Assembly (NCBI RefSeq): GCF_007993755.1
Contig: NZ_CP042467.1
Coordinates: 1,079,501-1,143,500 of the forward strand
Direction of reading: 5' to 3'
Source of the DNA: Microvenator marinus
GTDB taxonomy: Bacteria > Myxococcota_A > Bradymonadia > Bradymonadales > Bradymonadaceae
Length of the DNA: 64,000 nucleotides
In this document: in pieces, positions 1 through 64,000 of the stretch
Position numbering within the stretch: the first letter of the stretch is position 1
Layout: each line of letters starts with the position of its first letter
Translations under genes and position numbers: made by a program
The notes under the pieces: generated by a model
Seen by the model: the letters and a program-made list of their open reading frames with translations, nothing else
What the model was told of the DNA's origin: nothing
Database searches by the model: none

Positions 1-274
1 TTTCGCAGCTGACGATGCAATCGAACACGATTTCACGACCCGCTTCGATTTCTTTGGCGATAGCCACCTCGCCTTCCCTCGTCAGGAGCGTGACTTGGCC
101 GATACGTCTCAGGTACATCTTTACGGGATCGAACCCATCTTTCCACTCCTCACTTCCTTCTCCCGCCTGTACTTTAGCATTTCGCCGAGCCTCGGTGCGT
201 TGCCCGATGAAGTCATCTTCGACGTTATTGATTGGTGCCTTCTGCGATTTATTCTTTGTCTTTGTTTCGCCCAC
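1..274 (-). CDS. rpoD: RNA polymerase primary sigma factor RpoD, N-terminal part (cut by window edge)
   Basis: The minus-strand frame encodes a sigma-70 region 1.2 signature beginning at about residue 49 ([13 protein letters not shown], then [17 protein letters not shown]), the part of the primary sigma factor that contacts the promoter discriminator. The rest of the protein lies outside the window. An in-frame TAG at 338-340 bounds the frame. The best start is the GTG at 272-274, preceded by AGGTGG seven bases upstream. Only about 48 charged, low-complexity residues precede region 1.2, so a normal region 1.1 is missing or very short. Family assignment is firm. RpoD rather than an alternative group 2 sigma factor is likely but not provable from this fragment. 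Confidence 0.85.
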
Positions 275-584
275 CGCTTTACCACCTGTGAGGTCTCCCG
301 AATCATTTGAATCGTGATCCAGATTCGGGTATGTGTTCTATCGTCAGGGCCAATCTGACCCCACCTAATTGAGGAAGCACTATCCATGCCACGTCTTCCT
401 CGTCCGGCTAACTCACTCTCAACGTGCGTATACCTGAAGACTTAGGACGATCATCCCATTGTCAACAAACCCCGAAACCTGACAAAGTTGTCACACTCGT
501 GTGAAAACTCTTTCAGTTTTCTGAGGACCGAGGAAGATACGTTCGGCGAAACAAAAACATTCCCCCCATTCTTTCAGAAATACT
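275..584. other. Intergenic region upstream of rpoD with a cluster of inverted repeats
   Basis: This stretch of 310 bases between rpoD and the MerR-type gene holds no convincing gene. Three small inverted repeats follow one another: GACAA-ag-TTGTC (481-492), TCACAC-tc-GTGTGA (491-504) and GAAAACT-ctttc-AGTTTTC (503-521). A TTGACA (complement of 460-465) reads toward rpoD but has no clear -10 box at the right distance. The repeats could be operator sites for rpoD or the 3' end structure of the merR transcript. There is no T-run typical of an intrinsic terminator. Confidence 0.5.
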
Positions 585-1274
585 TCAGGCGCACATTTCC
601 TTGAGGCGCTCAAGTTCCTTGCGAACTCCCATAATTGCCCCACGGCGATGCTGACGCCGCTGATTAGCAATGGACTGTAGCCGATTGTTCTCGGCCTCAA
701 GCCAGCCCTTTTCCTCAGTCATCGACTCTTGAGAGCTTCGAAGCTTCGAAATGACTTCGCGAAGCGCGTCAATCTCTGCACCCATCGCCTCAACGTCGCC
801 TCCAGCCCCTACATTGGCTTCAGCATCTCGAAGTTGCGCACTCAAAACTTCGTTCTCGAGTTCAGTCTGCTCAAGCATGTCGCGCAGAGACTCAATCTCG
901 GTACTCATGGACCGAAGTGCCTGCAGCTCCTGTTCGAGCTCATGAATCCGCTTCTCCTGCTCCGATGAAAGCAGAAGATTCTGTTGTGTGGGCTCGAGCA
1001 AAGACATTGGACCGTAACCACGACCGGCTTCCTTCATGCGCGCAAGCTGGTTCCTCGCTCCTGCGATGGTATACATCTCGTCGTAGAGCAACCAACGGAT
1101 AGCCTTTAAGAGCTCAAGATCCGCCTGATCGTAAGAGCGTTGACCACTCCTCGTCTTATGAGGCGTCAATTGGTCAAACTCCGTCTCCCAATAACGGAGC
1201 ACGTGAGGCTCCACTTCGAGCTCTCGAGCTATCTCCCCAATTTTGAAATACTTTTTTGCGCGCTGAGTTTCCAA
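585..1274 (-). CDS. MerR-family transcriptional regulator with long coiled coil
   Basis: The 229-residue protein has an N-terminal MerR-type winged helix-turn-helix (about residues 9-78: KIGEIARELEVEPHVLRYWE, with the RSGQRSYDQADLELL wing). The rest, about residues 100-215, is rich in E, L, Q and R and predicts a coiled coil for dimerisation. No metal- or drug-binding cysteine pattern is visible, so the effector is unknown. It lies just downstream of ihfA on the same strand, the last gene of the infC-to-ihfA block. A MerR gene following ihfA is an arrangement I recall from other deltaproteobacterial genomes. Target genes cannot be read from the sequence. Confidence 0.85.
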   Translation of the reverse strand: METQRAKKYFKIGEIARELEVEPHVLRYWETEFDQLTPHKTRSGQRSYDQADLELLKAIRWLLYDEMYTIAGARNQLARMKEAGRGYGPMSLLEPTQQNLLLSSEQEKRIHELEQELQALRSMSTEIESLRDMLEQTELENEVLSAQLRDAEANVGAGGDVEAMGAEIDALREVISKLRSSQESMTEEKGWLEAENNRLQSIANQRRQHRRGAIMGVRKELERLKEMCA

Positions 1275-1338
1275 TTCAACCCTCCGTGGCTGCGTGAAGC
1301 TTCCTTGCTCTTCGTTTCCACTATTCTAACGATTTGAA

Positions 1339-1620
1339 TCAGTCATTCAACTCGTCTTTTAGCACCTGGCTCACTTTAAAGCGGAGCACACGGCGCTCAG
1401 GAATCTCAATCTCTACGCCCGTGCGAGGATTGCGACCAATACGCTTGCCTTTTTCACGAACTTCAAACTTACCAAATCCACTAACTTTAATTGAGTCGCC
1501 GGACTCCAATGTCTCTTTCATGGTCTCAAAAACGGCCTCAACGTATTCCGTTGCTTCCTTCTTCGAAACTCCAACTCGCTCATACACAGAATCAACAATA
1601 CCGGCTTTTGTCATAGTCAT
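1339..1620 (-). CDS. ihfA: Integration host factor alpha subunit / HU-family DNA-bending protein
   Basis: At 93 residues it has the full HU/IHF fold, including the GFGKFEVREKGKRIGRNPRTG arm region with the RNPRTG tip that intercalates into and bends DNA. It should act as a nucleoid-associated protein in recombination, replication and promoter architecture. The start is supported by a strong AAGGAG site seven bases upstream. It follows pheT on the minus strand, the same order as in many Proteobacteria (pheS-pheT-ihfA), which supports the alpha-subunit call over generic HU. The 191-base spacer from pheT contains a perfect 8-bp hairpin and could carry its own promoter. Confidence 0.92.
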   Translation of the reverse strand: MTMTKAGIVDSVYERVGVSKKEATEYVEAVFETMKETLESGDSIKVSGFGKFEVREKGKRIGRNPRTGVEIEIPERRVLRFKVSQVLKDELND

Positions 1621-1758
1621 AATTGATCTCCTTAGGACAAAAAAATGCGTGTCCTTTCATGTCGGGAAAGCTTTTAAGCCCGCTCGATCGGAACTTCAAG
1701 GACAAAGAGCTTCCTAGACACGTTCGATGTCAGGAAGCCCCTGAGGTTGCGGTAATCG

Positions 1759-1778
1759 TTTCACTTAAACAAGTGAAA
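1759..1778. repeat. Perfect inverted repeat between pheT and ihfA
   Basis: TTTCACTT-AAAC-AAGTGAAA forms an 8-bp stem with a 4-base loop in the spacer between pheT and ihfA. It is not followed by a T-run in the direction of transcription (minus), so it looks more like an operator or mRNA structure than a terminator. A second weaker pairing, AGGACA with TGTCCT, lies just upstream of the ihfA ribosome-binding site. Confidence 0.5.
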
Positions 1779-1811
1779 TTTTCTGCACACTTGCATCCTC
1801 AGGTTTTTAAC

Positions 1812-4214
1812 TCAACGCAATTCATAGCCTCGGCTATGAATCGCGCCCAAGAAAGCCTGGTCGGCAGCCTGAATTTCAACGTCTGTGAGTGTGCGCTCCG
1901 AGCTCCGATAGGTCAGAGTTACCGCAAGACTTCGCTTTCCTTCCGGAATCGGCGCACCCGAATACACATCAAAGAGACTCATCTCTTGGAAAACCGCGCC
2001 AAATGCAGGGTCTCCTTGACGCAACTCACCAATCAACTCTTCGATCTCTGAGAAGGGTCGCTCAGTTAAGCCGATGATGGCAAAGTCTCGACTGACGGCA
2101 GGAAATTTAGATATGGGCCTATGCTGCGGCACGTCCCCAAGCCCCTCGGCTATCCACGACCACTCGAGCTCCGCTACAAAGACCGGACCTTTTGCGTCGT
2201 ATTGCGAAGCGAGAGTTGGGTGAACCTGCCCCACCAAACCCATAACTTTGTCGTCTACGAGCCATTCAGCCTGCACACCAGGGTGCAAACTCTCATGGAC
2301 TTGCGTTGGCACTCTCCACTCTCCGTGATCAACTAGCCCATGAGTGATTTCTTGAACCAACCCCTTCAGGTCGAAGAAATCCCACGGAACCTGGCCACTG
2401 AAGTGACTTTGACGAGCGCCGTACACAAGAATTCCAAGGCGTTGGCGCTCAGGCTCAAGGTAGACACGTCCGAACTCAAAGAGTGCGAGGCTCTCAGCCC
2501 GTTGCGCAATATTAACCCCAAGGGTCTTTAGCAAAGAGGGTATCAGTGATTGGCGCATGACCGACAACTCTGGTGCCAAAGCATTTGCCAGCACATCGCT
2601 CTTGGAGGCCCCGAGGAACACGCCCTGCTCTGCCCCATGAAAACTATAGCCGAGCGTTTCCGCAAACCCCTTCGCAAGGAGCACGGAGCGCGTTGTGCGC
2701 TCTCTTGCGAGCTTGGCCTTGGGAACGATGGTCGCAGACTTTCCGGGCTTTAATCGATGGACGTAGCCCATCTGGACCTCGGAGCGGGTCGGCAAGAGCT
2801 TGTCGAACCCGTGCAACCGGGCAACCTCTTCGACGAGATCGATAGGCCGCTCTATATCAGGTCGAAAACTCGGAACCGAAACCTCTAGACGCAAACCGTC
2901 TACCTTAGAATGTAGACCGATACTCGCCAGAAGACTGGACACCTCAGAAATCTCTAGCTCTAGCCCCAAAGTTCGGTGAACCAGATCTAGCGTCAATTCC
3001 ACGGCGAGCGGTTTGACTTCCTTGGCACAGATTTGAGTCCGCCCTTTAACCGCACAAGACGGAGAGATTTGACGCAGGAGGGCCTCTGCTGCCATCGCGT
3101 GCTCAAGAGTCTGTCCGCGGTCGATGCCACGCTCAAAACGATGGCTCGACTCCGTATGAAGACCCAGCCGCCTCGCAGTCTTACGCACGGTCGTTGGGTC
3201 AAAATAAGCGCACTCAAGAAGGATATCTGTGGTGGTCTCACTGACTTCGGTCGCTGCGCCTCCCATGACGCCAGCAATCGCGACCGGACCATTCTCGTCA
3301 GCAATCACGAGGTCGTCTTCAATCAGCTTGTGGATCTTGTGATCGATCCCCTCCAGAGTCTCTCCTACCTTCGCCCTTCTAACACATAAGGAGCCACTTA
3401 CTTTCGCGGCATCAAACGCATGGAGCGGCTGGCCGAGGTCCATCAAGATATAATTGGTCAAATCCACCACGTTATTGATGCTGCGAGTTCCGATGCTCGC
3501 CAGTCGACGACGCAACCACGCTGGCGCCTCCTCGACCTTAACACCCGAAATCTCGCTCAGGACGTAGTTCGGACAGCCCTCGGCGTCCTCAATAACCAAT
3601 CTTCGGGCCGTCGCCCCAACCTCTGCCGCCTCAAAATAAGGGGCTGATTCTCGAATAGGTCTTCCAACGATTGCACCGACCTCACGCGCCACCCCGCGAG
3701 CACTCAAAGCGTCCGGGCGATTAGGAGTCAGTTCGATCTCGACGACCGTATCTTCGAGTTCAGTCGCTTTGAGCGCTGGCATACCGAGCGGAAGATCCGG
3801 ATTCAGGATCCAAAGGCCCTCACTCGATGTTTCGAGCCCCAACTCCTCTTCGGCACATAACATACCCTCAGACTCGATCCCGGCGAGCGGTCTGGAAGAA
3901 ATCTCAAAGTCGAGCCCTGGTGGTTTGGCGCCGGGTAGTGCAACTGGCACGAGGTCTCCAGCCTTCATATTCTTGGCGCCGCAACCGATCTGCCTCAGCC
4001 GTCCATCACCGACGTCGACCTTACAAATCACCAGTTTGTCGCTATTGGGATGATCGACAATCTCATCGATCCGCCCCACCACCACGTGGTCATCTGCCAG
4101 CTCTTTGAGAGAGGCAACTTCAAGCCCTCGCAGACTCAATTGCTCGATAACACTCTTGAAATCGACGCCCTTGAGGTCAACCCAATCATTTAACCAGGTG
4201 CGTGCTACCTTCAT
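1812..4214 (-). CDS. pheT: Phenylalanine--tRNA ligase beta subunit
   Basis: The 800-residue protein matches the usual bacterial PheT length. It begins MKVARTWLNDWVDL, followed by the EMAP-II-like tRNA-binding domain (about residues 40-150, with HPNSDKLVICKVDVG), the B3/B4 editing domain, the B5 DNA-binding-like domain, and a C-terminal ferredoxin-like anticodon-binding domain (from about residue 705, ISKFPAVSRDFAII). With PheS it forms the alpha2-beta2 enzyme that charges tRNA-Phe; the beta subunit edits mischarged tyrosine. Nine bases separate it from pheS, so the two are co-transcribed. Nothing looks damaged. Confidence 0.97.
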   Translation of the reverse strand: MKVARTWLNDWVDLKGVDFKSVIEQLSLRGLEVASLKELADDHVVVGRIDEIVDHPNSDKLVICKVDVGDGRLRQIGCGAKNMKAGDLVPVALPGAKPPGLDFEISSRPLAGIESEGMLCAEEELGLETSSEGLWILNPDLPLGMPALKATELEDTVVEIELTPNRPDALSARGVAREVGAIVGRPIRESAPYFEAAEVGATARRLVIEDAEGCPNYVLSEISGVKVEEAPAWLRRRLASIGTRSINNVVDLTNYILMDLGQPLHAFDAAKVSGSLCVRRAKVGETLEGIDHKIHKLIEDDLVIADENGPVAIAGVMGGAATEVSETTTDILLECAYFDPTTVRKTARRLGLHTESSHRFERGIDRGQTLEHAMAAEALLRQISPSCAVKGRTQICAKEVKPLAVELTLDLVHRTLGLELEISEVSSLLASIGLHSKVDGLRLEVSVPSFRPDIERPIDLVEEVARLHGFDKLLPTRSEVQMGYVHRLKPGKSATIVPKAKLARERTTRSVLLAKGFAETLGYSFHGAEQGVFLGASKSDVLANALAPELSVMRQSLIPSLLKTLGVNIAQRAESLALFEFGRVYLEPERQRLGILVYGARQSHFSGQVPWDFFDLKGLVQEITHGLVDHGEWRVPTQVHESLHPGVQAEWLVDDKVMGLVGQVHPTLASQYDAKGPVFVAELEWSWIAEGLGDVPQHRPISKFPAVSRDFAIIGLTERPFSEIEELIGELRQGDPAFGAVFQEMSLFDVYSGAPIPEGKRSLAVTLTYRSSERTLTDVEIQAADQAFLGAIHSRGYELR

Positions 4215-4223
4215 GGCATCTCC

Positions 4224-5255
4224 TTAAAATTGTTTTAGGAATCGTAAGTCATTCTCGAAGAAGAGACGGATGTCGTTGACGCCGTACTTCAACATTGCGA
4301 CGCGCTCGACACCGAGGCCAAGCGCGTATCCTTGCGTTGTCTCGGGATCGATCCCGCCGGCGATCAAGACGTTGGGGTCAACCATGCCGCACCCAAGAAT
4401 CTCAATCCAGCCCGTCTGCTTGCACACCCGGCATCCAGCTTGATTACAGAACACGCAACCGATATCGACCTCAGCCGATGGCTCCGTGAACGGGAAGAAG
4501 CTCGGACGCAAACGAACCTTTGTCCCGACCCCGAAATAGCCCTCTGCAAACGCAGTAAGGGTCCCGATCAAATCCCGCATCGTAACCTTGGGGCCCAAGT
4601 GCAACGCCTCGATTTGATGGAACACTGGACTATGCGTGATATCGCTATCACACCGGTAGACGCGGCCTGGAGAGATCACCTGGATCGGTGGCTCATAGGC
4701 GAGCATGGTCCTTACCTGCACCGGTGACGTATGCGTTCTAAGCAGGCGTCCGTCAGGGAACATGAAGGTATCCTGCATATCTCTCGCAGGATGATCTGCC
4801 GGGAAGTTCAGCGCCTCAAAGTTGTGGAAATCGTCCTCAATCTCCGGCCCTTCCGCCACGTCGAATCCAAGATCCGTGAAGAGGTCGATCAGCTCCCACA
4901 TCACAGTTTGCACTGGATGCCCACCCACCACGCTCGGGGCGCGACCTGGCAGTGTCACATCCACACGCTCTTCTTCAAGACGACGAGCCAACTCAGCCGC
5001 CTTGATCTGGGACACCCGACCTTCGAAAGCTGCCTCAATCGACTGTTTCGCCGCGTTGGACGCCTGGCCCACGTCACGCTTTCCTTCAGGCGGCAGATCA
5101 CGCAGATACTTCATAAGCTCTGCGACCTGCCCACTCTTTCCAAGGTAGCGATTCTTGATTTGGATCGCATCTTCTAGCCGCTCACAGGCTCCGAACGCCT
5201 CAGAGCCCTCACGGCCGAGATCCTGCAACTTTTCGATCAACGCCTCAGTATCCAT
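4224..5255 (-). CDS. pheS: Phenylalanine--tRNA ligase alpha subunit
   Basis: The 343-residue catalytic subunit shows class II synthetase motif 2 (VYRCDSDITHSPVFHQIE) and motif 3 (GLGVERVAMLKYGVNDIR) near the C-terminus. It also has the CxxC...CxxC segment (GCVFCNQAGCRVCKQTGW) seen in many bacterial PheS proteins. The N-terminal 90 residues form the helical arm that binds tRNA. It activates phenylalanine with ATP and transfers it to tRNA-Phe. It heads the pheS-pheT pair. A strong terminator hairpin at 5277-5321 lies between rplT and this gene, so transcription reading in from rplT may be attenuated here. Confidence 0.97.
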   Translation of the reverse strand: MDTEALIEKLQDLGREGSEAFGACERLEDAIQIKNRYLGKSGQVAELMKYLRDLPPEGKRDVGQASNAAKQSIEAAFEGRVSQIKAAELARRLEEERVDVTLPGRAPSVVGGHPVQTVMWELIDLFTDLGFDVAEGPEIEDDFHNFEALNFPADHPARDMQDTFMFPDGRLLRTHTSPVQVRTMLAYEPPIQVISPGRVYRCDSDITHSPVFHQIEALHLGPKVTMRDLIGTLTAFAEGYFGVGTKVRLRPSFFPFTEPSAEVDIGCVFCNQAGCRVCKQTGWIEILGCGMVDPNVLIAGGIDPETTQGYALGLGVERVAMLKYGVNDIRLFFENDLRFLKQF

Positions 5256-5276
5256 TTACTTGCTCATTCTGGAGAA

Positions 5277-5321
5277 CCAAGAAAAAAGAAAGGCTCGCCA
5301 CGAGAAATCACTTGGCGAGCC
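5277..5321 (-). terminator. Intrinsic terminator/attenuator between rplT and pheS
   Basis: On the minus strand a perfect 9-bp stem (GGCTCGCCA, 5313-5321, pairing with TGGCGAGCC, 5292-5300, loop of 12) is followed directly by a T-rich run (complement of 5279-5290). This is a classic intrinsic terminator located downstream of rplT and 37 bases before the pheS start. It either ends the infC-rpmI-rplT transcript or acts as a leader attenuator for pheST. Confidence 0.85.
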
Positions 5322-5345
5322 GGTCGAACATTCAGAACGGTTGTC

Positions 5346-5702
5346 TTAGCCGTTGGCGGTCCGAGCAGCCTTCGCGACTTCGCTAAAGCCTGCTGGATCA
5401 AAAATCGCCAATTCAGCCAAGATCTTACGATCGAGTTCAATATCAGCCTTATTCAATCCGCCGATGAGTCGGCTGTAGCTCAATCCGTTGAGACGAGCTG
5501 CAGCGTTGATTCTGGCGATCCAAAGACGTCGGAACTGGCGCTTACGCTGACGACGATCGCGGTAGGCATAAGCCCAAGCGCGATGAACGGTTTGCTTCGC
5601 ATGCTTGTAAAGCTTGCTGCGAGCTCCTCTGTAACCTTTTGCTGCCTTCAGATACTTGTTCCGACGGCGGCGAGCTTTAAAGCCTCGTTTTACGCGTGGC
5701 AT
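5346..5702 (-). CDS. rplT: 50S ribosomal protein L20
   Basis: The 118-residue, strongly basic protein starts [26 protein letters not shown], the diagnostic L20 N-terminus. L20 binds 23S rRNA early in large-subunit assembly and, in several bacteria, represses its own infC-rpmI-rplT operon by binding a leader that mimics rRNA. It follows rpmI after 45 bases, which contain a GACGCTT-tc-AAGCGTC hairpin. The length and gene order are normal. Confidence 0.98.
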
Positions 5703-5747
5703 AGGTGTCCTCTACATTAACCAGGACGCTTTCAAGCGTCGTCATCA

Positions 5748-5945
5748 TTAAACGTACGGGAGAAGCTTTCGAATCGTCGCCGAATCGGTTGCGTTCATGT
5801 ACCCATCTTGACGAAGATGTCGCTTACGCTTTGAGCTCTTCTTGGTCAAAATGTGGTTACGAAAGCCGCGACGGTATTTAACCTTCCCGCTCTTACTAAT
5901 TTTGAAACGCTTCGCAGCGCCTCGGTGTGTCTTCATCTTCGGCAT
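5748..5945 (-). CDS. rpmI: 50S ribosomal protein L35
   Basis: The 65-residue basic protein ([21 protein letters not shown], then the [16 protein letters not shown]-type segment) is a typical L35. It lies between infC and rplT as in most bacteria. About 105 bases separate it from infC, more than expected for tight coupling; no gene is visible in that spacer. Confidence 0.97.
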
Positions 5946-6050
5946 CGTGGGCCTCTGAATTCAAAGTAGATAATATTTGCAAAACTCTAGCCCGCTCAGC
6001 GAGCGAGGGCGCGAACTATTCCAGCCTCTAAGAGGTTCGTCAAGCGCTTT

Positions 6051-6575
6051 TTACTCTTTGTTGCTCGATTTGGGCGACAACATCATTCCCATGTTGCGGC
6101 CCTCTAGCTTCGGAGTTTGCTCGACATCAGCGATCTCAACCAAAATACCTGCAGCGCGATGAAGCATCTCCGACGCAATCTCAGGGTGAGTGATCTCACG
6201 TCCCCTGAACATCACGGTGAACTTCACCTTATTTCCCTCTTCGAGGAACTTCTTCGCATGACGAACTTTGGTCATGAAATCGTGATCATCGGTCTTTGGC
6301 CGCATCTTGACTTCTTTGAGCTCAACTCTTGAAGACTTCTTGCGGGCCTCAGCCGATCGCTTCTTTTGTTGGTATTTGTATTTGCCGTAATCCATGATTC
6401 GGCAGACTGGCGGTTTCGCATTTGGTGCAACCTCGACCAAGTCGAGACCAAACTCTTCGGCTTTATCCAGGGCATCATCTAAAGTCATGATCCCTAACTG
6501 TTCGCCATCAGGATCAATAATCCTGACTTCCGCTGATCGAATTCGCCTGTTTACCCGTGGGTCTTTCTCCGCCAT
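6051..6575 (-). CDS. infC: Translation initiation factor IF-3
   Basis: The chosen ATG (6573-6575) gives 174 residues beginning MAEKDPRVNRRIRSAEVRII, the usual IF-3 N-terminus. The N-domain (residues 1-80, ending PPVCRIMDYGKYKYQQKK) is joined by a lysine-rich linker to the C-domain (EVKMRPKTDDHDFMTKV). IF-3 binds the 30S subunit, prevents premature 50S joining and checks start-codon pairing. An AGGAG lies 12 bases upstream, a slightly long spacing. A longer frame to 6629 exists, but its extra codons coincide with a terminator hairpin and are unlikely to be translated. It heads infC-rpmI-rplT. Confidence 0.95.
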   Translation of the reverse strand: MAEKDPRVNRRIRSAEVRIIDPDGEQLGIMTLDDALDKAEEFGLDLVEVAPNAKPPVCRIMDYGKYKYQQKKRSAEARKKSSRVELKEVKMRPKTDDHDFMTKVRHAKKFLEEGNKVKFTVMFRGREITHPEIASEMLHRAAGILVEIADVEQTPKLEGRNMGMMLSPKSSNKE

Positions 6576-6599
6576 GTAGCTGACATTCTCCTCAAATAG

Positions 6600-6636
6600 C
6601 CAAAACAAAAAGGGCAGGACGCTGTTCATCCTGCCC
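6600..6636 (-). terminator. Intrinsic terminator between tRNA-Val and infC
   Basis: On the minus strand GGGCAGGA (complement of 6629-6636) pairs with TCCTGCCC (complement of 6612-6619) around a 9-base loop, followed by TTTTTGTTTTG (complement of 6601-6611). It lies 76 bases downstream of the tRNA and about 25 bases before the infC ribosome-binding site. It could be the tRNA terminator or an attenuator in the infC leader. Confidence 0.85.
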
Positions 6637-6712
6637 AGTTTACGATTTAACCGGACCCCGAGGCCGAGTCAAATCGCGGTGATGTCCTCCACCAATTTTG
6701 ATGGGTGGACCA

Positions 6713-6784
<72 letters not shown>

Positions 6785-6810
6785 CTTCACTCATTCCTGA
6801 GCGCTGAGGG

Positions 6811-6839
6811 GGTCTATCAACGCGCCTAATTCCTGTCAA
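6811..6839 (-). promoter_or_regulatory. Candidate sigma-70 promoter for tRNA-Val
   Basis: On the minus strand a perfect TTGACA (-35, complement of 6834-6839) is followed after 17 bases by TAGACC (-10-like, complement of 6811-6816). Transcription would start about 20 bases before the tRNA. The -35 is ideal and the -10 is poor, so this is a reasonable but unproven call. Confidence 0.5.
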
Positions 6840-6992
6840 CACGATTTCTTCCATGAAATGCGAATCCCGAAACTTTTTCCAACCGCAATATGGGATCGCG
6901 TCTGGTGAAGACGACACCACAATGGTAAGAACTCGCCCGAATTGAACATGCTTTTAATCAACCACACAAGAACAATACGAGAGAGATCGACG

Positions 6993-7625
6993 ATGAGAAT
7001 GATACTAGTGGGCCCGCCTGGTGCTGGCAAAGGAACTCAAGCAAGCTTTCTGGTTGAAGCCTACGGCGTGACTCATCTTTCATCTGGAGACATGCTCCGT
7101 TCGGCAGTGGCCAATGGGACGCAACTCGGCAAAGAAGCCGATGCCTTTATGAAAGCCGGCAACCTCGTGCCCGACGAATTGGTCATCAACCTCGTTCTCG
7201 AGCGCATCCAAGAAGCCGACTGCAAGACCGGCTTTTTGCTCGATGGATTCCCACGAACCCGTCCTCAAGCCGAAGCCCTTGACGCCGCCCTTTCAAACGC
7301 AGGTGTTCAACTCGATGGGGTCCTCTTAATCGAGGTCCCCGACGAGCTCATTGAAGAACGGATCACCGGCCGTCGTAGCGATCCAGTAACCGGCCAGATC
7401 TATCACCTCAGCTTCAATCCTCCTCCGGAAGACATCAAAGATCGCCTCGTCCATCGTAAGGACGATACCGTGGAGGCCTGCCGGGCACGCCTGCAAAAGT
7501 ATCATAGCGAAACCACCCCGATCGTCCCCTTCTACGAGAGCAAAGGGTTGTTGATCAGGGTGGACGGCGTTGGGAAACCAGAAGAGGTGACCGAACGCAT
7601 CAAAGAGGCGATCGGCGAGCTGTGA
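6993..7625 (+). CDS. adk: Adenylate kinase
   Basis: The ATG at 6993 gives 210 residues starting MRMILVGPPGAGKGTQ, the adenylate kinase P-loop. Further signatures are the DGFPRT motif that binds AMP and a LID region (about residues 120-160, GRRSDPVTGQIYH) without the four zinc cysteines found in some Gram-positive enzymes. It interconverts ATP, AMP and ADP in the cytoplasm. A longer upstream frame from 6942 lacks family similarity. Its last codons overlap the GTG start of the next gene by four bases, so the two are translationally coupled. Confidence 0.97.
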   Translation: MRMILVGPPGAGKGTQASFLVEAYGVTHLSSGDMLRSAVANGTQLGKEADAFMKAGNLVPDELVINLVLERIQEADCKTGFLLDGFPRTRPQAEALDAALSNAGVQLDGVLLIEVPDELIEERITGRRSDPVTGQIYHLSFNPPPEDIKDRLVHRKDDTVEACRARLQKYHSETTPIVPFYESKGLLIRVDGVGKPEEVTERIKEAIGEL

Positions 7626-8026
7626 ATGACTTCACTTCCATCGTGCGAAAGGCTGCAGCCAAGGCGCAGCTTACACCTAGCCCAAAGCTCCTGAAGGAAA
7701 CGTGGTCTGTGCTTGTTGGGGAAGAACTCGCGGCAAAGACCGAGCCCCTTTCGCTCAATGAAGGCGTGTTAGAGGTCGCCATTCCCGAATCTTGGGAAGG
7801 TCAAACAAAGAAGATTGCCAAGCGCATTAAACAAGACGTGAGCGCCTTTTTTCCGTCCGTAAAAAGTGTGTCTTGCGTGGCCGACGCGAACCCCAAACGC
7901 CTCAAACTGACCGATGCGGAAGCGGCTTTGGATTCGACTGAGGAGCCGAGCGTGGACGATTCACTCGAGGCCACGCTCCAACGAATTGAACGGCTGATGC
8001 TCAAGCGAGATCTTCAGAACAAGTGA
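7622..8026 (+). CDS. DciA-like DUF721 protein
   Basis: The 134-residue protein has the DUF721/DciA pattern at residues 15-85 (LKETWSVLVGEELAAKTEPLSL, then GVLEVAIPESWEGQTKKIAKRI). In bacteria lacking DnaC/DnaI-type loaders, DciA assists loading of the DnaB replicative helicase; that role is known for the family and only inferred here. The C-terminal third is acidic and probably disordered. It starts with GTG overlapping the adk stop. Confidence 0.75.
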   Translation: MNDFTSIVRKAAAKAQLTPSPKLLKETWSVLVGEELAAKTEPLSLNEGVLEVAIPESWEGQTKKIAKRIKQDVSAFFPSVKSVSCVADANPKRLKLTDAEAALDSTEEPSVDDSLEATLQRIERLMLKRDLQNK

Positions 8027-8028
8027 AC

Positions 8029-8057
8029 TTGCCACTCGACGGCTAATTCGCTATGGA
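8029..8057 (+). promoter_or_regulatory. Candidate promoter of the DEAD-box helicase gene
   Basis: TTGCCA (8029-8034) and TATGGA (8052-8057) are separated by 17 bases in the 141-base gap before the helicase start. This would give a leader of about 100 bases. The -10 match is weak. Confidence 0.35.
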
Positions 8058-8167
8058 TGCGCTGCAAAATAATGTCATGCAAGCAAAGTACGGAAGCTGG
8101 CGCGACGATTCGACGGCACCTGACGTGCCAAATGCCGAGCACTCAAGCTCAACGGAATAGAGATAAG

Positions 8168-10192
8168 ATGACTACCTTTACGGAAAACAAGGGCTTCGGG
8201 GACTACTTCCTCAGCTCCGAAATGCTTCAAGCCCTAGAAAAAGTGGGTTACCAAACCCCAACCCCGGTACAACACGCAGCGATTCCGCTGGTGATGGCAG
8301 GGATCGATTTGATTGTTCAGTCCCAAACGGGAACGGGCAAGACTGCCGCATTCGGCGTTCCCTCAATTGAGCTGCTCGACCCTCGGCCGGGCATCATTGA
8401 AATGTTGGTGCTTGCCCCCACACGTGAGTTGGCGCGCCAGGTCGCAGCGGAAATTGAAAGGCTTGGTGAGTTTAAAGGTATCAACGTCGCGACGATTTAC
8501 GGCGGCACATCCTACGAGAAGCAATACGAGGAGATCGAGAAGGCCAGCATTATCTGCGCTACTCCGGGACGCCTTGTAGATATCCTGAAGCGTGGAAAGA
8601 TCTCTTTCGACAACCTCAGGGTTCTTTGCCTCGACGAAGCCGATGAGATGCTCTCGATGGGATTTGCCGAGGACCTCAACACGATCATCGGCTATTTGCC
8701 AGAAGAGCGACAAAGCTTGCTCTTCAGCGCCACGATCACGCCTGAGGTAAAGGCGCTCGCAAACAACATGCTCTATTATCCGGAGTTCATTACGTTCTCC
8801 AGCAATTCCGTTGCAGCGGAAGATGTTGAGCATAGCTTCTTCATGATCAATGGTGTGTCTCGTACTCGCGACCTACTCGCCGTTCTCCAACACGAAGAGC
8901 CCGACAACGCGATCATCTTTGCAAACACCAAAGACGACACGTTTATGGTGACCCGATTCCTCAAACGACATGGTTACCGAGCCGACGTTTTGAACGGCGA
9001 CCTTGCGCAGAAAGACCGTGAAAGCACGCTTAAGGCACTCAAGGAAGGTCAGATCGATTTCCTCGTCGCCACGGACGTTGCTGCTCGAGGCATCGATATC
9101 TCGGATTTGACTCACGTCATCAACTATACCCTTCCCGAGAGTGCCGAGGTCTACATCCATAGGACCGGAAGAACTGGCCGTGCGGGCAAGAAGGGTAAGG
9201 CGATGAGCCTGGTATCCCCTAAAGAAATGGGCGTACTTTTCAACATTCGAAAGCTCTACAAATTCCCGATTCATGAGCGTACGTTGCCAAGCTCCGAGGA
9301 CATTCGACAGGCCAGGCAAGAACGACGGGTTGAATCTGTGATGAGCTCCGTCATGACCAACGGCGTTAACTACGGCCCGCAAATGGGCGTAGCGCAGGCG
9401 CTTGTTGGATCCGATGACGTAGAAAAAGTGCGTTTTGTGGCCAAACTACTGGCGTTCGCGACAAGCTACTCGGGCCCCCTCTCAAGTCCGGCCGCTGAAC
9501 TCCCAGTTGAGGATGTCCGCGCTGAGAGACCTGCGCGTGACGAGAAGCCAGCCATCAAAGAAGAGAGCAAACGGCCACTCGTGCCAGAGACCACGGAAAA
9601 GCGCGAAGTTCTTCGTGTACGTCCTTCAAAACTCGCGAAACAGGAGGAAGTAGAAGCCCCTGAGCCTCGCGCTGAAGAGTCACAAAAGCCACGACGCACT
9701 CGTCGCAATTCACGATCCCAGTCGAACGAAGTTACCGCCGCGCCGAGTGCGCCGGTCGCTGAAGAGTCTAAGCCGCGTCGTCAGCGTCAGCGCCCAGACT
9801 CACAGGACGACAAGGGCATCTTGAAGGAGGCCCGACAAGAGCGCACCGAGAAGAAAGACGACGATCGTCGGCGCTCCAAGCGGAAGCGCCGCGGTGGACG
9901 CGACCGAGAGCGCACAGAAACCACGCCACTTCCACCTCTGCCAGAGATCCCTAGAGAGTTTGCGAAGGTTTGGATCAATCGCGGAAAAACCCATTCGGTG
10001 GACCGTGACGCGATCGTAGAGATGGTCTGTTATATGGCAGGAATTGAACCGGAAGATCTCGGTAGTGTTCAGGTCGAGCAAACCTTCTCATATGCAGAGG
10101 TGCGCGAAGATTATTTGTACGATATTATCCAAGCCATGAATCAACAAGAATACCAAGGCGCCACCATCGCAGCGGAACCTGCGCGGCGCTAG
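8168..10192 (+). CDS. deaD: DEAD-box ATP-dependent RNA helicase (CsdA/DeaD type)
   Basis: The 674-residue protein carries the helicase core with the Q-motif, Walker A SQTGTGKT (residues 52-59), DEAD (156-159), SAT (187-189) and HRTGRTGR (331-338). A long basic and acidic linker with many R, E, S and K residues (about 465-595) leads to a C-terminal DbpA-like RNA-recognition fold (about 600-665). It should unwind structured RNA in ribosome assembly, decay or cold adaptation. The frame continues upstream to 8057, but family similarity begins at MTTFTENKGFGDYF. The linker is much longer than in E. coli CsdA. Confidence 0.92.
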   Translation: MTTFTENKGFGDYFLSSEMLQALEKVGYQTPTPVQHAAIPLVMAGIDLIVQSQTGTGKTAAFGVPSIELLDPRPGIIEMLVLAPTRELARQVAAEIERLGEFKGINVATIYGGTSYEKQYEEIEKASIICATPGRLVDILKRGKISFDNLRVLCLDEADEMLSMGFAEDLNTIIGYLPEERQSLLFSATITPEVKALANNMLYYPEFITFSSNSVAAEDVEHSFFMINGVSRTRDLLAVLQHEEPDNAIIFANTKDDTFMVTRFLKRHGYRADVLNGDLAQKDRESTLKALKEGQIDFLVATDVAARGIDISDLTHVINYTLPESAEVYIHRTGRTGRAGKKGKAMSLVSPKEMGVLFNIRKLYKFPIHERTLPSSEDIRQARQERRVESVMSSVMTNGVNYGPQMGVAQALVGSDDVEKVRFVAKLLAFATSYSGPLSSPAAELPVEDVRAERPARDEKPAIKEESKRPLVPETTEKREVLRVRPSKLAKQEEVEAPEPRAEESQKPRRTRRNSRSQSNEVTAAPSAPVAEESKPRRQRQRPDSQDDKGILKEARQERTEKKDDDRRRSKRKRRGGRDRERTETTPLPPLPEIPREFAKVWINRGKTHSVDRDAIVEMVCYMAGIEPEDLGSVQVEQTFSYAEVREDYLYDIIQAMNQQEYQGATIAAEPARR

Positions 10193-10214
10193 ACTCTTGG
10201 CAAATGGAGAACTT

Positions 10215-10748
10215 ATGTCGTTTTGGAAACTGTCGCTCGCTGGCTTGCTTCTTTCCTCAACCATTGCGTGTGATGACGGTGGACAGGTGCAGGTTGAAGA
10301 GGACCAGGTGGACCCAAATCTTCCGCCTGCAAGAGTAGACCTCCCTACCCCGCCCCCAGCGAGCGGTTTCGAAGTTCCTGAAAAGAATGGAGACGGCACC
10401 CTCAGAGTCGAGGGACTGATTCATCATCAGGCAAAGCACCTCGAACAAAAGGTCGAAGTCAAAGGCACCATCGTCCAGATCTCTGAGCCTTGCGACCCAA
10501 AGAAGGCGAAGAAGAAAGACGAAAAGTGTCCTGAGCCAAGCCTTTTCATCAAGGACGGTCCAGATTCACAGGCCATGTTGAGAATGGTCGGATTCAAGGA
10601 CGAGTTCATCAAGAAGAACAAGATCGAAGTCGGGCAAGAACACGTCTTCAAGGGTTCCTACCAAAAGGTCGCTTATGGCTTCGTAGCCACCGAAGATGGC
10701 CTAGTTTTGATTGATTACGTGGGCGACAAAGCGGTCGTGGAAGACTGA
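10215..10748 (+). CDS. Predicted lipoprotein with an OB-fold-like domain
   Basis: The 177-residue product has a type II signal peptide (hydrophobic LAGLLLSSTIA then Cys19), followed by an acidic and Pro-rich linker. A C-terminal domain (about residues 60-175: VEVKGTIVQISEPC...SLFIKDGP...) resembles the tRNA_anti-like OB fold found in small periplasmic proteins. A GGAG site lies close to the ATG at 10215. It follows the helicase gene by 22 bases and could be read through from it. Function is unknown. The gene converges on the next minus-strand gene with only 16 bases between stops, where GAAGACT-gagaa-AGTCTTC (10740-10758) can form a hairpin. Confidence 0.7.
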   Translation: MSFWKLSLAGLLLSSTIACDDGGQVQVEEDQVDPNLPPARVDLPTPPPASGFEVPEKNGDGTLRVEGLIHHQAKHLEQKVEVKGTIVQISEPCDPKKAKKKDEKCPEPSLFIKDGPDSQAMLRMVGFKDEFIKKNKIEVGQEHVFKGSYQKVAYGFVATEDGLVLIDYVGDKAVVED

Positions 10749-10764
10749 GAAAGTCTTCACACCT

Positions 10765-12336
10765 TCAACGCTTTTCTGCGAGTACCAGCGTGTGGGAGCT
10801 CGAAGGGCCGAGGTAATTCCCTCGGTGGAAAACCTCGCCACTCACCTCGACCACATCAAAGCCAGCGATCTGAAGAATCTGATTCAATTCATGCAAACCG
10901 TAGAGACGGATGTAGCTGTTGAATTCTTGAGGGGGCGACCCATCTTCGTAGATGAAGGAGCGTTTGGTGTGCATGATGCTGGTCATGTAGTCGAACTCGA
11001 CTTCTTCCAAGAAGACGCACTCCACACCTTCCCACCAGGTTCGTGATGGCATTTCAGCAACCACGTAGTCGCGATTGACCACATCCATGAGGAAACGACC
11101 ACCGGACTTCAATGCGCGATGCACACCCTGAAGCACGCGGAAGTTCGTCTTATCGTCAAAATACCCGAATGATGTTTGCCACAAAAAGCAGCCATCGAAA
11201 ATCTCATTGAAGTTCAGGTCACGCATATCTCCGTGAATGAACTTGATTGACAACGAGCGTTTCTGAGCGTCATTGAGCGCCCGCTGGAGCATCGCCATCG
11301 AAAGATCCAAACCCGCTACCTCGTAGCCTCGTCTGGCAAGCTCGAGGGAGTGCCGGCCAAACCCACAGGCAAGATCGAAAATTCGTGCGCCCTTTTTGAG
11401 TCCGAGCGAGTCGAGGATAAACTCGACTTCTTTCTCGGTTTGTTTGGGCAAATCTTTCGGAAGAGTACGCATGTACTCGTCGGAGAATACGTCCACAAAC
11501 CAGTTGGCGCGCTTTTGTTCAGCCGCACTCACCCTCTTGGGCTTCTTCTCTTCGAGCAACTCCTGAACGATTCCGCCGATATCATCATCGTCGGCCTTCG
11601 GAGCAGGTGCTGGCGATGCGGCCGGCTTGGCAGCAGCTTGAGGAGCCTGAGGGATCGGCTTGGTGTTATGCCGAGGGCGCTCCACAGGAGCTTCCGGTTT
11701 TGGCGGAGGTTTTGGCAACGGAGTTGCGTCTTCCAGAACCTCGCTATCGAGCTCGATCGCGTCCTGAATCTCATCAGCTTCAAAAGGAGCCCCAGGCATA
11801 CCAGGCTCGCTCACTGGAGCCTCAACCTCAATCACCTCTTGTGATTCGGCTTGAGCCTTAGCGATGTCCTCATCTGTGACAGTCGCAACCCGAACGGTAG
11901 ACACATCGCCGCGTTCTGTACTTTCGTTCGCAGAAGTACGAGTAGACGTCGGCGCGGGGCCATCTTGCCACTTTTTCGTCAAAACCCTTGGTGGCGCGAC
12001 CAATACATCAGGTGCGAGGTGTTGGTCTTCCAGGTATGAATCAATCGAGAACTTTCGGAGTGCGTCCAGCAGGTCGATTTGAGAGCGATCTACGGCTTCC
12101 ATTCGGACCGTTCGAACCAACTCTTCGCGGTCAAACGGATCTTCGTCAGAATCTTCGGGCTCTTCAGAGGGTTTCGGTGCGGCGGGAAGCTGCCCGGTTG
12201 GAACCCTGAAAGCTGGGATAGCGAACGCGAGATCCTCCTCTTGATTCGGCTCAGCAACCTCATTGGTCAATTCAATGACGTCGCTATCCTCGTCCAGTGT
12301 GGGATTCATCGGTGAGTTATCAGCAGAGTTGGACAC
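10765..12336 (-). CDS. SAM-dependent methyltransferase with a 270-residue disordered N-terminal extension
   Basis: The C-terminal half of this 523-residue protein (about 275-523) is a class I methyltransferase: motif I FDLACGFGR (320-328), LDLS acidic loop, and GDMRDLNF. The N-terminal 270 residues are acidic, Pro- and Ala-rich and low in complexity, with no catalytic motif. Substrate is unknown; the closest general class is methyltransferase domain 25/11. It lies downstream of psd on the same strand but 128 bases away, with a GTGAGG...CCTCAC hairpin between. The extension is conspicuous and may mediate partner binding or localisation. Confidence 0.82.
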   Translation of the reverse strand: MSNSADNSPMNPTLDEDSDVIELTNEVAEPNQEEDLAFAIPAFRVPTGQLPAAPKPSEEPEDSDEDPFDREELVRTVRMEAVDRSQIDLLDALRKFSIDSYLEDQHLAPDVLVAPPRVLTKKWQDGPAPTSTRTSANESTERGDVSTVRVATVTDEDIAKAQAESQEVIEVEAPVSEPGMPGAPFEADEIQDAIELDSEVLEDATPLPKPPPKPEAPVERPRHNTKPIPQAPQAAAKPAASPAPAPKADDDDIGGIVQELLEEKKPKRVSAAEQKRANWFVDVFSDEYMRTLPKDLPKQTEKEVEFILDSLGLKKGARIFDLACGFGRHSLELARRGYEVAGLDLSMAMLQRALNDAQKRSLSIKFIHGDMRDLNFNEIFDGCFLWQTSFGYFDDKTNFRVLQGVHRALKSGGRFLMDVVNRDYVVAEMPSRTWWEGVECVFLEEVEFDYMTSIMHTKRSFIYEDGSPPQEFNSYIRLYGLHELNQILQIAGFDVVEVSGEVFHRGNYLGPSSSHTLVLAEKR

Positions 12337-12464
12337 CTAGGGGACTCCTTGACGGCTGTGAGGCCCTTTCGGGCACCTCACTCCAGGATGCTTATGCGAA
12401 TTGCATTCAACAGTGCGGAGTCTAACTCACGCCTTGCTATGTCACAAGTCTTTCACTTGAAGTG

Positions 12465-13313
12465 CTAAAGGGTCCGGCCCAAGAGTTCTCCCATTCTGAG
12501 AGTCATGCCTTCGGTAAGGTCCGAGCGGAATTCGAAATTTTGACTTCCGATAAGCAAGACGACCGTTGAGCCAAGGTTGAACATTCCAAGCTCGTCGCCA
12601 GCTTCAAGCTGGGTACCGCTTATCTCGATATCTTCTCGCCTTCTGAAGCGGCCATTGGTCTTCAAGCCGTGGAATGCGAGCGACATTTTGCCTACGCACG
12701 TGGCGCCGACCATGACAACCCCGACCACGCCTAGAGCGGGCTCCTCGACATAGGAGATCAGCCGCTCATTGACGGCAAAGAGTTCGCTCACGTTACGTAC
12801 AGCAAGCGGATTCACCGGGAAGAGTTGGCCCGGGATGTAACTTACTTTGGATACCACGCCCGAGGCCGGCGAGTGGACGCGATGGTAATCACGAGGCGAG
12901 AGGTAGACGGTTGCGAAATGGCCACCGACAAAGCGCTCGGCATCTCGCCCACTATCTACGAGGTCAACCAGACGGTAGTTCTTGCCCTTGGCTTGAACCA
13001 AAGTCTCCGCCTCGATTCGACCGAAGGTTGAGAGTCTGCCATCCGAAGGCGAGACGAGGTCCCCTGCCTTATTCGCTTCGATATCTCGAGCACCTTCACG
13101 AAGGCGACGGGTAAAAAACGCGTTGACCGAAGCGTATGCATCCGGCGCAGATTCCGACTCACCCAAATTAATGCCAGCAAGCTGAGCGAAGCTAGAATTG
13201 ATTGGACCGCGCAGCGGCTGAGGCAATTCGAGCTCGGATAATGCACCTACCGCCCTGCTGATCGAATTTTTTGGCAATAGCCTCAAGGCCGTCATTTTCG
13301 CTTGATCCAACAC
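12465..13313 (-). CDS. psd: Phosphatidylserine decarboxylase proenzyme
   Basis: The 282-residue protein carries the hallmarks of Psd: FFTRRLREGAR, SPSDGR with the catalytic Asp, YHRVHSP with active-site histidines, and the C-terminal LGST self-cleavage motif that yields the pyruvoyl-bearing alpha chain. It converts phosphatidylserine to phosphatidylethanolamine at the inner membrane. The start is GTG at 13311-13313, with TTG and ATG alternatives within seven codons. A 62-residue membrane protein lies 13 bases upstream and is probably co-transcribed. Confidence 0.95.
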   Translation of the reverse strand: MLDQAKMTALRLLPKNSISRAVGALSELELPQPLRGPINSSFAQLAGINLGESESAPDAYASVNAFFTRRLREGARDIEANKAGDLVSPSDGRLSTFGRIEAETLVQAKGKNYRLVDLVDSGRDAERFVGGHFATVYLSPRDYHRVHSPASGVVSKVSYIPGQLFPVNPLAVRNVSELFAVNERLISYVEEPALGVVGVVMVGATCVGKMSLAFHGLKTNGRFRRREDIEISGTQLEAGDELGMFNLGSTVVLLIGSQNFEFRSDLTEGMTLRMGELLGRTL

Positions 13314-13326
13314 CGCTCAACTCCAC

Positions 13327-13515
13327 TCAAAAACGTAGGCCCCATTTGGCCCGATACTGAAACCACTGGTAGGTCAAATAGGCCGTCACTGGACCACCGA
13401 TAATGATCAACCACCACGACAAGAGGAAGCAGAGCAATAGTGTTGCACTCGCGGCTCCTAAAGCTGCGTAGCCCTTATTTGCTGCCGTTTTCTTTGTTAA
13501 TTCTGTTCGTCTCAT
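13327..13515 (-). CDS. Small membrane protein of unknown function
   Basis: The 62-residue product has a basic N-terminus (MRRTELTKKT) and a strongly hydrophobic middle (about residues 17-50) long enough for two short transmembrane segments around an IIGGP turn, ending in a basic tail. A clear AGGAG lies 6 bases before the ATG. It is 13 bases upstream of psd, which suggests a link with phospholipid metabolism or the membrane, but no family is recognised. Confidence 0.65.
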   Translation of the reverse strand: MRRTELTKKTAANKGYAALGAASATLLLCFLLSWWLIIIGGPVTAYLTYQWFQYRAKWGLRF

Positions 13516-13594
13516 GGTCTTCTCCTAGGGTCCCCGAGGGGTTATTAGTGCATTCTGAGTTAAGAGCAAAGCCGTTTCGAATAAAATTCCTCAG

Positions 13595-15010
13595 ATGGCC
13601 CGCAGAGGTTGCGACTACGCGTGGTCAGACCTATACTTCGCGAGCCCTTTACATAAGATATCACATATGAATCGATATTTCGGAATGCATACGCTCGAAG
13701 GAGAGTGGCACGCGCTGCTCCCCAGATATATTCTCCTGGCAGATCGTCTCGAAGGCAAGCGGGTCTTAGATATCGGCTGTGGCACGGGAATCGGTTCGTC
13801 GATGCTCCTCGAACTTGGTGCCGAGATGGTTGATGCGATCGACCATCGGCCGGCAGTCTTAGAGATTGGGCGCATGAAGCACGCCAAACCGGGACTCGAT
13901 TTCCACGTCATGTTTTGGGAAGAGCTAGATTTCCCGGACCACACGTTCGACGTGGTCGTCTCCCTCGACCCGACCTGCCCTGTAACCGACCCGAGCCTCA
14001 TCGCCGAAGTCAAGCGGGTGCTAAAGGCCGGCGGCGAGTACATCTGTGCGGTGGAACGAAAGAACGTCAATGGGCTTGAGGCGGTTCTACCTCGCTATGG
14101 TTACACAGAGGGCGGAGAAAACGTCAGTGTCCACGGCGGTCGAGAGCGAGTTCCGCAAATTGGAGAGTTGCAGACTCAGTTCGGCTTTGTTCAATCTGTG
14201 GTTCAGCGCCCCATCTACGCGTTTGCGTTTGACCAAGATCTGCCGGACGCCAGGGCATCGGAAGTGGTCCGAAAGACCGACGACGGTGAAAGCGGGGTGT
14301 GGACAGACAACGGTGGAGAAAATGGTCGGTGGATTGCCACTGACAATCGACTCGCCATTCACGACGAAGAAGCGGCCGGTGTGGCAATCTATTTTTGCTC
14401 CGACGTCGAGTCTGGTCCGGCACCTCTGCGAGAGGTTCACCTTCCGTACTTCTCGATTGTCGAGCGACTCAAGCAGGTTGTTCAAGATCTACAGACATCT
14501 GAATTCCGTGGCGCCGGCGACGAAGACAGCATCTTTGATGAGCTGATCGACGAGCCTCCAAGAGAACGCGAAGCTACCAACGAATTCAAGGCCGTCAATC
14601 GATGGGACGACCAACCGACGACCATACGGGCGAGGCCTGACCTTAGTGCCGTTGCTGAAGACCCAATGACACAGCTACAGCGCCAGGTTTCTGAACTCAC
14701 CCAACTCTATCAACACGTTCAGACTGAGTTTACTGAGGTGGTTCAAAACGCGCAGACGGCTTTGAGCGAACGTGACCAGTACATCGAACACCTCGTAAAC
14801 AGAATTCACCAATGGGAATCAACCGCATTGGATGATGTGGTTCAAACCGGTGAACACCAAAGGGTTACCCCCGCCGAAGCGGTCGACGAGACAGACGAGG
14901 AAGTCCAAGAGGACGAGGAAGACGGCCGAGTCCCTGGAGGCGAGGTAGACGCTGATGTCCAGGAAGATGCAGAAGGGACCGATGAAGTGCCCAAAAGTGA
15001 GGAAGAATGA
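13595..15010 (+). CDS. Class I SAM-dependent methyltransferase with C-terminal coiled coil and acidic tail
   Basis: The 471-residue protein has a methyltransferase domain at about residues 30-170 (motif I LDIGCGTGIGSS at 58-69, then VVVSLDPTCPV). A middle domain (200-310) of unknown type follows, then a coiled coil (about 345-410, QLQRQVSELTQLYQHVQTEF) and a very acidic tail. Neither the ATG at 13595 nor an internal one at 13667 has a good ribosome-binding site; the longer form is given. The stop overlaps the start of the porin gene (ATGA), so the two are coupled. The substrate is not apparent. Confidence 0.78.
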   Translation: MARRGCDYAWSDLYFASPLHKISHMNRYFGMHTLEGEWHALLPRYILLADRLEGKRVLDIGCGTGIGSSMLLELGAEMVDAIDHRPAVLEIGRMKHAKPGLDFHVMFWEELDFPDHTFDVVVSLDPTCPVTDPSLIAEVKRVLKAGGEYICAVERKNVNGLEAVLPRYGYTEGGENVSVHGGRERVPQIGELQTQFGFVQSVVQRPIYAFAFDQDLPDARASEVVRKTDDGESGVWTDNGGENGRWIATDNRLAIHDEEAAGVAIYFCSDVESGPAPLREVHLPYFSIVERLKQVVQDLQTSEFRGAGDEDSIFDELIDEPPREREATNEFKAVNRWDDQPTTIRARPDLSAVAEDPMTQLQRQVSELTQLYQHVQTEFTEVVQNAQTALSERDQYIEHLVNRIHQWESTALDDVVQTGEHQRVTPAEAVDETDEEVQEDEEDGRVPGGEVDADVQEDAEGTDEVPKSEEE

Positions 15011-16458
15011 AACCCACTCAATTTTGGTTGTCGCTCGCCTGCCTAATTCTTCCCAATATCGCATTGGGGGCGGGTTTCGAGATCCCCGAAAACACCACCC
15101 GAAGTGTGGCACGTGGAGGCACAGGAGCAGTCACTAAGGCCGATCCGAGCGCCCTCTATTTTAACCCGGCCCTCTTGCCACGAGCCAACGGGACCCAGAT
15201 TCTCTTAGACCTCAACCTTCTGACGCACGATGTGACATTTTCCAGAAATGACCTCGTTCTCGAAAACACGACGCGGGAATTCGAGCCTACTTCAAACACG
15301 TCGGGGCTCTTTGCGGCTCCGTTCCTGGCGATCAGCCACGATTTTGGCGTCGATGACCTCGGTGTAGCGGTCGGTGTTTTTGGACCGAGCGCCTATGGAA
15401 AGCAGTGCTTTGGCGAATGGGATGGGAGCGAATGCCAGTTTGAGTACTCGAACAGCGCCAAGCATATGATGCTCTCATCCGACATCATTGAGGTCTATTT
15501 TACGGCGGGCGCAGGCTACAGATTCGACCTCGGAAACGCTGGCGCCCTCTCGGTTGGGGTGGCTGCCGCACTGGCCTGGCAACGCACAAACTTCAGCGTG
15601 GTCGTGGACGAAGTTCAAGTTGCACCGCCTTTCAATGAGGATCCGACTAACCAATCGCTCTTAGAGGCTCGCAATCTGCAGGACTTTCAACCCACTGGAT
15701 TCTTCGGCCTCACCTGGGAGCACTCAGGATTTCGCGTCGGGGCCTCGTATCGCCCGCCAATCTCTTGGGAGACCACGGGTGAGTTCGAACTCGACTTCCC
15801 TGAGGCTTTTGATGGTCTTGCGGAAATCGAGGGCAACACTCTTAACTTCGATACCGAGCAGGCAGGGTCGCTGAGGGCTGGCGTTGTATACGAACACGGC
15901 GTCCATCCTGGCGTTGAGGGTGCCCCTCAGTTCGATATCGAATTCAATTTTGTGTGGGAGGACTGGTCTCGACTCGAATACTTCAATATCGAACCGGACG
16001 TCCGGTTGCTAATCGCGGGCGTTGAACAGCCATTGAACGCGGTTGTTCAGCCAAAACAATGGCAAGACACCTACAGCTTCAGGCTCGGCGGATCTTACGC
16101 CCCTCTTCCGTGGCTTACTACCTTCGCAGGGGGAGCTTGGGAGTCCGCTGCGCAACCGGAAGCATTCACCAATGTTGATTTCGCATCTTGGGAGCGAACC
16201 ACGCTGGGCATTGGTGCGGCACTCCATCTGGTTGAATGGCTGGACATCGAGCTCGCCTACTCCGCGATCATCAGTCCTGACCGCAACGTCACCGATGGAG
16301 AGGTCTACCAGCCCATTCCTACGAGCGGCTGTACCGGGCCGGACTATCAAGAGGACGCGTGCGCTACCAAAGGCACACCACCAGGAAATCCACAGAACGA
16401 AGGAGAGTGGTCAACGTTCTCCCAAATTTTCAGTATCGGCACGACGTTCAAATTCTAG
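15007..16458 (+). CDS. OmpP1/FadL/TodX-family outer membrane protein
   Basis: The 483-residue protein has a signal peptide (cleavage likely after LILPNIALG, residue 22). Mature residues follow the FadL pattern: GFEIPEN, then RSVARGGTGAVTKADPSALYFNPA, the start of the hatch domain. It ends with a beta-strand and terminal Phe (FSIGTTFKF), typical for BAM-inserted barrels. FadL-type porins let hydrophobic compounds such as long-chain fatty acids cross the outer membrane. The ATG overlaps the methyltransferase stop. Its TAG shares a CTAG with the stop of the convergent roadblock gene. Confidence 0.9.
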   Translation: MKPTQFWLSLACLILPNIALGAGFEIPENTTRSVARGGTGAVTKADPSALYFNPALLPRANGTQILLDLNLLTHDVTFSRNDLVLENTTREFEPTSNTSGLFAAPFLAISHDFGVDDLGVAVGVFGPSAYGKQCFGEWDGSECQFEYSNSAKHMMLSSDIIEVYFTAGAGYRFDLGNAGALSVGVAAALAWQRTNFSVVVDEVQVAPPFNEDPTNQSLLEARNLQDFQPTGFFGLTWEHSGFRVGASYRPPISWETTGEFELDFPEAFDGLAEIEGNTLNFDTEQAGSLRAGVVYEHGVHPGVEGAPQFDIEFNFVWEDWSRLEYFNIEPDVRLLIAGVEQPLNAVVQPKQWQDTYSFRLGGSYAPLPWLTTFAGGAWESAAQPEAFTNVDFASWERTTLGIGAALHLVEWLDIELAYSAIISPDRNVTDGEVYQPIPTSGCTGPDYQEDACATKGTPPGNPQNEGEWSTFSQIFSIGTTFKF

Positions 16459-16832
16459 TGAGGAAAGAAATCTTGAAGGGCAGTCTCGATATCCTTTCGA
16501 TGACGCCTCATGAGCGCTTGGGTGAATCCAAGAGTAGTCTTTCCGTCAGTCACAACATTCCAAAAGAAAATGTCGGAGACGGGCAACGAAACGAAATACA
16601 TTTCGTCCCCGGTGAGCACAACGCCCTCCACCTTGCCTTCGTGCCCTAGCTCGTTCAACGCTCGCCTAGTGACTCGCAACACATCACTCTGAAAGGCATC
16701 GATAGCCGCGGCATCCTCTTCCCTTCGAGACACGCTGGCGAGTTGCAAACCGTCTTCGAGCCCCACAATACTCATTGAAATACAGCCTGGAAGCTCTTTG
16801 CTGATCTTCCCGAGCACATCAAAAATCGTCAT
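16455..16832 (-). CDS. Roadblock/LC7-domain protein
   Basis: The 125-residue protein consists of a single roadblock/LC7 fold (MTIFDVLGKISKELPGCISMSIVGLEDGLQLASVS). Bacterial roadblock proteins of the MglB type act as regulators of small Ras-like GTPases or as scaffolds. No GTPase gene is next to it. It follows the regulator at 16834-18129 almost without a gap, so the two probably act together. It is not clearly MglB itself. Confidence 0.85.
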   Translation of the reverse strand: MTIFDVLGKISKELPGCISMSIVGLEDGLQLASVSRREEDAAAIDAFQSDVLRVTRRALNELGHEGKVEGVVLTGDEMYFVSLPVSDIFFWNVVTDGKTTLGFTQALMRRHRKDIETALQDFFPH

Positions 16833-16833
16833 G

Positions 16834-18129
16834 TCAGGCTCCCAGCTCGCTTTGTAGACTTTCTTGCATACGACGCATCAGCACGATAGCGACTCCCAAA
16901 CTCGTGTTCTTGCTAACCACGGCAAAGTGAAGATAGGGCGTGCCTTCGATAACTCTGAGCAAGAGATGTTCGGAATCCAGGGTGATTTGCATCTCTCGCA
17001 AACGGTTAGTCTTCGAGATTGCGCTTGCTGCCCGTTCCGCAGCAGCGATGACGTCGGAGAAGAAAACCGGTGTGATATCGGGCTCAAAGCAATGAGCCTC
17101 GATTGTCGTGAAATGAAGCCCCATTGCGTCTTTGGGTGAAATGAGTCCGGTCACGACAAGCCCCGGGCAGTCCTTGACGAACATATCGATTGCTTTCTTG
17201 AATCCATCGATCTGAACTTCAACTTCAGACACTTCCTGTGCAGGGCTCATGAATGGCCCTTTAAAGTCTTCGCTAGCTTCGTCAAGCTGGGCCTCACTCG
17301 CTCGTTCAATCTCCTCGAGTTCCTTTTCAGAGAAGAACGGGAATGCCCCTGAGTCTTCTTCGTCAAACGAAGAGGTCTCAGCCAACACCGACTGGATCGC
17401 CGGATCTGAGACCCTCATTCCCACATCGGTATTGTCGCGCTCCTCCTCGAAGGACTGCTCGTCACTACGTCTAAGCCCCTCCAACAAGAGATCTTGCCAC
17501 CCGGTGTGAATCGTTCTTTCGTCCACGGTAAAGTCGGATTGCATGAAGATATCGCCCTGCCTCAGCGCCAACATTTGGTAGACCGCGTCCTCACCTCTCG
17601 CCCCGTCAAACTCGGAGTGAATCACTTCGCCCTTTTCAAAGAAGATCTTTCCGCGATGGTCGCGGTGTTTCAGATGAAGCAAGGTCGTGCGTTTGGCCAA
17701 GCATAACATCTGAATGATATCGGTGAGCTCCAGGTCGGAGAGGACTCCCTGAAAGCCTTCCTTTTCGTCCAATATCTCCAGAATTACATCGCGCAATTCA
17801 GCAACATTGAACGGTTTCTCGATATAATGAGTTACGCCGATCCGGTCCGCAAAGTTCTGAACTCGCTGAGTTCCAAAAGCGGTCATGATAATCACACGCG
17901 CTTCTGGCGCAGCTTCTTTGGCGCGTAGGATGAGCTGGAAGCCGTCGAGACGTCCCGGCATCTTGATATCGCAGACCAAGAGGTCGATCGGGCGCGACTT
18001 CAATAACTCAAATCCTCGCTCACCCGAGTTTGCCGTGATAATGGAAATATCATCACGGTTGGGGAAGAGGTTCTTTTCGAGCGCCCAAAGCAAGTGCTCT
18101 TCTTCGTCCACGATGAGAACATGATACAT
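16834..18129 (-). CDS. Response regulator with receiver, DUF4388 (PATAN) and roadblock-like domains
   Basis: From the ATG at 18127-18129 the protein has 431 residues. Residues 1-120 form a CheY-like receiver with phospho-acceptor Asp54 (LVCDIKMPG), Thr (MTAFG) and Lys (EKPF). Residues 125-235 match DUF4388/PATAN (GVLSDLELTDIIQMLCLAKRT...GKIFFEKGEVIHSEF). After an acidic linker, residues 310-431 look like a second roadblock-type domain. There is no DNA-binding output, so signalling is probably by protein contact with the adjacent roadblock protein. A start 16 codons upstream is possible but less family-like. Confidence 0.82.
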   Translation of the reverse strand: MYHVLIVDEEEHLLWALEKNLFPNRDDISIITANSGERGFELLKSRPIDLLVCDIKMPGRLDGFQLILRAKEAAPEARVIIMTAFGTQRVQNFADRIGVTHYIEKPFNVAELRDVILEILDEKEGFQGVLSDLELTDIIQMLCLAKRTTLLHLKHRDHRGKIFFEKGEVIHSEFDGARGEDAVYQMLALRQGDIFMQSDFTVDERTIHTGWQDLLLEGLRRSDEQSFEEERDNTDVGMRVSDPAIQSVLAETSSFDEEDSGAFPFFSEKELEEIERASEAQLDEASEDFKGPFMSPAQEVSEVEVQIDGFKKAIDMFVKDCPGLVVTGLISPKDAMGLHFTTIEAHCFEPDITPVFFSDVIAAAERAASAISKTNRLREMQITLDSEHLLLRVIEGTPYLHFAVVSKNTSLGVAIVLMRRMQESLQSELGA

Positions 18130-18186
18130 GGTACAAAACCCGGATGCCGACGTTTGAGATTGGTCGTTAATATACATGGAAGACGG

Positions 18187-19650
18187 ATGGTGGCAAGTTG
18201 GCTAACGCTGACGACCTTCATGATTCTATTGACTTGCACGAGCTGCAAATCGGCTCCGGCCTTGCCAGACGACGAGGTTGTCGGCCGCGCCCCCGAGTCA
18301 AAAATTGAACTCGTTGATGATGCGATGGCGTATCGTGTTCTATGGCAAGAGGACTCCATTCGCGTGGTTTTTCGACTCGTTTCCCCTCCACCCAACACAC
18401 GACTTTTTCTGCCCAAAGATGCTCAGGTTACGCTTCAAGACGCCCGCGACGAAGCTGGACCCATATTCACCACCATCGATCGGTCGGCCAATCATATCGA
18501 CGTAAACACGACCGACTCGGAATGGGTAGAGCTTGAGTACGTGGTGAAGCTCGAGGCGAGGGAGACTCGCTTCGCGCCAAGCTTTCACAACAATATACTG
18601 GTGCTACTCGGCCCAACATTCCTGGTTTTACCGGCTCGCCAATTGCTCTCTAAAGTCGGAGCAGTCCCCATCGAAGTTCACCTTCCAACTGACTGGAAAG
18701 TACTGACAACGTGGCGGGAGTCTGGGAGGAAGCCTAGCGCAACCCATCCCGGGTTTGATGTGATTGGACTGCGAGCCGAAGAAGGCATGGTCCTCAGCGA
18801 CGCTTTCTTCGTGGCCGGGAATCTCAAAGTTGAGAATTCTGGACCCCATCGAATTGCATTCTCAGAAGGACGTAATCTTGACCCTCGCGTCCCAGAGATC
18901 GTTGAGGAGGCTATTGAGTTGATGACCCAGAAACTCGGCTCACAAGGTACGGCAAACGTCTTTATTCAAGACGGCTCCGCAGACCCGAGTGATCTAGATG
19001 GACTCGGACGACGAAACGGCTTTGTGGTCAAACTACCCGACAGCCTCAATGCTCAATCAAAACTCCTGATTTTTCACGAAGCCATTCACCTCTGGAATGG
19101 CCACTGGCTTGTGCCGAGGGACCAAGAGGAGCAGGAGCTCCGGTGGTTTGTGGAGGGTGTGACTCACTATCTGGCCCTGAAACTTGGCTGTGAGTCACGG
19201 CAACTGAGCGAGGAATTTGCGTGGACCGAGGTCGCCCAGAATTTGGGCGCCTATGAGCAAAATCCTGTCCGAACCGTGAACCCTGTCACCGAGCTTGATC
19301 AGCTTCGGTTTCCCTACGATCACGGATTTGTGCTCGCTCTCTACGCCGACCTCACTCTAAAACCGGACGTGGAGATCTTCGATTGGCTGAACTACCTCGC
19401 CAAGGCCTCCGCTCCCCCTGCCCGATACTCGAGTACCGACGTCAGAGTCGCGCTTGAACAAATCAGCAAGAACTCAAACCTAATCTGGCAATTCGCGGAA
19501 TCCCGAGTACCCCTTGAGAACGTTCTCCGAGAAGCTGGACTTCACCTTTTGCCCCCAACGTCTTCGCGACCTCCGAAGTTGAGCAAGCTTGCGGGCGTAC
19601 CGAAAAACGCTCATCAACTCTTTTCCGCCTGTGCCGCCTATGAAAACTGA
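18187..19650 (+). CDS. M61-like zinc metallopeptidase lipoprotein
   Basis: Starting at 18187 (GGAAG five bases upstream), the 487-residue protein has a lipoprotein-type signal with cysteines at 17 and 20. It contains HEAIH (297-301) followed by WFVEGVTHYLA with the third zinc-ligand Glu at 323, the gluzincin arrangement of the M61 glycyl-aminopeptidase group. The region before it is beta-rich, as in M61 N-terminal domains. It should be a cell-envelope peptidase; the substrate is unknown. It is divergent from the response regulator gene with only about 57 bases between starts and overlaps the next gene by 11 bases. Confidence 0.78.
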   Translation: MVASWLTLTTFMILLTCTSCKSAPALPDDEVVGRAPESKIELVDDAMAYRVLWQEDSIRVVFRLVSPPPNTRLFLPKDAQVTLQDARDEAGPIFTTIDRSANHIDVNTTDSEWVELEYVVKLEARETRFAPSFHNNILVLLGPTFLVLPARQLLSKVGAVPIEVHLPTDWKVLTTWRESGRKPSATHPGFDVIGLRAEEGMVLSDAFFVAGNLKVENSGPHRIAFSEGRNLDPRVPEIVEEAIELMTQKLGSQGTANVFIQDGSADPSDLDGLGRRNGFVVKLPDSLNAQSKLLIFHEAIHLWNGHWLVPRDQEEQELRWFVEGVTHYLALKLGCESRQLSEEFAWTEVAQNLGAYEQNPVRTVNPVTELDQLRFPYDHGFVLALYADLTLKPDVEIFDWLNYLAKASAPPARYSSTDVRVALEQISKNSNLIWQFAESRVPLENVLREAGLHLLPPTSSRPPKLSKLAGVPKNAHQLFSACAAYEN

Positions 19651-20272
19651 TTTTGAAGACAACTACAGCGACTATCTGCAAGACACACTCGGATATTCGC
19701 CGAGCGCTTGGGACATGTGCACGTCAGCGCAAAAGATCGAACACGACCGAATGCTTGACGCGAGTGACGAAGACGTCCTCGGAAGTAACCCCAAAGAACT
19801 CTCACCTTGCACTCAGTGGGCATGGATTAAGCGAGTCTTGAGATTGGATGTAGAACGAGCGACCAAAGAAGTTCTCTCACTGATTGCTCAATGCCCAAGC
19901 GAACTCGAGGTGGACGAAATCATCGAGTACACCTGCCTCGAGCTTGCGAAACACCAGGAAGCCCTTGCAGCAAGTTTTCTGGACGGACTAAAGGATCACG
20001 ACGCTCTGGTTGAGACGTGGCGGGCCCATTTGAGCTCGAACCCCGAAGAAATCTTGAATTCGATAGGGAAGACCGCGCCTGAGGGCGAGGAATCGCGTGC
20101 GGAGTTCATCGCAGATGCACTGGTCGATTCAGCAGAGATTCAAACCTATCTCGGTCACCATGAAGTCGCACTCAAACTGCTCGATTTGGCTCAAAATGAG
20201 CTAGTCGATATTCAGTCGTCCACCCTGGTTGATATTGAGCTTGCGAGACAAAGATTACTGCATCACGAATGA
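19640..20272 (+). CDS. Helical protein of unknown function
   Basis: The ATG at 19640 lies inside the end of the peptidase gene (11-base overlap), giving 210 residues. The protein is acidic and mostly helical. Repeated segments such as EVDEIIEYTCLELAKHQEALAASFLDGL and IQTYLGHHEVALKLLDLAQNELVDI resemble TPR-like helical hairpins, but no family is certain. Coupling suggests it works with the peptidase. It overlaps the convergent gltJ-like gene by 18 bases at the 3' end. Confidence 0.6.
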   Translation: MKTDFEDNYSDYLQDTLGYSPSAWDMCTSAQKIEHDRMLDASDEDVLGSNPKELSPCTQWAWIKRVLRLDVERATKEVLSLIAQCPSELEVDEIIEYTCLELAKHQEALAASFLDGLKDHDALVETWRAHLSSNPEEILNSIGKTAPEGEESRAEFIADALVDSAEIQTYLGHHEVALKLLDLAQNELVDIQSSTLVDIELARQRLLHHE

Positions 20273-22117
20273 TGACGTGATCTCGGTGGCCACACCTTGC
20301 CAACGTGCGAACTTCCAGCGGTCCATATGTGACCGCATGCAGATATCAAACTCGGTGTTGGCGACCGAAGCTGGTTGCACACCGTATTTGCTAACGGAAC
20401 CCGTGGGCTCCACCGTGATCTTGATATGAATCTTGTTCGCATCAAGGGTCGCTCCGCGCCGCATATGCCGCTCCCGACATTGCATGACGGATTGTCGAAT
20501 AATTCTAAAGCCATCCCGCGCGGCGTCTTTGGAGAGAGTGGTCGCACTACTTCCAGCCGCGCCAATCGTATCCTCGGGACGATTGATTGCGGTGGACCCT
20601 GACCTGGCCGCAGTTGGACTCGTATAACTAAGCACAGATTGTGCGGTCACCGGTTTGTCCTCTTCGGGCGGCTTCTCTTCTGCTTTAGCGACGGCTTGAG
20701 GCTCAGTGCTTGTTTCGCCTTTGGTAGCCGCAACTTTTTTCGGTTCCGGTCTATCTTCCAGGCCCGCTTTCGTAGGTTCTTGCGGGGACTTCTCAGCGAC
20801 CTGCGCTTGAGTATTCTCAGCTGGCTTCTCCGGCATCGCCATCTCTTCAGGAGTCGGGTCTGCAGGAATCACCTCTTCTTCGAGCTCAATTCCCATATTG
20901 GAAAGTTTGCCCTTGGAATACACCTTCTCAACAGGGACACGCGCGGGCTCTTTCTTGGCCACTTCAGCGAACGGCCGCTCTTCCGGAGCCTTACCCGCAA
21001 AATAATAGCCGATGGCACCAGCAGATATACCAACGACCACGAGCGCCCCCAGCATGAATCCCAGCTTCTTCTTGCGCCCTTCCTTCTTGATACTATCGAG
21101 CTGGATGAGCAGCGAGCCGGTGGGAACCTGAGAGTCAGGAGTATGGCTTGATTCAAGTTTTGGAACGCTATCAAAAAACGGAATCAAACCGGAGTCTTGA
21201 GGAGACTCCAACTCCGCTCCCTTTGCCCAATCGTCCAGAACTTGATCTTCGGGTTCTACCTCACCTGAGTCGGAAGGCGCTTCCTCGAAAAGTGCGGCCG
21301 AAAAAGGCTTGAGCTCAAAAGCCGGAAGCTTTGGCTTCTCAGGGGCTGGCTCCGGCTTCTTATTCTCGACCTTTGGCTTGGAGTCGAGCATCGTATCAGG
21401 GAAGGTGATCGATGCGGTATCGTCGGGAGAATCAAACGTCGGAGTTGGAAGCTCAGGCTTCTTCTCGACCGCCTTCGGTGCAAGTCCCGCGGCGAGAGAG
21501 CGCTTGTTAGTATCAGGAACGTCGTTCTTTAGCTTCTCTCGCAAGGCTTCAAGACGATCTTGCCTTGGTTCCTTGCGTTTTTCGTCCTTCTTTGAACCGA
21601 TGTCTGGGCTCTTTTTGACGCCCAAGTCGGGAACGAAACCCTCTTGCTTGCCTTTCGGCGCCTGGTCGGCCTTGATGGCCTCTAGCGGACCGGTAAACCC
21701 GATAGTCTTTGCCCTAGGCTTAACGGTTTGACCTTTCGCGAGCGAGTCATGAAAAGCAGGTACTTCTCGGACGGGCTTCCATTGCACGATCGACTCGTGC
21801 CAGACGTAGGCCTCGTCTCCGAGCGACCCGTTCTCAAACTTCTCGCGTAGCGCCTTGAGTGTGAAGGGACCAGATGACTGGCCATTAACCGAATAATGCC
21901 AATTGTTTGGCGGAACTTTAGGCCCACCCGGAGCGGGTGGAGGAGAAGGTCGAGAGCCGAGGGCTGTTGGTTCAACACCAGTGGCCAAAGGCGCTTCTTG
22001 CTCCTTTACGGTAATGATATTGCCGCAGCTTTTGCATCGGACCTTCAGTACTTTTCCATGAACTTTTTCATCTGGAATTGAGTACTTGGTATTGCATGCG
22101 TCGCAATAGAACTTCAT
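20255..22117 (-). CDS. gltJ: GltJ/AgmX-like envelope protein: zinc ribbon, GYF domain, TonB-like C-terminus
   Basis: The 620-residue protein begins with an MJ0042-type zinc ribbon (Cys5, Cys8, Cys28, Cys31), then a GYF_2 domain (72-118, WHYSVNGQSSGPFTLKAL...VWHESIVQWKPV). A long charged cytoplasmic linker follows, then one transmembrane helix (351-375), a Pro/Glu/Lys-rich periplasmic stretch, and a C-terminal AgmX/TonB-like domain (about 540-620). This order matches GltJ of the Myxococcus gliding machinery, where the cytoplasmic part contacts MglA-type regulators. The rest of the Glt cluster is not here apart from a GltG-like gene 6 kb away, so a trafficking or motility role is inference. Confidence 0.75.
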   Translation of the reverse strand: MKFYCDACNTKYSIPDEKVHGKVLKVRCKSCGNIITVKEQEAPLATGVEPTALGSRPSPPPAPGGPKVPPNNWHYSVNGQSSGPFTLKALREKFENGSLGDEAYVWHESIVQWKPVREVPAFHDSLAKGQTVKPRAKTIGFTGPLEAIKADQAPKGKQEGFVPDLGVKKSPDIGSKKDEKRKEPRQDRLEALREKLKNDVPDTNKRSLAAGLAPKAVEKKPELPTPTFDSPDDTASITFPDTMLDSKPKVENKKPEPAPEKPKLPAFELKPFSAALFEEAPSDSGEVEPEDQVLDDWAKGAELESPQDSGLIPFFDSVPKLESSHTPDSQVPTGSLLIQLDSIKKEGRKKKLGFMLGALVVVGISAGAIGYYFAGKAPEERPFAEVAKKEPARVPVEKVYSKGKLSNMGIELEEEVIPADPTPEEMAMPEKPAENTQAQVAEKSPQEPTKAGLEDRPEPKKVAATKGETSTEPQAVAKAEEKPPEEDKPVTAQSVLSYTSPTAARSGSTAINRPEDTIGAAGSSATTLSKDAARDGFRIIRQSVMQCRERHMRRGATLDANKIHIKITVEPTGSVSKYGVQPASVANTEFDICMRSHMDRWKFARWQGVATEITSSFVMQ

Positions 22118-22259
22118 CGCGTGGGCTCGTCTGAATTTCCCTGTAGAGGCCGCCCGGAATGTATGGGCCAATTTTAAATGACCCCGCCCCGCCCGGCAAT
22201 GGCGGAGACTATCACAAGGCAAAACACTTGCCTACAGTCCATCTAATCCCAGACGACAA

Positions 22260-23618
22260 TTATCCTAATACCCACAGTCCTAAAATGACTACAGGTCCAC
22301 TGATTGCCCACACCAACGCCGTGTATCCCATGATATCGCGGGCCCTAAGTCCCATGATTCCCAGAAGTGGAAGGGCCCAAAACGGCTGCAACATATTCGT
22401 CCACGCGTCTCCGTACGAGAGCGCCATCACCACAGTGCTCGCTGGGATTTCCAATACACTGAGCGCCTCGACCATCAAAGGCCCCTGAACTGCCCACTGC
22501 CCTCCCCCGCTGGGCACAAAGAAGTTGACGGCCCCTGCGGAAAGGAAGGTCAGGATCGGGTAGGTGCTCTCAGACGAAATGGCAATAAATGCCTCGCTGA
22601 TCTGAGCGATTAATCCCGAGGAAGTCAGAATCCCCAGAATTCCAAAGTAGAGTGGAAATTGAATGATGATCGGACCCGCGCCGCGAGCTCCATCCAGAAT
22701 GGCCTCCACATAAGACAAGGGCGAGCGGTGTAAGAGCAAACCTAAACCGAAAAAGAGGAGGTTGACGGTATCGAGGTGCCAAGCCGCAACTCCCGTTGAG
22801 AAGAGCAGGAAAGCTACCCACGAGAGTACCAAGAGTCCAAACCCAACTCCGAGCCAAGGTCCATGCTCAAGTTGGCTCACAATCCCGCTGGCGCCGCCTC
22901 TCGCCTTTTCAAGAGGCTCGTCCATCTTCAGAGAGGGTTCAATGACGTTTTCGCTGGGTGTCAGAACCCAAAAGAGACCCGCCATCACCAAGATCAGTGA
23001 GCTCGTAATCACCATGTTCATTGGCGCCAAGATCGTTTCCGTAATGGGGATCACACCGATTGAGTCGACGAGGAAGTGATTGGCCTCCGCGACCTTTAAA
23101 GGTGCTGACCCAGAAAGCCCCCCGTGCCATACGACGAACCCCGCATAGCCGGCAGCGCCTAGAAGTGGGTAGTGGACCTTGATGCCCCTGGATTTGAGAG
23201 ATTTCCCCATTTCCCGTGCCATCAGCGCCCCGACAATCGCGCCGAGGCCCCATTGGATCAAGCTCGCCGCGCAAGCCACGAGCAAGACGACCACAACAGC
23301 GACCCTAGGACTGTTGACGCGCGACGTGATAAAACGCACCAACGACTGAATAGGCGGCGTCAATGCGAGCGCATGCCCTACGAGCAGGATAAGACACATC
23401 TGGAGGGCGAACTTCATCAAGCCTGTTGAAAAAAGCTCTTTAAACCACCCGTGGCCGATCAAGCTCATCCGTTGACCGACGCTCAAATCCTGAACTTCGG
23501 CCCCAAAAACCAGCGCCGAGACCCACACGAAAAGGCTCAAAAGTAGGGCAAACACCATGGGATCTGGAACGACTCGCTCCGAGATATCCGAGAGTTTTGA
23601 CCCCCATTTCGAGATCAT
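22260..23618 (-). CDS. atoE: Short-chain fatty acid transporter (AtoE family)
   Basis: The 452-residue, very hydrophobic protein has about 11-12 transmembrane segments and the AtoE/TIGR00366 pattern (RVVPDPMVFALLL near the N-terminus, then VWHGGLSGSAPLK and VNFFVPSGGGQWAVQGP). AtoE-type carriers take up short-chain fatty acids such as acetoacetate or butyrate. The start overlaps the xseB stop (ATGA), so it is co-transcribed with xseA-xseB, an odd pairing of functions. No acetoacetate-metabolism genes are adjacent. Confidence 0.88.
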   Translation of the reverse strand: MISKWGSKLSDISERVVPDPMVFALLLSLFVWVSALVFGAEVQDLSVGQRMSLIGHGWFKELFSTGLMKFALQMCLILLVGHALALTPPIQSLVRFITSRVNSPRVAVVVVLLVACAASLIQWGLGAIVGALMAREMGKSLKSRGIKVHYPLLGAAGYAGFVVWHGGLSGSAPLKVAEANHFLVDSIGVIPITETILAPMNMVITSSLILVMAGLFWVLTPSENVIEPSLKMDEPLEKARGGASGIVSQLEHGPWLGVGFGLLVLSWVAFLLFSTGVAAWHLDTVNLLFFGLGLLLHRSPLSYVEAILDGARGAGPIIIQFPLYFGILGILTSSGLIAQISEAFIAISSESTYPILTFLSAGAVNFFVPSGGGQWAVQGPLMVEALSVLEIPASTVVMALSYGDAWTNMLQPFWALPLLGIMGLRARDIMGYTALVWAISGPVVILGLWVLG

Positions 23619-23818
23619 TGAGACACCGTTTGAACAACTTCAATGACCTGAGTTTCTACTTCCCGCAGCTTTGCTCGGCACTTCTGCAAGAGGTCAGTGG
23701 CTCTCGAAACATGGTCGACTAACTCATCGACCGAAACCTGATTGGACTCAATACCTTTAAGGATTTTCTCTATCTCGTCCATGGCTGCTTTGAATTCAAA
23801 TTTCTCGTCGTCTGCCAT
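23615..23818 (-). CDS. xseB: Exodeoxyribonuclease VII small subunit
   Basis: At 67 residues it has the XseB helical signature (FKAAMDEIEKILKGIESNQVSVDELVDHVSRATDLLQKCRAKL). Several copies pair with one XseA to make the ExoVII nuclease. It follows xseA with no gap and overlaps atoE by four bases. Confidence 0.93.
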   Translation of the reverse strand: MADDEKFEFKAAMDEIEKILKGIESNQVSVDELVDHVSRATDLLQKCRAKLREVETQVIEVVQTVSQ

Positions 23819-25294
23819 TTAGTGATCTCCACGTTTAGTGATTTCCAGAACTCGAGACGTGACGCTTCCATCCCCAAATTCCAATTCAACATCTTGCCCT
23901 ACTTCCAACTCATCGACGCTCGAGCGGACCGCGCCTTTCGCCCGCAGGAGTACAAAGCCCCGCTCCAATGAACGGCGAGGGTTCTCTGATTCCACCTTGC
24001 TCTCCAAGAGGTTGAGGCGAGCGGTGGCACGCTCCAGATATTGATTTAAAGATGTAGAAAGCCTCGTTTGAGCGCGCTGGACCGAACCCTCTTCGCGTTC
24101 ACACCTCAGCTTTGCGTGCGATTCCAGCTGTGTCCGGAAACGATCGATGACTCGACCTTTAGAATCAAGATGTCGTTGTGCCCCAGTCTGAATGCCTCGA
24201 GCCAAGTCTTCAAGCGCGCGCTCTTCTTTCGCAACTGATTCTACCAAGAACTGAGCCACCGCAGTGGGTGTCTTAAATCCCCGAGACACACGGTCCATCA
24301 CTGTTTGATCTCGATGGTGTCCGATCCCCGTCAGGACAGGGAGAGGAAATCTCATGGCACTCAGTCCCAGCTTGAACGAATCAAACCACCCGAGGTCCGA
24401 CACTGAACCTCCGCCTCGTGTGATCACTAGAACGTCGTAGTCATCGCGAAGCTGCGCGAACCGGATGAGGCCATCCATTACACTCTCTTCCAATGCAACC
24501 CCTTGCATCTTCGCGTAAAACACCCCGACATCAAACGCGAATCCACTACGCCGGAGCTCATCCAAAAAGTCCGCTTCAGCATCCGTTGAACGCCCTGTGA
24601 TCAATGCTATGCGCAGAGGAGCCCGCGGAATCGCCATCTTTCGGTTCGTGTCTAAATCGCCTCTCTTCGAAAGCTCCGCCAGAATCTTGGAACGACGAAG
24701 CTCGGCATCGCTTCCCAAAGACTCGAGGTCGATGTCTTTGATGCTCACTGAAAGGCCACCCGTCTTCACATAGACGCCTGGCTGAACCAGGAAGCGATAC
24801 GTCCCACCGTCCTTTAACTCATGACCGATCGAGGCCAACGACTGCGTCAGCCGGATACGGTCGTCGTTCCACATTACCGCGGCGACCTTGGCATTCACGG
24901 TGCCGTCTCGATGCCTTTCCACCAATTCAAAATATGCGTGTCCCTTGGGCCTGATTTTGGTCCATCCTACGAGCTCGGACTCAAGCCAAACGGGCTCCTG
25001 AAAACTCTCTTGTACGATTTGAGCAAGTTGACGGTTCAACTGACTGACCGTCGTCACGTCCGGGTTATCGCCCCCGTCCAAGAGCGACGCTCGCGCCCCC
25101 GGTGTCAATTTAAAGTGCAGATGGTCCAATCGAATCAAGAGCTCTTGGCCCTGCGTCAAGGGTACCTTCCAAGACCTTGTATCCGAGTCGAAATAAGCCC
25201 CTTGAACCCCGGCAACAGCATCCCTGCAAGCCGCGTCGTACGGGAATCTAACCTCAAAGGTCTTTTCATGTTCAAGGAAGTCGATGACTCTCAT
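23819..25294 (-). CDS. xseA: Exodeoxyribonuclease VII large subunit with an extra HARP-like N-terminal domain
   Basis: From the ATG at 25292-25294 (AGGGGG about 10 bases upstream) the protein has 491 residues, longer than the usual 400-460. The OB-fold begins only at residue 80 (VTTVSQLNRQLAQIVQE). The XseA catalytic region follows (IALITGRSTDAEADFLDEL, VLVITRGGGSVSDLGWFD, PVLTGIGHHRDQT), then a coiled coil. ExoVII degrades single-stranded DNA to oligonucleotides. The first 75 residues (FEVRFPY at 13-19, AYFDSDTRSWKVPL at 33-46) resemble the HARP annealing-helicase substrate-recognition domain, not part of normal XseA. It starts two bases after the lipoprotein stop. Confidence 0.93.
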   Translation of the reverse strand: MRVIDFLEHEKTFEVRFPYDAACRDAVAGVQGAYFDSDTRSWKVPLTQGQELLIRLDHLHFKLTPGARASLLDGGDNPDVTTVSQLNRQLAQIVQESFQEPVWLESELVGWTKIRPKGHAYFELVERHRDGTVNAKVAAVMWNDDRIRLTQSLASIGHELKDGGTYRFLVQPGVYVKTGGLSVSIKDIDLESLGSDAELRRSKILAELSKRGDLDTNRKMAIPRAPLRIALITGRSTDAEADFLDELRRSGFAFDVGVFYAKMQGVALEESVMDGLIRFAQLRDDYDVLVITRGGGSVSDLGWFDSFKLGLSAMRFPLPVLTGIGHHRDQTVMDRVSRGFKTPTAVAQFLVESVAKEERALEDLARGIQTGAQRHLDSKGRVIDRFRTQLESHAKLRCEREEGSVQRAQTRLSTSLNQYLERATARLNLLESKVESENPRRSLERGFVLLRAKGAVRSSVDELEVGQDVELEFGDGSVTSRVLEITKRGDH

Positions 25295-25298
25295 CGTT

Positions 25299-25556
25299 TC
25301 ATTCCCCCTGAGGGAGACAAGCGAGTCCAACCGAGCCGATGCAGCGATTTACGATACGATTATCGTCAGCAAAAATGCACGCCTCGCAGCTAAAGCCTTC
25401 GGAGCACTCTTGTTGATCGCAACTTGCACGGCATGTGTATTCAAAGCACACTTGGTCGCCGGGACAACCTACGCTCTCATCACATTCAGCGGTTTCAACG
25501 CATGCCTGGATGATCGCCAAGAGCCCCAGCAAAAATAACCCCAGAGCACGCTTCAT
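25299..25556 (-). CDS. Small cysteine-rich lipoprotein
   Basis: The 85-residue product has a signal peptide ending LLAIIQA-Cys19 (lipobox-like). Ten further cysteines occur in short spacing (CDESVGCPGDQVCFEYTCRASC..., then CSEGFSCEAC), a disulfide-rich pattern common in myxobacterial secreted proteins. GAGG lies 10 bases before the ATG. It is directly upstream of xseA on the same strand, and its start codon overlaps that of sppA on the other strand. Function is unknown. Confidence 0.7.
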   Translation of the reverse strand: MKRALGLFLLGLLAIIQACVETAECDESVGCPGDQVCFEYTCRASCDQQECSEGFSCEACIFADDNRIVNRCIGSVGLACLPQGE

Positions 25557-27261
25557 GATTCGTATCCTCTTTGTACTCGTTCAAAACATCTTGTCTCTAA
25601 CGCTCTGGGTTCTGGCAACCCCATTTTACCTGATTGGAAAACTCAAAGGTCCCGGCCAAGTTTGGGTGGAACTAAATTTGGAGCCGGATTTCCCGATCTC
25701 AGCCCCAAAGAGCCGGTGGCTACCAAAACCCTATACCTATTTGAACCTGCGTTCAGACCTGCTCGAGATCAAACAAGCAAAACGGTGCAAGGGAGTCATC
25801 GTGAGTTGGGATCAACCGCTTGCGATGGGGCCGGCCAAGCTCGCTGAGATCAGACGACTCCTCGTCGAAATACGTGAGGCTGGAATCGAAGTGGTGTTTT
25901 TCTGCGACCAACTCGACACACGTGACTATCCATTAGCCACCGCAGCGACACACATCGTACTGAACCGCGCTGGGCGGCTCTACACCTTCAAGCCGCACAT
26001 GGAACTCTATTTCTTCAAGGGGCTCTTTGAGAAGTTTGGCCTGGCGGCTCAGTTCGTACACGTCGGCGAGTTTAAGACCGCGGGACACCGCTTCATTCAC
26101 CAGAACGCACCTCGCGCTCAAGAATTGATGATGTCAGAACTACTCCAACGTCTAAATGCGGAGCTTGAAACCACTTGCGGCCCTCGTTTCTCGCCAGCGC
26201 TCCACGAGTTGGCACCGATGGACGCTCGCAACGCGCTCAAGCATGGACTTGTCGATGCCGAGATTGGAGAACCCCTCTTGCCTAGCTTTCTCGCCGACTC
26301 TGAGAACTTTGACCCGAAGTCGGAGCTCGACCCCAAGAAGCTGCCACTTGTGATGAACATGGAAGGTTGGAGGGCGAGCAAGTTCGAAATGCCGTGGAAG
26401 CCCTTGCTAAGGAAGCCACTGATCGCTGTGATCGATCTAAGCGGTATGATCGTGTCGTCTGGAATGTCGGGCGCCGGCGCCCAGATTTCCCCTGATAAGG
26501 TCATCCCCGCACTAAAGGCCCTCAAACGAAACCGCAGAGTGAGAGCGGTTATCCTGCACATCAACTCGCCGGGCGGCTCGGCGAGTGCGAGCGAACAACT
26601 TTGGCAGGAGATTCAAGACCTGCGCCAGGAAGTTCCCGTGGTGGCGTGGTGTACGGATGTCGCTGCAAGCGGCGGCTACTATCTCGCGTGTGCGGCTGAT
26701 CAAGTCGTAGCAGCCCCTGAGAGCATTGTGGGGTCCATTGGCGTTATCATGGGAAAGTTCAACCTTTCTGGCACCTCTGACAAGCTTGGTATTGGCGTGG
26801 AAACCATAGGTGAGCCATCACTCTTGAGCGCAGTTTCTGAGCTCGACGGCCAACTCTTGGAGAATATCCAGGCAGACATTCGGTCGTTCTATGCCACCTT
26901 CCTCGATCGTGTACGGCTCTCTCGTCGAATTCCAAGGCGAAAGCTCCATCGCTATGCACGCGGACGAGTCTATCTGGGAAGAGACGCTCAAAAGCGCGGA
27001 TTGGTCGACGGCTTGGGTGGGTTCGAAGAAGCCTATCGGAGGGCTCTGGAGCTGACCCAATTGCCAGAAAAGGCTGTGGCCTTGACCTCTTACGCATACA
27101 AGGAACAGGACTTCCGAGCGCTCTTGAGAGAAAACCTACTTTATAGCGGTCAGGCCCAGGTTTTGGACAAGGTAGAGCGTCATCAACTCATCTTCGAAAT
27201 GTTCCAAAATGAGGGCATGCTAGCTTGGTCGGGTATAACAACTAGATCTCAAGTCCCATGA
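25555..27261 (+). CDS. sppA: Signal peptide peptidase SppA, long (67K) type
   Basis: The chosen ATG (25555) gives 568 residues with an N-terminal membrane anchor (FVLVQNILSLTLWVLATPFYLIG). Two S49 peptidase halves follow: the first contains the general-base Lys (VGEFKTAGHRF, about residue 168), the second the nucleophile Ser (DVAASGGYYLACAADQVVA). This is the tandem layout of E. coli SppA, which cleaves leftover signal peptides in the membrane. The start codon overlaps that of the divergent Cys-rich lipoprotein gene, so its promoter must lie within that gene or further upstream. It ends 20 bases inside the convergent GNAT gene. Confidence 0.9.
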   Translation: MIRILFVLVQNILSLTLWVLATPFYLIGKLKGPGQVWVELNLEPDFPISAPKSRWLPKPYTYLNLRSDLLEIKQAKRCKGVIVSWDQPLAMGPAKLAEIRRLLVEIREAGIEVVFFCDQLDTRDYPLATAATHIVLNRAGRLYTFKPHMELYFFKGLFEKFGLAAQFVHVGEFKTAGHRFIHQNAPRAQELMMSELLQRLNAELETTCGPRFSPALHELAPMDARNALKHGLVDAEIGEPLLPSFLADSENFDPKSELDPKKLPLVMNMEGWRASKFEMPWKPLLRKPLIAVIDLSGMIVSSGMSGAGAQISPDKVIPALKALKRNRRVRAVILHINSPGGSASASEQLWQEIQDLRQEVPVVAWCTDVAASGGYYLACAADQVVAAPESIVGSIGVIMGKFNLSGTSDKLGIGVETIGEPSLLSAVSELDGQLLENIQADIRSFYATFLDRVRLSRRIPRRKLHRYARGRVYLGRDAQKRGLVDGLGGFEEAYRRALELTQLPEKAVALTSYAYKEQDFRALLRENLLYSGQAQVLDKVERHQLIFEMFQNEGMLAWSGITTRSQVP

Positions 27262-27757
27262 TGATCTTGTCTTCGCCTTGGGTGAAATAGTCTACCAACC
27301 TACCCTCCTCCACAAAACCAAATCTTGCGTAGAAGGCCCGTGCTGCCTCGTATTCTGGTAGTGATGATGTCGAGAGATAGAGCTTTCGTGCCCCAAAACG
27401 CTTCACCCCACGTATGACGGTATGAAGCAACATGGCGCCGTAGCCCTTGCCTCGATGAAATGGATTCACATAGGTCCACCCGAGCCAATAGATGCCTCGG
27501 GCCTCCGAGTCCTCAACGAAGTATCCGCTGACTCCTACGGGTTCTTTACTCTCTTGGTCCACAAGGACGAGATGTAGAGTCACGTCCTCGGCAAGATCAA
27601 ATCGAGTGTCATGGAAAGCTCGTTTCGCGGCCCGATAGTCATCGGAATCGTGCAGCCGAATGATTCGAAGAGCCTCTTCGAGGTCAGCTGCGGTCATCGG
27701 CCGGATTTCAGGTCCTGAACCCGGAAAAAGACTCTTTGCGAATTGGGTCCACTTCAC
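27242..27757 (-). CDS. GNAT-family N-acetyltransferase
   Basis: The 171-residue protein has a GNAT fold: residues 18-60 (RPMTAADLEEALRIIRLHD), and the acetyl-CoA loop HRGKGYGAMLLHTVI (about 105-119), followed by YEAARAFYARFGFVEEGRL. It should transfer an acetyl group from acetyl-CoA to an amine; the substrate is unknown. It sits directly downstream of the glutaredoxin gene with no gap, so the two are co-transcribed. Confidence 0.88.
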   Translation of the reverse strand: MKWTQFAKSLFPGSGPEIRPMTAADLEEALRIIRLHDSDDYRAAKRAFHDTRFDLAEDVTLHLVLVDQESKEPVGVSGYFVEDSEARGIYWLGWTYVNPFHRGKGYGAMLLHTVIRGVKRFGARKLYLSTSSLPEYEAARAFYARFGFVEEGRLVDYFTQGEDKIIMGLEI

Positions 27758-28015
27758 TCAACGCCCTAACATTTCGTCTAGTTTTCCCGACTTTTGTAGA
27801 GCTGCCACATCGGTGTAGCCGCCTACGGAGACGTCATCGATAAAGATCTGCGGGACGGTTCTCATCCCTCCACTAAGCTCCACCAGCTTCATTCTCATAT
27901 CGGTATCATTGGTGACATCGATCTCTTCGAAAGGGACGTCGATATTCTGGAAGAGCCGCTTGGCCATATCGCAATAAGGACAATAGGTGGTTCGATAAAT
28001 TACTACTTTTGCCAT
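27758..28015 (-). CDS. grxC: Glutaredoxin
   Basis: The 85-residue protein has the dithiol motif CPYC (residues 12-15), the cis-Pro segment MRTVPQIFIDD and the glutathione-binding GGYTD. It reduces disulfides using glutathione. The Shine-Dalgarno GGAGG lies 8-9 bases before the ATG. A strong terminator upstream (28083-28114) separates it from the gltG-like gene, so it should have its own promoter in the roughly 70 bases between. Confidence 0.93.
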   Translation of the reverse strand: MAKVVIYRTTYCPYCDMAKRLFQNIDVPFEEIDVTNDTDMRMKLVELSGGMRTVPQIFIDDVSVGGYTDVAALQKSGKLDEMLGR

Positions 28016-28082
28016 GGTCGATTACCTCCGTGCCTTCTGAGATTCTGCTTGGAGAACTCAAGATTCAAAATCATCAACTTCA

Positions 28083-28114
28083 AGAAATAAAAAAGGCACC
28101 CCAAGTGAGGTGCC
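28083..28114 (-). terminator. Intrinsic terminator after the gltG-like gene
   Basis: On the minus strand GGCACC (complement of 28108-28113) pairs with GGTGCC (complement of 28094-28099) around an 8-base loop, followed by TTTTTTATTT (complement of 28084-28093). It begins 22 bases after the stop codon of the gltG-like gene. Confidence 0.88.
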
Positions 28115-28135
28115 CTACTCGGAAGTGGGTGTCGA

Positions 28136-29482
28136 CTATTCGTCGAGACCCGAGAACACGAATGGGTACTGGATGATACAGATACCGCCGTTCGGCTTCT
28201 CAAAGCGAAGTCGTCCGATCACGCGTGTGATACAGCCTTCTACGCCTTTGTGGTTGAGGGTGGACTCTGCGATGGATGGCTCCATCACAGCACCGTCTAG
28301 GTTAACCTTCCACTGAGCCGTAACCTTACCCGAAAGTGTTGGGTTGGTTTGGAGCTCTTTCTCGAAGCAGTACTTGATTGCGGACTGACGCTGGTTGACC
28401 ACGCGTCGAATGTTGTTCTTGTCGCAGAAGTCACCGATGCTCGGAGCACCTGTTTGAATACGCGACTTAACTTTCTTCGCTGCTTTACGTCCAATCTTAG
28501 CGCCGGTTCCTTTTCCGCCACCGGTATCGACTTTACCCAGGCCACCGATACGGCCGAAACCTTCACCGCCGCCGCCCTTGCCAACGCCACGCATGCCCAT
28601 ACCGCCGGCACCGCGGCCAACAACAAGGTCTCCGCCCTCGCCACTCATGGCCACGTTCATCTTCGAGTCGAAGCCGTCCGAGTCTGCAAAGATATTCTTG
28701 AGGGGACCAGCACCGAGCGCGTCAGCACTAAGAGCCTTATTGACACCGATATTCTTCACGTCGATTTCGTCGACCATTTCACCGTCGACTTTAGGGATCT
28801 TGGACTCAGGAATCTCTTCGTCTGGATCACCGAACTTGCCTTCCTCACCACCGGCCTTCTTGCCTGTCGTGTCTTCTTCAGGCTCATCGACCTCTTCTTC
28901 TTCCAAAGGATCATCCACATCGTCGACCATGTATTTCACGAATCGGTCGAGATTCTGCATGTCTTCGAGCTCAGGGTCGGCTTCAAACATGAGGAAAGCG
29001 GCCAAGAGGAACGCGATGTGTACGACGGCTCCAAGGAAGATCGTGAGCAAGAGCGGCTTATCAAAACGCTCACCGAACCCTCTCAAGGGAACAGCTTCGC
29101 CCTTCTCCACAAGTTGGAAGAAGATATTGACTGTACCAAGCTCTACGATACCCCAGTCGCCGTGCGTGAGACTAACTTCGTGAACGTCACTACCCACCTT
29201 GGTCGTTTTTTTCGACTCGACCAGTTCTTCCAGATCGAAATCTTCGTCGGATAGATTGAAGGTACCGTCTACTTTTTCCGTGACACGGAGTTTGTAGCCA
29301 GTGTCGGTGCGCTCGAACATTTCGAACGTAGCGGGGACTTCACTCGTCTCCACCACGAACATATTCGTATCGTCCGACCCAACGGTTACTACCGGATCGC
29401 TTGTCTGTGTAAATGTACGCTCTTGGAACACAGTTCCGTTCCAAACAAGCGCGACTCGAAGATTATGATTGCTAGAACTCAC
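28136..29482 (-). CDS. gltG: GltG-like protein: FHA-like domain, one membrane helix, AgmX/TonB-like C-terminus
   Basis: The GTG start (29480-29482) has AAGGAG eight bases upstream. The 448-residue protein has an FHA-like N-terminal domain (about 1-125), one transmembrane helix (143-166, LLLTIFLGAVVHIAFLLAAFLMF), and an acidic then Gly-rich periplasmic stretch (about 170-340, many GGG repeats). The C-terminal AgmX/PglI domain (355-448) has paired cysteines. This matches GltG of the Myxococcus gliding machinery, which with GltJ spans the periplasm. The same C-terminal type occurs in the gltJ-like gene nearby. Motility versus another envelope role cannot be decided here. Confidence 0.75.
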   Translation of the reverse strand: MSSSNHNLRVALVWNGTVFQERTFTQTSDPVVTVGSDDTNMFVVETSEVPATFEMFERTDTGYKLRVTEKVDGTFNLSDEDFDLEELVESKKTTKVGSDVHEVSLTHGDWGIVELGTVNIFFQLVEKGEAVPLRGFGERFDKPLLLTIFLGAVVHIAFLLAAFLMFEADPELEDMQNLDRFVKYMVDDVDDPLEEEEVDEPEEDTTGKKAGGEEGKFGDPDEEIPESKIPKVDGEMVDEIDVKNIGVNKALSADALGAGPLKNIFADSDGFDSKMNVAMSGEGGDLVVGRGAGGMGMRGVGKGGGGEGFGRIGGLGKVDTGGGKGTGAKIGRKAAKKVKSRIQTGAPSIGDFCDKNNIRRVVNQRQSAIKYCFEKELQTNPTLSGKVTAQWKVNLDGAVMEPSIAESTLNHKGVEGCITRVIGRLRFEKPNGGICIIQYPFVFSGLDE

Positions 29483-29561
29483 CTACGAACTCCTTTCGCC
29501 TCGTAGTCGTGTACGCTTTTTTCCGTCGTTCTATTCCGGGGGCCAGCGCCAGAGCCCACGC

Positions 29562-29590
29562 ACCATACTGATGCGACCAGAAACCGTCAA
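29562..29590 (-). promoter_or_regulatory. Candidate sigma-70 promoter of the gltG-like gene
   Basis: On the minus strand TTGACG (complement of 29585-29590) and TATGGT (complement of 29562-29567) are separated by exactly 17 bases. The start point would lie about 70 bases before the GTG. The region 29483-29713 is the shared regulatory zone with the divergent gene at 29714. Confidence 0.5.
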
Positions 29591-29713
29591 GCGTTTGACC
29601 GCGCTGACAACGAAACTCGGATTTTGCGTCTACACGACTATACGTCTAAGTTAAAGCCGAGATTCCGAATCTCAGCGTCACCTAGTCAGACAGTGACGCG
29701 ACGAGGAAGTTCC

Positions 29714-30616
29714 ATGAGACGTTTAAAATACTGCATACTACTGCTTTTATTGAGCTTTCCGCTCAGCGCGCAGGAGAGCTTCGATTCGATTACCGTGAAA
29801 CGAATCAAACCGGCAGATTTGCCAGATCCTTCCGAATCGGTCCTACCGGACGTTCTGAGGGGTGCGCTGATGCCGAAGATCCCGAACACCAGGGATATTG
29901 AAAACATGTACAAGACGGGGCGTTCGGCGATGGTGGAGGTCATCGTTGAACTGGCTCCGACGTCGAGTCTCCAACGCGATCCTATCATAATGAGAGGGCA
30001 AGCCGTGTGGCTCTCAGCGAATCAGGATGCTAGCTCTCCGGTGCTAGTCACGCCCGCGCATTGGGTGGATGGAGCGCGTCGGATCTTCGTCGCGAAACCT
30101 CAAACTCAGCCAAATTCTCGAGATCTCCCCAAGGCTCGCGTCACTACGCTCTCCGGCCTGAATACTCGACGAGACATCAAGAAGATCGCGAACGATTCCA
30201 ATTGGACCGAGGTCAAGGTTGGCTCGATCGACAAGCACAGAAACCTCGCAACGATTGAGCATGACGTACCGGAGAGGGGGCTGGGGTTTATGGATGTGTC
30301 TAAGCAATCGCCCACCTACTTGTACGGGGTGTCTGCTTTGGTTGACGCGCCTCAACAAGCCATGATTCTTCAGGTAGATCCAGGTGAGAGTGATATCGTC
30401 TTCTATCTACAGTCGGACTATCCGGTTGCGCTTGGGGCGCCCCTGATAACGCCTTCAGCCGAGGTTGTTGCGTTGACAGCCATGCACCATCCCGAAAGGC
30501 CAGAATTGACCCTGATCATTCCTCCGCTCGCCCTCAAGCATTTTGTAGAGATTCAACAGGGGCTCAAAACATCAAAGCTCGAAACCGACGTCGATGAAGA
30601 TTCCGAAGACAAGTAA
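29714..30616 (+). CDS. Secreted trypsin-like fold protein with degenerate catalytic triad
   Basis: The 300-residue protein has a signal peptide (LKYCILLLLLSFPLSAQ). Its body follows the order of an HtrA-type serine protease: LVTPAHWVDGA keeps the catalytic His (His116), HRNLATIEH has Asn177 where RDLA normally supplies Asp, and YPVALGAPLITPSAEVVAL has Leu240 where GNSGGP supplies Ser. It is therefore probably a non-catalytic pseudoprotease; the fold call is inference from motif order. AGGAAG lies close to the ATG. Its last codons overlap the tilS start by 23 bases. Confidence 0.55.
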   Translation: MRRLKYCILLLLLSFPLSAQESFDSITVKRIKPADLPDPSESVLPDVLRGALMPKIPNTRDIENMYKTGRSAMVEVIVELAPTSSLQRDPIIMRGQAVWLSANQDASSPVLVTPAHWVDGARRIFVAKPQTQPNSRDLPKARVTTLSGLNTRRDIKKIANDSNWTEVKVGSIDKHRNLATIEHDVPERGLGFMDVSKQSPTYLYGVSALVDAPQQAMILQVDPGESDIVFYLQSDYPVALGAPLITPSAEVVALTAMHHPERPELTLIIPPLALKHFVEIQQGLKTSKLETDVDEDSEDK

Positions 30617-31463
30617 ACTCCTAGCTGCGGTATCCGGTGGAGTGGATAGCATGGTAATGCTCGATCTCTTGCACTCCGAGTGCCTTCGCGCTGACGTCCC
30701 ACTTGTTGTGGCGCATATTGACCACCAACTTCGAAGCGACTCAGATCTCGATCACGCACTGGTCAAAGATATCGCTCGCAAGCTTGGACGCCCGTTCGAA
30801 AGCGCCAAGATCAACGTGCGCACCGGTAATAGCGTTCAGTCGCAAGCCAGGCAGCAGAGGTACGCTGCCCTGGTCCGCATCGCGAACGCGCGTGACATCG
30901 ACACAATTGTTACGGCGCATCACCAAGACGACCTCAAAGAGAACCACGCGTTACAGACTGTGCTCGGCAGATTTGGCTCGATTGAAGAGCGCAGATTTAT
31001 GACCGAATGGCACATTTTTCTTTGGCGCCCTCTTTTACACCTCTCCAAGACCGAAATTTACGAGATGGCCAAGGAGCGAGGCATCCAATGGCGAGAAGAT
31101 CCTTCGAATTCGTCGGACAAGTACACTCGGAACATGGTGCGCATCAAAGGGGTCTCGGCCACCGAATCAGTGCCGGTTGCCACCACATCACCTCGACGAG
31201 TGGCTGCGTTTCGTTGGACTTGTGGTCCCGATTTGGAAAGTTTGATTAGCGCGTGCCGTGAGATTGAAGGTGTGGCATTATCGAGTCGCCAGATCGATCT
31301 CCTCGTTGAGGGCGCCCGTCGTGTCCATATACGAGGTGGTCTGGTCATCCGTCACGATGACTTCTTCGAGATTTGCCGCACTATCGGCCAAGGTGAACGG
31401 GCGTTGCCTGTTGAAGCACTTTCGCTTGATCGCGAGGTCAATTTCGTGAAACTGGAATTTTAA
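30594..31463 (+). CDS. tilS: Divergent tRNA(Ile)-lysidine synthetase (TilS)-like ATPase
   Basis: The 289-residue protein carries the PP-loop SGGVDSM (residues 14-20), AHIDHQLR, AHHQDD, WRPLL and WREDPSN...YTRNMVR, in the order found in TilS. TilS converts the anticodon C34 of tRNA-Ile2 to lysidine so it reads AUA. Two departures stand out: the usual ADDQAET motif is QDDLKEN, and the following RGTG segment is not recognisable. The short length means the C-terminal TilS domains are mostly absent. It overlaps the upstream gene by 23 bases. A paralogue with another substrate is possible. Confidence 0.72.
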   Translation: MKIPKTSKLLAAVSGGVDSMVMLDLLHSECLRADVPLVVAHIDHQLRSDSDLDHALVKDIARKLGRPFESAKINVRTGNSVQSQARQQRYAALVRIANARDIDTIVTAHHQDDLKENHALQTVLGRFGSIEERRFMTEWHIFLWRPLLHLSKTEIYEMAKERGIQWREDPSNSSDKYTRNMVRIKGVSATESVPVATTSPRRVAAFRWTCGPDLESLISACREIEGVALSSRQIDLLVEGARRVHIRGGLVIRHDDFFEICRTIGQGERALPVEALSLDREVNFVKLEF

Positions 31464-31553
31464 GAGACTTAGATGCATTAGAGGCATCTGATGGATAGCG
31501 TATAGGCTTCTCCTTTCGTTCGTTCGAGCCGCAAGGGCTCACAAGAGGTAGAC

Positions 31554-33524
31554 GTGTTGAACAAAGTTCCCCTTAGGGGTTGGGTTATCTGGGGCGTGGT
31601 GATCATCCTTTTTGCGGTGATTTGGAATATCTTTTCCGAAACCACCCGAGAGGCCACTTCGATCAAATTTAGTGAGTTCCGAGCAGCCGTTGACGCGGGG
31701 CACGTGGAAAGCGTGGAAGTCGCAGATATGGAAGTGGTGGGCAAATTCGACGCCGACTACGCCAAAGAGAACAAGCGACCTGAGACCTTCAGAACGATGG
31801 GCCCGGTCGGTGAAGACCTTCAAGATGTCTTTGCAGCCAAAGGGATCACATACTCATTCAAGAAATCGGACGATAATGGCCTCTTTCAGCAAATCTTGGT
31901 TGCATCGATCCCACTGCTTCTACTCGTGGTCGTGCTCTTCTTCGTGATGCGTCAGTTCCAAGGCGGAGGCGGCAAAGCCATGACCTTTGGAAAGAGCCGC
32001 GCAAAACTCCTCAACGAGAGCGCGAATAAAGTCACTTTCAATGACATTGCGGGAATTGATGAGGCCAAAGAGGAGCTCCAAGAGATCGTGGAGTTCTTGA
32101 AAAATCCTAAGAAGTTCACCCGACTCGGCGGCCGGATTCCCAAGGGGGTACTTTTGATGGGCCCTCCAGGCACCGGTAAGACCCTTTTGGCTCGCGGTGT
32201 AGCCGGTGAGGCCGGTGTTCCGTTCTTCTCGATCTCCGGGTCGGACTTTGTAGAAATGTTTGTGGGTGTGGGCGCAAGCCGCGTTCGTGACCTCTTCGAG
32301 CAAGCCAAGAAACAAGCGCCCTGTATCGTATTCATCGACGAGATCGATGCCGTAGGCCGCCACCGCGGCGCCGGTATGGGTGGCGGGCACGACGAGCGTG
32401 AACAAACACTTAACCAGCTTCTGGTTGAAATGGACGGTTTTGAGTCTAACGAAGGGGTTATCCTCATCGCGGCGACCAACCGTGCCGACGTGTTGGATTC
32501 CGCACTTCTTCGCCCAGGTCGTTTCGACCGGCGCGTGATGGTGCCACCACCCGATGTGCGCGGTCGCGAACAAATCTTGAAGATCCACACGCGCCGGACC
32601 CATATCTCTAAAGATGTTGACCTCGGCAAGATTGCGCGTGGCACGCCAGGGTTCTCAGGCGCTGACCTCGAAAACCTCGTAAACGAAGCAGCTCTGCAAG
32701 CCGCAAGAGAAGGCAAAGAGAAAATCGAGAACGCTGATTTTGAGCACGCGAAAGACAAGGTCTTGATGGGTGCTGAGCGGAAAAGCGCGGTGATCGGCGA
32801 GAAGGAAAAACTTGTGACCGCCTATCATGAAGCAGGACACGCGCTTGTCGCGGTGCTTCAAGAGGGGACCGACCCCGTACATAAGGTCACGATCATCCCA
32901 CGCGGTCGTGCTCTTGGCGTCACACAACAGCTTCCCCTCGAAGACCGGCTCACATTGAGCCGAGACTACGCGTTGAAGCGAATTGCCGTGATTATGGGAG
33001 GTCGTGCCGCCGAGAAGATCATCTTCGACCAGCTGACCACTGGCGCAGGAAACGACATCGAGGTCGCGACTGACCTGGCCCGGCGTATGGTTTGTGAATG
33101 GGGAATGAGCGATAAGATTGGTCCGATTTCATACTCGGACTCTCGCTCATCGCCTTTCGGAGCCTACTCGGGTCCAACTTCCGCAAAACCTTACTCAGAG
33201 AGTGTTGCCCAAGAGATTGATGCTGAGGTTCGAGAAATCGTGACCAGCCAGTACGACCTCGCTGAGAATCTTCTCAAGGACAATCTTCACCTTCTGGAAT
33301 TGATGACTGAAGCTCTTGTGGAGTTTGAAGTCCTCGATTCGGACGAGATTCAAATGCTCATCGATGATCGAACCATCGACCGTCTGCGTGATGAGAGAGC
33401 GAAGGAAGCGGCCGAGAAAGAAAAGCACGATCAGGCGCAAGAGAAGGCTCCAAAGACCGGTTTCACCTCCAAGCTCAAGGAGCAGGGAGCAATTGGAGAC
33501 TGGGCTCCCGGTAGCGCCACATAA
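31554..33524 (+). CDS. ftsH: ATP-dependent zinc metalloprotease FtsH
   Basis: The 656-residue protein has two transmembrane segments (about 8-26 and 119-138) around a periplasmic domain. An AAA ATPase module follows (Walker A GPPGTGKT, Walker [11 protein letters not shown], second region of homology [11 protein letters not shown]), then the M41 protease with HEAGH. FtsH degrades misfolded membrane proteins and short-lived regulators. The start is GTG at 31554 or TTG at 31557; AGAGG lies 5 or 8 bases upstream. The C-terminal 40 residues are charged and disordered, as in relatives. folP follows after eight bases. Confidence 0.97.
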
Positions 33525-33532
33525 GGAACCCC

Positions 33533-34321
33533 ATGACTCTCAAGGTGATGGGGATAGTCAACGTCACGCCCGATTCGTTTAGTGATGGGGGAAAGTTCCT
33601 TGACGTGAATGCAGCCATTTCGCACGGCCTACAACTCCTAGAAGATGGGGCAGATATTCTGGACATTGGGGGTGAGTCCACGCGGCCGGGGGCTCAATCT
33701 GTGAGCGAGTCCGATGAACTCGCGAGAGTCCTTCCCGTGATCGAAGGGATCTTGAAAAAAAGGCCAGACGCAATCATCTCCATTGACACCACAAAGAGCG
33801 AGGTCGCGGCTCAAGCACTTGAGCTGGGTGCGTCAATCGTCAATGACGTCAGCGCGGGAACCTTCGATCCGAGAATCATGGAAGTGAGCGCAAATCACGG
33901 GGCTGAGCTTGTCCTTATGCACATGCAGGGAACACCTCGGACCATGCAGAAGTCGCCAAGCTACGAAGACGTCGTCGAAGAAGTTTTTGGCTTTTTATCA
34001 GCTCGCGCCCAGGCCGCTGAAGACGCGGGCGTTAGGCGAGAAAATATCATCTTGGACCCGGGTATCGGCTTCGGAAAGAAGCTCGAGCACAACCTCTTGT
34101 TGATCAAGAACCTTTCGCGACTTTCAGACCGTTATCAGGTCTTGCTCGGCGTTTCTCGAAAATCATTTATTGGCGAGTTGACAGGCCAAAAGGTGGACAA
34201 AAGACTCGCTGGAACATTAGCCACCCTGCCCTTTGCCGTCGGGAGCCGTGTCTCGATTGTTCGTGTTCATGACGTTCGCGAGACCGTCGACTTCTTGAAG
34301 GTGTTTGAAGCCTTGAGTTGA
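33533..34321 (+). CDS. folP: Dihydropteroate synthase
   Basis: The 262-residue protein shows all DHPS signatures: MGIVNVTPDSFSDGG at the N-terminus, DIGGESTRPGA (about 43-53), SIDTTKSEVA, LILMHMQGTPRTMQ and ILDPGIGFGK. It joins p-aminobenzoate to the pterin pyrophosphate in folate synthesis and is the target of sulfonamides. It lies between ftsH and cdaA in the order ftsH-folP-cdaA-ybbR-glmM, which is conserved in many Proteobacteria and related phyla. Confidence 0.97.
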   Translation: MTLKVMGIVNVTPDSFSDGGKFLDVNAAISHGLQLLEDGADILDIGGESTRPGAQSVSESDELARVLPVIEGILKKRPDAIISIDTTKSEVAAQALELGASIVNDVSAGTFDPRIMEVSANHGAELVLMHMQGTPRTMQKSPSYEDVVEEVFGFLSARAQAAEDAGVRRENIILDPGIGFGKKLEHNLLLIKNLSRLSDRYQVLLGVSRKSFIGELTGQKVDKRLAGTLATLPFAVGSRVSIVRVHDVRETVDFLKVFEALS

Positions 34322-34396
34322 GTTGATTTTCTTGCTTGGCTTTGAGTTGCGCCTACAATCGCAGAGTTCTTGGGACCACACCCTTTCAGGATACGG

Positions 34397-35257
34397 ATGG
34401 CCTTTCTCGACGACATACTTGCCGGAGTTCACCTCGGATTATTCTGGGCAGTGGTCGACTTCGCGCTCGTATTCTTCGTCATTTACAAGATCTTGCACCT
34501 GATCAAGGGAACCCGTGCTCTCCAGATATTGGGCGGATTAACGCTCATGGTTGTGATGTACTTCATTTCGAAGAACTCACTGATCACGCTGGAGACGACC
34601 CATTGGTTCATCGACAAGTTCATTGCGAACATCTTCTTGATCGCCGTCGTGATTTTTCAGGACGATATCCGACGAGCCCTCGCCAGATTCGGAAAACGAA
34701 CCAGCGTGTCGTTCTTTTCGAGCAACCGAGCGATCGAGGAGGCCTCAGTTCTCGAAGAAGTGATCAAAGCTTGCTCACAGCTGCAGCAGCAAAAACTTGG
34801 AGCCCTCATCGCAGTTGAGCGTATCGCCAACTTGGACGAGATCACAGAAGACGGAGTCAAGCTCGACGCTGCGGTCACCAAAGATCTCTTGTTCAGCCTT
34901 TTCATTCCAGACCGTCAGAATCCGCTTCATGACGGTGCGGTGGTGATTCAGAAAGGGCGTATCAGCGCGGCAGGGTGCTTCCTTCCCCTTACAAACCTTC
35001 CGAACCTTGAGAAGTCCATGGGGACTCGGCACCGTGCGGCTCTGGGACTCTCCGGGGTGACCGATGCCGCCATTTGTATCGTAAGTGAAGAGTCCGGGCA
35101 TATCTCGATCGCACATCGCGACCAACTCTATCGCGACCTTGATACAAATGAGATGCGAGACCTGTTGCAGCGAATCTTCAGCCCCGAAGGTCGAAACGAT
35201 GAGTCGTTGGTGGAGCGTTTCCGACGCAATGACGAGAATGAGGAGCCCGTGACATGA
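34397..35257 (+). CDS. cdaA: Diadenylate cyclase CdaA
   Basis: The ATG at 34397 (AGGA five bases upstream) gives 286 residues. Three N-terminal membrane helices (to about residue 85) are followed by the DisA_N cyclase domain with DGAVVIQKG (about 180) and GTRHRAALG (about 214), the motifs that bind ATP and metal. It makes the second messenger c-di-AMP from two ATP. The stop overlaps the next gene (ATGA). Together with the YbbR protein and glmM downstream this forms the CdaA-CdaR-GlmM module. Confidence 0.95.
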   Translation: MAFLDDILAGVHLGLFWAVVDFALVFFVIYKILHLIKGTRALQILGGLTLMVVMYFISKNSLITLETTHWFIDKFIANIFLIAVVIFQDDIRRALARFGKRTSVSFFSSNRAIEEASVLEEVIKACSQLQQQKLGALIAVERIANLDEITEDGVKLDAAVTKDLLFSLFIPDRQNPLHDGAVVIQKGRISAAGCFLPLTNLPNLEKSMGTRHRAALGLSGVTDAAICIVSEESGHISIAHRDQLYRDLDTNEMRDLLQRIFSPEGRNDESLVERFRRNDENEEPVT

Positions 35258-36210
35258 GCCTCAAAGCGCAACTACATGGGTTATTCTTCGAGAATGCTGC
35301 CCTCAAAGGGGCGGCGTTTATCGTGACGCTCGTGCTCTTTGTTTGGGTTCGCGATGACCGAGAGGCGACAGTTGTGGCGACCGCTCCGGTTAGGATTGTG
35401 ATTCCGGAAGGCATGGTGATGGTAACTTCCCCGGTCGACCGAGTACGATTGACGGTGCGTGGAAGATGGTCGGATGTCAGCCGCTTCGACCCCACAGAAT
35501 TGCAAGCAGTAACCCTCGAGGCAACAGGCGAGCGTGAACAAACACTCTCGATCTCAGAAGACGCGGTCATTCTGCCGGGTTCTTTGCAAGTGGTTACGAT
35601 TCAGCCCGAAATGATTCGACTCCAGCTCGAGCCACAGGAGCGGCGCATCGTGAGGATCCAACCACGCATTGTGGGGCAACCCAAGGAAGCATATCGAATC
35701 GGTGCCGTGGTCGTAAATCCACCGGAGATCGAGTTTTCGGGGCCCAAAAATATCATCGACGATATGGAAGCCGTGTGGACCGAGCCTATCGATGTCTCCG
35801 AGATCTCAGAGTCGATCGACCGCCGCGTTCAGTTGCGGCCGGAGAGCCCACTCGTCGCATTTGATGCGAATGTCAACGTGAGTGTCCGCATCCCCATCGA
35901 GACCCTTGAAGTCACGAGAACGATTCAGGACATCGAAGTGGCGGCGGTTAACACCACCAAAAACGTCGTGATGCGCCCTCCGGTCATCTCCGCGACGGTT
36001 CGTGGGCCAAAGTCGATGGTGGACAATACTGAGAAAGACCAGATTATGGCTACGATCGACCTGAGCGCCGAGGAAAGGCGCGGGCCGGGAACCTTCGAAA
36101 AACAGCCACAAATCAAAAACTTGCCCGAGGGCTTAACCCTCGTGGACTTCCATCCTAAAGACATTATAGTCACCACGACTCGCCCTGATCCTCCACGTCC
36201 CGAAGAATAG
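35254..36210 (+). CDS. YbbR-domain protein (CdaR-like)
   Basis: The 318-residue protein has one N-terminal membrane helix (about 18-33, LKGAAFIVTLVLFVWV) and then three to four YbbR repeats outside the membrane (for example RLTVRGRWSDVSRFD, EIEFSGPKNIIDD and ATVRGPKSMVDN). YbbR/CdaR proteins bind CdaA and tune its cyclase activity in Firmicutes; the same is inferred here from the gene order. The C-terminus is a short Pro-rich tail (PDPPRPEE). It starts within the cdaA stop. Confidence 0.85.
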   Translation: MSLKAQLHGLFFENAALKGAAFIVTLVLFVWVRDDREATVVATAPVRIVIPEGMVMVTSPVDRVRLTVRGRWSDVSRFDPTELQAVTLEATGEREQTLSISEDAVILPGSLQVVTIQPEMIRLQLEPQERRIVRIQPRIVGQPKEAYRIGAVVVNPPEIEFSGPKNIIDDMEAVWTEPIDVSEISESIDRRVQLRPESPLVAFDANVNVSVRIPIETLEVTRTIQDIEVAAVNTTKNVVMRPPVISATVRGPKSMVDNTEKDQIMATIDLSAEERRGPGTFEKQPQIKNLPEGLTLVDFHPKDIIVTTTRPDPPRPEE

Positions 36211-36276
36211 TGATATTGCAATTTCTGGGGGAAGGCTTTAACTGCGGCATTGGTTGAATTTTTTAGAGGAGTTCAA

Positions 36277-37641
36277 GTGAGTCAGCGCCAACTTTTTGGA
36301 ACCGACGGAATTCGTGGAGTTGCCAACGAATTTCCAATGACCGCTGAGGTCGCAGTGAGGCTGGGCCAGGCTATAGCGCATCACTTTCGCTCGAAGTCTG
36401 CGCAAGAGTCGCATCGAACCCGAATACTTATCGGAAAAGACACCCGAATTTCAGGCTACATGTTTGAGAGTGGGCTCGCTGCCGGGATCACCAGTATGGG
36501 CGCCGATGTCCAGCTCGTGGGGCCCCTGCCGACCCCGGGCATCTCTTTCCTCACAACCGGTATGCGTGCCGACGCTGGTATCGTTATTTCGGCGAGCCAC
36601 AATGCGTATCAGGACAACGGGATCAAGATCTTCGGACGCGATGGATTTAAGCTCCCTGACCACGAAGAAGCCGCCATTGAGGCACTCGTGATGTCGGAGA
36701 CTCCGCCGGTGTGTGACGCGCGAAGTATTGGAAAGGCGGTCCGCATCGACGACGCCACGGGCCGATACATCGTCTTTTTGAAGAATACGTTTCCCAAGGA
36801 CTTGAGCCTCGATGGACTGCGAATCGTGCTCGATTGTGCCAATGGCGCGGCGTACAAAGTGGCGCCGGCCGTACTAAGAGAACTCGGGGCAGAGGTCTTC
36901 ACCCTTGGCGTTGAGCCCGATGGCTACAATATCAATCATAAGTGCGGGAGCCTCTACCCGGATAGCCTCGCGGCAAGAGTGCGCGAGACCCGAGCCGATA
37001 TCGGGATTTCCCTCGACGGTGACGCGGATCGCGTGATTCTAGTAGACGAAAAAGGAGCGGTGGTTGATGGAGACCGCATCATTGCTCTTTGCGCGATATC
37101 TCTCCAAGAAAGTGGAGAGCTGCAGCAAAACACCGTGGTCACAACTGTGATGAGTAATATCGGGCTTGAAATCGCCCTTCGAAAGCGCGGTATTCAACTC
37201 GTTCGCTCCAACGTCGGCGACCGATATGTGGTCGAGGCGATGCGCGAAGGAGGTTTCAACCTCGGTGGGGAGCAATCCGGCCATATTATCTTCACGGATC
37301 ATACGACCACAGGTGACGGCATGCTTGCTGCACTTCAGGTTCTTGCGATTATGCGAAGGCGCAGAGCGCGCCTTAGTGAAGTTGCTCAGGTCATGACTCC
37401 AAGCCCCCAGGTGCTCATCAATATTCAAGTGCGCCAGAAGCCTGACCTTGAAACACTTGAGCCGCTGCAAAAAGCACTGGCCGTTATTGAGTCAAAGCTC
37501 GGAGACTCGGGACGCGTTCTGATTCGCTACTCGGGAACTGAACCTAAGGCCCGTGTTATGGTAGAAGGGCCAGACGACCAGTTGGTGCATGAGTTTGCGA
37601 ATCAGCTGGCGGAAGTTCTAAAGGCTGAGATCGGAGCATAG
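36277..37641 (+). CDS. glmM: Phosphoglucosamine mutase
   Basis: The GTG start at 36277 (AGGAG six bases upstream) gives 454 residues beginning [17 protein letters not shown], the usual GlmM N-terminus. It has the phosphoserine loop VISASHN, the metal-binding DGDADR and the phosphate-binding [12 protein letters not shown] near the end. It converts glucosamine-6-phosphate to glucosamine-1-phosphate for peptidoglycan and LPS. In c-di-AMP-producing bacteria GlmM also inhibits CdaA, which fits its place in this operon. pdxJ starts two bases after it. Confidence 0.96.
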
Positions 37642-37643
37642 GT

Positions 37644-38417
37644 ATGAGTGTGTTTCCTCGTTTAGGTGTCAATGTGGACCACGTCGCTACGATTCGACAG
37701 GCTCGTGGCACGCGGTATCCCGACCCGGTTGACGCTGCGTATATCGCGGAGCGCGCAGGTGCGGCTCAGATTACGGTCCACCTTCGCGAGGACCGAAGAC
37801 ACATCCAAGACCGCGATGTTGAGCTTCTGGCGAAGACCGTCACCACCAAGCTGAACCTCGAAATGGCCGCGACGCCCGAAATGGCGGAGATTGCCAATCG
37901 AATCCGTCCTCATATGATTACGTTGGTGCCCGAGAAGCGCGAGGAGAAGACCACTGAAGGCGGCCTAGAAGTTGCCGGACGCGTGGGATGGATGAGGGAT
38001 TACGTGGACTCCATTCGACCTTCTGGGGCGCAGATTAGCCTCTTCATCGACCCAAGCGTGGAGCAGACTCAGGCTAGCGAGGAAGTTGGAGCGGATATCG
38101 TCGAGTTCCATACAGGCGACTATTGTGCGGAGCTTGTGGCATTCCCGAGTTATGAGGAATGGAAGGTTCATACCGAAATCGAATTCGAGCGCATCGAGCG
38201 GGCCGCGAAACTCGCCTACTCGCTCGGCTTGATTCCCGCGGCTGGCCACGGGCTGACTTACGAGAATGTGGTTCGAGTGGCGACGATCCCGGAGATTGAA
38301 GAATACAATATCGGGCATGCCATCGTGGCACGGGCCGTGATTGTGGGATTCGAAAATGCTGTAAAACAGATGCTCGAGAGTTTGAGGCAGGGGTTCATTT
38401 CCCGGAAGATTGAATGA
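37644..38417 (+). CDS. pdxJ: Pyridoxine 5'-phosphate synthase
   Basis: The 257-residue TIM-barrel protein begins RLGVNVDHVATIRQARGTRYPDP, the PdxJ signature, and has ITVHLREDRRHIQDRD and GHGLTYENV with the expected catalytic residues. It condenses 1-deoxyxylulose-5-phosphate with 3-amino-2-oxopropyl phosphate to make pyridoxine phosphate. The stop overlaps the nnrD/nnrE start by four bases. Confidence 0.97.
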   Translation: MSVFPRLGVNVDHVATIRQARGTRYPDPVDAAYIAERAGAAQITVHLREDRRHIQDRDVELLAKTVTTKLNLEMAATPEMAEIANRIRPHMITLVPEKREEKTTEGGLEVAGRVGWMRDYVDSIRPSGAQISLFIDPSVEQTQASEEVGADIVEFHTGDYCAELVAFPSYEEWKVHTEIEFERIERAAKLAYSLGLIPAAGHGLTYENVVRVATIPEIEEYNIGHAIVARAVIVGFENAVKQMLESLRQGFISRKIE

Positions 38418-39886
38418 AGCCTTTGGTCAATGCGGAGCAAATGCGTGAGATGGACCGCCGAACCATAGTGGGCGGTATCTCAGGCTTTGACCTCATGGAA
38501 AGGGCTGCAACCGGTGCCGCTGATTTTATCTGCAAGGACTCTCCAGATCTCTCGTCCATCAGCATTTTAGCAGGCGTTGGAAATAATGGCGGAGACGGTC
38601 TCGCGCTAGCACGAATTCTGGATAAGAGGGGCGTGCGAGCCCACGTGTTCTTGGTGGGTGATGCTTCGAGAATGAGCGCAGAGTCGCGTCGAAATCTGGA
38701 ACTCTTGGCCCAGACCAGCGTTGAAGTGACACGTCTCGACGCCGTCTCTGGCATAACGGCCGAGAATGAGGTCTGGGTTGACGCACTCCTTGGCATCGGT
38801 CTCGATCGCGAGCTTAAGGGCATCTACGCCGACACCATGACATTTCTCCAGAACCAGGCCCGAGTCTATGCGCTCGATGTACCGAGCTTTGTGCAAAGTG
38901 ACACGGGTGCGTTCATGGGCCCCACGTACAGAGCCCATGCAACGATCACCTTCGGAGCACCAAAAGTCGGGCTCTTTCTCGAGCCGACTCGAGGTTTGAG
39001 GGGCGAGCTTGAAGTTGTTGATATAGGAATCCCCGGTGACATCGCGGACGATGTTGGGCATCGCGCTTATCTGGTTGAATCATCTGACTTGGTGCGTCCC
39101 CGGAGACCAGCGGACTTCCACAAAGGAAGAGCCGGACGCGTTCTGATCATCGGAGGAAGTCCCGGAATCGTTGGCGCGAGTGTTCTCGCCGGGAAAGCAG
39201 CGCTCGCTGGTGGTGCTGGTTTGGTCACGATTGGAACTACGCGCGAATCTTCGGCATCAATCGGACTCGTCCACCCTACTCTGCTCTCGAAGCCACTTTT
39301 GGATGCTGAAGACCAAATCGAGCACTCGCTAGCCGAGGCCGATGTCGTGGTTATCGGTCCAGGCCTCGCGCCGAACGATGCCGCTCTCAAGATCCTAGAG
39401 GCGGCCCGCGTGGTTTCAAAACCTGTGATTCTGGATGCCGGTGCGCTTCATCTTTTGAAAGACAGGGCATTACCCTCGATGTGTGTGATAACGCCGCACC
39501 CGGGTGAAGCCGCGATGCTGCTCGAGAGCTCGGTGGAGGAGGTTTTGGCTGCACCTTTGGAGGCGGCCCGAAAACTCTCCCTAAAGTTCAACGCGATTGC
39601 GGTGTTGAAAACCTCGCGAACCCTCATCGATGATGGCCGACTCACCTACATCAACTCGACTGGCAATCCTGGGATGGCTGTGGGAGGCATGGGCGATGTT
39701 TTGACCGGAATCCTCGCAACCCAGCTCTTAGAAGAGGGCTTCACCGCCGAAGCTTGCGCCAAAGCGGTATGCCTTCATGGCCACGCCGCCGACGTTGCTA
39801 CCAAAAACTTTGGAGAACGTGGACTTGACCCCTTGGATCTCATCGAGGCCCTCAAGAGGCTTTGGCCCGAGTTGGAGGTCCAGTGA
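38414..39886 (+). CDS. nnrD: Bifunctional NAD(P)H-hydrate epimerase / ADP-dependent dehydratase
   Basis: The 490-residue fusion repairs hydrated NAD(P)H. The N-terminal half (1-205) is the YjeF_N epimerase (GVGNNGGDGLALARIL, VDALLGIGL). The C-terminal half (about 235-490) is the dehydratase with KGRAGRVLIIGGSPGIVGA, ITPHPGEAAML and the ATP/ADP-binding NSTGNPGMAVGGMGDVLTG. This matches the E. coli Nnr (YjeF) arrangement. It is coupled to pdxJ upstream, and its TGA overlaps the GTG of the following gene. Confidence 0.96.
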   Translation: MKPLVNAEQMREMDRRTIVGGISGFDLMERAATGAADFICKDSPDLSSISILAGVGNNGGDGLALARILDKRGVRAHVFLVGDASRMSAESRRNLELLAQTSVEVTRLDAVSGITAENEVWVDALLGIGLDRELKGIYADTMTFLQNQARVYALDVPSFVQSDTGAFMGPTYRAHATITFGAPKVGLFLEPTRGLRGELEVVDIGIPGDIADDVGHRAYLVESSDLVRPRRPADFHKGRAGRVLIIGGSPGIVGASVLAGKAALAGGAGLVTIGTTRESSASIGLVHPTLLSKPLLDAEDQIEHSLAEADVVVIGPGLAPNDAALKILEAARVVSKPVILDAGALHLLKDRALPSMCVITPHPGEAAMLLESSVEEVLAAPLEAARKLSLKFNAIAVLKTSRTLIDDGRLTYINSTGNPGMAVGGMGDVLTGILATQLLEEGFTAEACAKAVCLHGHAADVATKNFGERGLDPLDLIEALKRLWPELEVQ

Positions 39887-41025
39887 GAGTTTGGTTGCTG
39901 GCTTTGATGCTCGTGGCTTGCGTGCCGGAACCTTCAGACCCTGTGTCCTTCGGTCAGCTCTGCTCGCCACCAAGTGACGAGTGTCGAAATGACGCTGTGA
40001 TCTACCGAGACTCGGTTGGCCGAAACCAGTTGGACTTCACGGTCAGCAATGTTGGCGACAATACAGCCTTTGTTTCCCTTCAGGCTTTTCGGCCTGGAGA
40101 GTCCGACGTACCGATCGTGACCTCCGAGCTCGAGTTAAGCCAGGGAGAGACAGCCGGGCAGCGTTGGACACCCCAGGAACTCGGCGTTTTTTCTCCATTG
40201 CAGATCCAACTCGATTGCGCCGGGTGTGAAGCCCAGGCGGATTTTGTTCTGACCTCGGTGCCCCTCGAATGCATTTCTGACGATGATTGCGGCTCCGGCT
40301 GGTTTTGCGACACAAATTCTCCGGGACGTTGCGTCGAATGCCGGTCAGATTCGGAGTGTTCGCTTGATCAACGCTGCGACATTGCCCGTGGTCGGTGCGA
40401 CCCACCTGACGGAGAAGGCACGTGCCAGCACGCGGGCGGTATACCTTTGGTTTTGACCTTGATGTTGATCTGGCCATTTTTGAGACGCCGCCGCCCTGCC
40501 CTCGTGCTCTCGTGCGCACTCGTCTTGACGCTACCGACCTCCTCAGATGCGGCAGCACCAGTCGCGAGCCTTGGTATCGGTGTAGGTCCTCAGATCATGA
40601 CTGGAGAGTTAGGCGATTTGACTCAAATGGGATGGGGCCTTGGAGTCAGCCAAGAACTGCGTTGGAGGTACGCTGGGATGAGAACGGCCGTCGGCGCCAC
40701 GTACTTTCTTACGAACCAAAACGCCCCGCCCTTCTCAAAAGGTCTGCAATCGTACTTCTTTCAGATCGGTCCCCGGGCATTTATCCCGGTAGGGCCCGTT
40801 GAGATTCCAATTGGCGTGGACTACTCACGACTTGGTTTGGCCTCCAACACACTAGTCCAAATCACTGGCATTGAATCCGGCTACAATGGGCTCAACGTGA
40901 CTACAGGAGTCAGATTCCGGTGGTCAGGGCTCGAGGTTAGAGGAGATTTGGAGTGGCAACCCTACCTGAATTTCCCAGGGCAATTCATCGGCGCCCGTTT
41001 ATCAATCGCACTTGTTCCTCGTTAG
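39883..41025 (+). CDS. Composite lipoprotein: Cys-rich domain, MYXO-CTERM-like tail, internal signal peptide, beta-barrel
   Basis: The GTG at 39883 overlaps the previous stop, giving 380 residues. Parts in order are: a lipoprotein signal with Cys13 (LLALMLVAC); a beta-sandwich-like region; two Cys-rich repeats (about 130-173); a MYXO-CTERM-like tail with Cys181, a hydrophobic segment (187-200) and RRRR (201-204); a second signal-peptide-like stretch (205-223, ending TSSDA); and a beta-rich domain (224-380) resembling a small outer-membrane barrel that ends LSIALVPR. The layout looks like two secreted proteins fused in one frame. No function is recognised. A hidden start or sequencing error joining two genes should be considered. 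Confidence 0.6.
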   Translation: MRVWLLALMLVACVPEPSDPVSFGQLCSPPSDECRNDAVIYRDSVGRNQLDFTVSNVGDNTAFVSLQAFRPGESDVPIVTSELELSQGETAGQRWTPQELGVFSPLQIQLDCAGCEAQADFVLTSVPLECISDDDCGSGWFCDTNSPGRCVECRSDSECSLDQRCDIARGRCDPPDGEGTCQHAGGIPLVLTLMLIWPFLRRRRPALVLSCALVLTLPTSSDAAAPVASLGIGVGPQIMTGELGDLTQMGWGLGVSQELRWRYAGMRTAVGATYFLTNQNAPPFSKGLQSYFFQIGPRAFIPVGPVEIPIGVDYSRLGLASNTLVQITGIESGYNGLNVTTGVRFRWSGLEVRGDLEWQPYLNFPGQFIGARLSIALVPR

Positions 41026-41086
41026 ACTTGCGAGATACCTCTCGATTGCTAACAATGCGCGACAAATCAGTTTCATGAGGAGACCC

Positions 41087-43585
41087 ATGGCAGACGGCAC
41101 AATTCAAGAAGTGGTGCAAAACCACAGCAGTCGCGTAGGAATGACCCCCGAAGACTTGGAGCAATCAGTCCTTGAGCACCTGTTCTACACCTGTGGAAAG
41201 GACCTCCGCTCCGCGACACCACTTGACGTCTACCGAGCAATCTCACACGCCACGCGCGATCGACTTGTTCACCGCTGGCTGCAGTCTAAACGCACCTATT
41301 TTCACCACGAGGCAAAGCGGGTCTGTTATCTCTCTGCTGAATTCCTGATCGGACGTGCTCTGGCCCAAAATCTACTAAATCTGGGCATCTATCACCTCGC
41401 AGAGACCTCCCTCGATCATCGTGGCTTGACCCTCAAGGACATCCTTGAGGAAGAACTCGACCCTGGACTCGGAAACGGTGGCTTGGGACGACTCGCCGCT
41501 TGTTTTATGGAGAGTCTCGCCACGCTTCAGTATCCCGCATACGGGTACGGCATTCGCTACGAATTCGGAATCTTCGACCAGGAGATCGCGAATGGTTGGC
41601 AAGTCGAGAGAGGTGATGATTGGCTTCGGCGTGGAAACCCATGGGAAGTCCCTCGGCACGAACTCTCGGTGGGCGTTAACTTCTACGGACGCGTCGAGGC
41701 TCGGGTGCATGTGGACGGGACTAAATCCATGCACTGGGTGGATACACAGACGGTCATTGGCGTTCCGTACGACACTCCTATCCTCGGCTACCAGAACAAC
41801 ACCGTAAACACGCTCAGGCTCTGGTCTGCTAAGGCCTCCAAGGAGTTCAATTTCTCCGTGTTCAACGACGGTGACTACCGACGCGCGGTGGAAGAAAAGG
41901 CGCTCAGCGAGAGTATCTCCAAGGTTCTCTATCCAAATGATGAGTCGGCAGAGGGCAAGGAGTTGCGGCTCAAGCAGCAGTACTTCTTTGTGGCGTGTTC
42001 CATCGCTGACATCATTCGAAGGCATAAGAAGCGATTCGACACCCTGGACAATCTTCCAGACCAAATCGCGATCCAACTCAACGATACTCACCCGGCTATC
42101 GCTGTAGCAGAGCTGATGCGCGTGTTGATCGACGAGGAATCAATCGCGTGGGAAAAGGCCTGGGAGTTGACCAAGGCGGCCACCGGATTCACCAATCACA
42201 CCCTACTTCCTGAAGCTCTGGAGAAATGGCCAGTTCCGATGTTTGAGAGGCTTCTGCCTCGCATTCTCCAGATTATCTACGAGATCAATCGTCGCTTCCT
42301 ACTCGAAGTTCATGTCAAATGGCCAAACGATGATGAGCGCAAACGGCGGCTTTCAATCATTGAAGAAGGTCCCGTTAAACACGTGCGAATGGCCCATCTG
42401 GCGGTAGTTGGATCGCATAGCGTCAACGGTGTAGCTGAGCTCCATAGTGAACTCGTCTGCACCCAACTCATGCCCGACTTTCACGACATGTGGCCGCAGC
42501 GCTTCAACAACAAGACCAACGGCGTTACGCCACGCAGATGGCTGCTACAGTGCAACCCTGACCTGAGCGAAGCGTTGACCGAGAGGATTTCCGATGGTTG
42601 GGCGCGAGACCTTTCAGAACTGACGAAGATTCTCGAGTACAAAGACGACACCGAGTTCCGGGCGGAAGTCCGGGCGATTAAACGCAAGAACAAAGAGAGA
42701 TTGGCCAAGGTAATCGAATCTAGGCACGGGTTTAAGCCTAACCTCGACTCGATTTTTGACGTCCAAGTCAAGAGACTACACGAATACAAGCGCCAGCTAC
42801 TAAACTGTCTTCATATCATCGCTCTCTATCAAGATATGAAGGAGAATCCCGAGAGCGACCGCGCCCCGAGAACCTTCATTTTTGGGGGTAAAGCGGCACC
42901 GGGATACATGATGGCAAAGCTACACATCAAGCTCATCAATGATGTGGCCGACATCATCAACCATGACCCCGCAATCCGTGACCGAATCAAGGTCGTTTTC
43001 TTGAGCAACTACAATGTTTCGCTAGCCGAAATCATCATTCCGGGTGCAGACATTTCCGAGCAGATTTCGATGGCTGGCAAAGAAGCTTCCGGCACCGGAA
43101 ACATGAAGTTTGCTATGAATGGGGCCCTTACAGTCGGAACCCTAGATGGTGCGAATATCGAGATCCGAGAGGAAGTCGGCGCCGAGAACTTCTTCCTCTT
43201 TGGGCTCAAAGCCGATGAGGTTCGTGGGCTCAAAGGGTCGGGCTACAATCCAAACCACTATATCGAGCGCAGTCCACGGCTTCGACGAGCCCTTGATCTC
43301 ATCGCGTCGGGATTCTTCTCTCCCGACGATCCAAGTCGGTTCCAGCCCGTTGTCAACGAGCTGAGAAACCTGGACACCTACATGCTCTGCGCCGATTTCG
43401 ACGATTATTTCCGTGCCCAGTTTGAGGTTGACCAGTGTTACCGCGACCCCGAAAACTGGACATCGAAGGTCATTGAAAATCTCGGCAATATCGGAAAGTT
43501 CTCCAGTGACCGTACGATCGAGCAGTATTGCAAGGAGATCTGGAATCTGACACCTTGCCCTATCGACCTCACCGAAAGTTTCTAA
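41087..43585 (+). CDS. glgP: Glycogen/maltodextrin phosphorylase
   Basis: The ATG at 41087 is chosen because AGGAG lies five to six bases upstream; it yields 832 residues, typical of the family. Signatures include DPGLGNGGLGRLAACF, the QLNDTHPAIAVAE segment and the pyridoxal-phosphate Lys in ASGTGNMKFAMNGALTVG near residue 670. It releases glucose-1-phosphate from alpha-1,4-glucans. No other glycogen genes are next to it. An upstream in-frame ATG (41075) and a longer frame to 41012 exist but are less well supported. Confidence 0.96.
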   Translation: MADGTIQEVVQNHSSRVGMTPEDLEQSVLEHLFYTCGKDLRSATPLDVYRAISHATRDRLVHRWLQSKRTYFHHEAKRVCYLSAEFLIGRALAQNLLNLGIYHLAETSLDHRGLTLKDILEEELDPGLGNGGLGRLAACFMESLATLQYPAYGYGIRYEFGIFDQEIANGWQVERGDDWLRRGNPWEVPRHELSVGVNFYGRVEARVHVDGTKSMHWVDTQTVIGVPYDTPILGYQNNTVNTLRLWSAKASKEFNFSVFNDGDYRRAVEEKALSESISKVLYPNDESAEGKELRLKQQYFFVACSIADIIRRHKKRFDTLDNLPDQIAIQLNDTHPAIAVAELMRVLIDEESIAWEKAWELTKAATGFTNHTLLPEALEKWPVPMFERLLPRILQIIYEINRRFLLEVHVKWPNDDERKRRLSIIEEGPVKHVRMAHLAVVGSHSVNGVAELHSELVCTQLMPDFHDMWPQRFNNKTNGVTPRRWLLQCNPDLSEALTERISDGWARDLSELTKILEYKDDTEFRAEVRAIKRKNKERLAKVIESRHGFKPNLDSIFDVQVKRLHEYKRQLLNCLHIIALYQDMKENPESDRAPRTFIFGGKAAPGYMMAKLHIKLINDVADIINHDPAIRDRIKVVFLSNYNVSLAEIIIPGADISEQISMAGKEASGTGNMKFAMNGALTVGTLDGANIEIREEVGAENFFLFGLKADEVRGLKGSGYNPNHYIERSPRLRRALDLIASGFFSPDDPSRFQPVVNELRNLDTYMLCADFDDYFRAQFEVDQCYRDPENWTSKVIENLGNIGKFSSDRTIEQYCKEIWNLTPCPIDLTESF

Positions 43586-43597
43586 AGAGAAGTTCAA

Positions 43598-44611
43598 ATG
43601 GATCGTCGTCTCATCGACTCTATCGTATCCTCCGGCACGGTTTCACGCGCCGACATGCAGCGCTACATCTTGCGTGCCACCAAGAACAAGGTGTCCGTGC
43701 TGCGCGAGATCTTCGAAGATCACCCGGACAGCGAAAGCATTGCGAAAGTGGTCGCAAGCCATCTGGGGGCTGAGTTTCTCCCACCAGACGCACTCGTTGC
43801 GCAAAAAAATGCGCTCGCCTTGGTCGCAGCGAAGAGCGCCGAGAATGCAGCATTACTGCCCCTCTCCTTTAAGGATGACACTCTTGTTGTTGCGGTCGCT
43901 GATGTGGAGTCCGCTTCGGAACTCTTGAACACCGTCAAGCTTGCCACGGGAAACGCCCCGGAAATCAAGATCAGCGCGTACCAAAGCCTCAAAGACGCCA
44001 TCGCTCATCACTATTTCGGAAAGCCATGGCAGTTTGCGCAAAGTCCTGAGAAGCCGGCACCTGGGCCTCCGGATCCAGAACCAGACTCCGAGGACATCAT
44101 CGACCTAAACGACCTCGTCGCGCCTCCAAAACTCGAACCGGATGAGGCCGTCATGCGGGCCAAACCTAAACGCCGGCCCTCACTTTCTTCGCCCCAATCC
44201 TTTGCAGGGTCCGAGAAACCGGAAAAGCCCAAGTCTCCAACGGTCGAGGTGAATCAGGCATTGGAAGACTTCGACGCGTTTTTAGACACCAACTCGACCG
44301 GGCAATTCGCAACCGACGATTCGTGGGAAGAAGAATTCTACAAGAGTCAGGGACAATCAGGATTTGGGTCACAATTCGGCGAATCCGAGGACGAACTCAA
44401 CGCTATCCAAGGCTTCGACCTCTTTGAGCCGAGTGAGATCGAACTCACGATTCAGGAGTTGGTTGACCGCCACGATGCACAAATCCAAAAACTCCAATCA
44501 GAACTCAAAAACCAGCGTGATGTTGTGGCGGTTCTTGTAGAAATGCTGCACGAATCACGGGTTCTGAACCGAAAGGAACTCTCCAAACGAGTCAAAGCGC
44601 GGCGAGGCTAA
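43598..44611 (+). CDS. Stand-alone GspE N-terminal (MshEN) domain protein
   Basis: Residues 1-145 match the type II secretion GspE N-terminal/MshEN fold (LIDSIVSSGTVSRADMQRYIL...VVASHLGAEFLPPDAL...AVADVESASELLNTVKLATG). Residues 145-285 are Pro- and acid-rich and probably disordered. The C-terminal 50 residues form a coiled coil (ELTIQELVDRHDAQIQKLQSEL). There is no ATPase domain. MshEN domains in other proteins bind c-di-GMP; the key Arg/Leu residues were not verified here. It follows glgP by 12 bases and may be co-transcribed. A role as a c-di-GMP sensor or adaptor is inference. Confidence 0.7.
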   Translation: MDRRLIDSIVSSGTVSRADMQRYILRATKNKVSVLREIFEDHPDSESIAKVVASHLGAEFLPPDALVAQKNALALVAAKSAENAALLPLSFKDDTLVVAVADVESASELLNTVKLATGNAPEIKISAYQSLKDAIAHHYFGKPWQFAQSPEKPAPGPPDPEPDSEDIIDLNDLVAPPKLEPDEAVMRAKPKRRPSLSSPQSFAGSEKPEKPKSPTVEVNQALEDFDAFLDTNSTGQFATDDSWEEEFYKSQGQSGFGSQFGESEDELNAIQGFDLFEPSEIELTIQELVDRHDAQIQKLQSELKNQRDVVAVLVEMLHESRVLNRKELSKRVKARRG

Positions 44612-44994
44612 GGTTTGAGTAGTCGGAGTTGAGCTTCGACCTCTTCCCAGGAGTAGCGACGTCCCTGATCAATACCAGGGCACTCTTTTCGTTCCCTAAC
44701 CCATCCACCTGGGGATTTTACGATTTCCGGCCAAAACGGATAAGTCCGACACTGCACAGGTCGCGCGCTATGGATTGTACACGCGTCATCGAGCAGAAAC
44801 GGACAGGCGGACTCCTCCGGCACATCTACATAGTACCGGCCATCGGAGGTCTCCAAGAAGCGTTCCTCGAACTCTTCCGGACTGATGCCCAAAAACGCCG
44901 AAGCCGTCGCGATATCTTCCTCAGTGAAGAAGACCCACCCAGGTTTCCGACAACATTCACCACAGCCCGTGCACTCGAAACGCAAGGACTTCAT
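44608..44994 (-). CDS. YkgJ-family cysteine-cluster protein
   Basis: The 128-residue protein has the YkgJ pattern: CTGCGECCRKPG at residues 9-20, then ACPFLLDDACTIHSARPVQCRTYPFWPEI. The conserved cysteines are thought to chelate zinc or an iron-sulfur cluster; the biochemical role of the family is unclear. Its start overlaps the stop of the upstream gene (ATGA) and its stop overlaps the convergent GspE-N gene by four bases. Confidence 0.88.
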   Translation of the reverse strand: MKSLRFECTGCGECCRKPGWVFFTEEDIATASAFLGISPEEFEERFLETSDGRYYVDVPEESACPFLLDDACTIHSARPVQCRTYPFWPEIVKSPGGWVRERKECPGIDQGRRYSWEEVEAQLRLLKP

Positions 44995-45896
44995 TCCAAT
45001 GGGTCCTTTGTCATCACGACCTTGGACTGGATGGACTGACCGCCAGGAGAAACCCCTACCTGCTCATAATTGACGCGTGCTCGATTCACCCGCTTGGCGT
45101 CGAGGTCCACCCAAAACTCACCTTTACCGATGCCGTGTCCTTCATACCCCGAACCCTTCGCTTTGCCCGTCAGGTTTTGGTCCACATAGGCCACGCGCTT
45201 ATCCGTGCCGGCGACATAGCCGCGAAAGGTCATGGTAACTTGGACTTCGCCGCTAATTACCTTACCCGAGGCATCTCGGGCCTCGATCGGAATCGTGTAA
45301 TTCCAAGCTTCATCCACATTGACGGCCTCCCGTGGGAAATGCGGCGAGAGGTAGTACGAGGCATCGGTGATGATACCGAGGAACTGCGAGAGCTCCCCGC
45401 TCGGCGTTGAAAGCAGCTCGATATTGGAAACCTTGCCATTAGAATCGATGGTCAATTGATGTTTCACTGTTTCGACGAGCTGGGCGATCTGACTCAGAAG
45501 GTCCGCAGGCACTGGCTGCTCGGCCGAAACCGCTTCCACGGCAACGTCGCGATACGCGCGTACATACTTTCCCTGTGTGCTTGGCGTTTGATCGACGACC
45601 ATCGAAATTTTTGTAGAAGAGGAACTCAACTCAGCCCCCACTCCCGCAGTCTGGGTCTGCTCAAGGCTCGTGCGCCACGAGCTTTCGCCAGGCTCAACCA
45701 TGAAACTCAGAGTCCCTTCACGTTCAAGTTCAGGCATTTTCTGAGCGCTCGCGGACGCGACTTCGCGCGTTGCAGACTCCCCGACCTCGCCTCCACCCTC
45801 AAAGGCGAAATAAAACCCAACTACGGCCAGGGCAATCCCGAGCCCAAATAGTGGCATCAACTTCTGCTTCTTTGGTTTGGTTTTTGATTCACTCAA
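44991..45896 (-). CDS. Membrane-anchored envelope protein of unknown function
   Basis: The 301-residue product starts with TTG (GGAG about nine bases upstream), has a short basic cytoplasmic tail and one transmembrane helix (about 14-32, LMPLFGLGIALAVVGFYFAF). The rest is a periplasmic domain (about 60-301), beta-rich with repeated features such as HQLTIDSNGKVSNIELLS and EVQVTMTFRGYVAG; it resembles DUF6263-type proteins, but the match is weak. It is coupled with the YkgJ gene downstream. Confidence 0.65.
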   Translation of the reverse strand: MSESKTKPKKQKLMPLFGLGIALAVVGFYFAFEGGGEVGESATREVASASAQKMPELEREGTLSFMVEPGESSWRTSLEQTQTAGVGAELSSSSTKISMVVDQTPSTQGKYVRAYRDVAVEAVSAEQPVPADLLSQIAQLVETVKHQLTIDSNGKVSNIELLSTPSGELSQFLGIITDASYYLSPHFPREAVNVDEAWNYTIPIEARDASGKVISGEVQVTMTFRGYVAGTDKRVAYVDQNLTGKAKGSGYEGHGIGKGEFWVDLDAKRVNRARVNYEQVGVSPGGQSIQSKVVMTKDPLE

Positions 45897-46036
45897 ACTG
45901 AGGACTCCATTCAGTGGGCGAGAGTGTCTTTAAGGGATCTTTGGATTTCCCGCAATTTGGTATGCGAACTTCAATGAAATGCATATTTGGGCGCGAGTAT
46001 CGTCTGAACGATTGAATACCGCGGCACCCATTGGTG

Positions 46037-46066
46037 TTGAGGTAGCGTTATTCAACGGATTCTAAT
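46037..46066 (+). promoter_or_regulatory. Candidate sigma-70 promoter of lolA
   Basis: TTGAGG (46037-46042) and TCTAAT (46061-46066) are separated by 18 bases in the 200-base region between the divergent TTG-start gene and lolA. The -10 differs from consensus at one base. The start point would be about 25 bases before the lolA ATG. Confidence 0.5.
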
Positions 46067-46096
46067 AGAGTCCCGGCTCGGTGAATTGGAGATAAT

Positions 46097-46768
46097 ATGA
46101 AGAACATTCTTGTCATGGTGCTTTTGGTTTTCGCAGCACAGAATGCTTGGGCACAAGATAACGGAACCCCGGATGAATATGCCGAGCGGGTCCAAGATTT
46201 CTATAAAGCAACGAGCGACTTTCAGTCGAAGTTCGTGCAAACTTACACGGACCTTGCTGCAGGCGACCAAAAGGTCAGCTTTGGGCGCGTCTATTTCAAA
46301 AAACCCGGGAAAATGCGTTGGGATTACCTCGTCGATAAGAACTCCTCTAAACGAGAGAAGGTCTACGTCAGTGATGGAGACGCCTTTTGGATTTACGAGA
46401 CGGAATTTCAGCAGGTCTTCAAACAATGCCTTGCGGAAAGCCAACTCCCTACCAGTCTTCGTTTCCTGATGGGTGAAGGGGACCTCTTAGCCGAGTTCAA
46501 CATCACGTTTGCGAAAGGTTCGACCGAAAAGGCGCCAAAGCTACGATTGGTCCCCAAAGTCCCCACATCGCGCTACAAAGAGTTGCAGTTCGAGGTCAAT
46601 CCAACCACCTACCAGGTGGTGAAAACGACCATTTTCGACCCATACGGCAACACAAATGAGATCAAGTTCGATGCGGCCTTGGTGAATAAAAACCTTCCGG
46701 ACTCCGGGTTTGTGTTTAAAACACCGAAAGGCGCTCGAGAGATCAATCCCCAAAAAACGTGTCAATAA
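46097..46768 (+). CDS. lolA: Outer-membrane lipoprotein carrier protein LolA
   Basis: The ATG (46097) has GGAG six bases upstream. The 223-residue protein has a signal peptide ending NAWA (residue 19). The mature part is LolA-like: YAERVQDFYKATSDFQSKFVQTY, GRVYFKKPGKMRWDY, VYVSDGDAFWIYE, LRFLMGEGDL and VKTTIFDPYGNTNEIKFD. LolA carries lipoproteins from LolCDE across the periplasm to the outer membrane, in keeping with the many lipoproteins in this window. The next gene starts one base after its stop. Confidence 0.93.
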   Translation: MKNILVMVLLVFAAQNAWAQDNGTPDEYAERVQDFYKATSDFQSKFVQTYTDLAAGDQKVSFGRVYFKKPGKMRWDYLVDKNSSKREKVYVSDGDAFWIYETEFQQVFKQCLAESQLPTSLRFLMGEGDLLAEFNITFAKGSTEKAPKLRLVPKVPTSRYKELQFEVNPTTYQVVKTTIFDPYGNTNEIKFDAALVNKNLPDSGFVFKTPKGAREINPQKTCQ

Positions 46769-46769
46769 T

Positions 46770-47582
46770 GTGACCCGCTTGAGTCTTTGTCAGCCAAGTC
46801 GAGAACGCTCCTGTGCTGCGTGCTGCGGAATCTATAACGACTCGGGAACTCGCGTCGAAGTGACGGCCGAAGTTCGTGAGCGTACACGGGAGTTTCGCTC
46901 GATCTCGCGCCCCCTCGAAGTCGAATCTCTAAGAGATTTCCGCCAAAAGTGGGAGAAAGAGGCTGACCAACGCCTCATGGCCGAGCTTCAAAACTGCCCA
47001 TTTGTAGGCTTCCTTGACGGACCCGACACAGCTCCAAGCGGACGACTTGGCTGTATGGTTCATCCTCTCCAAAACCAGGGATTTGACGGCCGAGACTGCG
47101 GGGTGTTCGACAGGCATATCTGCGAAGACTACCTTTGCGCCTCGTACAGCGTACTCTCGATGGACGAGAAGACGTTTATCGTAAACCTTCCGCTCGACGC
47201 GTACACCTACGGCTTGGTCATCACCGATCCAATGTTGATCAAACGAACTCTTTCGCTCGTGGCCACTGAGTTTGGCTCATCCCCACAGCTCTCCAAGACC
47301 AGCGAGTCGTTTCGCAGAGCACTGGCTGAGTTTTTCGAGTTCAAGCACAACTGGCCGTGGCGCGCACCCGACGCGAACTTTGGCCCTTTGAAGGCAGGAA
47401 AAGATCTCGAAACTCCTCGCCGCTCATTGATCTTGCCGGAGGGCGAGCTCTCTCCAGATCCTGTGGATGACTTGTTGGTATGTTTCGGCTCGACGTTTGA
47501 ATCTACCGATGACTTGCTCGAGGCGCGCGACCTGGTTCGCGCACGAATAGTCCAACTCGCCTCGATACTTGTGAATTCATGA
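46770..47582 (+). CDS. Cysteine-rich cytoplasmic protein, distantly YkgJ-like
   Basis: From the GTG at 46770 the protein has 270 residues and no signal peptide. Cysteines occur as CAACCG (about residues 16-21), CPFVGFL, GCMVHP, DCGVFDRHICEDYLC, a spacing reminiscent of YkgJ metal-binding clusters. The C-terminal 100 residues are without recognised motifs. The start is uncertain: there is no clear ribosome-binding site, and a longer frame to 46710 overlaps lolA. The stop overlaps the start of the 32-residue membrane peptide at 47579 (ATGA). Confidence 0.6.
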   Translation: MTRLSLCQPSRERSCAACCGIYNDSGTRVEVTAEVRERTREFRSISRPLEVESLRDFRQKWEKEADQRLMAELQNCPFVGFLDGPDTAPSGRLGCMVHPLQNQGFDGRDCGVFDRHICEDYLCASYSVLSMDEKTFIVNLPLDAYTYGLVITDPMLIKRTLSLVATEFGSSPQLSKTSESFRRALAEFFEFKHNWPWRAPDANFGPLKAGKDLETPRRSLILPEGELSPDPVDDLLVCFGSTFESTDDLLEARDLVRARIVQLASILVNS

Positions 47583-47677
47583 TCGCTTCATTAGACTCTA
47601 CGTTTGTGATTGTAATGACGCTGCTGGTTTCGACCGGTACCCTGCTTTTTGTGCAACTATGGCGAGAAGAAGACTAA
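47579..47677 (+). CDS. 32-residue membrane peptide
   Basis: A short frame (ATG 47579 to TAA 47677) encodes 32 residues with a hydrophobic core (about residues 9-27) and the tail LWREED. Its start overlaps the stop of the upstream gene (ATGA) and its last 19 bases overlap the next gene. The layout is typical of a small membrane peptide, but no family is recognised. Evidence rests on the coupling and hydrophobicity; chance overlap is possible. Confidence 0.45.
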   Translation: MIASLDSTFVIVMTLLVSTGTLLFVQLWREED

Positions 47678-48894
47678 CAATTGTGATGGTGCTCGGGCTC
47701 TCGTTGAACGCGTGTGAAGGGTCGTTTGACGTGAACTCCACGCAAATGAATCTGCCCGACCAAAGTCAACCTCAGCCGGACGCTTCCGCTGATTTCAGCA
47801 CCCCGGACCTCGCCCCAAACACAGATATGGGCACATTCGAAGACGCGGATGAGGACCTCGCGGAGCCTTCTCCGTGCGAAACTGTGCAGTGTGGGGACAA
47901 TGCGACCTGCTCTGAGGGCACGTGCGCATGCAATTCGGGATTCACGGGTGACCCCAATGCGGGTTGCACACCCGCTGACCCATGCGCTGAGATTCAGTGT
48001 CAATATGGCGCCACATGTAACGCTGGAGATTGCATATGCGATGCAGGCTTTGAAGAAGACGGTGACAACTGTGTTCAGATCACTCCTGGTGATACCGCCG
48101 CACGAACGCGAGATGAGGTATGTCAAAAGTGGCAGACCGATCACCCAACTACCTCAACTACCATGTGGCAGGTGGAACCGGCCGATGCCTGCGATCCGGG
48201 CGTAATCCACCCCACGGTGTTGACCGACGCGCTTCGCCGAACGAGTCTCTTCCGTTGGCTTGTGGGGCTGCCAGGCGTGACATCTGCCCCAGGGGCCGCC
48301 GAATCGACTCAGGCCTGTGCGACCACTCTGGCTGCGTCAAACCGCGGGCTCTCTCATAGCCTTGACGAAACCTATACCTGTTACACTCCAGCCGCTGCGC
48401 AAGGGGCTGGGTCGAGCAACCTCGCCTTAGGTGTAAATCACCCTGCAAGCTCAGTAGACCTCTATATTGGAGATGTTGGGGTGCGTAGCCTTGGTCACCG
48501 ACGCTGGATCTTCAACCCGCGCATGGGAGCCACCAACTTCGGACAGCGCAACAACTATTCATGCATGTACGCCTTTGATAGCTCATCGAATGCCAACCCA
48601 GAGTACGTTGCGTATCCAGCGCCCGGCTTTTTCCCGCGCTCCGCCTTGATTGGATACTGGTCTTTTGGGAGCACCCAACTCAACCTAAGCAACGCGACTG
48701 TGACCATGACCCGAACGGATACCAATGCAGAGGTCCCAGTGAATGACGTCAACGTCCCCTCGGGTAACTATGGCATTCGCGTCGTTGCCTGGCAGGTCCC
48801 CGGCGCGGAGCTAGACGTTGAGTATGAAATCACGATTGGGCTCGCGAGCGGCGAAACCCGGGTCTATCGGACCACTTTGGTCAATTGCAATTGA
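47659..48894 (+). CDS. Lipoprotein with EGF-like repeats and a CAP/SCP-like domain
   Basis: The 411-residue product has a lipoprotein signal (VMVLGLSLNA-Cys19), an acidic Pro-rich linker, and two EGF-like repeats (about residues 73-140, CETVQCGDNATCSEGTCACNSGF-type spacing). A C-terminal domain (about 150-411) follows with VRSLGHRRWIFNPRMG, a signature of bacterial CAP/SCP domains. It is probably displayed on the cell surface; the role is unknown. Such EGF-plus-domain lipoproteins are common in Myxococcota. A basic MARRR start fits. Confidence 0.72.
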   Translation: MARRRLTIVMVLGLSLNACEGSFDVNSTQMNLPDQSQPQPDASADFSTPDLAPNTDMGTFEDADEDLAEPSPCETVQCGDNATCSEGTCACNSGFTGDPNAGCTPADPCAEIQCQYGATCNAGDCICDAGFEEDGDNCVQITPGDTAARTRDEVCQKWQTDHPTTSTTMWQVEPADACDPGVIHPTVLTDALRRTSLFRWLVGLPGVTSAPGAAESTQACATTLAASNRGLSHSLDETYTCYTPAAAQGAGSSNLALGVNHPASSVDLYIGDVGVRSLGHRRWIFNPRMGATNFGQRNNYSCMYAFDSSSNANPEYVAYPAPGFFPRSALIGYWSFGSTQLNLSNATVTMTRTDTNAEVPVNDVNVPSGNYGIRVVAWQVPGAELDVEYEITIGLASGETRVYRTTLVNCN

Positions 48895-48935
48895 TGGTCA
48901 TTTTTAAGAATCGACAAGTTTCTTTCACTTTATGA

Positions 48936-48963
48936 TTGACCGCGCTAAACTGGCGCATATGTT
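48936..48963 (+). promoter_or_regulatory. Candidate promoter of the CNNM/CorC-type gene
   Basis: TTGACC (48936-48941) and TATGTT (48958-48963) are separated by 16 bases in the 120-base gap before the TTG start at 49015. A CCGAGC-tagac-GCTCGG hairpin follows in the presumed leader. Confidence 0.45.
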
Positions 48964-49014
48964 GACGGCCCCGAGCTAGACGCTCGGAAGAAACGAAAAA
49001 AAGGTAATTATCCC

Positions 49015-50316
49015 TTGGACCCTGAACCCTGGTCTTCTTTAGTCGTTGAGCTCGTCCTTCTTTTTGCAGTGTTGGGAGTCTCGGCATTTTTGTCCGCAGC
49101 TGAAACCTCGCTGACGTCTCTCAGTGGCGCGCGAGCGCAACAAATGATCGAGGAAGAACGCGCCACCTGGATGAATCTCTGGGTGAAATCGCCCTCCATG
49201 GTCATCACATCCATTCTGGTTGGGAAGAGTTTGGCCAACGTGCTCTTTGTGGTGCTGGCGATCTTGGTCGCTCAAGAGCTCCTCACGACAGCCGAGTTTG
49301 ACACGTGGGGCGTCTATCTCCTCGTAGCTAGCGTCGCCTTCGCACTTCTGACCTTTGCTGAGGTGGCACCAAAAACTCTCGGAAAACGCTTCTATAAAGG
49401 ATTCGCCAGTGTATCTGTCCGGGTCCTCAGGGGCCCTTTCTACCTTTTTTACCCGCTTACCTGGCTCTACACCGAACTGACCCAACAGCTTTTCCGGAAA
49501 CTCGGCGGGTCGCACTCCACGCCTGGCCCACTGACCTTCGACGAAATCGAGTACATGCTCGATATGAACGAGTCCGAGGATAACGACCATACGCGGCTCT
49601 TGCGCTCAGTCGTTGAATTCCCCGACACACTCGTGCGCGAAGTCATGGTCCCCAGAACGGATATCGTCTCGCTTTCGGCAGACATGAAGTCCACTCAGAT
49701 CATCCAAACCCTTGTGGACTGCGGTCACTCTAGACTCCCCGTCTATGAAAGCTCCTTGGATAATATCCTCGGGATTTTCTACGCAAAGGACTTAATGCGA
49801 TTCCACGCGGACAACGGGACATTCGAAGGCTTTGACCCTACCGCGATTCTGCGCGACCCCTATTTCGTGCCGGAATCCAAACGAATTGCCGATCTACTCG
49901 GCGAGTTCCAGCGACAACGCATGCACATTGCGGTGGTGGTCGACGAATTCGGCGGAACCTCCGGAATCATTACGCTCGAAGATATCGTGGAAGAGATTTT
50001 CGGCGATATTCAAGACGAATACGACGAAGAACCAGCACAGATCACAGAACTCGGTGAGCAGAAACTCATCGCAGACGCGCGCGTGCCTATCTACGAGATC
50101 GAAGAGTATTACGACCTCGACCTTCCGGACCATCCAGACTATGAAACGCTTGCGGGATTCATACTTGCTCATGCAGGGAGCGTCCCCCTAACGGGCCAAG
50201 TCTTCGAGTTGCACGGTCTGAAGTTTGAGATCAAAGATGCCGACGCAAAGAAAATCATCTCCGTTGCAATCGAACCCATCTCCGAGTCCGAATTCATCGA
50301 AGAAGCCGTCGGCTGA
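49015..50316 (+). CDS. CNNM/CorC-type transporter (DUF21, CBS pair, CorC_HlyC)
   Basis: The 433-residue protein has an N-terminal DUF21 membrane domain with three or four helices (to about residue 160, SAFLSAAETSLTSLS), two CBS domains (about 195-320, VREVMVPRTDIVSL and HIAVVVDEFGGTSGIITLEDI) and a C-terminal CorC_HlyC domain. Relatives export magnesium or cobalt or have been called hemolysins. The start is TTG with AAGG rather far upstream; no better start exists before residue 40. It overlaps the following MFS gene. Confidence 0.87.
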   Translation: MDPEPWSSLVVELVLLFAVLGVSAFLSAAETSLTSLSGARAQQMIEEERATWMNLWVKSPSMVITSILVGKSLANVLFVVLAILVAQELLTTAEFDTWGVYLLVASVAFALLTFAEVAPKTLGKRFYKGFASVSVRVLRGPFYLFYPLTWLYTELTQQLFRKLGGSHSTPGPLTFDEIEYMLDMNESEDNDHTRLLRSVVEFPDTLVREVMVPRTDIVSLSADMKSTQIIQTLVDCGHSRLPVYESSLDNILGIFYAKDLMRFHADNGTFEGFDPTAILRDPYFVPESKRIADLLGEFQRQRMHIAVVVDEFGGTSGIITLEDIVEEIFGDIQDEYDEEPAQITELGEQKLIADARVPIYEIEEYYDLDLPDHPDYETLAGFILAHAGSVPLTGQVFELHGLKFEIKDADAKKIISVAIEPISESEFIEEAVG

Positions 50317-51535
50317 CCGACCCCTACTCCGCCTACTTCCAATCTCAATTCTCAATATCGTCGAGCTCGGGATCGCACTGCCGGTCTTACCAGCGATCGC
50401 TCTGGCGCTCGGTGCCACGGCTTTCGATGTCGGGCTCCTCTATATGCTCCAATCCTTGGGGCAGTTCTTGACCGGCCCCATTTGGGGCCGACTCTCCGAT
50501 CGGTTCGGCCGCAAGAACATCCTGATGATCACCTTTGCGCTGGCGGCTCTAGCGGAGATCCTTACCGCATTTGCCACAAGTCTGATCGCCCTTTTCATCA
50601 CCCGATTCTTTGTCGGCCTTTGTGCGGGCAACGTTGCGGCAGCTTCTGCATACGTCGCGGACGTCACCACCCAAGAAGACCGATCCAAAGGAATGGCAGT
50701 GATAGGGGTGAGTTTCGGGCTCGGCTTTACGATCGGCCCGGCCATTGGCGCCCTAATCTCGTTTCTAGCACCAGAAACGATAAGCGTCTGGGGACTCGGT
50801 CTACCCTTTCTCGTCGCCGGCCTCCTGAGTCTTTTCACGCTGATTTTAACTGCATTTGTCTTGAGGGAGCCTCCTCTCTCGGCTGAAGAGCGCCAGAACC
50901 GACGCGGCCCGCAGCCCCCAATTCGCGAGATCCTAAATCACCCAGGCATGCTCCCTATGGTGCTCATGTTTTTCGCGTACACCATGAGCGCCTCAGTCCT
51001 TGAGGCGACGTTCTTCCTCTACGCCGCCGACGAGTTCTCCCTACGCGCTGAACATATCGGCGCCACGTTTGCTGGACTTGGACTGCTTCTGGCCATTCTT
51101 CAAGGGAGTGTAGGAAAGGTCGCAAAACGCCTCGGCGATCCCGCCATGGTTCTCCTAGGTATCGGACTCTGCAGCGTTGGACTGGTTCTTTCGGTCAGCG
51201 TTGAGAGTCTTCTGATCTTCCTAATGTTTGTTGCTATCGCCACCGCTGGCCGAGCCTATATGCATCCAGGACTACTTGCATTGACCTCAAAGGTCTCACC
51301 AACACCCGCTCTCGCCGGGACTTTCCTCGGGATCCTGCAGAGTTTTGGCTCACTTGGCCGCATCTCCGGACCAGCTATTGGTGGTTGGACCTACGAATAC
51401 GTCTCTCACGAAGCCCCCTTTATCATTGCGGGCCTCTTCCTCTTAGTGTGCGGAATTGTTTGGAAAATTACTCTTGGACGACAGGAGAATCAAATATTCG
51501 ACTCTGAAGTTTCAAAAAAGTTTGAAACCTCTTGA
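50237..51535 (+). CDS. Major facilitator superfamily transporter, TetA-like
   Basis: The 432-residue protein has about 12 transmembrane segments and the MFS motif A (GRLSDRFGRKNILM) in the loop between helices 2 and 3, as well as GFTIGPAIGAL. This is the DHA1 drug:proton antiporter type; the substrate cannot be told. The first 27 residues are Ser/Pro/Lys-rich. The start is uncertain: the ATG at 50237 overlaps the previous gene by 80 bases, and a TTG or other codon nearer the previous stop is possible. An 8-bp inverted repeat GTTTCAAA-aaag-TTTGAAAC covers the end of the gene (51509-51528). Confidence 0.82.
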   Translation: MPTQRKSSPLQSNPSPSPNSSKKPSADRPLLRLLPISILNIVELGIALPVLPAIALALGATAFDVGLLYMLQSLGQFLTGPIWGRLSDRFGRKNILMITFALAALAEILTAFATSLIALFITRFFVGLCAGNVAAASAYVADVTTQEDRSKGMAVIGVSFGLGFTIGPAIGALISFLAPETISVWGLGLPFLVAGLLSLFTLILTAFVLREPPLSAEERQNRRGPQPPIREILNHPGMLPMVLMFFAYTMSASVLEATFFLYAADEFSLRAEHIGATFAGLGLLLAILQGSVGKVAKRLGDPAMVLLGIGLCSVGLVLSVSVESLLIFLMFVAIATAGRAYMHPGLLALTSKVSPTPALAGTFLGILQSFGSLGRISGPAIGGWTYEYVSHEAPFIIAGLFLLVCGIVWKITLGRQENQIFDSEVSKKFETS

Positions 51536-51698
51536 GCGATTTGATAGCTTCCGCAGCGACTCGAGTCATCCATTTGGTATGACCCTTTTTAGTTGTTCAT
51601 CGAGTCCCTAATCATCACAATTTTGCGGCAATAGCTCCGCTGAATCTGTTGCGTTTTTGATTCGCAATTTTTGCGGCTCAAACCAGCAACAAATAAGG

Positions 51699-51728
51699 TT
51701 GACATCGGATTTATTGCTATGGGATAGA
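51699..51728 (+). promoter_or_regulatory. Candidate promoter of the act-cox respiratory operon
   Basis: A perfect TTGACA (51699-51704) and GATAGA (51723-51728) are separated by 18 bases, about 55 bases before the actA start. The 250-base region 51536-51785 is the only sizable gap before the operon and has no other gene. The -10 is weak, so a regulator may be needed. Confidence 0.5.
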
Positions 51729-51785
51729 GGGGCCGCTTTTCGCCACCCGAAGGCGATTCCTCAAGTTCGTTTGGAGCAGCGCTGT

Positions 51786-52295
51786 ATGAGCACACGCTAC
51801 CTCAGTGTCATTGGCCTAATGGTCATCTCAATCTTGATCGCTTTCTCTGGCTGCATTAACCCTCGTAAGGGATATGCACCCGAGCAACCGATTGCGTTTA
51901 GTCACCAACTCCACGCAGGGCAGAATCAAATTCCCTGTAGGTATTGCCACGTCTCCCCTGGGGAGGGTCCGCACTCGTCGGTGCCTGGCGCAAATACCTG
52001 TATGAACTGCCATACTATGGTGCTGCCGCAGAGCCCCGAGATTCAAAAGATCAAGAATGCTTGGGAAACTGGCAAGCCCATTGAGTGGGTAAAGGTCCAC
52101 GACCTCCCTGACCATGCGCGTTTCAGCCACTCGCCGCACATCAACTTTGGGTTTGATTGCAGTGAGTGTCACGGCCAGGTCAACACCATGGATGTCGTGT
52201 CCACGCAGAACGAATTCAACATGGGGTGGTGTGTGGATTGCCACCGCGACCCCAAGCATAACGCATCTGTCGATTGTGTGACCTGCCACTATTAA
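51786..52295 (+). CDS. actA: Alternative complex III subunit ActA, penta-heme cytochrome c lipoprotein
   Basis: The ATG at 51786 gives 169 residues with a lipoprotein signal (VISILIAFSG-Cys23). Five CxxCH heme sites are visible at 51-55 (CRYCH), 72-76 (CMNCH), 125-129 (CSECH), 149-153 (CVDCH) and 164-168 (CVTCH), exactly as in ActA. ActA accepts electrons from the ActB iron-sulfur clusters on the periplasmic side. The upstream part of the frame (from 51657) has no family similarity. It begins the act operon; actB follows after 53 bases. Confidence 0.95.
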   Translation: MSTRYLSVIGLMVISILIAFSGCINPRKGYAPEQPIAFSHQLHAGQNQIPCRYCHVSPGEGPHSSVPGANTCMNCHTMVLPQSPEIQKIKNAWETGKPIEWVKVHDLPDHARFSHSPHINFGFDCSECHGQVNTMDVVSTQNEFNMGWCVDCHRDPKHNASVDCVTCHY

Positions 52296-52348
52296 GAGGC
52301 GCTGGACTAATTACACGAACGTGAACCAAACCGGATTCCCTTCCGGAT

Positions 52349-55300
52349 ATGAGTAAAACGGCTATGACGAAGCACCAACCAGAAAACGGTTTTGCACATA
52401 ATCCCGACCCGATCGAAGGCGTCGAGGCTCGAATCAAACGAAACGTCGCTGGCGACGTGACCATCAGCTTTGGCGATGGCTCTGAGCCGATGAACGTCTC
52501 CCGACGCGAATTTATGCGGATTGGCGGCGTCGCTGCAGCTACGGCTGCCATGACTGGCACCGGCTGTAACGCGATGCGCAACGACGTTGAATACATCGTT
52601 CCCTACGTTGACCGGCCAGAAGAAGTACGCATCGGGACACCCAATTACTACACGACGGTTTGCTCAGGCTGTAATGCAGGCTGCGGCGCACTCGTGACTA
52701 GCCGGGGCGGTCGACCGATCAAGCTCGATGGCAACCCGCACCACCCACTTAGCCAAGGCGCCCTCTGCTCTCGCGGACTCGCCTCGTACATGAATCTCTA
52801 CGATCCGGACCGCGCCAAGTCTCCTCTCAAGGTAGCTCAAGGTGGCGGACACACGCCGGTCAAATGGGAGGAAGTTGACCGTACTGTCATCTCGGCCGTG
52901 GAAAAAGCAACCAGTGGCGGTGGCATCGGTATCCTCACGCAAAACTTCCATGGAAGTGCACGCAAGGCTCTTCTGGCCGCTATCCAAAAGGGGCTGCCAG
53001 GCCTTAAGCACTACCAGTATGACGCGATCAATTCGGAGGCTCTGCGCGCTGCGAATCAAGCCACCTATTCAGATGCCCACATCCCATCTTACGACTTTTC
53101 GAAGGCGGATTACGTGGTGTCGCTTGGAAGTGACTTCCTCGGCTCGTGGCTCTCGCCGGTGCTCTTCACCAAGCAGTTCTCAAGCCGACGCAACCCAGAC
53201 GGCAACATGAACAAGATGGTGGCCTTTGAAGGCGCCATGACACTCACGGGTATGAACGCTGACGAGAGATTCCGCGTACGTCCGGGAGACCTTGTCCATA
53301 TCGCAATGGCGCTCTTGCACACGGTTCTCGTCACACGAAAGACCGGAGCCCTTTCAAACTCGCCGATCGCTGCAGCTGTTCAGGCGTTCTCCCCTGCTGA
53401 AGTTGCCTCCAAGCTCGGTATCGATGCGGATGCACTCACGCGGGTCGGGCAAGAACTCGCCGACAACGCAGGAAAAAGCCTTATCGTAGCCGGTGGAACC
53501 GCAAGCGCGACGGCTCAAGGTGTCTCTCTTGAAGTCGCCGTGAACGCGCTTAACGCGGCGCTCGGAAACGTCGGCAACACGGTCGACCACGTCAACGTGT
53601 CGAATCAACAGAGCGGCACACTCCAAGACCTCAAGACCCTCATCGCCGATATCAATGCGGGCAAGATCGATGTGCTTATCATCGACAGAGCCAACCCAAT
53701 CTACTCGGCTCCGCGCTCCCTGGGTTTTGAGGATGCGCTGAAGAAGGTCAAGCTTGTCATCAGCACCACGGATCGTGTTGATGAGACAAGCCTATTCGCA
53801 TCTTATCTTGCTCCTGCTGGACACCAGCTCGAGCAATGGGGCGACTCGAATCCGGTTGGAAATGTCTTTGCCATCCAGCAGCCAGTCATCCTGCCATTGC
53901 ACGACACACGAGGTTTCGAGCATAGCTTGATGGTGTGGTTCGGAAGCGCCCTACCCGGTGTATTCGACGTCTACCTCGCGGAGCCCCAAGCGCCTGCTGG
54001 AACACGTGCACCTGGCGTCCCAACTGACCCAGGCCCATGGTACCGATTCATCCGCCAACATTGGGAGACCACGCTTTTCCCGCGTGCTCGCTCTATGGCT
54101 TCATTCGACCAATTCTGGATGGAGACCTTGCAAAAAGGCGTGTTTGAACTCGAGGTACAGGCACGTCGCCAACCTAATTTTGAGGCGAACAAAGCACTGG
54201 CGTTACTCCCAACGGCATTGCCCGAAGCGACAACCAACGAGCCTGGGGATCTCAGCAAGAAAGAGATTCAACTCGTCGCAACACCCACAATGTTCGACGG
54301 TGAGCACGCAAACAACGGCCACCTGCAAGAAACTCCTGAAGTCGTTACTAAGCACGTCTGGGGCTCTTACGCCATGGTGTCCCCTGCCACATTCAAGGCA
54401 GCAAAACTCAAGTCCGGACAAGTACTCAGCATTGCGCTAGAGAACGTGGTTCGCGAATTCCAAGTCATCATGCAACCAGGCATGCACGACGACGTCATCG
54501 GCATTCCACTCGGATACGGCCGAACGGCAGCCGGTGTGGTCGGAAATGAAGTCGGCGAGAACGGCTTCCTCTTTGGGCATGAGTCGGAAGGACGGCATAT
54601 TTTGGCCGGCCTGAAACTCGAAGTAAAAGACAGCAAGCGCACCGAGAAACTCTCGGTGATCAAAGGAGCAGGCGTTATCGACCTGCACCGCCGCAACTAC
54701 TTCGCGTCGACAACCCTTGAAGAATACAAGGAAGACAAGTCGGCAGGCGTACACAAGCACCCAGACCTCAATGACATGTGGGATCGCCACAAGTACGAAG
54801 TCAAATGGGGCATGGCAATCGACCTTTCGAAGTGCACTGGATGTTCAGCTTGCGTCACAGCATGCCAGGAAGAGAACAACATCCCAGTAGTCGGACGTAC
54901 CGGTATTCTCGAAGGCCGAGAAATGCACTGGATGCGCATCGACCGCTACTACGAGATGCCGCACGAGGCCGCTCACAAGCAGTCTAACCCAGTCAACTTC
55001 GCTGCCCTTGCACACCAGCAGTACAGCGACTCTGGCGACCCAATGCTGCACCCTGAGCCTCTTGTCGCACTTGCTGAATACATGGATGAGCCACGCGTGC
55101 TCTTCCAACCGATGATGTGTCAGCACTGTGAAAATGCCCCTTGCGAGAATGTGTGTCCGGTGGCTGCCACCATGCACAGCGAGGACGGCCTCAACCAGAT
55201 GATCTACAACCGTTGTGTGGGTACCCGTTATTGCTCCAATAACTGCCCATTCAAAGTTCGACGCTATAACTGGTTCAACTACGCCGTGGACCGAAGCGAC

Positions 55301-55729
55301 ACTGTGTTCGCTCGACTCTACCCAGAGCTCGGAGAGCACAAGCGCCTCAATATCGAGGAGCCGCTGCCGATGGCGATGAACCCAGAGGTGACCGTCCGCG
55401 AGCGAGGTATCATGGAAAAGTGTACCTTCTGTGTACACCGTATCCGCCGCGCTAATTGGACGCTTCGTCAAGAGGGACGCACCAAGTTCCGCGATGGCGA
55501 CGTGGTCACAGCTTGCCAACAGGCATGCCCGGCCGACGCTATCGTCTTTGGTAACCTCATGGACGAAACCAGCGCAGTGGCAAAACTGCACGCTGTAGAA
55601 CGTAAGATTACGCCACTTGATGAAGTCGGAGTTCGCTCGTCTGTGGCTTATTTGACTAATGTTTGGAATGCCCCGAAGCCTGCGCATGAAGCAGACCACG
55701 GAGCCGCTGACCAAAAAGAAACACACTGA
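52349..55729 (+). CDS. actB: Alternative complex III subunit ActB, molybdopterin-like plus iron-sulfur protein
   Basis: The 1126-residue protein joins two modules. Residues 50-790 form a molybdopterin oxidoreductase-like domain preceded by a twin-arginine signal (SRREFMRIGG, 51-60). Residues 820-1126 carry four cysteine clusters (CTGCSACVTAC near 828, CQHCENAPCENVC near 925, CVGTRYCSNNC near 956, and CTFC...CQQAC near 1025-1060) for iron-sulfur centres. In ActB the Mo-like domain has no molybdenum cofactor; the iron-sulfur domain passes electrons from quinol to ActA. The N-terminus also keeps a CxxCxxxC...C set (105-140). A second ATG lies five codons in. Confidence 0.95.
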   Translation: MSKTAMTKHQPENGFAHNPDPIEGVEARIKRNVAGDVTISFGDGSEPMNVSRREFMRIGGVAAATAAMTGTGCNAMRNDVEYIVPYVDRPEEVRIGTPNYYTTVCSGCNAGCGALVTSRGGRPIKLDGNPHHPLSQGALCSRGLASYMNLYDPDRAKSPLKVAQGGGHTPVKWEEVDRTVISAVEKATSGGGIGILTQNFHGSARKALLAAIQKGLPGLKHYQYDAINSEALRAANQATYSDAHIPSYDFSKADYVVSLGSDFLGSWLSPVLFTKQFSSRRNPDGNMNKMVAFEGAMTLTGMNADERFRVRPGDLVHIAMALLHTVLVTRKTGALSNSPIAAAVQAFSPAEVASKLGIDADALTRVGQELADNAGKSLIVAGGTASATAQGVSLEVAVNALNAALGNVGNTVDHVNVSNQQSGTLQDLKTLIADINAGKIDVLIIDRANPIYSAPRSLGFEDALKKVKLVISTTDRVDETSLFASYLAPAGHQLEQWGDSNPVGNVFAIQQPVILPLHDTRGFEHSLMVWFGSALPGVFDVYLAEPQAPAGTRAPGVPTDPGPWYRFIRQHWETTLFPRARSMASFDQFWMETLQKGVFELEVQARRQPNFEANKALALLPTALPEATTNEPGDLSKKEIQLVATPTMFDGEHANNGHLQETPEVVTKHVWGSYAMVSPATFKAAKLKSGQVLSIALENVVREFQVIMQPGMHDDVIGIPLGYGRTAAGVVGNEVGENGFLFGHESEGRHILAGLKLEVKDSKRTEKLSVIKGAGVIDLHRRNYFASTTLEEYKEDKSAGVHKHPDLNDMWDRHKYEVKWGMAIDLSKCTGCSACVTACQEENNIPVVGRTGILEGREMHWMRIDRYYEMPHEAAHKQSNPVNFAALAHQQYSDSGDPMLHPEPLVALAEYMDEPRVLFQPMMCQHCENAPCENVCPVAATMHSEDGLNQMIYNRCVGTRYCSNNCPFKVRRYNWFNYAVDRSDTVFARLYPELGEHKRLNIEEPLPMAMNPEVTVRERGIMEKCTFCVHRIRRANWTLRQEGRTKFRDGDVVTACQQACPADAIVFGNLMDETSAVAKLHAVERKITPLDEVGVRSSVAYLTNVWNAPKPAHEADHGAADQKETH

Positions 55730-55753
55730 GTTTAACCGACACTGGACGCGACA

Positions 55754-57208
55754 ATGAGTATTTCTGCAATTCCAGATGGAGAGCTCCAAGGGCTCCCACA
55801 CATCGAGAAGGACGCTGGTCCTCTCGGGGGTACGCAAGCAATTCGCGAACCCCTGGTCACCGGCAATAAGTCCTATGCGGATGTGAGTGAAGATGTTTCG
55901 AAGCATACCGAAACCTTCCCGACCAAGCTTTGGTGGGGTGCCTTTGGCATCTCCGCGCTCTTCGCCGCACTATTCGTCGGCTCACTCGGTGTGGCGATTG
56001 GAACTGGTATCGGTACCACCGGTATCTCCCACCCCGTCGGCTGGGGTGTGTTCATCATCAACTTCGTTTTTTGGATTGGTATTGGTCACGCCGGAACTCT
56101 GATTTCGGCCATCCTTTTCCTCTTCCGACAGAACTGGAGAACGGCGATTAACCGTTCGGCAGAGGCGATGACCATCTTCGCGGTTTTGACTGCTTTGGTC
56201 TTCCCGTTGATGCACACGGGTCGCCCATGGCTCGCTGCCTACTGGCTGCTTCCGTTGCCAAACGGCCGTGGTCCGCTCTGGGTTAACTTCAACTCGCCCC
56301 TCCTCTGGGACGTGTTTGCGGTTTCGACCTACGGCACCATTTCGGCTGTGTTCTGGTACATCGGACTCGTGCCGGACCTCGCGACCCTACGTGACCGCGC
56401 GAAACACCCGATCCGCAAGAAGATCTACGGAATTCTCGCGCTCGGTTGGACCGGCGGAAACCGCTCTTGGCGCCATTATGAGTCGGCGTACCTCATGCTC
56501 GCCGGACTCGCGACACCACTCGTGCTTTCGGTTCACACCATCGTTTCGTTCGACTTCGCAACCTCGGTGATTCCAGGCTGGCACACCACCATCTTCCCAC
56601 CTTACTTCGTGGGCGGCGCTATCTTCTCGGGATTCGCCATGGTGGCCACCTTGCTCATCATCATGCGTAAGGTCTTCAATCTCGAAAATTACATCACGGT
56701 CAACCACCTCGAAGCCATGGCCAAGGTCATGCTCACGACCTCCATGGTTGTTGGCTCGGCCTACGTCATCGAGTTCGTGATCGCCTATTACTCGGGCGTC
56801 GAAGGTGAGCGATTCCACTTCGCCAACCGTATGTTTGGACCGTATGGCTGGTCGGGATGGATTCTCTACACGTGCAACATGTTGGTTCCCCAACTTCTGT
56901 GGTTCAAGTCTATACGCAGGAATATCGCGGTCCTCTTTGTGCTCACCATATTCATCAACATCGGTATGTGGTTTGAGCGCTACGTGATCGTCGTCATCTC
57001 CTTGCAGCGTGACTTCTTGCCAAGCTCTTGGGGAGGCTACGGCTTCAAGGTCATGGACTGGGCACTAACTATCGGTTCCTTTGGATGGTTCATGACCATG
57101 TTCCTACTTTTCTGCCGCATTCTACCTACGATCTGTATGTTCGAGGTCAAAGCTGTGATGGACCCAGATAAAGCGTCGCGATTCGCGCAACAAAAGGGAG
57201 GTCAATGA
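55754..57208 (+). CDS. actC: Alternative complex III subunit ActC (NrfD/PsrC-type membrane quinol subunit)
   Basis: The 484-residue protein is very hydrophobic with about ten transmembrane helices from residue 60 on ([18 protein letters not shown]..., [26 protein letters not shown], ...). It matches the NrfD/PsrC fold; ActC is the quinol-binding membrane subunit next to ActB. Motifs such as [12 protein letters not shown] and [18 protein letters not shown] are typical. It overlaps actD by four bases. Confidence 0.95.
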
Positions 57209-57999
57209 TGAGCGAAGACATCAAAGACCAAGAAGAAAAAGAGCAGACAGCTGAAACAGCTGAAGAAGTCTCAGAAGAGTCCGAAGCTGCTTCCACTGAG
57301 GAAGCAACATCGGAGGAAGCTGGCGAAGAATCGCAAGCAGAAGTCGCAGAGGAGGAAACTCCTGCTGACGCCGACGAGCCTTCGGATGAAGCTGCTGAGG
57401 AGCCTGCTGCTGAAGAAGAGCCTGCTGCTGAAGTCGAACCTCCAGTGGCTGCTGCTGACGAAGCTGCGGCTGATGAAGGCGATGTCATGGGCATGGCAGC
57501 TTTCTTTGACCACCCTCATCACCTGCTTTATGCAGCCGAAGAGGCACGAGACAAGAAGTTCGAGCGCTGGGATGCTTACTCCCCCTTCCCTATTCACGGG
57601 ATGGACCAAGCCATGGGCTTGAAGCGGTCTTGGATTCCTTGGGTCACCTTTACGGCTGGCCTCACGGGTACGATGGCCGCTGCAGGGCTACAGTTTGGAA
57701 TCATGGGATTCGATTGGCCGATGGTCTATGGCGGAAAGCCATTCATCGCCTGGCCGTCTTTCGTACCGATCATGTTCGAGCTCACCGTGCTTTTTGCGGG
57801 TGTTACAACAGGAATCGTCATGCTGATCGCAGCCGGATGTTTCCGACGCAATCACATCATCGACCCAGGTATCTCGAACGATAGGTTTGTGCTTTGGATT
57901 TCTGCCGAAGACCCAGCCTTTGAAGCCGAAGAAGTCAAAAAGTTCATGCTCGACCTGAATCCGTCTGAGGTTCGGACCGTGAGGAAGGCAGGTAACTGA
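57205..57999 (+). CDS. actD: Alternative complex III subunit ActD (DUF3341) with acidic N-terminal extension
   Basis: Residues about 95-264 match DUF3341/Act[47 protein letters not shown], then two transmembrane helices (about 150-215) around [12 protein letters not shown]. The first 93 residues are almost entirely Glu, Ala, Asp, Ser, Pro and Thr with repeats such as [11 protein letters not shown]. Usual ActD proteins lack this extension (about 170-200 residues). ActD holds the complex together near ActC/ActF. actE starts one base after the stop. Confidence 0.92.
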
Positions 58000-58000
58000 A

Positions 58001-58597
58001 ATGAAGAATCTTAAAAAGTTCATTACAACCGGTGCCCTCTTGGGCCTGAGCCTCGGCGCAAGCGGATGTTTGGATTGGTGGCCCGAGTTCGGAATTCCTG
58101 CGGGCAAGCAGCCTTGGGGCGAGCTCAACCCACTCCAAGAGATGCATACGTCTCCTGCAATCAAGGACCAGGGACCCGAGGGCATGCGCTACCTTCCCCC
58201 CGGCACGGTACCAGTAGGCTTCAGGCCAAACCCAATTCCTGCAGACCAGGCAGCGAATTCGGCGGTCCTCAAAAACCCTGTGCCCATCAACGATCAGTCG
58301 ATGCGATACGGCAAGCTTATGTACGAAACAACGTGCATCGTTTGTCACGGCGACGACGGAAGAGGCATGGGTTACATCGTACCCAAGTACCCACAACCAC
58401 CCGACCTTACGTCAGCGCGTGCCCGCGATTGGACGGATGGACAAATCTATCACGTCATTTCGCACGGCCAGGGAACCATGGGTTCTTATAAAAGTCAGCT
58501 TAAGCCGGAAGAAAGGTGGGCCGTTGTTAATTATGTAAGGGCGTTACAACGCGCTCAGTACCCAGAACCAACGGATCTGGAAAACCTTACGGAATGA
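58001..58597 (+). CDS. actE: Alternative complex III subunit ActE, mono-heme cytochrome c lipoprotein
   Basis: The 198-residue protein has a lipoprotein signal (LLGLSLGASG-Cys23) and one heme site CIVCH at 112-116 in a cytochrome c fold with GMGYIVPKYPQPPDLTS and GTMGSYKSQL (likely distal Met). ActE takes electrons from ActA and can hand them to soluble or oxidase-bound cytochromes. It lies between actD and actF as in other act operons. Confidence 0.94.
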   Translation: MKNLKKFITTGALLGLSLGASGCLDWWPEFGIPAGKQPWGELNPLQEMHTSPAIKDQGPEGMRYLPPGTVPVGFRPNPIPADQAANSAVLKNPVPINDQSMRYGKLMYETTCIVCHGDDGRGMGYIVPKYPQPPDLTSARARDWTDGQIYHVISHGQGTMGSYKSQLKPEERWAVVNYVRALQRAQYPEPTDLENLTE

Positions 58598-58668
58598 GTA
58601 GCGGGCCTGGCCCACACCAACTTGTACGCACCGGGTGAACGCACCCTTGATTTAATGAGTTTGTACTT

Positions 58669-59937
58669 ATGGCACATCACGAACACGAAGTAAGAGCCCC
58701 CAAGGCCTTTGAAGTTCCTGCCAAGTTTCGCACGGCTTGTCTTGCGATGGCTGTTCTGGGGTTTGCTGGTTTCGGCGTAGGACTCTTTGTTGATTACTAC
58801 GCGGCGTGGAACGGCTACCTCATCGGCTTTTGGTTCACGCTGAGCCTCGGCCTTGCCGGTGCGTTCCTCAACGCCACCCAGTACCTGGCAATCGCGGGCT
58901 GGAGTGTGTCCGTCCGAAGGATCGGCGAAGCCATGGCACAATATGTTCCAGTGGCTGCGGTCCTTTTCATCGGGTTGATCTTCGGTGGTGAAAAACTCTA
59001 CCACTGGTGGGACCCAGCTTACGTGCAAGCCGATTCGATCCTCCAAAAGAAGGCTGCCGTCTTGGATAGCACCGTTTTTTCGGCGGCATGCATCATCTCT
59101 TTGGCGGCCATGTCGGCCCTTATCTTTAAGATCCGTAGTCTCTCATTGAAGATGGACTCATCATCAGACCCATCAATCTACCCGAAGCAAAAGACCATCA
59201 GCGCGGTCTTCCTTATCGTGTACGTAATTGGTTTCGCGATTCTCAGCTGGTACTGCCTGATGTCACTTGAGCCCCACTGGTTCAGCACCATGTGGTCGGT
59301 CTATATGTTCGCTGGCATGTTCCAGAGCGGACTCGCTTTGACCATCTTGATCATGCTCTGGTTGATGGATCGCGACTACTTTGGCGACTTTGTGAGCACT
59401 AAGCAGGTCCACGATCTGGGCCAGTTCATGTTCGCGTTCACCGTCTTCTACATGTACATCGCGTTTAGCCAATTCCTCTTGATTTGGTACGCGAACATCC
59501 CTGAGGAAGCGATGTTCTACGTCACCCGTGGAACCCCACCAGATGTCACCACGGGATGGGAAGTCATCACCTGGAGCATTCCAGTACTGAAGTTCCTCGT
59601 ACCCTTCTTCATCTTGCTCCCTCAGGAGCACAAGAAGAACAAGTACAATATCCTTCGATACACAGCGGTCGGACTTGTCATTATGCAGTTGGTCGAAGTG
59701 TGGTGGATTGTAGCCCCAACCCCCCATGAAAAAGGTGCACTCGCGGCAGCGCCGTCGATGCCAATCTTCGAGCTCCTCACAACGATGGGCTTTATGGGTG
59801 TCTTTGGATTTGTAGTTGCGACCCAGCTCGCCAAAGCCAACCTCGTACCGACAAAAGATCCGTTCCTCGCTGAGTCGATCGAACATCATCATCATGGGGT
59901 GCGGCCTCCGCGTCCCGAAAATATCGTGATTTCCTGA
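58669..59937 (+). CDS. actF: Alternative complex III subunit ActF (membrane subunit)
   Basis: The 422-residue protein is hydrophobic with about ten transmembrane helices (for example CLAMAVLGFAGFGVGLFVDYY, YLIGFWFTLSLGLAGAFLNA, VPVAAVLFIGLIFGG). ActF is homologous to ActC/NrfD-type proteins and completes the membrane part of the complex, perhaps a proton path. The C-terminus (KDPFLAESIEHHHHGVRPP) is cytoplasmic and His-rich. It follows actE after 71 bases. Confidence 0.93.
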   Translation: MAHHEHEVRAPKAFEVPAKFRTACLAMAVLGFAGFGVGLFVDYYAAWNGYLIGFWFTLSLGLAGAFLNATQYLAIAGWSVSVRRIGEAMAQYVPVAAVLFIGLIFGGEKLYHWWDPAYVQADSILQKKAAVLDSTVFSAACIISLAAMSALIFKIRSLSLKMDSSSDPSIYPKQKTISAVFLIVYVIGFAILSWYCLMSLEPHWFSTMWSVYMFAGMFQSGLALTILIMLWLMDRDYFGDFVSTKQVHDLGQFMFAFTVFYMYIAFSQFLLIWYANIPEEAMFYVTRGTPPDVTTGWEVITWSIPVLKFLVPFFILLPQEHKKNKYNILRYTAVGLVIMQLVEVWWIVAPTPHEKGALAAAPSMPIFELLTTMGFMGVFGFVVATQLAKANLVPTKDPFLAESIEHHHHGVRPPRPENIVIS

Positions 59938-59945
59938 GGGTGCCC

Positions 59946-61331
59946 ATGAAGTACTCATATGTAAAACGCGCCATTCAAGGCGCTGTCCTCGCCGGGGGCG
60001 CCATTGCTCTCTTCCCAGCACTGGACGTGGCAGCACAAGGCATCGGTTTGAGAAAGCTCGATGAAATGCTTTCACCGACCAATGCGACTCTTGAGCGCGG
60101 GCAAAAGGTTTATGCAGAACAGTGCGTTTCTTGCCACGGCGAAGATGGCAAAGGTGGTGCGCCGCTCGCGCAGAACTTTGACCCTCCCGCCCAAGCTTTT
60201 ACTGGTCAGTTCAAGTATGGCCACGGTCCAATTGCGATTTACAACGCGATTTCGGTCGGTGACATGCAAACACCACCAGTGGAGGGACAAGAGACGATCA
60301 GTGCCAAACACCCGGCCGTCTTTAACCACGTTCCCTTCCAAGACCGCTGGGCAGTAGCGCACTATGTGCGAACGCTCGGTGGAAACGGAGCACCTGACTC
60401 TGCGGCACTACGGGAGCGCGCAGAGTTTGAGGCTGAGAATGGCGTGTGTTTTGAGAGCGTCAAGGCCGGTATTGCTGACCGCGTCGCCCCTAAAGGCGAT
60501 GAGCAGCTTGCTAAAGGCAAAGAACTCTACGCAGCCCAGTGCTCATCATGTCACGGCGCGGAAGGAAAAGGCGACGGTGCTGCTGCGGCGGCGTTGAACC
60601 CCAAGCCAAGAAACTTCCACTCTGTTGACGAAAAGTGGACGGTCGGAACGAGTCCACTCGGGGTGTTTAACGTACTCAGCGTAGGTATTGCTGGTACATC
60701 GATGGCATCTTACGCTTCTTTGAGCGAAGACGATCGTTGGGCGCTGACACACTATATCCGTCAGTGGGTTCCTGAAAACCAGCTACAAGAGTCAACGGAG
60801 GACGAGGTGGTTGACGTTTGTCGTGCGCTAAGCACGCCACCGAAGCCCCCCGCCATCCCGCTCGAAGTCGCGATTAACGCCCTCATCAAGGATTATCCGA
60901 CCTCGAGAGCAAGGGAGTTCGCCAAGTACGGTGACGTGCTCTTGCATGCGGGTGCGGACGCCGCAAAGGGCGAAGCCGTCTACAATGCATCTTGCGCCTC
61001 CTGCCACGGAGCTGGCGGCGTTGGGTCTGCAAACGGACCTTACGGAGCGTTTCCTCCTTATCTCTACCTCCAGGTCAACAGGCTCGTTCCTGCGATGGCC
61101 GGTGGAGATACAGCGTCGTTTGCTCAGCGGTCGATTGGAGGCGTGCACGCCACCCTTCCTGACATGTCGGCCGCTTCACATTTGACGGTTGAAGATTGGC
61201 GAAATGTTCAGGCATATGTCGCGCGTTTTGAGGGTGAAGGCACCGTTCGGGTGAACGAGCCTGCGCCGCCTCAAGTCGACGCGGTAGAAGAGCCGGCTGC
61301 ACAAGCACCGGCAACCGAGAGTGTTGAGTAG
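59946..61331 (+). CDS. Tri-heme cytochrome c (three tandem cytochrome c domains)
   Basis: The ATG at 59946 (GAGGGTG upstream) gives 461 residues with a signal peptide or anchor (VKRAIQGAVLAGGAIALFPALDVAA). Three cytochrome c domains carry heme sites at 60-64 (CVSCH), 199-203 (CSSCH) and 350-354 (CASCH), each followed by HG. The C-terminal 30 residues are Pro/Ala/Glu-rich. Its place between actF and coxB suggests it carries electrons from alternative complex III to the oxidase. It is not a standard act gene; the nearest known class is multi-heme class I cytochrome c. Confidence 0.85.
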   Translation: MKYSYVKRAIQGAVLAGGAIALFPALDVAAQGIGLRKLDEMLSPTNATLERGQKVYAEQCVSCHGEDGKGGAPLAQNFDPPAQAFTGQFKYGHGPIAIYNAISVGDMQTPPVEGQETISAKHPAVFNHVPFQDRWAVAHYVRTLGGNGAPDSAALRERAEFEAENGVCFESVKAGIADRVAPKGDEQLAKGKELYAAQCSSCHGAEGKGDGAAAAALNPKPRNFHSVDEKWTVGTSPLGVFNVLSVGIAGTSMASYASLSEDDRWALTHYIRQWVPENQLQESTEDEVVDVCRALSTPPKPPAIPLEVAINALIKDYPTSRAREFAKYGDVLLHAGADAAKGEAVYNASCASCHGAGGVGSANGPYGAFPPYLYLQVNRLVPAMAGGDTASFAQRSIGGVHATLPDMSAASHLTVEDWRNVQAYVARFEGEGTVRVNEPAPPQVDAVEEPAAQAPATESVE

Positions 61332-61418
61332 TATCGCATTGGCGAGTGAACATAGGTAAAACAGGAGCTGATCGACACAGGCCTCGCAGCATTTGGTAGG
61401 CAGTTTCGGTCAAGGTAA

Positions 61419-63065
61419 ATGGGCGTTATGACATCATATAAGATTGAACGGAGAGCGATTCTCCTTGTCGCCGTTTTCCTGGTGTTGGCGGTACCAACAC
61501 TGGCATTCGCGGTCCCGGGTTCGGGTGAGTTTATTTCGAACTATGCCCCAGGTGGGCGTTCGGTCACCGAACTCTACAATATTCTGGCCAAGATCTGCCT
61601 TGCGATCCTTCTGCTCGTCGAGGGCTTGCTCCTCGTCGCGATCATCAAGTTTCGCCGAAAGAGTGCAGACGAACGCCCCGTGCAAACACACGGTAATCTC
61701 AAGTTGGAGATCGGCTGGACACTGGCTGCTGCTGTAGTTCAGGTTTATATCGGCGTCATCACCATCAACGTGATGACTGAGGTGGAGGTCATACCTGAAC
61801 CCGAGAATATCGGGATCACGGTGGAAGCCATTGCGTACCAATGGGGCTGGCAGTTCAGGTACCCCGACTACAATGGCATGCTCACCGATGACCTTGTGGT
61901 CCCCGCCCACACAAACGTCAAGCTCGAGATCACCTCGCGCGACGTGATTCACTCAATCTTCATCCCCGAACTCGGTGTGAAGATGGACGCGGTGCCAGGA
62001 CGTTTCAATCTCTGGTGGTTCAACGCGGATGGCCCCGTGAACCAGGTGCTCGCCGAGGGTGAGCGCGCGAGTCGTGTTGAGAAAGAGCGTAAAGTCACCA
62101 CTCGTCCCGACATCGTTTCGTTCTTCAACCCAAGACCAGACCGCGATGTGACCGGCCTTGAGGATCGAGTCACCTATCTTGCGGCGAGCCGCACGGTTGA
62201 GGATGTGTCTCCCTATGCGAAGTACGATGCTGTGGAATACCGCGGGATGTGTACTGAGATTTGCGGAAAGGGCCACTACAACATGTACTTCAGAACCGTG
62301 GCGATGACTCAGACAAGCTTCGACCAATGGGTCAAGGACCAACAAACAGGCTCTACTGAGGCTGACGGTGGTGCAATTTATCAGCAAAAATGTGCTTCAT
62401 GTCACGGTGCCGACGGCGCAGGCGTTCCCGGTAGCTTCCCTCCTCTCGTCAACGTTCCGTGGACCAATGACGACACGATGAAGGATGCTCACATTGAGGT
62501 TGTTCTCAAGGGTAGCGAAGCATCGACACTTCAAGGGCCAACCGAAGTCAACGGCGTAGTGTACAACAGTGTGATGCAGCCATGGCACGACACCATGAAC
62601 GATGTGGAGATTGCGGCCGTCGTGAATCACGAGCGTATTTCGTGGGGAAATAAGGGCACCGAGGTCAGCGCGGAAGACGTAGCGCGTGTCCGTGCTTCTC
62701 TTGGGCTTCCACCCTTCCCTGCCGGCGGCGCAGAGCCAATTCCTGAGTCCGAGCTTCTGGCTGAAGGCGAGAACCTCTACGCAGCTTGCGCGTCCTGCCA
62801 CGGAGCGGATGGCAAGGCAATGAACGGAGTTCCAAGTCTCGCGGGCAACACGACCGTGCTCAGCGATGTCAAAGGAACCGTTGCTTCATTGGTCAACGGC
62901 CAGGACAAAGAACAATGGCCTGGAGTGAAGTCTCCGATGGGACGATCCATGACAGACCGACAGCTTTCGGCCCTGATCACCTACATGCGTAAGTCATGGG
63001 GCAATGAAGGCGGTGTCGTCCTGCCGGATGAAATCCAGCGCCTAAGAAACGAAGTACAGAAATAA
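61419..63065 (+). CDS. coxB: Cytochrome c oxidase subunit II with two fused cytochrome c domains
   Basis: The 548-residue protein has two transmembrane helices (about 12-32 and 54-78, and [21 protein letters not shown]). The CuA domain has ligands His178, Cys278, Glu280, Cys282, His286 and Met289 ([12 protein letters not shown]). Two cytochrome c domains follow (CASCH at 325-329 and 457-461). About 65 residues (roughly 207-271, charged, between FNADGPVNQ and [10 protein letters not shown]) interrupt the usual short loop before the CuA cysteines. With CoxA this makes a caa3-type oxidase. The start could also be the ATG at 61428. Confidence 0.95.
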
Positions 63066-63105
63066 GAGACCTTGTGCAGCTCCGGCTGCCGATATGAGGA
63101 ACGAT

Positions 63106-64000
63106 ATGGCTAGCCATACTAAAGAAGAATTTGACCTTGGGTTCCTTGCACCTTTGAACGAGGCCGCAAGAAAATCCAAACTCGTAAACTTGATGCAGTG
63201 GTTTGGGTCGACCGACGCAAAGCGCATCGGCATCATGTACATCACATTCGCGGCACTAAGCGGTGTCTTGGGTACGATTCTCTCATTGATGATCCGCGCC
63301 GAACTTGCGGCGCCAGGCCTCAACCTTATGAGTGATGATTTCTACCTGACCCTGCCGGGAATGCACGCGTCGGCGATGATTTTCTTTTTCATCATTCCGA
63401 TGTACGCCGGGTTTGCGAACTTCATCCTGCCTATTCAGGTAGGCGCTCCAGACATGGCGTTTCCAAAGCTCAACTTGGCTGCGTTCTGGTTGCTGCCACC
63501 GGCTGCAATCATCGCATTCTCAGGGTATCTCATTGATTCAGCCCCACAGTTCGGTTGGACCGGATATCCTCCACTTTCGAACTCGGTGTACTCACCTCAG
63601 ATCGGCGCAGACCTTTGGCTTCTCGGTTTGGTCATCGTGGGTACGAGCTCAACGATGGGAGCTGTGAACTTCCTTTCAACAGCTTTCAACATGCGTTGCA
63701 AAGGCATGACCCTCTTCCAACTCCCGCTCTTCACATGGTCCGTAATCGTGATGAGCTTCCTTGTCCTCGCGTCGACCCCTGTTCTGACAAGCGCGCTCTT
63801 GATGCTTAACCTCGAGCGACTCTTCCCGAACACGTTCTATTTCTTCGCACCTGAGGGCGGTGGTGACCCCATCCTCTACCAACACCTCTTCTGGTTCTAT
63901 TCGCACCCGGCGGTGTACATCATGATCCTGCCAGGGTTCGGAATGGTTTCCGAAATCATCCCTACGTTCTCACGCAAACCAATCTTTGGTTATGCAGTCA
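63106..64000 (+). CDS. coxA: Cytochrome c oxidase subunit I, A2-type (cut by window edge)
   Basis: The ATG at 63106 (AGGA six bases upstream) opens a frame without stop to the window end (298 codons). It has the heme a ligand region ([21 protein letters not shown], His87), [11 protein letters not shown] and, at residue 265, [15 protein letters not shown]. The common A1 oxidases have GHPEVY there with a proton-conducting Glu; YSHP without Glu is the mark of A2-type enzymes such as caa3 of Rhodothermus. It reduces oxygen to water at a heme-copper centre. Confidence 0.95.

Follow-up and report, generated by a model that had tools for sequence, protein, structure and literature searches.

Targeting in vivo is poorly understood for exonuclease VII (ExoVII), the textbook single-stranded DNA (ssDNA) exonuclease, and one gene of the myxococcote bacterium Microvenator marinus poses the problem in a concrete form. 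Upstream of the OB fold with which the large ExoVII subunit, XseA, normally begins, the encoded protein contains additional residues that a first-pass annotation took for a HARP domain. Is this extension a genuine domain of the HARP type, where else does it occur, and what could it do for a nuclease? The gene lies in a 64 000-nucleotide segment of contig NZ_CP042467.1 (positions 1 079 501 to 1 143 500), hereafter the window, in which all coordinates below are given.

A complete ExoVII gene pair

The xseA gene with the added N-terminal domain spans positions 23819–25294, as given in the first-pass annotation, on the minus strand. It encodes 491 amino acids, starting from an ATG at 25294 that is preceded, nine bases 5', by AGGGGG and ending with a TAA stop codon at 23819–23821. 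The protein includes the OB-fold domain (residues 82–189; 24728–25051, minus strand; Pfam tRNA_anti_2, E = 1e-14) and the Pfam Exonuc_VII_L region, which comprises the catalytic and coiled-coil portions (residues 214–485; 23840–24655, minus strand). The two Pfam scores, 203 bits (cut-off 35.9) and 55 bits (cut-off 27), place both the OB fold and Exonuc_VII_L above the curated cut-offs, and the NCBIfam model TIGR00237 (xseA) covers residues 82–482 with 267.6 bits (cut-off 180). In a sequence search of the PDB with the single XseA protein, the Escherichia coli structure 8txr is the only match, and H326 aligns with the H238A position of that structure. Altogether, D242, R293, H326 and D329 are conserved at the E. 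coli active-site positions, which we take to be D155, R205, H238 and D241.

Directly 3' of the xseA stop codon is xseB (23615–23818, minus strand; 67 amino acids; Pfam Exonuc_VII_S, E = 5.1e-13). Given the intact XseA domains, the catalytic residues and the adjoining xseB, this is a complete ExoVII gene pair; a second XseA was searched for in the same genome, and none was found. The OB fold, the D/R/H/D catalytic positions, the coiled coil and the XseB partner are all shared with canonical XseA (TIGR00237; E. coli 8txr), which, however, starts at the OB fold, whereas the window protein has the extra N-terminal HARP domain and a core that falls in a separate group of the phylogenetic tree. What we describe is a variant form of a familiar enzyme and not a system of a new kind. 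The surroundings include an ordinary short-chain fatty acid transporter gene directly 3' of xseB (22260–23618, minus strand; SCFA_trans, E = 1.9e-109) and a gene for a 655-amino acid protein that combines a Zn_ribbon_4 zinc ribbon with a GYF_2 domain (20255–22222, minus strand).

Conservation and predicted fold of the N-terminal domain

Sequence profiles, conservation and the predicted fold delineate a HARP-type domain at residues 1–72 (25079–25294, minus strand). The first-pass annotation had placed the motifs FEVRFPY and YFDSDTRSWKVPL at residues 13–19 and 34–46, respectively, where both are indeed found, and had described an added domain ahead of an OB fold beginning at residue 80. The extra N-terminal segment stands, being separate and conserved in homologs, but the start of the OB fold shifts to residue 82 in the Pfam match. 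In a survey of related genomes, the matches extend to residues 1–15 of the query for nearly every member of the M. marinus family (f1) and for most of its order (f2), and inspection of the reading frames added representatives of f4 and f6, two further families in the same class; in families f3 and f7, and in almost all of the other genomes sampled from the phylum, XseA starts at or near the OB fold. An alignment of 21 XseA N-termini shows that W42 and F61 are invariant, and F17, V27 and L56 are nearly so. The window copy is among the more diverged members: where LPGR is the common motif, it reads VQGAY and lacks the Arg. A profile of the other XseA N-termini, from which the window row was left out, still scores it at 56.7 bits (E = 1.6e-16). 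None of the 2000 shuffles of the residues of this domain was matched by that profile or by a HARP profile derived from SNF2 helicases only.

AlphaFold2 modeling of the full protein from XseA rows only yields a pLDDT of about 83–94 for residues 1–70, followed by a linker at residues 73–81 (25052–25078, minus strand) with pLDDT <60, and below 50 at residues 75–77, after which comes the OB fold. Foldseek searches with the full-length model are dominated by the ExoVII core, so the domain was modeled by itself, with five XseA rows and without any helicase rows as input (mean pLDDT 81.9). The domain-alone model contains predicted strands at residues 3–8, 12–16, 34–36 and 41–45, a short one at 62–63, and helices at 21–28 and 46–57. 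HARP is described as having two helices against which a sheet of five strands is packed (PMC4666394), and the predicted fold conforms to this description in both strand and helix number and matches the SMARCAL1 HARP structure 4o66.

In the Foldseek comparison with the PDB, all of the top 15 places are taken by the damage-recognition region of XPB or by 4o66, with nothing unrelated among them; the small size of the domain keeps the E-values modest (0.0045 to 0.34). The match to 4o66 itself has TM scores of 0.57/0.64, a probability of 0.99 and, for this small domain, E = 0.02. The structure prediction and fold search that had been suggested as a check on the motif-based call thus produced a confident fold with XPB and 4o66 as its best PDB matches, and among the viral models, the named top matches are HepA-related and SWI/SNF-related phage proteins.

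That no real domain exists here, with a mis-called start or a chance motif accounting for the initial impression, was conceivable as long as the call was made by motif, with no tool result in its favor, but this explanation is refuted by the conservation in relatives, the predicted fold and its matches, the shuffling result and the lineage-wide presence of the domain, so that its probability is negligible. A true start located downstream is ruled out by the presence and conservation of the N-terminus in homologs, and an ordinary XseA OB strand is ruled out for residues 1–80 by the predicted fold of residues 1–72, which is not OB.

Relationship to HARP domains

By direct comparison with Pfam HARP (PF07443), the window copy gives a weak match, in register, of 15 bits against a gathering score of 25 (E = 0.016–0.018), and Pfam run on the whole protein reports no HARP, so that routine annotation would miss the domain. 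Across the relatives, 18 of the 21 XseA N-termini match Pfam HARP (best E = 6.6e-8), in agreement with the check by HARP family models that had been proposed along with the motif, and two full-length relatives, with 25.9 bits (L006) and 26.3 bits (L014), exceed the gathering score. When the profile of XseA N-termini was run against all PDB sequences, there was one significant match, to the SMARCAL1 HARP (4o66, E = 2.5e-7); the same profile also matches the HARP repeats located N-terminal to the SNF2 motor of phage helicases. Conversely, the HARP profile made from the phage SNF2 helicases alone matches residues 4–69 of the window protein with 47.8 bits (E = 1e-13), and the window domain, searched as a single sequence against all phage records, retrieves annotated phage DNA helicases only (best E = 1e-3). 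What had been called by motif alone is, accordingly, borne out by Pfam, the 4o66 profile match, the homology with phage SNF2 proteins and the fold, and we regard the assignment of the N-terminal domain of the window XseA to the HARP type as practically certain. A search for further HARP domains in the genome from which the window comes gave no clear case, which means that no detectable SMARCAL1-like helicase of this organism shares the module.

Distribution and origin of the HARP-XseA fusion

A survey of XseA in Myxococcota had been recommended in the first-pass annotation, and the fusion recurs in that phylum, being the rule in the family and the order of M. marinus; its distribution is, moreover, wider. 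A scan of named genomes identified HARP-XseA in metagenome-assembled genomes (MAGs) labeled Planctomycetota (L063 and L072) and Bipolaricaulota (L065), as well as in Myxococcales CSSed162cmA_402 (L064), and xseB follows xseA at L063, L065 and L072. Among the sampled relatives of the genomes carrying L072, L063 and L065, the fusion is present in 18 of 59, 22 of 51 and 26 of 50, respectively; it is a lineage-wide feature of two planctomycetote groups and of one group within Bipolaricaulota, and contamination of the MAGs, considered as a source of these loci, is rejected on the same counts. The 35 N-termini from these groups (L173–L207) match the SNF2-only HARP profile with E-values of 6.5e-13 or better.

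When a tree was computed from the XseA core, starting at the OB fold and hence lacking the HARP columns, the 32 HARP-XseA proteins of the three phyla fell on one side of a branch with support of 83 (not starred), and the plain XseA of the same three phyla were placed elsewhere. The simplest reading would be a single origin and, afterward, either transfer between phyla or differential loss. In another class of Myxococcota, a genome with 8% contamination (G335), which may be a mixed bin, encodes both a HARP-XseA and a plain XseA (L163 and L164).

An earlier core tree agrees with the one described here, with the exception of L026 (G022, family f2), a locus where the XseA N-terminus looks like a decayed HARP (RARVRGSGGPAARLRTVPDVVWDQGAAWFPL). 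Such a decayed-looking copy in one relative and the weak Pfam score of the window copy would fit a scenario in which the latter is itself a functionless leftover and only the relatives use the domain. This is, however, very improbable considering the fold confidence of 83–94 across most of the domain, the score of 56.7 bits against the profile of the relatives, and the retention of the key Trp, Phe and Pro residues.

Two other XseA variants carry N-terminal additions. In family f5 of the same class (L029, L032, L033, L034 and L036), the XseA N-terminus is a different conserved module of ∼60 residues with the motif W..S..DD.G...YW...F..I.PLLDA.GY. This module may be a degenerate HARP or a relative of DUF5710; comparison with the HARP profile gives an unconvincing probability of 14.9%, and the f5 XseA core is the sister of the HARP group in the core tree. 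In Elusimicrobia RIFOXYD2_FULL_34_15, XseA (L067:3686–5275) contains an N-terminal HRDC domain (Pfam, E = 4.4e-20). The HRDC domain is likewise an added DNA-binding module and has an unrelated fold, and this is an independent gain at the same place.

Functional implications of the fusion

HARP is counted among the fork-recognition ‘wedge' domains of remodeling enzymes and is present also in UvsW of phage T4 (PMC4666394). In SMARCAL1, the HARP2 mutant W372A/F374A has been used as a variant deficient in DNA binding and annealing (PMC12018271). The invariant Trp42 of the XseA N-termini (codon at 25169–25171, minus strand) aligns with the KTW Trp of 4o66 which, judging from the W-x-F spacing, is apparently W372 of SMARCAL1. 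The E. coli ExoVII digests ssDNA starting at either end, has a role in mismatch repair, and is implicated in the degradation of 3' and 5' flaps where replication forks fuse (PMC6393302); such flaps would be a substrate to which a HARP domain is suited.

The model we favor, with a probability of roughly 60%, is that the tethered HARP domain anchors ExoVII at junctions where single-stranded DNA meets duplex and passes the single-stranded arm on to the OB fold and the nuclease. Joined via a flexible linker immediately before the ssDNA-binding OB fold, a domain of the HARP/XPB damage-recognition type would bind a junction, be it a fork, a 3' or 5' flap, or the edge of a gap, and hold the ExoVII holoenzyme in place, whereupon the adjacent single strand would come to lie first along the OB fold and next within the active site. 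The enzyme would, in this manner, trim ssDNA arms at branched DNA instead of depending on chance encounters with free ends, and because XseA is multimeric in ExoVII, there would be several HARP domains per particle, which would add avidity. Junction binding, the hand-over to the OB fold, the in vivo substrate and the gain in efficiency of HARP-ExoVII are what we infer here. The linker varies from 10 to 99 residues across 71 HARP-XseA loci; this high variability fits a tethered anchor and argues against rigid coupling. Weighing against the model are the divergence of the window copy and the partnership of HARP with a motor in SMARCAL1, a motor being absent from ExoVII.

A less specific role is also conceivable, namely, a general nucleic acid clamp that raises the affinity for ssDNA or duplex and the processivity of the enzyme and does not recognize junctions. 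The long, variable linkers are compatible with such a loose tether, as is the neutral charge: the net charge of the window domain is −1 and that of the XseA HARPs in general is about neutral, as it is in the phage SNF2 HARPs, so the composition gives no grounds for a basic patch. Furthermore, the adjoining OB fold already binds ssDNA, and the damage-recognition domain of XPB, which ranks first among the fold matches, is not a dedicated fork reader. The association of HARP with fork remodeling in SMARCAL1 and UvsW, and the HRDC domain found in the same place in another XseA, weigh against this alternative, which we consider unlikely.

Even less plausible is recruitment of ExoVII through a protein contact, for example, with SSB or a part of the replisome, by a domain that has lost its own DNA binding. 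Small domains are often reused in this way, the LPGR Arg is missing in the window copy, and there is divergence in families f4 and f5, but the invariant Trp, which in SMARCAL1 is needed for DNA binding and annealing, is kept in all aligned XseA copies.

Returning to the anchoring model, the HRDC-XseA of Elusimicrobia, with a different DNA-binding module in the same position, lends independent support to the principle. The odds seem slightly better than even that Myxococcota, Planctomycetota and Bipolaricaulota share an old ExoVII subfamily that HARP, linked to a nuclease and free of a motor, aims at forks and flaps. The recurrence of the fusion in three bacterial phyla suggests a junction-aimed version of a standard repair enzyme, and the lineage-wide fusion to HARP, a domain of known DNA-structure preference, together with the HRDC fusion, points toward branched DNA being the relevant substrate of ExoVII. 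Within the open-licence literature, the search turned up no report of such a pairing of ExoVII with HARP or HRDC; the combination of HARP and Exonuc_VII_L may already be present in the Pfam architecture lists, because two relatives exceed the cut-off.

Comparison with other HARP-like domains

The domains most similar to the XseA N-terminus differ from it primarily in context. The SMARCAL1 HARP (PF07443, 4o66) and the phage SNF2 HARPs share with it the sequence profile, the fold and the invariant Trp, but are located in front of an SNF2 motor and are often repeated in tandem, whereas the XseA HARP is a single copy in front of a nuclease; the SMARCAL1 domain acts together with the motor, and ExoVII has none. 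The fusion extends the range of HARP from motor proteins to a nuclease. The XPB damage-recognition domain (2fz4, 6p66 and 2fwr), the best fold match (TM about 0.55, rmsd ∼2.6 over ∼60 columns), resides in a helicase and has a sequence identity of ∼15%. DUF5710 (PF18974), a domain of unknown function, weakly matches 11 of the 21 XseA N-termini, mainly through the common W.VP core, with the full-length XseA proteins scoring below the cut-off. Among the phage records, that of Arthrobacter phage Wheelbite (MF140434.1) contains a HARP-like match at positions 54989–55195 within an annotated DNA helicase gene, and this gene overlaps or adjoins an annotated exonuclease gene.
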